IMG/VR virus record: IMGVR_UViG_3300006947_000106
Coordinates: 1 to 21,150 of that record
Reading direction: 5' to 3' (one strand)
From: a virus
DNA length: 21,150 bases
Translations under genes and position numbers: made by a program
Shown here: positions 1-21,150 of the stretch, one piece after another
How the letters are laid out: each line of letters opens with the position of its first letter
Numbering within the stretch: the stretch's first letter is position 1
Notes under the pieces: generated by a model
Databases searched by the model: none
Told to the model about the DNA's origin: nothing
The model's input: the letters and a program-made list of their open reading frames with translations, nothing else

Positions 1-1
1 G

Positions 2-541
2 ACTGAAGGTCGTCGAGTTGTTAAGATATATCGGGAAGCCAATGCCAATATAGATAAGCTATGGAGAACATGTCAGGCAATGCTAGTTGATATGTCTCGT
101 GGTAACTACGGTACCTTTGGCCCAAGAGGTATAGTTAAGTACGGGTCGGACGAAGGTAATGCATGGACACTACTGCCGTCAGGGCTAAGAATGCGTTATG
201 ACGATCTATCGTGGACACAAGGCACTAAAGGTATTGAGTTTGATTACCAGACTAGGCGAAGCCGAACCAGAATCTATGGTGGTAAGGTGGTAGAGAACAT
301 ATGCCAAGCGTACGCAAGGTGTATAATTGGTGATCAGTTAGTAGATATAACCAAGAAGTATCGCGCAGTGCTTACCGTACATGACTCCATTGTATGTTGC
401 GTACCTATCGAAGAGGCTAAAGAAGCACAGGCATACATAGAGATGTGTATGCGTAAAACACCGGACTGGGCAGAAGGGCTACCACTAGACTGCGAGTCTG
501 GGGTAGCTAAAGCATATGGAGATTGTGAACCTGATGAGTAA
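2..541 (+). CDS. Family A DNA polymerase, C-terminal part (5' end outside window)
   Basis: This is the C-terminal palm region of a phage replicative DNA polymerase of the PolA/T7 gp5 family, which extends primers at the phage replication fork. The frame is open from base 2 with no start codon needed, so the gene enters from the left edge; about 179 residues are visible. The recognisable block is YGGKVVENICQAYAR (nt about 281-325), the late palm helix, followed by a strand ending in the motif C signature VHDSIV, with the His-Asp at nt 380-385. That Asp is one of the two metal-binding catalytic residues in the family; the other one (motif A) is upstream of the window. The stop overlaps the next small gene. 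Only this tail is visible, so I cannot say whether a 3'-5' exonuclease domain is present. Confidence 0.9.
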   Translation, partial: TEGRRVVKIYREANANIDKLWRTCQAMLVDMSRGNYGTFGPRGIVKYGSDEGNAWTLLPSGLRMRYDDLSWTQGTKGIEFDYQTRRSRTRIYGGKVVENICQAYARCIIGDQLVDITKKYRAVLTVHDSIVCCVPIEEAKEAQAYIEMCMRKTPDWAEGLPLDCESGVAKAYGDCEPDE

Positions 542-776
542 TGTCATAGATATTAACAAGTTTAGGAAGACTAAGGACGTTGAGACTACCAACGCCTACC
601 TACAAATAATCGTGGGAGAAAAAGACGAAGATATCCTTGTATTTGTAGAGCAAGTAGAGACTGTAGGTAGCACCATGCACAAGGGGCAACTTATACTTGA
701 TGTGGAGATGTTACATAGTCTTATAGAAGGACTATACGAAGCGGCTGAAGCAATAGAAAAGGATCAAACCAAGTGA
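534..776 (+). CDS. Small phage protein of unknown function (80 aa)
   Basis: I do not recognise this protein. It begins MSNVIDINKFRK, a type of opening common among small phage proteins, has a beta-rich middle (YLQIIVG, ILVFVEQV) and ends in an acidic amphipathic helix (LIEGLYEAAEAIEKD). The ATG at 534 overlaps the polymerase stop by 8 nt and is preceded by GGAG at 518-521, a rather long spacing. An in-frame ATG at 516 would add six residues (MEIVNL) and is the alternative start. The stop overlaps the GTG start of the following nuclease by 3 nt, so it is translated as part of the replication operon. A replication-accessory role is only guilt by association. Confidence 0.7.
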   Translation: MSNVIDINKFRKTKDVETTNAYLQIIVGEKDEDILVFVEQVETVGSTMHKGQLILDVEMLHSLIEGLYEAAEAIEKDQTK

Positions 777-1444
777 ATATAAAGCCGTGGTCGTTCTCAA
801 AGATTAAGTCGTTTGAGCAGTGTCCTAAAAAGTTCTACCATCTGAAGGTGACTAAGAGTTACAAGGAACCTGAGACAGAAGCGATGTACTACGGTACAGC
901 GTTTCACTTAGCGGCAGAGGAATATGTTAGAGATGGTACGCCTCTGCCAGAGAAGTTTATGTATGGTAAGGCAGTGCTAGACTCTCTCATAGATAAGAAG
1001 GGGGAGAAGATATGTGAGTTGGAGATGGGACTCACAGAGAACCTAGAGCCATGCGGATTCAGAGATGATAACGTGTGGTGGAGAGGCATAGCGGATTTAG
1101 TTATCCTCGATAGAGAATCTAAGGTAGCATGGGTTATAGATTACAAGACAAGCAAGAACACTAGGTACGCTGACAAGGGGCAGTTGGAGCTTATGGCTCT
1201 GGCAGTATTCAAACACTACCCCGACATAAAAACAGTACGTGGTGGATTAGTGTTCGTAGTGTGTAACGAGTTAGTGAAAGAACAATATGACTATGATGTA
1301 GCACCGAGCCTTTGGGCTAAGTGGCTTGCCGATTATAATCGTATGGAGCAAGCGTACATAAAAGATGTGTGGAATGCTAATCAAAGTGGACTATGCAAAC
1401 GTCACTGCGTAGTAACAGAATGTGTTTACAATGGGAGAAACTAA
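773..1444 (+). CDS. Cas4/RecB-like PD-(D/E)XK nuclease with probable Fe-S cysteines
   Basis: The 223-residue protein has the ordered motifs of the RecB/Cas4 branch of PD-(D/E)XK nucleases: an N-terminal WSFSKIKSFEQCPKKF helix, His45 in GTAFHLAAE, Asp108 in GIADLV, the catalytic pair Asp123/Lys125 in VIDYKTSK and Gln137 in KGQLE. Members cut or resect DNA ends with Mg2+ or Mn2+. Cys17 near the N-terminus and Cys208, Cys212 and Cys217 at the C-terminus match the one-plus-three cysteine layout that holds a 4Fe-4S cluster in Cas4 and AddB. The start is GTG at 773, overlapping the preceding stop (GTGA). The stop overlaps the next ATG (TAATG). With no cas1/cas2 or CRISPR array nearby, a recombination or end-processing role in phage replication is more likely than spacer acquisition. 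The fold call is firm; the cluster is inferred. Confidence 0.9.
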   Translation: MNIKPWSFSKIKSFEQCPKKFYHLKVTKSYKEPETEAMYYGTAFHLAAEEYVRDGTPLPEKFMYGKAVLDSLIDKKGEKICELEMGLTENLEPCGFRDDNVWWRGIADLVILDRESKVAWVIDYKTSKNTRYADKGQLELMALAVFKHYPDIKTVRGGLVFVVCNELVKEQYDYDVAPSLWAKWLADYNRMEQAYIKDVWNANQSGLCKRHCVVTECVYNGRN

Positions 1445-1704
1445 TGCCGTACAAAAATAAAGCAGACCGCAAGAAACAGAAGAACCCTCCTGTTGGGAGT
1501 AAAGCGCACTTCGCCCGTATGGAACGACAACGGGCTAGGCGCAAGATAGACAGAGAAGGCAGAGATGCTAACAATAACGGCAAGGCCGACAAGCGCGAAG
1601 GTAAGGACGTTAGTCATAACGTAGCATTGAGCCGAGGTGGTAGTAACAAAGATGGTGTACGTATAGAAAGTTCTTCTGCTAACAGAAGACGGAACTACTC
1701 ATAG
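1444..1704 (+). CDS. Small basic HNH-like protein (86 aa)
   Basis: This is a very basic 86-residue protein starting at the ATG that overlaps the nuclease stop (TAATG), with GGGAG about 6 nt upstream. The N-terminal half is Lys/Arg-rich (ADRKKQKNPPVGSK, RMERQRARRKIDREGR). It is followed by an Asp/Asn loop DANNNGKADKRE that looks like a degenerate calcium-binding loop. The C-terminal half, DVSHNVALSRGGSN...SSSANRRRN with His58 and Asn80-Arg81, has the spacing of an HNH/treble-clef core (His, LSxGG, Asn, then NR). The usual Cys pairs of a structural zinc are absent and the first catalytic His of a full HNH is not obvious, so it may bind DNA without cutting it. I treat it as an HNH-like phage protein of unproven activity. 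Confidence 0.65.
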   Translation: MPYKNKADRKKQKNPPVGSKAHFARMERQRARRKIDREGRDANNNGKADKREGKDVSHNVALSRGGSNKDGVRIESSSANRRRNYS

Positions 1705-2109
1705 GTCTTGTTTAGCTACTGCGCCTAGGGATAGTATAACGAAAATTAACATGTAAATGATCACGGTTGCCTCTGGAGTATTTGTTTGGAGGCGGCATTC
1801 TACATAGAGTTAACAGTTATTCATAATGATTAATTGGTATCTACTTAATACTTGGTTGGTATGTGTGTGTGTGAGACGTTGCTTAGATGCGTCATAAAAT
1901 AAAGTACGTTGCCTCCGAGGCAGTTAATTCGACGTATAAAATCTAGGAAGTCCAAAGGATATGTCGTATCTACGGATATGGCATACGGTAATATGCAGAC
2001 GTGGCTCTATCTGTGGGCGAAGCAGGGCTTATTTTTAAGAACTTATCCCTGCCCGGGAGCTGCGGGTATAGATACCTACCACCTAATACGTTAACAGGAC
2101 AATAAAAAG
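1705..2109. other. 405-bp gap with hairpins; no well-supported gene
   Basis: This is the longest stretch without a confident gene in the early block. A weak sigma70-like pair, TTGTTT at 1708-1713 and TAGTAT at 1732-1737 with 18-bp spacing, follows the preceding stop directly. Inverted repeats include GCCTC at 1769-1773 with GAGGC at 1789-1793, the 13-nt palindrome TGCCTCCGAGGCA at 1910-1922, GCATA/TATGC at 1981-1996, GCAGGG at 2022-2027 with CCCTGC at 2047-2052, and CCCG/CGGG close after it. The octamer GTTGCCTC occurs twice, about 142 bp apart. The density of short stems in 1760-2070 fits an untranslated structured RNA or regulatory leader ahead of the nuclease-helicase pair. No tRNA arm pattern or complete group I intron core was recognised. 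Confidence 0.5.
1909..2094 (+). CDS. Doubtful small ORF (61 aa) in the structured gap
   Basis: A 61-codon frame opens at TTG 1909, with internal ATGs at 1978 and 1996, and stops at 2094. The C-terminal part (MQTWLYLWAKQGLF, then PCPGAAGIDTYHLIR) has a plausible mix of aromatic and hydrophobic residues, which is why it is listed. Against it: there is no Shine-Dalgarno before the TTG, a stop codon lies two codons upstream of it, and the frame overlaps several GC-rich hairpins that suggest the sequence is constrained as RNA. It could be a small phage gene or the remnant of one. No function can be assigned. Confidence 0.2.
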   Translation: MPPRQLIRRIKSRKSKGYVVSTDMAYGNMQTWLYLWAKQGLFLRTYPCPGAAGIDTYHLIR

Positions 2110-2152
2110 ATGCAGATAGTAGACAACAGGGCGTTATTGTTACGCCTTCGCA
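2110..2152 (+). repeat. 43-bp direct repeat, copy 1 (duplicate of helicase 5' end)
   Basis: This copy is identical over 43 bp to 2607-2649, an offset of 497 bp. The match starts exactly at an ATG (the base before it is G here and T in the other copy) and encodes MQIVDNRALLLRLR before the copies diverge. It contains a stem GGCGT 2130-2134 / ACGCC 2142-2146. In this copy only, ACGCC can pair instead with GGCGT at 2154-2158, giving two mutually exclusive hairpins. Confidence 0.97.
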
Positions 2153-2196
2153 TGGCGTGGACACCCACTTCATGCTGTTTCGCAACGGAGGAATAA
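2110..2196 (+). pseudogene. Truncated duplicate start of the helicase gene (28 codons)
   Basis: The frame starts at the ATG of repeat copy 1, runs through the 14 residues shared with the SNF2-type helicase (MQIVDNRALLLRLR), then diverges into MAWTPTSCCFATEE and stops at TAA 2194-2196, immediately before the ATG of the nuclease at 2197. It cannot make a helicase. It may be the original helicase start, cut off by an insertion. If translated, it would act as a leader peptide coupled to the nuclease, because its stop abuts the nuclease start and the nuclease Shine-Dalgarno GGAGG lies within its last codons. I read it as a fossil of an insertion, possibly now with a regulatory use. Confidence 0.6.
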
Positions 2197-2616
2197 ATGC
2201 GACCCACATACGAGAACGACTTTGACCGTAGTAATGAGGGGTATATAAAAGATTACATTGAGGCTAGTGGAGAGTTTACGTATGAGAAATCCGAACCCTT
2301 TGCTTCCACAGATGGCTTGTTACTCAAAGAGGGTAAACCTGTAGCGGTTATAGAAATCAAAGCTAGGACTAACGCTAGTGATAAGTACCCTACTTATATG
2401 ATAAGTGCTAGTAAGGCTAATAGCATGTTACAGATAAGTTGGAAGGATAAGATTATGCCCTTGCTAGTGGTAAGGTTTACTGACGGAGTATTCGCAGTGG
2501 TGATAAGAAAGGGGTACGAGAAACGTTTAGGGGGTAGGTACGATAGAAACGATAGTTACGATGTAGAACCGTGTGTGTACATACCAATGACGGAGTTTGT
2601 AAAATTATGCAGATAG
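2197..2616 (+). CDS. Small stand-alone PD-(D/E)XK nuclease, possible homing-type endonuclease
   Basis: The 139-residue protein has the core PD-(D/E)XK signature: Asp39 in FASTDGLLL, a strand VAVIEIKART with Glu53 and Lys55, Glu30 upstream as a possible extra acidic residue, and Lys73 in a following helix. There are no other domains, so it is a minimal Mg2+-dependent endonuclease fold of the size seen in phage VRR/Holliday-type nucleases and some free-standing homing endonucleases. It has a strong ribosome-binding site (GGAGG, 5-6 nt before ATG 2197). Its last codons overlap the first 10 nt of the helicase (ATGCAGATAG), and it sits exactly between the two 43-bp repeats. Codon use resembles its neighbours. 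The fold is well supported; mobility is inferred from the flanking duplication. The alternative is a resident replication nuclease. Confidence 0.75.
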   Translation: MRPTYENDFDRSNEGYIKDYIEASGEFTYEKSEPFASTDGLLLKEGKPVAVIEIKARTNASDKYPTYMISASKANSMLQISWKDKIMPLLVVRFTDGVFAVVIRKGYEKRLGGRYDRNDSYDVEPCVYIPMTEFVKLCR

Positions 2617-2649
2617 TAGACAACAGGGCGTTATTGTTACGCCTTCGCA
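2607..2649 (+). repeat. 43-bp direct repeat, copy 2 (active helicase start)
   Basis: This is the second exact copy of 2110-2152. It forms the first 14 codons plus one base of the intact helicase gene, and its first 10 bases also encode the C-terminus and stop of the nuclease. The exact 5' boundary at ATG in both copies independently marks 2607 as the helicase start. A GGAG at 2592-2595 lies 11 nt upstream. Confidence 0.97.
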
Positions 2650-4142
2650 ACCCTAGTCAGGTGACTACGGTAATACCAAAGAGTAAAGAGTTATCGGATA
2701 ACCAAGTGCTAGTTAACTGGGGCATAGAAGAGACTCATGTACTACGCAACTTAAATATTAAGGCACCTTCTCCTATAGAGGGTAAGTATGAATGGACAGG
2801 ACAGTACGCACCGTTCGACCACCAGAAGACTACCGCATCCTTCCTAACACTTAACAGGAAGTCGTTTTGCTTTAACGAGCAGGGTACAGGCAAGACCGCT
2901 AGTGCTATATGGGCATCAGACTACCTTCTTAATGTTGGCAAGATAAACCGCGTGTTGGTCATATGCCCCCTATCTATTATGGATTCCGCATGGCGAGATG
3001 ATTTGTTTAAGTTTGCCATGCACAGGACTGTCGATGTAGCCTATGGTGCGGCAGAGAAGCGTAGGAAGATTATCAACAACGGTGCTGACTACGTAGTAAT
3101 AAATTACGATGGGCTAGCTATCGTCGAGGACACTATCGCTAATGGGGGCTTTGACCTAATAATTGTAGACGAAGCTACGCATTACAAAAACCCACAGACT
3201 ACCCGATGGAAAACTTTAAACAGGTTAATCAAACCGAATACTTGGCTATGGATGATGACAGGTACACCTGCGGCACAGAGTCCGTTGGATGCGTATGGCC
3301 TAGCTAAACTAATAAACCCCAAAAGAGTACCTAACTTCTTTGGTTCTTTCCGCGATCAAGTCATGCGTAAGGTAACTAACTTTAAGTGGGTAGCCAAAGA
3401 AACCGCTACAGAGACAGTCTATAACGCGTTACAGCCTGCCATACGATTTACAAAAGAAGAATGCCTTGACCTACCACCGATGGTATACGTTAAGCGAGAG
3501 GTGGAGTTAACACGTCAACAGAAGAAGTATTACAAAGAACTAAAAGACCGGATGATAATGCAAGCGTCAGGTGAGCAGATAACTGCGGTCAATGCGGCTG
3601 TAAGTATGAACAAGCTACTCCAAATATCTAGTGGCGCAGTGTACACAGACGATGGAGGGGCGTTAGAGTTTGATATTAAGCATAGGTACAAGGTGCTACG
3701 AGAAGTCATAGACGAATCTAGTAAGAAGGTGTTAGTGTTCGTGCCGTTTAAGCACACCATAGACATACTTACTAACAAGCTACGCGAGGATAAAATATCT
3801 ACTGAAGTAATCCGTGGCGATGTTAGCGCACCGAACCGCACGAGAATATTTAAACAGTTCCAAGAACAAGATGATCCAAAGGTGCTGGTAATACAACCTC
3901 AAGCCGCAGCACATGGTGTTACGTTAACAGCAGCTAACACTGTAGTCTGGTGGGGGCCAACAAGTTCCCTTGAAACCTACCTGCAAGCTAACGCTCGTGT
4001 ACATAGGTCAGGCCAAGACCACAAGTGTACCGTTGTTCAGCTACAAGGATCGAACGTAGAAAAGCGCGTTTACTCGCTATTAGACAGTAGAATAGACGTT
4101 CACACAAAGATGATCGACCTTTATAAAGAAATACTTGACTAG
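2607..4142 (+). CDS. SNF2-type superfamily 2 DNA helicase/translocase
   Basis: The 511-residue protein has both RecA-like lobes of an SF2 helicase of the SNF2 type: a Q-like element YAPFDHQKTT, motif I GTGKT at residues 93-97 (ATP binding), motif II DEAT at 188-191, motif III MTGTP ending at 221, a motif V region AAAHGVTLTAANTVVWW and motif VI QANARVHRSGQ at 460-470 with the arginine fingers. Such phage proteins move on double-stranded DNA and are placed in replication or recombination (compare T4 UvsW-like roles). I chose the ATG at 2607 rather than an in-frame ATG at 2571, because the upstream extension would be entirely inside the nuclease gene and the 43-bp repeat begins exactly at 2607. 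The gene overlaps the nuclease stop by 10 nt and is followed by a 49-nt gap. Confidence 0.93.
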   Translation: MQIVDNRALLLRLRNPSQVTTVIPKSKELSDNQVLVNWGIEETHVLRNLNIKAPSPIEGKYEWTGQYAPFDHQKTTASFLTLNRKSFCFNEQGTGKTASAIWASDYLLNVGKINRVLVICPLSIMDSAWRDDLFKFAMHRTVDVAYGAAEKRRKIINNGADYVVINYDGLAIVEDTIANGGFDLIIVDEATHYKNPQTTRWKTLNRLIKPNTWLWMMTGTPAAQSPLDAYGLAKLINPKRVPNFFGSFRDQVMRKVTNFKWVAKETATETVYNALQPAIRFTKEECLDLPPMVYVKREVELTRQQKKYYKELKDRMIMQASGEQITAVNAAVSMNKLLQISSGAVYTDDGGALEFDIKHRYKVLREVIDESSKKVLVFVPFKHTIDILTNKLREDKISTEVIRGDVSAPNRTRIFKQFQEQDDPKVLVIQPQAAAHGVTLTAANTVVWWGPTSSLETYLQANARVHRSGQDHKCTVVQLQGSNVEKRVYSLLDSRIDVHTKMIDLYKEILD

Positions 4143-4191
4143 CGCACAAAGACTCACTAAAGTATACATCTCGTCAACGATTGGAGGAAGT

Positions 4192-4584
4192 ATGAGTAAT
4201 GTAACCCCTGAGAAGCTGACCGAGACTTACTTGAAGATAAAGATAAAGAGAGCGGAACTGACAGCGGAGTTTAAAGATAAGGACTCCGTACTTGCAGAAA
4301 ATCTTGAGAAGATAAAAGAAGCACTACTCAAGTATTGCGAGGAGCAAGGTGTAGAAAGTGTTAAGACATCAGCAGGGCTGTTTTATAGATCAGTTAAGAC
4401 TAGGTACTGGACTAGCGATTGGGAGTCTATGTACAAATTTGTTATGGAGAACGAGGTACCAGAGTTTTTTGACAAGCGTCTTAACCAAGGTAATGTTCGG
4501 CAGTTTTTAGAAGATAACCCCGACCTTGTGCCAAAAGGTCTTAACGTAGATTCAGAATACGCAGTTGCGGTAAGGAAAAAATAA
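4192..4584 (+). CDS. Conserved-looking phage protein with N-terminal coiled coil (130 aa)
   Basis: The start is the ATG at 4192, preceded by GGAGG with 5-6 nt spacing; a longer in-frame start at 4135 lacks this signal and lies inside the helicase gene. Residues 1-50 are a charged helical region (TYLKIKIKRAELTAEFKDKD, then ENLEKIKEALLKYCEEQG). The rest forms an alpha/beta domain with KTSAGLFYRSVKTRYW, FDKRLNQGNVRQFLEDNP and a closing GLNVDSEYAVAVRKK. The helix-plus-beta layout loosely recalls Gam-like nuclease inhibitors and Gp157-like phage proteins, but I see no decisive motif, so no function is assigned. It overlaps the next gene by one base (TAATG) and is therefore coupled to a DNA-binding protein. 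Confidence 0.75.
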   Translation: MSNVTPEKLTETYLKIKIKRAELTAEFKDKDSVLAENLEKIKEALLKYCEEQGVESVKTSAGLFYRSVKTRYWTSDWESMYKFVMENEVPEFFDKRLNQGNVRQFLEDNPDLVPKGLNVDSEYAVAVRKK

Positions 4585-4910
4585 TGGAAAACAAAGAATC
4601 ATTTGTACCTATAGAAGAGATAGCCGACCACTTTTCAGTATCGGTATCGACTATACGCTCGTGGGTACGTAGAAAACACATATCTCCCAACTCCTTTATA
4701 AAAGTAGGCAGTACGTACAGGTTTAAGATTTCTGATGTTACTGACTCGCTGTTGTCTAATGGCGCTAGGGTTGACCCAACAGAAGAAGGTGCTAAAGCTA
4801 CAGTGCGCTCCTTGCAAGAAGAGGCTGAAGACAAGGTAAAAAGTTACATTAGGAGAAAAGAAGCCGCTTCTCCCGCAGAGATGGAAGATTTGTTCGACGA
4901 GGATATGTAG
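4584..4910 (+). CDS. Helix-turn-helix DNA-binding protein, excisionase/MerR-like (108 aa)
   Basis: Residues 8-52 form a winged helix-turn-helix of the excisionase/MerR (HTH_17) kind: VPIEEIADHFSVSVSTIRSWVRRK is the turn with its recognition helix, and SFIKVGSTYRFKISDVTDSL is the wing that follows. The C-terminal half is a charged helix (SLQEEAEDKVKSYIRRKEA) ending in an acidic tail (MEDLFDEDM), suited to protein contact. In the family, such proteins bind short DNA sites as regulators or architectural factors. The ATG overlaps the preceding stop (TAATG). With no integrase in view, a regulator or replication-complex adaptor is more likely than an excisionase. The acidic tail echoes the acidic C-terminus of the SSB gene two positions downstream. 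Confidence 0.75.
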   Translation: MENKESFVPIEEIADHFSVSVSTIRSWVRRKHISPNSFIKVGSTYRFKISDVTDSLLSNGARVDPTEEGAKATVRSLQEEAEDKVKSYIRRKEAASPAEMEDLFDEDM

Positions 4911-4911
4911 T

Positions 4912-5580
4912 GTGCGTCGAATTAGTTTGTACGGTAGGAAGTTTTCTATTGTGGTTGGCAACGAAACAGCTATTATAGAAGAAGACTCTAAGGACATCAT
5001 AGTTGTTAATGCGGCTCCTGTCTCACGATCATACTTTGAGAATGCTTACGACCCTAACAGGTCAGCAGTGCCAACGTGTTGGTCAGCAGATACGCAAAGA
5101 CCTTCTGTAGATGTACCCCAAGAGAAAAAGCAAGCCGCCCGTTGTATGGATTGCCCACAGAATATACGTGGGTCAGGGAGTAACCGTGGACGTGCTTGTA
5201 GGTTTGCCCAACGCCTAGCTGTCGTGTTTGATGGTCAACTAGACGAGGTGTACCAACTACAGTTACCTGCTACATCTATATATGGTAGGGGTAACGGTGG
5301 ACACATGCCGATGCAAGACTATGTTAAGTTCTTGTCTAGCAGAGGTTCTGTAGCAACTCGCATCATTACGCGAGTATATTTTGATGAACAAAGTCCGATC
5401 CCTAAACTTTATTTTAAACCGATACGGTCACTGAATGAAGGCGAGGCAGAAAAGGTTTCAGAGTTAAAGAACCACCCCGATACATTGAAGGCGATAAGCC
5501 TAGATGTGTTTGCGGAACCTAAGTCTCCTTTCTCAGTAGTAGAAGGTTTTGAATTAAACGCAACCAGTAAAGGAACATAG
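4912..5580 (+). CDS. Cys-rich phage protein of unknown function, possible zinc site (222 aa)
   Basis: I do not recognise a named family. The start is GTG at 4912, one base after the preceding stop. Residues 50-100 carry four cysteines in PTCWSAD, ARCMDCPQN and GRACRFAQR (C...CxxC...C), a pattern that could bind one zinc. The second half is beta-rich (RLAVVF, VYQLQLP, TRIITRVYF, PKLYFKPI) and ends with SPFSVVEGFEL. A near match, SPFGVVADGFEL, occurs in the ssDNA-binding protein encoded immediately downstream, suggesting that the two proteins share a C-terminal OB-type element or a common partner. The context between an HTH protein and the SSB fits a replication-complex component. The gene is certain by position and composition; the function is not. 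Confidence 0.75.
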   Translation: MRRISLYGRKFSIVVGNETAIIEEDSKDIIVVNAAPVSRSYFENAYDPNRSAVPTCWSADTQRPSVDVPQEKKQAARCMDCPQNIRGSGSNRGRACRFAQRLAVVFDGQLDEVYQLQLPATSIYGRGNGGHMPMQDYVKFLSSRGSVATRIITRVYFDEQSPIPKLYFKPIRSLNEGEAEKVSELKNHPDTLKAISLDVFAEPKSPFSVVEGFELNATSKGT

Positions 5581-5581
5581 T

Positions 5582-6322
5582 ATGAGTTATATAATTGAAA
5601 ATGTAGAGATACTCTACCCCCGCATCAATCAGCCGTATAAGTTTGACCAGACGGCGGGTGATAACGGTAAGAGCGTACCCTGTACCCCATTTGACGATGG
5701 CGCTAAGTACGAAACCAAGTTCCGTATGGACAAGGATAAAGCCAAGGCTCTTTATGGGCAGATGGACGCGGCTTACCAGAAGGCTAAAGAAAAAGGTTGG
5801 CCTGAGAAGATCGACTTTCCCTTTGAGAAGCAAGAAGACGGCATGTTTGTAGGTAAGGCTGTACTTAAAGCGGCCTACGGTAAAGATGCTACCATCCCCC
5901 CGAAGCAGTTTGACGCTAAGAGTAAGGAGTTACCAGAAGACTTTAAACTTACTACAGGCAGTACGGCTAATGTCGCTGTTACTTTCTATCCCTATAACAT
6001 GCGTGACGCAGGTGTATCTGTTCGCTTACGTGCTGTACAGGTTATTAAGTATCTGCCTTTGGAAGCCGCTTCACCGTTTGGCGTAGTAGCAGATGGGTTT
6101 GAGTTAGAGAGTGACAATCCCTTTGAAACAGTGTCTGCAAATATTTCTTCAGCAGAAGTTAATGCTACTCAAGCTCCAGTAGTATCTGATGACTTGTTTG
6201 GAGATGATACCGCAGAAGAAGCTCCTATAGAGCAACCTAAGAAAACCGCTAAGAAGAAGTCCGTAGCACCAAAAGAAGAAGACAAAGACTTAGCATCCAT
6301 CGTTGATAATTGGGACGGGTAA
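5582..6322 (+). CDS. DUF2815-like ssDNA-binding protein with acidic C-terminus
   Basis: The 246-residue protein resembles the DUF2815 / T7 gp2.5-like group of phage single-strand-binding proteins, which coat ssDNA at the fork and recruit polymerase and primase-helicase. Visible traits are the opening VEILYPRINQPYKF, a basic core with YETKFRMDKDKAKALY, a beta segment TGSTANVAVTFYPYNM followed by GVSVRLRAVQVIKYLP (OB-fold-like strands), the SPFGVVADGFEL block, a Lys-rich linker (KKTAKKKS) and an acidic tail DKDLASIVDNWDG. The acidic tail is typical of SSBs and mediates protein contacts. It starts one base after the upstream stop, with AGGA about 6 nt before the ATG. An 89-nt gap with a perfect palindrome follows. 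Confidence 0.85.
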   Translation: MSYIIENVEILYPRINQPYKFDQTAGDNGKSVPCTPFDDGAKYETKFRMDKDKAKALYGQMDAAYQKAKEKGWPEKIDFPFEKQEDGMFVGKAVLKAAYGKDATIPPKQFDAKSKELPEDFKLTTGSTANVAVTFYPYNMRDAGVSVRLRAVQVIKYLPLEAASPFGVVADGFELESDNPFETVSANISSAEVNATQAPVVSDDLFGDDTAEEAPIEQPKKTAKKKSVAPKEEDKDLASIVDNWDG

Positions 6323-6411
6323 AACCTCCCCCTTTAAATAACCTGTAGCTAGGATACTAATCCGAAAAGGGTGCATATGCACCCCTGCTACCCTACCTCT
6401 CGGATGCGGAT
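6323..6411 (+). promoter_or_regulatory. Intergenic region with perfect 16-bp palindrome
   Basis: The 89-nt gap before the primase-helicase contains GGGTGCATATGCACCC at 6369-6384, a perfect two-fold palindrome with no loop. It is enclosed by TCCGA at 6361-6365 and TCGGA at 6400-6404, which can pair outside it. No U-run follows, so it is not a classic terminator. It could be a dimeric repressor operator or an RNA stem controlling the downstream start, whose own Shine-Dalgarno (GCGGAT) is poor. The palindrome is certain; the role is inferred. Confidence 0.6.
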
Positions 6412-9234
6412 ATGAATACTAAATCATTTTTGCAGAGGGCTTTAGCCGACAGCGGCTCCTACTGTATTTGGGCGCATAACAAGAAGACTGATCGTATACA
6501 ACAAAAGTTTTACTCTAAGATAGATCAGTTAATAGACAAAGCGCACGAACTGAATACAGACGGATACGATTGTTACTTTGCTCTCGCAAGTTTTAAAGAA
6601 CCAACCTCACGGAAGGTTGATAACGTACACAAGTTACAGTCATTCTTTTTTGACATAGACTGTGGTGACGTTAAAGACAAAGAAGGCAAGGGGTATGCTA
6701 CGCAGGAAGAAGCGATAGTAGCCCTACAAAGTTTTTGCAAGACCGTAAAACTGCCTACACCTGTGCTTGTTAACTCTGGACGGGGTGTACACGTATACTG
6801 GCACCTGTCTGAACCTGTCGTATACGATGATTGGTTCCCAGTAGCCTCCCGTCTAAAGGCTCTAACAAAGACACACGGGTTAATCTGTGACCACTCAGTG
6901 ACTTCTGATGCGGCTAGGATATTACGTATACCCTCTACGCATAACTATAAGACTACTCCCCCTACGGAAGTAGGGTACTTCGGGAACACTACCCAAGACC
7001 TAGTTAACTTTGACACGTTTTCAGAACTGCTTGGACATGACTTGATACCAGTCCCCGAACGTATGGTGGAAGAGTTTAGTGCAGTTGTGCAGGGACTCTA
7101 TAACAATAGAGAGAACTACTTTAAAGATATCATTGCTAAGACTAGTAAGGGAGATGGCTGTGCTCAGATATCGCACGTCTTAAAGAACCCTAACGAGATT
7201 AGTGAGCCTTTGTGGTTTGACGCTGTATCTATCATCAAACACTGTGTAGATGGTGGGAGAGAAGGCGCACATAAAATATCGCGGGGGTACGATGATTACG
7301 ATCCCGACGAAACAGATAGCAAGTACGACACTACAAAACATGTTCACAGGTGTGAGACATTCAATGACAACAGGCCGGACGTGTGTACAGACTGTAAGCA
7401 CTGGGGCAAGATCGGTTCTCCTATAGTACTAGGGCAACGGATCAAAGAAGCAGACGAAGAAGATAACGTAGTAGCTATGGAAACAGGCTCTGGGGATAGT
7501 AAGGTATATACCATACCACCGTATCCTAAACCTTATTTCCGTGGTGCTACTGGTGGCGTGTACATACGCACCAAGACAGAAGATGGAGACGTAGACGAGA
7601 AGTTGGTCTATCACAATGACTTATATGTCGTTAAGCGTATACAGGATGTCGAATCTGGCGAGGGTATAGTTATGCGCCTCCACCTGCCTATAGATGGGGT
7701 CAGAGAGTTTACTGTACCACTCACAGCCGTTACTTCTAAAGAAGAGTTCCGTAAGCAAATGGCCGCACACGGGGTAGCTGTAACTAAGATGGATGATATT
7801 ATGAATTACACGACTAGGTGGGTAAACGAGTTACAAGCTACTACCGCTACTCAGCACGCCCGTAGGCAGTTTGGGTGGACTGGGGAAGACTTTAAGTCCT
7901 TTGTACTAGGGGATAAAGAAATATTTGCCGATCACATAGAGTCTAACCCTCCATCTACGCCTACCAGAGACTTGTTTCATGCCTTTGAGCCAAGCGGCAC
8001 TATGGAAGAGTGGAAAGAGATGGTTAACTTCTATAACCGAGATGGGTTTGAACTGCACCAGTACATAGTAGCTACAAGCTTCGGTTCCCCTTTGATGGCA
8101 CTGAGTCCTATAGCTTGTTCTGGATTGCATGTACACAGTACTGAATCTGGTCTAGGTAAGACTACAGCTATGTACGTAGGGGCTTCGGTGTGGGGCAAAC
8201 CTAAAGAACTAGTGATAGACAAGAATGATACGCAAAACTCTAGGATGTTACGTGGGGAGGTATACCATAACTTACCCCTCTACATTGATGAGATGACAAA
8301 CGCCAAGCCAGAAGAACTTTCAGACATGATCTACCAACTCTCTGGGGGTAGGCAGAAAAACCGTATGGCAGGTGGAGGTAATACAGAACGTGCTAGGGGA
8401 GAGCCTTGGAGTCTGCTAACAGTTACTACAGGCAACACTAGCATTATCGAAAAGGTAAGTTTAGCTAAAGCTATGCCGAAAGCAGAAGCGCAGAGGATGC
8501 TAGAAACAAAGGCTAAGAAGTTGTTTGACGAGTCAGAGACTAAGCACCTTACGGATATACATGCCCAGAACGCGGAAATACTCTACGGTCATGCAGGGAT
8601 TATATACATACAGTACGTTATAGATAACCTAGAAGAAATTAGGATACTGCTAGACAGAGTACAGAAAGCTATAGATAAAGAAGCGGGGTTGAAAGCAGAA
8701 AACCGTTTTTGGTCAGCGGGGGCAGCATGTACTATTACAGGGGCTATGATAGCTTATCGGTTAGAACTACTACCTTACTTACCCAAGAAGTTAATGAACT
8801 ATTCATTGGGCTTACTAAAAGAGAACTTACGTAGCGTAGGAGAAATGGGATCATCTGTACAGGAAACACTAAACAACTACTTACACGAGAACTGGGGTAG
8901 CATATTAAAGATACGTAGTACTGATGACTTACGTAGTACACAAGACAATGGGCTAGATGAACTGGTAATACCAGAAGTCGATCCTAGAATTCGTCTGGTG
9001 GGTAGGTACGAGACAGATACAAAGATGTTATACCTTACCCCCAAGCCATTAAAAGCATGGTGCGGTAGGCAGGATATAACCTATAGTTCGTTCTTAGCAG
9101 ATTTGATAGCACATATGGCGGCAAGGAGCATAACTATGAGACTGACTAGGGGTACCTCTACTCAGTTACCACCATCCCGTGTAGTAGCTATAGACTGCTC
9201 TAAAACTCCTTTAGACGAGCCTACCGATGCTTAA
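6412..9234 (+). CDS. PrimPol-helicase fusion (AEP primase plus DUF927-like ATPase)
   Basis: The 940-residue protein combines priming and unwinding. Residues 1-190 are an archaeo-eukaryotic-type primase domain: FFFDIDCG with catalytic Asp81 and Asp83, NSGRGVHVYWHL (121-132) with His127, and SDAARILRIPSTHNYK with Asp166 and Arg169/Arg172. Residues 255-335 form a linker with DAVSIIKHC and a Cys/His cluster (Cys314, Cys325, Cys328, His330) that may bind zinc, like a PriCT-type module. Residues 450-760 are a DUF927-like helicase: Walker A SGLGKTT at 579-585, Walker B LYIDE ending with Asp626/Glu627, and a TTGNTS sensor. The C-terminus (VSKR-like helical, 760-940) is unassigned. It follows the SSB gene and should act with it and PolA at the fork. 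The start ATG has a weak ribosome-binding site behind the palindrome. Confidence 0.9.
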   Translation: MNTKSFLQRALADSGSYCIWAHNKKTDRIQQKFYSKIDQLIDKAHELNTDGYDCYFALASFKEPTSRKVDNVHKLQSFFFDIDCGDVKDKEGKGYATQEEAIVALQSFCKTVKLPTPVLVNSGRGVHVYWHLSEPVVYDDWFPVASRLKALTKTHGLICDHSVTSDAARILRIPSTHNYKTTPPTEVGYFGNTTQDLVNFDTFSELLGHDLIPVPERMVEEFSAVVQGLYNNRENYFKDIIAKTSKGDGCAQISHVLKNPNEISEPLWFDAVSIIKHCVDGGREGAHKISRGYDDYDPDETDSKYDTTKHVHRCETFNDNRPDVCTDCKHWGKIGSPIVLGQRIKEADEEDNVVAMETGSGDSKVYTIPPYPKPYFRGATGGVYIRTKTEDGDVDEKLVYHNDLYVVKRIQDVESGEGIVMRLHLPIDGVREFTVPLTAVTSKEEFRKQMAAHGVAVTKMDDIMNYTTRWVNELQATTATQHARRQFGWTGEDFKSFVLGDKEIFADHIESNPPSTPTRDLFHAFEPSGTMEEWKEMVNFYNRDGFELHQYIVATSFGSPLMALSPIACSGLHVHSTESGLGKTTAMYVGASVWGKPKELVIDKNDTQNSRMLRGEVYHNLPLYIDEMTNAKPEELSDMIYQLSGGRQKNRMAGGGNTERARGEPWSLLTVTTGNTSIIEKVSLAKAMPKAEAQRMLETKAKKLFDESETKHLTDIHAQNAEILYGHAGIIYIQYVIDNLEEIRILLDRVQKAIDKEAGLKAENRFWSAGAACTITGAMIAYRLELLPYLPKKLMNYSLGLLKENLRSVGEMGSSVQETLNNYLHENWGSILKIRSTDDLRSTQDNGLDELVIPEVDPRIRLVGRYETDTKMLYLTPKPLKAWCGRQDITYSSFLADLIAHMAARSITMRLTRGTSTQLPPSRVVAIDCSKTPLDEPTDA

Positions 9235-9442
9235 ACTGGATGACCTAGACCCTGACGGGGTTAAGGTAATAGTGAACTGGGGCAAGATGGTAGTAGGAGC
9301 CTCAGTCTTTATACCCTGTATAAACACACAAAAAGCTATCACACAGTGCAAAAATATATTTAAGCGTAAGTGTTGGCAACTAGAGATTAGAGTTATAATA
9401 CAGGATGACAAGTTAGGAGTACGTGTCTGGCGTACACTGTAG
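9227..9442 (+). CDS. Small phage protein of unknown function (71 aa), last early gene
   Basis: The ATG at 9227 overlaps the end of the primase-helicase gene by 8 nt. The protein has an acidic start (KLDDLDPDGVKVIVNW), a hydrophobic centre (MVVGASVFIPCINTQKAI) and a C-terminal strand ending DKLGVRVWRTL. This helix-strand layout with a closing GVRVWR looks like a recurrent type of small phage protein, but I cannot name it. Two cysteines (CINT, KRKCW) are present. It ends 14 nt before the terminator stem at 9457, so it is the last gene of the + strand operon. Confidence rests on the overlap, the intact frame up to the terminator and sensible composition. Confidence 0.65.
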   Translation: MLKLDDLDPDGVKVIVNWGKMVVGASVFIPCINTQKAITQCKNIFKRKCWQLEIRVIIQDDKLGVRVWRTL

Positions 9443-9456
9443 CAGTTCACCTCTTT

Positions 9457-9493
9457 CTCCCTGTTCGTTTCCGAGGCGGCAGGGAGTTTTTTT
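9457..9493 (+). terminator. Rho-independent terminator ending the early operon
   Basis: CTCCCTG at 9457-9463 pairs with CAGGGAG at 9480-9486, followed by seven T at 9487-9493. The loop contains a secondary CCG/CGG pair (CCGAGGCGG). The T-run overlaps the stop codon of the convergent 2068-residue gene. On the - strand no U-run follows the stem, so it works mainly for + strand transcripts. Confidence 0.93.
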
Positions 9494-12400
9494 AATCGAA
9501 AAAGCCCATACTATAATTTTTCCGTTCCTCCTCTAAAACTCTTTTCATCATAGGACTAATCGTAGTTCCGTTGTGCATCTTAGCCGTTGTCCTTTGGTGT
9601 CCGTTGTAAGACCGCTTCAAAGAGTCATAGTTTATCGCGGCAGTTGGATGTTCCTTACCGAACGCCATCATTTCTTTGAAAACCGCAGCACCCTCAGGGT
9701 AATCCCCATCCCTACGAGCTTGATAGTATCTCTTCATTAACTTAGATCGTTCTTTAGTAACTGCTCCGCTAATACGTTGCTCTACGTTAGTTTGTTCTTG
9801 AGCAAACGTGTACCCTGCTGGAGGAAACCCGATCATACCTGCAAAGAAATCTCCGGCAGTAACATCATCGTATATTACATCTCCACGCCTAGTCCGCATA
9901 CCATCTTCTTTTTGGAAACGACCTATAGGGCTGTTCCTTAAAATGTTTGTAAGTCCTGCGGGCAATGCACTTTCTATACCTCGCTCTACCTCGCCATCAG
10001 AGAAGTCTTTAACAGAACGAGCACCACGTAATATAGTACTGGCTGCGGGGCCACCAAAGTAATGAAAGAAAGACTCTTCTAGAGATGGGTCTTTAGAGTA
10101 TCTGTTAGCTTCAAACAAGAGGCTATTCAACCTAACACGTTTTGAGAAATCTACTCCTAGCGCGGCTACTGCTGGCCCTTTATACCAACCTTCTCCTAAG
10201 TACTTACGTACTACAGTGTCTGAATCATCCTCGTCATCGTCTAGGGTCAAGTCTATAGCGGCGGTCACTATTCCGTAAAGAGGCATACCTGCAACACCTG
10301 CTACTAAAAGAGAAGATAGTTGAACAGCACGCACCTGCGCCCATGCTATTTTCTTCTGCCGTAACCGCTCTTCTTTTTGGGGGGCTGTTTCGTTTTTAGG
10401 GGGGTAGAACTGAAGCTCTATCGCTCTCTTGCCTGTCTTGAACATAGTGGTATACATACGCAAACCGTAGTTCTTGTACATAAACGCAACGCGGCCAGCA
10501 CCTTGTGCAGATATTCTAGAGCCTGTCTCTAGTACCGCACCACCGTTGTATTCCATAGACTTATAAAGAGCATCTTCAGAAGCCGCTAGCTCCATTTCAG
10601 TGTTACTCTTACGAGCGTCTTTAGGCTTCTTAGCTTCTTTAGCCTGCATGTCCTCCAGAGATAACTTATAAGCAGCTAGAAGAGTTACCTGACGGTTAAA
10701 TCGCTCACCCGCATTGAACATTATCGCGGAGGTAGAAGATACGGTATTTAACCCCTTCTGGAAAGCATTGCCACGATCTATCCGTCCCGACTTCTCCTTC
10801 CCAAGTTTATCTTTTATAAACTCAAACGTACTAGTATTTTCGTCCAGCCCCATAGCATCTGATATGTACGACTGCGTTAGATACGATCTTTTTGAAGCCA
10901 TAGTAATCAAGGTAGTTAGTGGCCCGTACTCCGCAACTATCTTAGGGTCTAGCCCCTCTCTTAGTGTGTAGGTAACTTCACCAAAAGTTTTAGAATCAAC
11001 GTCATTATCTTGAGCTATGTCAAAGTAACTGTCTATGTTGTTACCAGAGCTTTTCACTAGAGACATAGCTTCCGTCATTACCTTGCCCGTCTTTATATGT
11101 CCGAATTCAGCGCCTAGCATAGGGCCAACAAACAAAGGTAACTGACTAAGGTTAACAAGTGCTGATGAAGCGTTAAAGCCAATAGTGTATATAAACGCTA
11201 CTTGGTTAATGTTCTTTACATAGCCTTCTATACTTTTGAGGTCTGCCCCACTGGTAGCAAACTTAGCGCGAGCTATTAGGTCATCTCCTATAGCAGTTGT
11301 AGTATTACTAGTAGAGTTGTTTATCGACAGGTCTTGTTGAACTGTTTTTATTTCTCCTTCTATTGTGCGTATACGACTGCTGTAATCTATCCGCTTAATC
11401 TGTCGCGCTAGATCAAAGGACTTTGCCCGCATAGAATGTATAGCATCGGGGATATAGCCATCATATCCGCCTCGATTCTTAAAGGACTTAGCAAAGGCAG
11501 TGCTTGGCAGTGAGTCGATAAACAAGTTCATTATCTCGTCTTGTACCTCTGAGTCTACACCTTTACTTTCTAACGCGTTAAGTATGTCCTTTACAAAATC
11601 TCCATCAGGGGCATTCTTTCTAAAGTTACTAGCAGATAAGTCTCCTTCTGATGTCTCTATTGTATTGGTCATGGCAAGACCTCCCGACTCAACCCTCTCT
11701 CTCGCCGCAAGCATTTCAGCTTTACTCTCAAACATCTCTACAACGTAGCTATCTCTGTCGGAAGTATTACTGTCTGTAGCTACAGGAGTATAAGTTAACT
11801 TAAACTTACCTTCACGCACTAACGGAAAATAAACGTCTAGCGTTTTTTTATCGAACATCTTAGAAAATATATTATTTTTTATGTCTAGAGCCTCTGATGA
11901 ACCCTCACCAAATACCTCGTCTACACGTTTTGTAATGACACGTTTTAACTGCTCATATTGAACTTTATACACATCACGTATTTCTTTGTACTGATTACGC
12001 CCTTGGTCAGAAAGAGAATCCCATTCTCGCTTTAGTTTTTTCCAACGAGCCAGTTTATCTGGATCTTTCCCATACCGAGCCGTAGCTTCTTGTGAAGTTA
12101 GCGTAGGGTCTATTTGATAGATTGTTGCACCATAACCTAACGTACCATCTGCCTTGTCTGACGAATATATTATGTCATCTATTTTCTTCTGCTCCGCAGG
12201 GTTAGCCATAGCCCATTTAGATGCTTTTTCTACCGCTGTATTTATTATTCTTTCCGCCGCATTCATAGCCCCGCGCATTTCTTGGAGAGTTGTGTGAAGT
12301 CTATCTCCTAAATCCCCATAGCCCTTTGCTTTGGCTACGTCACCAAGTGCCTGAGTATCCAGTAACCGCAAAGCTCCAATCCTAGTAGCTATGTCATTAG

Positions 12401-15400
12401 CACTGTCACCAAGGCCGTCAAACCATCTAGCGCCATCTTCGCCAAAATCTTTCCTAAACTTGGGAGTGGGGGCAGCGAACCCCTTCTGCACAAGCCCCAT
12501 ATCTTTAAGAAGTTTCTGCACCCCATCGCGGGTTGCCATTCCGTAGGTAGAACCTGCCCCACGAGTGTCAGGGGAAGTAGCTAGAATCGCCATTATATGT
12601 TGGTCAACCACGTCTAATGCAGAGCCTGTAGTCTTAGTTCCTGACCCAATCAAAGTACGTATAAGATTAGTAACATACCTAAAGAACTTGGATAGAGAAG
12701 ATATTTTCGAGCCATCAGGATTCATACCCGCTAGCTTTTGTTGGAAAGCGGAGTTGCTAAGTACTTCGGCGACAAACTCCTTTAGGTTCTGTGCGCCATA
12801 GGCAGAGTCTAGTTGTGGCTTTACTTCATTAAAGAGGGTTGTCATCTTTTTAGTAAACGGACTAGATGGATTGTCTAATGTTGTATCTATGACAGCATGA
12901 GTTGATTCATGCAGTAACGTGTGTATGCCTACCTCACCTTCGACTAGGTTAACTGTGCCGTCAGCAGACACACTAGAAGTAGTTCCTTTTACAAACTTGA
13001 TATTGGCATCACCTATTGCTTCTGATAAGACACGCGTTATCTGCTTAATACGAGGGTCGGTAGTCGCAACACTCAAAGCCATTAACGCACCACGCAAGTC
13101 ACCTTTAACAAGCAAGGCTTTAACGTCAGGAGGCACTACACCTTCGTACCAGTTTACCGCAGCGTTAGGTAATTGAGAGTCATTATTGAGGTCTAAGCCT
13201 TGTCCTATATCCGCGATTTTGGTTTCTAAAGCCGCTACTGCTTTAGCGTCACCTATACCTGCCTCGACTTTGGCAGCTTCTTCCAACTGCTCGCGAGCTT
13301 CTTTGGTATTAGCTAGCTTAGCATCTTTTATTTTTTTATCTAAGCTAGCTTGCCTTTCATCTCTTGCTATAGCTGCTGTACCATCGTCAAGATCAGTGGT
13401 TATTGCACTATCGTCAACCACAGGTGTCGTATACTTATCTATGTACCCTTTAGTTTGTGGAGGCAATTTCGCAGGACTTTTATTCCTACCGAAGCTTGCC
13501 TTCATAGTCTTCGCTAACTCACCATTCGTTATCGATTCAGGAGCATTTTCGCCAAATTTTTCTATTAATACATCCCCGATAGGTTCGTACTTGCCTGTAA
13601 GCCCTAGACTAAGTACAAATGATTTATCGACTAGTACTACTGCGTCAGGGGACTCGACTCTAGTCCCCCCTTCGGGTGTAACAACAGGTTCGACTGAGGT
13701 TGGGGTTAGGATCTTATTTGCAGTGGCTTGTGCATCTATAGCAGCTCTATCTGCTCGACCCATAGGGGTGTTTGTATTTGTCCCAGAAGGGAGGTCTGGG
13801 TCTACACTAACGTTTGCAGGTGGTTTACCTGCTGCTAAAGCCCTCTTTTGCGCCTCGTCCGTCTCTTTTTTGTCCGCATCTACAGAGTTTACAAGTGGTT
13901 TACCTGCTTCCTTTCCGACAAGAGCCGCATTTTTTGCAGCTAACACGCGTTGCTCTTCGGCAAGAGCCGCATTTCTTTTTCTCCTTTGTTCAGCATTCGT
14001 TGTTGTCGCTAGTGAATTTCTTGGTTCCCCAGCCTCTATAGCAGCTAATTCTAATTCTTGAGCTTCTGTTAAGCTTTCTTTTTGTGTAATAGCTTCGGCA
14101 GGGGGTGGGGACACTTTGTCCATCACCTGTTTAACGGCATCGTTATAGGTCTGATCAGTGGCTATTATGTTGGTTATTTCTGTGGCTACGTTTATACCTA
14201 GCCCTTTTTTGTCCACAGCAAGCTGTATAGTCGCTACTTGTTCTTGTCTCGCTACTATATCTACTGGAGTAAGTTGTTCTCCTTTTCCGACAAAAGTATT
14301 TGTAGGGCCTTGTTTAGCACTGCCCACTCTTCCGCCGACAAATTCTTTAGCTCCGGTGGTAGCTTCTTCGGTTGTGCTGGGTGCTTGTGTAGCACCTGAA
14401 AGGCTACCTCCACCTCCTCCCTCGTCAACTTTTCCAACATTGGTTTCGTCTACTCCTCCAAGCTTCTCTTCAAATAAGCTACTAGTAGCATTTTCTTCAG
14501 CGGCTACTTCAGCGCCTACTTGTTGTTCATTGTTGAGGGGTACGTTTGCCTCGAAGGTGACAGTTCCTTCTTCGCCGAAGGGGATAGCGTCTGATTCAGC
14601 GGCTAGTCTTTTGGCTAAATCTCTAGCTCCCGCTTCATTCTTTTCAATGGCTTCACGTTGTCTAGTTTTTTCTCCGGTTACGGCATCTAAATCTGCTTCA
14701 GATACTTCTTTTTCAGTTGTAGTAGCACCGAGCCTTTCGGCTTCAACAATGGCTTTAGCAGCGGCTTCTAATTCGGCGGAAGCAGCGGTTCCTGCGCCAG
14801 TTCCTCCAGCAGTGCTAGCTTTACTACCTTTGCCACGAATTACGCCTGAAGATAGTACGTCTGCAAGGGCTTGTAGTATTGCACCTGCACCACCACCGAT
14901 TAGAGCTTCTTCTAGCACACCTGAATCGACTAACTCTTTCTCTGCGTTATAGCCTTGCTCGTTAAGGTTTTGAAGTATGGCGGCTGCACCTTCTTGTGCG
15001 CCTTCTGCTAGTCCAGTAACACCTGCATTACGCACGCGGCTAACAATACCGTCAATTGCTTTAGGGCCAAGCTTATCTAGTGTTGCCGTCAGCCCGGGAA
15101 GTTTGAATGCTTTGGACAGCCTACCAAGGGGGGTTAATTCTAAAGCTCCAATGAACGTACCTTTAACCGCAGCCATGCCGCGTTCATCTTCTGTAGCACC
15201 GTACGCACGCGCACGTTCACTTGCTTCACCAGCACCAGCACCAGCAGCGACAGCGCCTGCTAAAGGTAAGGCAGCAGCGCCAGTAAAAGCAGCGGGGGCT
15301 AATGCCGCAATAGAGCCAATGCCCGCAGATAATTTAAACGCTACTGAGTCTTCGTCTGCGCCTTTGAGCATATCTATGTCAAAGAGATCTTGTATCTTAC

Positions 15401-15698
15401 TGCGAGCTTTAAGCTCCGCCTCTTCTTCTAGGATAGTAGCCATACCCAAAGCTGATGATTCCAACATACCTGCTATGCCAGAACCAAACCCTTTAAGTAT
15501 GTCCTCACCCATATTAGAATTAGAGGCGAATGTAAACCCTTGTTCTTCTAGAGTTGGAAGTCTTTCTTTACTTACACTTGACTGATCACGTTCTCTTAAT
15601 CTTTTTACTCCAGCAAGTACTTCTGGAGAATCAGGAGCTAGATTATCAGGAATATTAGTTAAAGTAAGTCCGTCTTTAGTAGTTACAGAGTACGGCAT
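9492..15698 (-). CDS. Giant virion/ejection-type protein (2068 aa) with HExxH zinc-protease motif and LPD38-like region
   Basis: This is a very large internal or ejection-type virion protein of the polyvalent kind. Residues about 60-280 are Gly/Ala-rich and weakly hydrophobic (GSGIAGMLESSALGM, AAFTGAAALPLAGAVAAGAG), suited to membrane contact. About 290-800 is low-complexity and rich in Ala, Glu, Lys and Thr. His930-Glu-Ser-Thr-His934 in LLHESTHAV, followed by KEFVAEVLSN (Glu974/Glu978), is a gluzincin-type zinc metallopeptidase signature. A helical region follows, with MFNAGERFNRQVTLLAAY from Met1660, resembling the LPD38 large-polyvalent-protein domain. A hydrophobic stretch near 1790-1815 (SSLLVAGVAGMPLYGIV) precedes an acidic LDDDEDD. 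The ATG has AGGA upstream and lies 14 nt after the 665-residue gene. Such proteins are usually packaged and enter the cell with the DNA; the protease target is unknown. Confidence 0.85.
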   Translation of the reverse strand: MPYSVTTKDGLTLTNIPDNLAPDSPEVLAGVKRLRERDQSSVSKERLPTLEEQGFTFASNSNMGEDILKGFGSGIAGMLESSALGMATILEEEAELKARSKIQDLFDIDMLKGADEDSVAFKLSAGIGSIAALAPAAFTGAAALPLAGAVAAGAGAGEASERARAYGATEDERGMAAVKGTFIGALELTPLGRLSKAFKLPGLTATLDKLGPKAIDGIVSRVRNAGVTGLAEGAQEGAAAILQNLNEQGYNAEKELVDSGVLEEALIGGGAGAILQALADVLSSGVIRGKGSKASTAGGTGAGTAASAELEAAAKAIVEAERLGATTTEKEVSEADLDAVTGEKTRQREAIEKNEAGARDLAKRLAAESDAIPFGEEGTVTFEANVPLNNEQQVGAEVAAEENATSSLFEEKLGGVDETNVGKVDEGGGGGSLSGATQAPSTTEEATTGAKEFVGGRVGSAKQGPTNTFVGKGEQLTPVDIVARQEQVATIQLAVDKKGLGINVATEITNIIATDQTYNDAVKQVMDKVSPPPAEAITQKESLTEAQELELAAIEAGEPRNSLATTTNAEQRRKRNAALAEEQRVLAAKNAALVGKEAGKPLVNSVDADKKETDEAQKRALAAGKPPANVSVDPDLPSGTNTNTPMGRADRAAIDAQATANKILTPTSVEPVVTPEGGTRVESPDAVVLVDKSFVLSLGLTGKYEPIGDVLIEKFGENAPESITNGELAKTMKASFGRNKSPAKLPPQTKGYIDKYTTPVVDDSAITTDLDDGTAAIARDERQASLDKKIKDAKLANTKEAREQLEEAAKVEAGIGDAKAVAALETKIADIGQGLDLNNDSQLPNAAVNWYEGVVPPDVKALLVKGDLRGALMALSVATTDPRIKQITRVLSEAIGDANIKFVKGTTSSVSADGTVNLVEGEVGIHTLLHESTHAVIDTTLDNPSSPFTKKMTTLFNEVKPQLDSAYGAQNLKEFVAEVLSNSAFQQKLAGMNPDGSKISSLSKFFRYVTNLIRTLIGSGTKTTGSALDVVDQHIMAILATSPDTRGAGSTYGMATRDGVQKLLKDMGLVQKGFAAPTPKFRKDFGEDGARWFDGLGDSANDIATRIGALRLLDTQALGDVAKAKGYGDLGDRLHTTLQEMRGAMNAAERIINTAVEKASKWAMANPAEQKKIDDIIYSSDKADGTLGYGATIYQIDPTLTSQEATARYGKDPDKLARWKKLKREWDSLSDQGRNQYKEIRDVYKVQYEQLKRVITKRVDEVFGEGSSEALDIKNNIFSKMFDKKTLDVYFPLVREGKFKLTYTPVATDSNTSDRDSYVVEMFESKAEMLAARERVESGGLAMTNTIETSEGDLSASNFRKNAPDGDFVKDILNALESKGVDSEVQDEIMNLFIDSLPSTAFAKSFKNRGGYDGYIPDAIHSMRAKSFDLARQIKRIDYSSRIRTIEGEIKTVQQDLSINNSTSNTTTAIGDDLIARAKFATSGADLKSIEGYVKNINQVAFIYTIGFNASSALVNLSQLPLFVGPMLGAEFGHIKTGKVMTEAMSLVKSSGNNIDSYFDIAQDNDVDSKTFGEVTYTLREGLDPKIVAEYGPLTTLITMASKRSYLTQSYISDAMGLDENTSTFEFIKDKLGKEKSGRIDRGNAFQKGLNTVSSTSAIMFNAGERFNRQVTLLAAYKLSLEDMQAKEAKKPKDARKSNTEMELAASEDALYKSMEYNGGAVLETGSRISAQGAGRVAFMYKNYGLRMYTTMFKTGKRAIELQFYPPKNETAPQKEERLRQKKIAWAQVRAVQLSSLLVAGVAGMPLYGIVTAAIDLTLDDDEDDSDTVVRKYLGEGWYKGPAVAALGVDFSKRVRLNSLLFEANRYSKDPSLEESFFHYFGGPAASTILRGARSVKDFSDGEVERGIESALPAGLTNILRNSPIGRFQKEDGMRTRRGDVIYDDVTAGDFFAGMIGFPPAGYTFAQEQTNVEQRISGAVTKERSKLMKRYYQARRDGDYPEGAAVFKEMMAFGKEHPTAAINYDSLKRSYNGHQRTTAKMHNGTTISPMMKRVLEEERKNYSMGFFD

Positions 15699-15712
15699 GT
15701 ACTAATCCTTGT

Positions 15713-17710
15713 TTAAATATCGTTATATCCAGCTAACTTTTTAATTTCTTTTTCTAACTCACCATATGTTTTATTGCCATCTTGCATTCTAGATAGAAAA
15801 CCTTGATATCTAATAAACATATTTTTCTCATCTTCAGAGAAATCAACATCTTTACCTTGAGCCATTGCATCTATTGCTTTTTGCTGGAGAGCTGGCCCTG
15901 CTGTGTAAGCAGGTAGCATAGCAATAGATTCTTGGTAGGATGTGTTCATTTTTTCTTGTAATGTAAGGAGATCACCAAGTATTGTTGCTTTATTAGTATT
16001 TTCTAGTATATCCGCTTTTCTCTGGCTAAATTCAGCATCAAGCACTTTTTGATCGCGATCATTTCCTTCCTTCCATGTCTCAAATGCTATTTGACCTTCC
16101 CTATTTTTTTCTAATAAGTTTTGTTTAGTTACATCCTTTAAAGCATTGGCAGCGGCTGACTTATCCGCAGTGAGGGACGCGTATACTTGCCTTGCATTAG
16201 CCTCACCAATTTTAGAAACATCAATGTCTTTTGCTATTTTTTCGTTAGTAAGTCTGTTTACTTCTTTTATTTGGTTTCCTTCAAAAGTTGCAACTTGAGC
16301 GTCAGCTTGTTGACCAGCCATTGCTGCGCCAAGCAGACCTCGCTGCCCACCCCCTATTAGGTTTGCCATTAACCTGTCTTTCTGTAATTTCTTAGGGTCA
16401 AGTTGGCGATCCTGAAATGCTTTTTGTGTGGCTATACCCTTTTTAAGTTCATCTCTATTTTCAACTCGTCGAGTATAAGTATCTGACTCCGCTCTAGCGT
16501 CTTTCTGCTCGTCGCTTATGCTTACGTTAGCGCGGTCTTTGAAGCTTTGTAATTGTCCTTCAGGCATAGATTGCTCAAACAAATTACCAGCTATGCCAGT
16601 CCTATCTGGCGCTGTTCTATCTGCTATTTCTTGTGTACCATCTGAGTAGTCAGTGTCATCGGGGGTAACTGTAAGTTCTTCTTCTCCTTCTTCTTCTTCT
16701 GCTACTACTACTGCTGGTGCTACTGCTGGTACTGGTGCATCTTCACCACTAAGCGCACCTATACCTGTACTTACTGCGCCAAGACCAAGACCAAGACCAC
16801 CAATCCTCCCTGTAGAAATTTCTCTTCCTACGGGTTTGGGTAATGCTGAAAACTCAAGTCCGTCTTCAGTAGTTTTAACTTTATTAGGTTTAGGTCTAGT
16901 AACCAGTTTCTGCAATGCTTCAGGAGTTTTCTTAGCGACCTCAACTCCTTTCTTTAATTTCTGGGCGTAGTTTACTTTCTTAGCTGCGCTGTACGCTTTC
17001 ATTCCCAAAGATGCAGCCTTTAACGCCAGAGAACCTGTCCATCCTACAATAGGGACAAACATCATACCAGCAGCAACGGCATCTAAAGGATTTTCCGTAG
17101 CCCAATCTACTACACTACCTGCTACTTTTTCAAAACCTGAAGGCACTTCTTCGGCTACTGCTTCAGCAGGCAACTCAGCCCCTGATGATGGGGCAGCAGA
17201 GTGAGGGTGGTCATGTCCTACTGGGCCACCACCGTCATATCCAATAATCCCACCTTGAGCCATACCTTGCATGTTAGGGCGAGGCAGAGGTAAAAGACCA
17301 CCGCTAGCAGCCATCATAGGATTGCCACCTGAAGCAGTACGTTGCATGTTCTTTGTTTGCTGTTGTTGGCGTTGTCCTAAAATACCAGAAGACTGTTTAG
17401 CCATCTCATTCTTATCCATAGCTAGAACTTCTTGTTCACGCTGCGCCAGTATAGTGGCAGGGTTTTGTTGCTCCCCTAATAGCAGTTCCTGTGCAGCGGA
17501 TTCTTTAGCGGACTTAACTTTTTGGAGGGCGAGCAAATCTAGCAGTTGAGGGTTTTGAGCTAGGCGTTTTTCTAATACTTGAGGGTTATTTCTGTACGCT
17601 TCTACCTTAGTATCTATAGCCTGCGCCATACCACCTAAACTAGCATCTGCGCTATTACCCTGAGTATTGGTCAAAGCGTCCATAATCCCGCCAGATTGTT
17701 GTTGTGCCAT
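15713..17710 (-). CDS. Virion protein with AxGG motifs, hydrophobic segment and coiled coils (665 aa)
   Basis: It is probably a structural or ejection protein by composition and position. The N-terminus (MAQQQSGGIMDAL) and residues 100-165 are Gln/Gly/Met-rich, with ASGGLLPLP and MAQGGIIGYDGGG, motifs shared with the next two upstream proteins, followed by a His-rich patch (GHDHPHS). Residues about 200-245 contain a hydrophobic segment (MMFVPIVGWTGSLALKAASLG) leading into a basic helix, a possible membrane-active element. An acidic stretch EEEEGEEEL lies near 340. From about 400 to the end it is charged and helical (coiled-coil-like). AGGAG sits 6 nt before the ATG. It lies 38 nt downstream of the 695-residue gene and 14 nt upstream of the 2068-residue gene, so the three form one operon. 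The exact role is unassigned. Confidence 0.8.
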   Translation of the reverse strand: MAQQQSGGIMDALTNTQGNSADASLGGMAQAIDTKVEAYRNNPQVLEKRLAQNPQLLDLLALQKVKSAKESAAQELLLGEQQNPATILAQREQEVLAMDKNEMAKQSSGILGQRQQQQTKNMQRTASGGNPMMAASGGLLPLPRPNMQGMAQGGIIGYDGGGPVGHDHPHSAAPSSGAELPAEAVAEEVPSGFEKVAGSVVDWATENPLDAVAAGMMFVPIVGWTGSLALKAASLGMKAYSAAKKVNYAQKLKKGVEVAKKTPEALQKLVTRPKPNKVKTTEDGLEFSALPKPVGREISTGRIGGLGLGLGAVSTGIGALSGEDAPVPAVAPAVVVAEEEEGEEELTVTPDDTDYSDGTQEIADRTAPDRTGIAGNLFEQSMPEGQLQSFKDRANVSISDEQKDARAESDTYTRRVENRDELKKGIATQKAFQDRQLDPKKLQKDRLMANLIGGGQRGLLGAAMAGQQADAQVATFEGNQIKEVNRLTNEKIAKDIDVSKIGEANARQVYASLTADKSAAANALKDVTKQNLLEKNREGQIAFETWKEGNDRDQKVLDAEFSQRKADILENTNKATILGDLLTLQEKMNTSYQESIAMLPAYTAGPALQQKAIDAMAQGKDVDFSEDEKNMFIRYQGFLSRMQDGNKTYGELEKEIKKLAGYNDI

Positions 17711-17748
17711 CTCTGTCTCCTAAAACTTTAAATTTGTTATGGGTACTT

Positions 17749-19836
17749 TTAGTAGTCGTCTGGAATACTGTCTAGTTCAGCTTGCGTCTCGGCGGGAGTT
17801 ACTGTCCCTGCTAGTATTTCAGCGGGGGTAAGCCCCATAGAGGCACCTGTTTGTGCGGTAGTAGGGCCAGAAGAGCCGTACAAAGACTCCATAATATCTT
17901 TAATTCCCGCAGTGCTGCCCAAAAGGTTTTGCATGTCACTAGGCTGAGAGTAAGAATAAGACTGAGCTTCCAATGGCAAGCCTTGCAGTAACGATTGCAT
18001 GTACTGTACCTGCTTGTAAGGAAAGTCTCTTTCTTCCTCAAACTGTGCCTTGTCTGCACTAAGCCCTTGCTGCTCTATACCTCGTTGGGTAGCGCCAGCA
18101 GCGCCATACCCTCCAAGCACGTCAAACCCATACTGATTGGCTGTGTTCTGAGCTGCCATTTCACGATTTTGTTGGGTATTAAACTGTTGCTGCGCCCTAT
18201 CATATGCAGATGCGTAGCCTTTACCTGTTATATTTGCTAGGTTAGTCTCTAGGTTACGTTGGTTTTCCATGTCCATAAGAGCCTGACGAGAACCACCAAA
18301 TGCACCTGCTTGCGTCATACGCCCTGCATTACCTACACGGCTTATTTCTGACTGGCGACGAGCTTCATCTAATTGAGGATTAAGAGAAGCCATTAAGTAA
18401 GGGTTCATACCCGCTGTGGCTTGCTCTGCGTCAAAAGTTTTAGGAGTAAAAGCGCCCATAGTAGTAGGAGTCTTTAACGCACCAATACCTTCAAACGACT
18501 TATTTTGTAAATCACTAGTCTCCGCAGTAAGAGGGCCACCAAAACCTTGAAATCCTTGGTCACCTAATGCAGCACCTCTACCTAGCATATCAGTCACATA
18601 CGGCCCTGCCCAACTAGATAGCGAGGATTCTTGCCCAGTTTGTTTTCCTACAGTAGGATCAGTCCCTACATTAGTAATAGGAGTAGAAGTACCACCACCC
18701 ACGTTAAACTTACGTACTGGGCCACCGTAGTTGTATGCGTTAGCAATGCCGCCTTGAGCCATAGTAGGCATAAACTTGTTAGGGTCTATTTGTTTACCTT
18801 GCTCTGAGTTTCCAGTACGTTCTTTACGTACGTTATCCATCATACCGTGCAACTGGTTAGCCCCTGCATCAGAGTTACCGTTACCTAGGTGACTGACTAC
18901 ATCCGCAGGAATAACAAACTCACCATCACTAAGACGCGCTTCTTGAGTGCCATCAATAGTTGCGGGTATTTCGTCAGCCATGCCATCAGTCTTACCACCT
19001 AAGTAGTAGCCGTTTTTTACAGAGGCGATACCGCCCATAGCCATAGCTTGAGGTGGGGGGGCCATTCCAACAGGGGGAGGAGTAGTAGGCGGCTGGTTTG
19101 GCCCTGAACTAGTAAACTCGTCACGATCATCTATGCCATTGCGGTTTGCGTCTTGCATATCGAAACTTCTATACATAGGCGGAGCATCTTCCGCAGGGGG
19201 CGGAGTTGAAAGATAACCTCCTATAAGCGGAATTGAGGGAATACCTCCTGTAGGATCAACTGCGCCATCAATTAAATCTTTAACATTATACGGCTGGTTT
19301 GGCCCTGAACTAGTAGACCCGTCATTATTTACAAATACACTCCCGCCAAATGGGCCTAAATCTACATAACTACCACCACCACCAGCATCTTCCGCAGGGG
19401 GCGGAATTGAGGGAATACCTCCTACAGGAGCATTTTCCGCAGTAGGCGGAGGCGGAGGCGGAGGCGGAGGCGCAGCATTAGGATCATTTTGCTGGGCTAA
19501 CATATTGCGTTGAGCAGCAGCAATCCCCTGCGCCTCTTCCATAGTAGGTGCTTTCTTGTCTTCAGGGCTAGTCGCATACTGCATGTCGGTAAAGTATCGT
19601 TGGTTCTGCCCACCAGCACGCCGATTAGGGTCAGTAGGTACTCTTTCTCGCACGGCTTCGTACTCAGGTATACCGCCTTGGTAACCTACCATAGGTACAT
19701 TAGCACTATTAGCGCCGGATTTATTTACTCCGTATCCAATTGCCCCTTGTAGCAAAGTATCAATCCCAGTACTGCCTGTAGTACCTGTAGTAGTGAAATC
19801 AACTGCGCCATCAATTAAATCTTTCCACCAACTCAT
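17749..19836 (-). CDS. Marine-phage-type virion protein with duplicated Pro-rich modules (695 aa)
   Basis: The C-terminal half (NPQLDEARRQSEISR, TQAGAFGGSRQALMD, then ASAYDRAQQQFNTQQ) and the middle block GGKTDGMADEIPATIDG...SDGEFVIPADVVSHLG (about residues 278-320) match patterns that I recall from tail or internal proteins of marine podoviruses. Residues 45-75 carry GYQGGIPEYEAVRE. AMGGIASVKNG and AQGGIANAY flank the central block. A nine-proline run lies near 122-130, and DANRNGIDDRDE (about 230-241) looks like a degenerate EF-hand loop. KDLIDGAVD occurs at residues 5-13 and again at 186-194, and GGIPSIP, PPPAEDA and TSSGPNQP also recur. The ATG overlaps the upstream stop (TAATG), with AGGAGA about 7 nt before it. 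The precise virion location is not known. Confidence 0.82.
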   Translation of the reverse strand: MSWWKDLIDGAVDFTTTGTTGSTGIDTLLQGAIGYGVNKSGANSANVPMVGYQGGIPEYEAVRERVPTDPNRRAGGQNQRYFTDMQYATSPEDKKAPTMEEAQGIAAAQRNMLAQQNDPNAAPPPPPPPPPTAENAPVGGIPSIPPPAEDAGGGGSYVDLGPFGGSVFVNNDGSTSSGPNQPYNVKDLIDGAVDPTGGIPSIPLIGGYLSTPPPAEDAPPMYRSFDMQDANRNGIDDRDEFTSSGPNQPPTTPPPVGMAPPPQAMAMGGIASVKNGYYLGGKTDGMADEIPATIDGTQEARLSDGEFVIPADVVSHLGNGNSDAGANQLHGMMDNVRKERTGNSEQGKQIDPNKFMPTMAQGGIANAYNYGGPVRKFNVGGGTSTPITNVGTDPTVGKQTGQESSLSSWAGPYVTDMLGRGAALGDQGFQGFGGPLTAETSDLQNKSFEGIGALKTPTTMGAFTPKTFDAEQATAGMNPYLMASLNPQLDEARRQSEISRVGNAGRMTQAGAFGGSRQALMDMENQRNLETNLANITGKGYASAYDRAQQQFNTQQNREMAAQNTANQYGFDVLGGYGAAGATQRGIEQQGLSADKAQFEEERDFPYKQVQYMQSLLQGLPLEAQSYSYSQPSDMQNLLGSTAGIKDIMESLYGSSGPTTAQTGASMGLTPAEILAGTVTPAETQAELDSIPDDY
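19090..19424 (-). repeat. Diverged tandem duplication inside the 695-aa virion gene
   Basis: A 25-bp identity at 19090-19114 and 19291-19315 and a 22-bp identity at 19183-19204 and 19384-19405 share the same 201-bp offset. A 19-bp identity at 19231-19249 and 19405-19423 is offset by 174 bp, so one copy differs by a 27-bp insertion or deletion. In protein terms, a module of GGIPSIP, PPPAEDA and TSSGPNQP is present twice. Confidence 0.85.
19255..19281 (-). repeat. 27-bp internal copy of the gene's own 5' end
   Basis: These 27 bp are identical to 19798-19824, near the start of the same gene, and encode KDLIDGAVD in both places in the same frame. The second copy lies between the two Pro-rich modules, as if the N-terminal peptide had been reused as a linker during the duplication. 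Confidence 0.9.
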
Positions 19837-21150
19837 TAGTTCTCTCCTAATAGTTTAAGTAGTAAGTCGTTCCTGTCTAGCAAACCGCCTTGCGCTACTT
19901 TTCTTACATTATTTTGATTACTAGGTAACCCATTATTAGGGGGTATCATACCTTTATTACCAAGGTCAACTGCATTGGTATTATCATACGGCATTTTAGG
20001 GCCAGATAAAACCATTTGCTGGCTCATTAAATTAGTTACAAAATCAATATCTGCTTCTGTAACTAATTTTGGTGGTTTACCTATAATATCTCCTACCACC
20101 TCTGTTTCACTTTTGTTGCGTAACATACCTCCAGAAGCTTTCTTTAAAGGTTGCCTTCCTCTAGATTGTACTGGAGCATTATCGTAAGGACTTGCATAAA
20201 AAGCGTCTTGCTTTGGATTAGCAAATATAGAGTTAAAGTCATATAAGTAGTCTATCTTCGCTAACTCAGTGTCTTTCGGCTTAGAGGTAACTGTGTTTTG
20301 TGCAGTAGAAGGCATAAATCCAATGCCACTACCCTTGCCGTCACCATCACCATCACCATCACCATCACCATCGCCATCGCCATCTCCACTACCGCTACCA
20401 TCTCCAGTACCATCTCCAGTACCATCTCCAGTACCAGTACCACTACCGTCACCGTCACCGCTACCTTCTCCAGTACCATCAGTACCAGTACCAGTATTTC
20501 CAGTACCTGTATCGCCCGCTCCAGTACCTGCATCCGCACCGCCCGTAGTATCACCAGTACCTGCATCAGTACTGCCGCCCGCATCGCCCGCACTACCTGC
20601 ATCGGCATCGCCTGTATCACCCGTACCAGTGTCCCCAGTGCCAGTATCAGCAACAGGCTCAGTTACCGTATCGCTAGGTGGAGTCTCAGTAGGTGGAGTC
20701 TCAGTAGGTGGAGTCTCAGTAGGTGGAGTCTCAGTAGGATCAATAACAGGATCAATAACAGGATCAATAACAGGATCAATAACAGGATCAATAACAGGAT
20801 CAGTGACAGGATCAATAACAGGATCAGTGACAGGATCAATAACAGGATCAGTGACAGGATCAGTGACAGGATCAATAACAGGATCAATAACAGGATCAGT
20901 GACAGGATCAGTGACAGGATCAATAACAGGATCAATAACAGGATCAATAACAGGATCAGTGACAGGATCAATAACAGGATCAATAACAGGATCAGTGACA
21001 GGATCAGTGACAGGATCAGTGACAGGGTCAACAGGATCAGTAACAGGGTCAACAGGATCAGTGACAGGGTCAACAGGATCAGTAACAGGATCAGTAACAG
21101 GATCAGTAACAGGATCAGTAACAGGATCAACAGGATCAGTAACAGGATCA
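19836..21150 (-). CDS. Virion-type protein with long DPV(T/I) and Gly-Asp tandem repeats (5' end outside window)
   Basis: One - strand frame is open from the right edge to the stop at 19836-19838, at least 437 residues. The order is: DPV plus Thr/Ile tetrapeptide repeats (nt 20737-21150), four ETPPT repeats, a Thr/Gly/Asp/Ala-rich segment, (DG)n near nt 20340-20384, then a C-terminal domain starting KGSGIGFMPST. That domain has YLYDFNSIFANPKQDAFYASPY, KKASGGMLRN and VAQGGLLDRNDLLLKLL, which resemble other marine phage virion proteins. The ATG at 20313-20315 is internal, because the frame continues in register upstream. The repeats would make a long, acidic, extended spacer. The stop overlaps the ATG of the 695-residue gene. 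A structural or adsorption-related spacer protein is likely; the N-terminal domain is not visible. Confidence 0.8.
   Translation of the reverse strand, partial: DPVTDPVDPVTDPVTDPVTDPVTDPVDPVTDPVDPVTDPVDPVTDPVTDPVTDPVIDPVIDPVTDPVIDPVIDPVIDPVTDPVTDPVIDPVIDPVTDPVTDPVIDPVTDPVIDPVTDPVIDPVIDPVIDPVIDPVIDPTETPPTETPPTETPPTETPPSDTVTEPVADTGTGDTGTGDTGDADAGSAGDAGGSTDAGTGDTTGGADAGTGAGDTGTGNTGTGTDGTGEGSGDGDGSGTGTGDGTGDGTGDGSGSGDGDGDGDGDGDGDGDGKGSGIGFMPSTAQNTVTSKPKDTELAKIDYLYDFNSIFANPKQDAFYASPYDNAPVQSRGRQPLKKASGGMLRNKSETEVVGDIIGKPPKLVTEADIDFVTNLMSQQMVLSGPKMPYDNTNAVDLGNKGMIPPNNGLPSNQNNVRKVAQGGLLDRNDLLLKLLGEN
20340..20384 (-). repeat. 6-bp coding repeat encoding (Asp-Gly)n
   Basis: Repeated ATCACC/ATCGCC hexamers on the + strand read as alternating Asp-Gly on the - strand. 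Similar Gly-Asp/Gly-Thr alternation extends less regularly to about 20640. Confidence 0.9.
20676..20735 (-). repeat. Four tandem 15-bp units encoding ETPPT
   Basis: Four identical units (AGGTGGAGTCTCAGT on the + strand) occupy exactly 60 bp, in frame within the repeat protein, between the DPV array and the Gly/Thr/Asp-rich part. Confidence 0.95.
20737..21150 (-). repeat. Tandem 12-bp coding repeat (DPVT/DPVI), continuing past the window
   Basis: From 20737 to 21024 there are 24 consecutive 12-bp units, each GGATCA plus either ATAACA or GTGACA (Asp-Pro-Val preceded by Ile or Thr on the - strand). From 21025 the array changes to GGATCAGTAACA units mixed with 9-bp units (GGGTCAACA, GGATCAACA). 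All units are multiples of 3, so the frame never breaks. Every 12-bp unit contains a GATC. Confidence 0.97.

Follow-up and report, generated by a model that had tools for sequence, protein, structure and literature searches.

Among the closest described counterparts of this locus are the P22 proteins gp7, gp20 and gp16; gp7 and gp20 bind the procapsid via defined segments, and cleavage of gp7 by host OpdA yields the terminus Lys-Gly-Gly-Lys-Gly (PMC8402733). Short peptides can also send internal proteins into the phage head, as do the capsid targeting sequences of the T4 internal proteins and of P1 DarB; the P1 signal is N-terminal, and a 30-residue peptide is enough to send a reporter to the capsid (PMC9024508). 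The zincin domains of polyvalent proteins have been proposed as processors of virion polypeptides (PMC5512222), and GGIVL-like patches have been proposed to be GroEL recognition motifs in substrates (PMC9720267). Tail tape measure proteins of PHROGs 23013, 5448, 6090 and 25241 share a C-terminal domain with the signature SDxIPAxLSDGEFV. Adenovirus maturation sites have a Gly-Gly core in several virion precursors, and the adenovirus protease consensus requires M, I or L at P4 (the fourth residue ahead of the cut).

The window, by which we mean the whole stretch of viral DNA analyzed (21,150 nt, positions 1 to 21,150 of IMG/VR record IMGVR_UViG_3300006947_000106), comes from a phage that is related to an abundant marine phage group, one of the commonest in the ocean, whose relatives have ejection proteins that are almost all unannotated. 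The capsid proteins of HTVC023P-type pelagiphages and CRP-901-type roseophages are 57-66% identical to that of one relative of the window, which also shares the GroES gene with them; tblastn of the late proteins A, B and C against these two types gave no match. The late cluster encodes, in order, a long repeat protein (A; 19836..21149), a protein joining a tape-measure-like domain to a DNA-ejection protein (B, 695 aa; 17749..19836), a coiled-coil protein (C, 665 aa; 15713..17710) and a polyvalent HExxH protein (D, 2068 aa; 9492..15698), all on the minus strand. D also has LPD39 and PLxRFG domains.

A six-residue motif, Met-Ala-any-Gly-Gly-Ile, is repeated in the three adjacent proteins A, B and C, and across relatives it takes the broader AxGG form [M/F/Y]-A-x-G-G-[I/V/L/Q/K], which is also found in small Lys/Gly-rich late proteins. 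The copies lie at flexible domain or module boundaries, one of them exactly at a gene-fusion point. An earlier note had listed eight such strings in the three proteins as a shared motif; all eight are present on the minus strand where it placed them, although only four are conserved in relatives, MAMGGIASV and MAQGGIANA in B, MAQGGIIGY in C and AQGGLLDR at the C-terminus of A, and the other four are lineage-specific look-alikes. A conserved peptide common to several ejection proteins marks the cluster and offers a handle on uncultured phages.

The motif is most sharply defined in C, which has an N-terminal helical region, a disordered Gly/Pro segment containing the motif, a hydrophobic helix and a long coiled coil. 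In an alignment of 45 homologues with a mean column identity of 19%, only four columns are invariant; the first motif Gly (G153) is one of them (45/45), and the second (G154), the Met and the Ile are present in 44, 41 and 40 sequences respectively. The motif (PRPNMQGMAQGGIIGYDGGGPV, residues 143-164; 17219..17284, minus strand) sits in a conserved block, PRPNM..MAQGGIVGY..GG.V, in which constraint reaches about 20 residues on both flanks, and nearby linker positions are free to vary; column 163 carries 0.65 bit. When IMG/VR was searched with the pattern MAQGGI[VI]G[YF], 60 of 61 exact matches were C-family proteins. The C of the window has no relative by tblastn in the phage collection, the pattern search found only one near-identical contig for it, and comparison with Pfam, PHROG and NCBIfam gave no convincing family. 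The AlphaFold model of C (pLDDT 61, pTM 0.29) was used for disorder and helix layout only. Its pLDDT falls below 50 over residues 149-228, in keeping with the earlier description of the motif regions as disordered-looking; the model of B (pLDDT 43) was too poor to use and was set aside. Foldseek of the C model against viral models returned nothing reliable, and against PDB sequences C gave coiled-coil noise only and B no match.

B is a fusion of B1, with a tape-measure C-terminal-like SDGEFV domain, and B2, assigned to the DNA ejection family phrog_4287 via relatives: the B2 of DSL-LC04 matches that profile over residues 10-288 of 294 (E 6.9e-9) and those of other relatives more weakly, while the B of the window matches no PHROG, phrog_4287 included, and no Pfam family. 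Motif 1 (MAMGGIASVKNGYYLGG, residues 265-281; 18994..19044, minus strand) is directly upstream of the highly conserved SDGEFV segment (18862..18990, minus strand); none of the 18 fused homologues departs from its Ala or from either Gly, and split B1 proteins carry it too. The B1 module that follows is recognizably similar to the tape measure domain, and the equivalents in DSL-LC04 and Caulobacter phage RW, which match tail tape measure PHROGs, also have an A-x-GG just upstream (FANGGIASL, NMARGGYAV). Unlike tape measure proteins, B1 lies in a short-tailed-phage cluster and is often a separate protein of 210-380 aa or fused to an ejection protein. Motif 2 (MAQGGIANAYNYGGPV, residues 359-374; 18715..18762, minus strand) is at the B1/B2 junction and begins right after the point where split B1 proteins end (FMPT or equivalent). 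It is present in all fused B proteins and absent from split B1.

What had been described simply as a repeat protein is a fragment: the contig end truncates A and leaves its C-terminal 437 residues. In the near-identical contig L002 the protein reaches 1506 aa or more, and relatives are mostly 1000-2400 aa. Its motif (AQGGLLDRNDLLLKLLGEN, residues 419-437; 19839..19895, minus strand) lies at the C-terminus, where in most relatives AxGG is about 19 residues from the end and is followed by a conserved LLR(I/L)IGE helix. One clade (L034-L052) has lost AxGG from A and kept both the helix and the HExxH site.

Residue shuffles of the 665-aa, 695-aa and repeat proteins gave expected A-x-GG-[ILM] counts of 0.09, 0.12 and 0.01, and two were seen in each, although these p-values are optimistic since the pattern was taken from these very proteins, and an independent test is provided by the homologues. 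In the 2068-aa and 940-aa proteins the pattern does not occur. Across ten near-complete genomes of relatives, [MFY]A.GG was counted seven times in A (0.17 expected), 12 times in B (0.28 expected) and not at all in D; the small Lys/Gly-rich late proteins have seven (0.12 expected), a count that, like the one for C, is partly circular because GG patterns were used to classify these two groups, whereas A, B and D were classified otherwise. The other 590 ORFs are at background, with three instances (2.7 expected), one of them itself in an A protein. At the motif sites all four GGN codons are used, and this synonymous variation places the constraint on the protein rather than on the DNA. These comparisons establish, at the level of sequence, that the motif is real, goes beyond Gly-rich composition, is under protein-level selection and is concentrated in the cluster genes and the small Lys/Gly-rich late proteins, and they support the suggestion made before that it has a common function in the three proteins. 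It behaves as a short linear motif, being more conserved than its flanks, constrained as protein and present in several non-homologous proteins of one process, and probably serves virion-packed proteins as a common signal, either for docking or for cutting. The shared peptide makes it testable whether unrelated internal proteins are admitted to the head through a common signal or have a common cleavage site.

Both functions had been proposed, and docking fits somewhat better. Tentatively, AxGG may be a short linear element by which structural and internal proteins encoded in the late ejection cluster dock or are tethered, a reading that we consider quite possible from the pattern of conservation. 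It is favored because conservation in C extends about 20 residues to both sides, a broader stretch than protease sites usually occupy; because tandem copies (e.g. AAQGGLMKSYAAGGSVKGYAPGGIANL) suit avidity; and because the motif in A lies next to a conserved C-terminal helix, where docking peptides are typically found. The ejection context is suggested by the phrog_4287 match of B2 and the tape measure matches of B1-type domains. We infer that A, B and C reside inside the virion and that the motif binds a partner. The motif peptides would bind one common partner during procapsid assembly, with the scaffold, the inner capsid surface or the portal as candidates, and perhaps also each other; binding would gather A, B and C and hold them together until DNA ejection. 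The P22 proteins gp7, gp20 and gp16 are in a similar late-gene position, but they belong to other PHROGs (598, 917 and 770), no homology was found, and gp7 has no AxGG[I/V]. Unlike the N-terminal P1 signal, AxGG is internal or near the C-terminus, and its targeting role is putative. A more general form of this reading is rather speculative: AxGG would be a portable code for virion assembly, a 'sticker' peptide that recurs at the edges of modules and where genes are fused, recruits unrelated proteins to one procapsid acceptor and in this way differs from N-terminal head-targeting signals. Against docking, D and B2 lack the motif though their families lead one to expect packaging, the A proteins of clade L034-L052 lack AxGG yet keep the helix, and motif 2 of B is confined to fused proteins, for which cleavage is an equally good explanation or a better one.

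This fusion-junction argument is the core of the second reading, in which a protease cuts after Gly-Gly in virions and so parts B1 from B2, releases the tape-measure-like domain and trims C and A, with the D zincin or a host peptidase as the cutter; we regard this as somewhat less likely than docking. Motif 2 starts where split genes stop in all fused B proteins, and motifs lie between separable modules, both at the B1/B2 junction and in a separate B2-C fusion (L125), where motifs cluster at the junction and a lysozyme-like domain is flanked by two of them. The fused/split association, however, amounts to one transition on the tree, which is unrooted, the DSL-LC04 branch being too long to root the direction of fusion. 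P22 gp7, processed beside a GG-rich stretch, and the polyvalent zincin proposal provide precedents. D has such a domain beside the late genes: in 15 homologues H934, E935 and H938 of its HESTH site (12897..12911, minus strand) are invariant and the downstream E982 is conserved in at least 90%. The HExxH protein put forward earlier as a candidate processing enzyme has a genuine zincin site. Its link to the motif is weak, however. D has no AxGG site, and the motif and an HExxH gene are not always together: the tape-measure and C proteins of DSL-LC04 carry the motif and its complete genome has a sole HExxH in a probably spurious 119-aa ORF, L143 has the motif and a complete 1153-aa neighbor lacking HExxH, and clade L034-L052 retains the zincin in the absence of AxGG from A. 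The HExxH protein is therefore unsupported as an obligatory partner. The conserved stretch of about 20 residues also argues against cleavage, a scan of head proteins from one relative recognized no protease family, and the adenovirus-type P4 rule does not apply: 43 of 45 C proteins have Ala or Ser at P4, and all 18 B motif-1 sites have Ala.

A flexible Gly-rich hinge, a standard linker for modules that unfold through the portal with no specific recognition, would account for sites at module edges in low-confidence model regions, for Gly-rich neighbors and for more than one fusion carrying the motif. It is unlikely, since linkers would rarely keep one M-A-x-G-G-I in 45 sequences with a mean identity of 19%, the adjacent linker positions vary, and the enrichment is above that expected from composition.

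Mimicry of the GroES mobile loop (GGIVL), recruiting host GroEL to fold large virion proteins, is very improbable: the phages encode a Cpn10 (Pfam PF00166) that would itself address GroEL, loops of distant members read, for example, KTKGGIVLAEE, and C has GGIV or GGII, but the G_IVL pattern (PMC9720267) needs three consecutive hydrophobic residues and no conserved instance fits (IVG in C, IAS in B, QVE or LLD in A). Least probable of all is an internal Shine-Dalgarno sequence or start at A-Q-G-G (ATG-GCN-CAR-GGN-GGN), or chance Gly-rich composition: GG codons after an ATG can spell GGAGG, but this sequence is seen at 2 of 38 C sites and at none of the 15 B motif-2 or 17 A sites, Gly is encoded by all four of its codons, and the shuffles and ten-genome counts exceed the composition expectation. 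Comparison with Rfam gave no match.

The four non-conserved strings differ in their surroundings. ASGGLLPL in C (AASGGLLPLP, residues 134-143; 17282..17311, minus strand) aligns to columns that in homologues are mostly PQGLA, SGGIM falls in the variable N-terminus of C (SGGIMDA; 17675..17695, minus strand), and ASGGMLRN in A (residues 338-345; 20115..20138, minus strand) is at a position that is not conserved. Further GG sites in the same proteins, absent from the original eight, are SLGGMA, VGGIPS and TGGIPS. YQGGIPEY in B (19660..19683, minus strand) belongs to a separate conserved element, YQGxIPEY, aligning to an invariant YQG with the consensus YQGKIPEY, in which the second Gly is not conserved.

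The AxGG motif shared by three neighbouring late proteins, A (the long repeat protein), B and C, is real, under selection, and common to the late internal-protein cluster of an aquatic phage group, although half of the instances listed in the earlier note are look-alikes. All eight AxGG(I/L) strings reported there are present, and Gly-rich composition does not account for the motif: A-x-GG-[ILM] occurs twice in each of A, B and C, where within-protein residue shuffles give 0.01–0.12, and there are no sites in D or the primase-like protein. Because the pattern was read off A, B and C themselves, homologues are a fairer test, and there four of the eight (MAMGGIA and MAQGGIA in B, MAQGGIIGY in C, and AQGGLLDR in A) are at conserved positions and the other four are not. 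Mean column identity among 45 C homologues is 19% with only four invariant columns, one being the first motif Gly; the second Gly is present in 44, the Met in 41, and the Ala and Ile in 40 each, within the context PRPNM..MAQGGIVG(Y/F)..GG.V. All 18 fused forms of B retain both motifs, spaced by exactly 94 residues in 16 of them. In most relatives of A, AxGG is ~19 residues from the C-terminus, followed directly by a conserved helix that ends in LLR(I/L)IGE; one clade (L034–L052) has no AxGG at this site and retains most of the helix. The motif Gly codons in relatives include all four GGN forms, and the constraint therefore acts on the protein.

Across ten near-complete genomes of relatives, A contains [MFY]A.GG[ILVMKQRA] 7 times (0.17 expected), B 12 times (0.28), C 7 times (0.15) and the small Lys/Gly-rich late proteins 7 times (0.12). 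The counts for C and the small proteins are biased upward, since GG patterns entered in part into the definition of these classes, unlike those of A, B and D. The motif is absent from D and B2 and occurs three times in 590 other ORFs (2.7 expected), one of which is an A protein overlooked by the classifier. The exact string MAQGGI[VI]G[YF] is in 61 stretches of the whole IMG/VR collection, 60 of them C-family by BLAST, some via weak matches spanning the motif itself. The small proteins (L108:5211–5552, L103:17106–17519 and other relatives) have repeated (Y)A(K/R/N)GG and frequently end GYGxARGGKxCKM.

The window is an entire linear IMG/VR record of 21150 bases, in which plus-strand replication genes (part of a family A DNA polymerase, an SNF2-type helicase and the DUF927/primase-like protein) converge with the minus-strand late genes A (437 aa, cut by the contig end), B (695 aa; 17749–19836), C (665 aa) and D (2068 aa). 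On the near-identical contig L002, A extends to at least 1506 aa, and its length among relatives ranges from roughly 1000 to 2400 aa; a 12-nt tandem array within it (20736–21150) encodes (DPVT/DPVI)n, and long open frames also occur in other frames there. Relatives of B are on 80 IMG/VR contigs, and the capsid protein from one has 57–70% identity with those of Synechococcus phage MinM2, Planktothrix phage Pag-Yong1, Pelagibacter phages HTVC023P and HTVC027P, phage DSL-LC04, and Roseobacter phages CRP-901 and CRP-902.

B is a fusion whose first half (B1) contains an SDGEFV domain; tail tape measure PHROGs match the equivalents from DSL-LC04 and Caulobacter phage RW. The second half of B groups with B2 proteins, whose match to DNA ejection family phrog_4287 is clear for DSL-LC04 (E 6.9e-9) and weaker for others. 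In a low-confidence prediction, C consists of a helical region at its N-terminus, a disordered Gly/Pro stretch that includes the motif, a hydrophobic helix and a long coiled coil. D, a polyvalent protein, has LPD39 and PLxRFG domains and a zincin site (12897–12911). Across 15 homologues the H, E and H of this site do not vary, and a Glu further downstream is conserved in at least 90%; proteins from other phages with weak similarity to D carry a DarB-like antirestriction annotation. The corresponding DSL-LC04 genes are annotated as a DNA transfer protein, two hypotheticals and a tail tape measure protein. Gene position and families suggest, by analogy, an internal, ejected set like P22 gp7-gp20-gp16, although those belong to other PHROGs. 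The proteins are presumably in the virion; a literature search found no experimental data on virion proteins of this cluster.

One clan of relatives has B1 and B2 as a single fused gene, and another encodes them separately. Split-gene B1 ends ...IDPxxF(M/L)P(T/A/V), and in fused B the second MAQGGIA starts at the very next residue. Setting aside DSL-LC04, whose branch is very long, fused and split forms represent a single transition on the B2-domain tree, and the association of the junction motif with fusion is therefore one event, not many. A separate B2–C fusion, in contig L125, has AAQGGLMKSYAAGGSVKGYAPGGIANL at the junction and an inserted lysozyme-like domain flanked by MAQGGIVGY and MAQGGVAHF; in L136 a lysozyme-like stretch, read by eye, directly follows the second motif copy. 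We note that the domain inserted in C adjoining motif copies (L125:3744–7193 and L136:2053–4596) is lysozyme/transglycosylase-like, and that a split B2 (L075:10596–11561) starts with MMYGNIQKFQGGG, which is similar to the latter half of the linker in fused B (YNYGGxIQKF), as though it were an intermediate form.

The function of the motif is mainly a question of docking versus cutting. Judged from sequence, we tentatively favour a docking element, because there is conservation on both sides of the motif, tandem copies occur, the A motif is C-terminal and adjoins a conserved helix, and the motif misfits the one Gly-Gly protease rule tested, that of adenovirus, having Ala at P4. Short targeting peptides are known in T4 and P1 internal proteins (PMC9024508). 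Cutting is a less probable reading that would fit the positions at module edges and a fusion junction and the invariant zincin site of D, and it has precedents: polyvalent-protein zincins are proposed to process virion polypeptides (PMC5512222), and host OpdA cuts P22 gp7, leaving KGGKG (PMC8402733). Relatives count against the earlier proposal that the HExxH protein is a candidate processing enzyme. The complete DSL-LC04 genome retains the motif twice in the tape-measure protein and, as MANGGIV, in C, and its sole HExxH lies in a 119-aa ORF that is probably spurious; L143 retains the motif beside a complete 1153-aa neighbour without HExxH; and the L034–L052 clade has HExxH, yet its A is without AxGG. 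That the motif is a plain hinge seems unlikely, and a role in GroEL recruitment very improbable. The phages carry a Cpn10/GroES gene, whose mobile loop in two relatives near the window (G004 and G012; L091:10608–11027 and L108:10575–10985) is GDSGIIKS or AGTSILKT, unlike the KTKGG(I/V/L) type of HTVC023P, DSL-LC04 and others.
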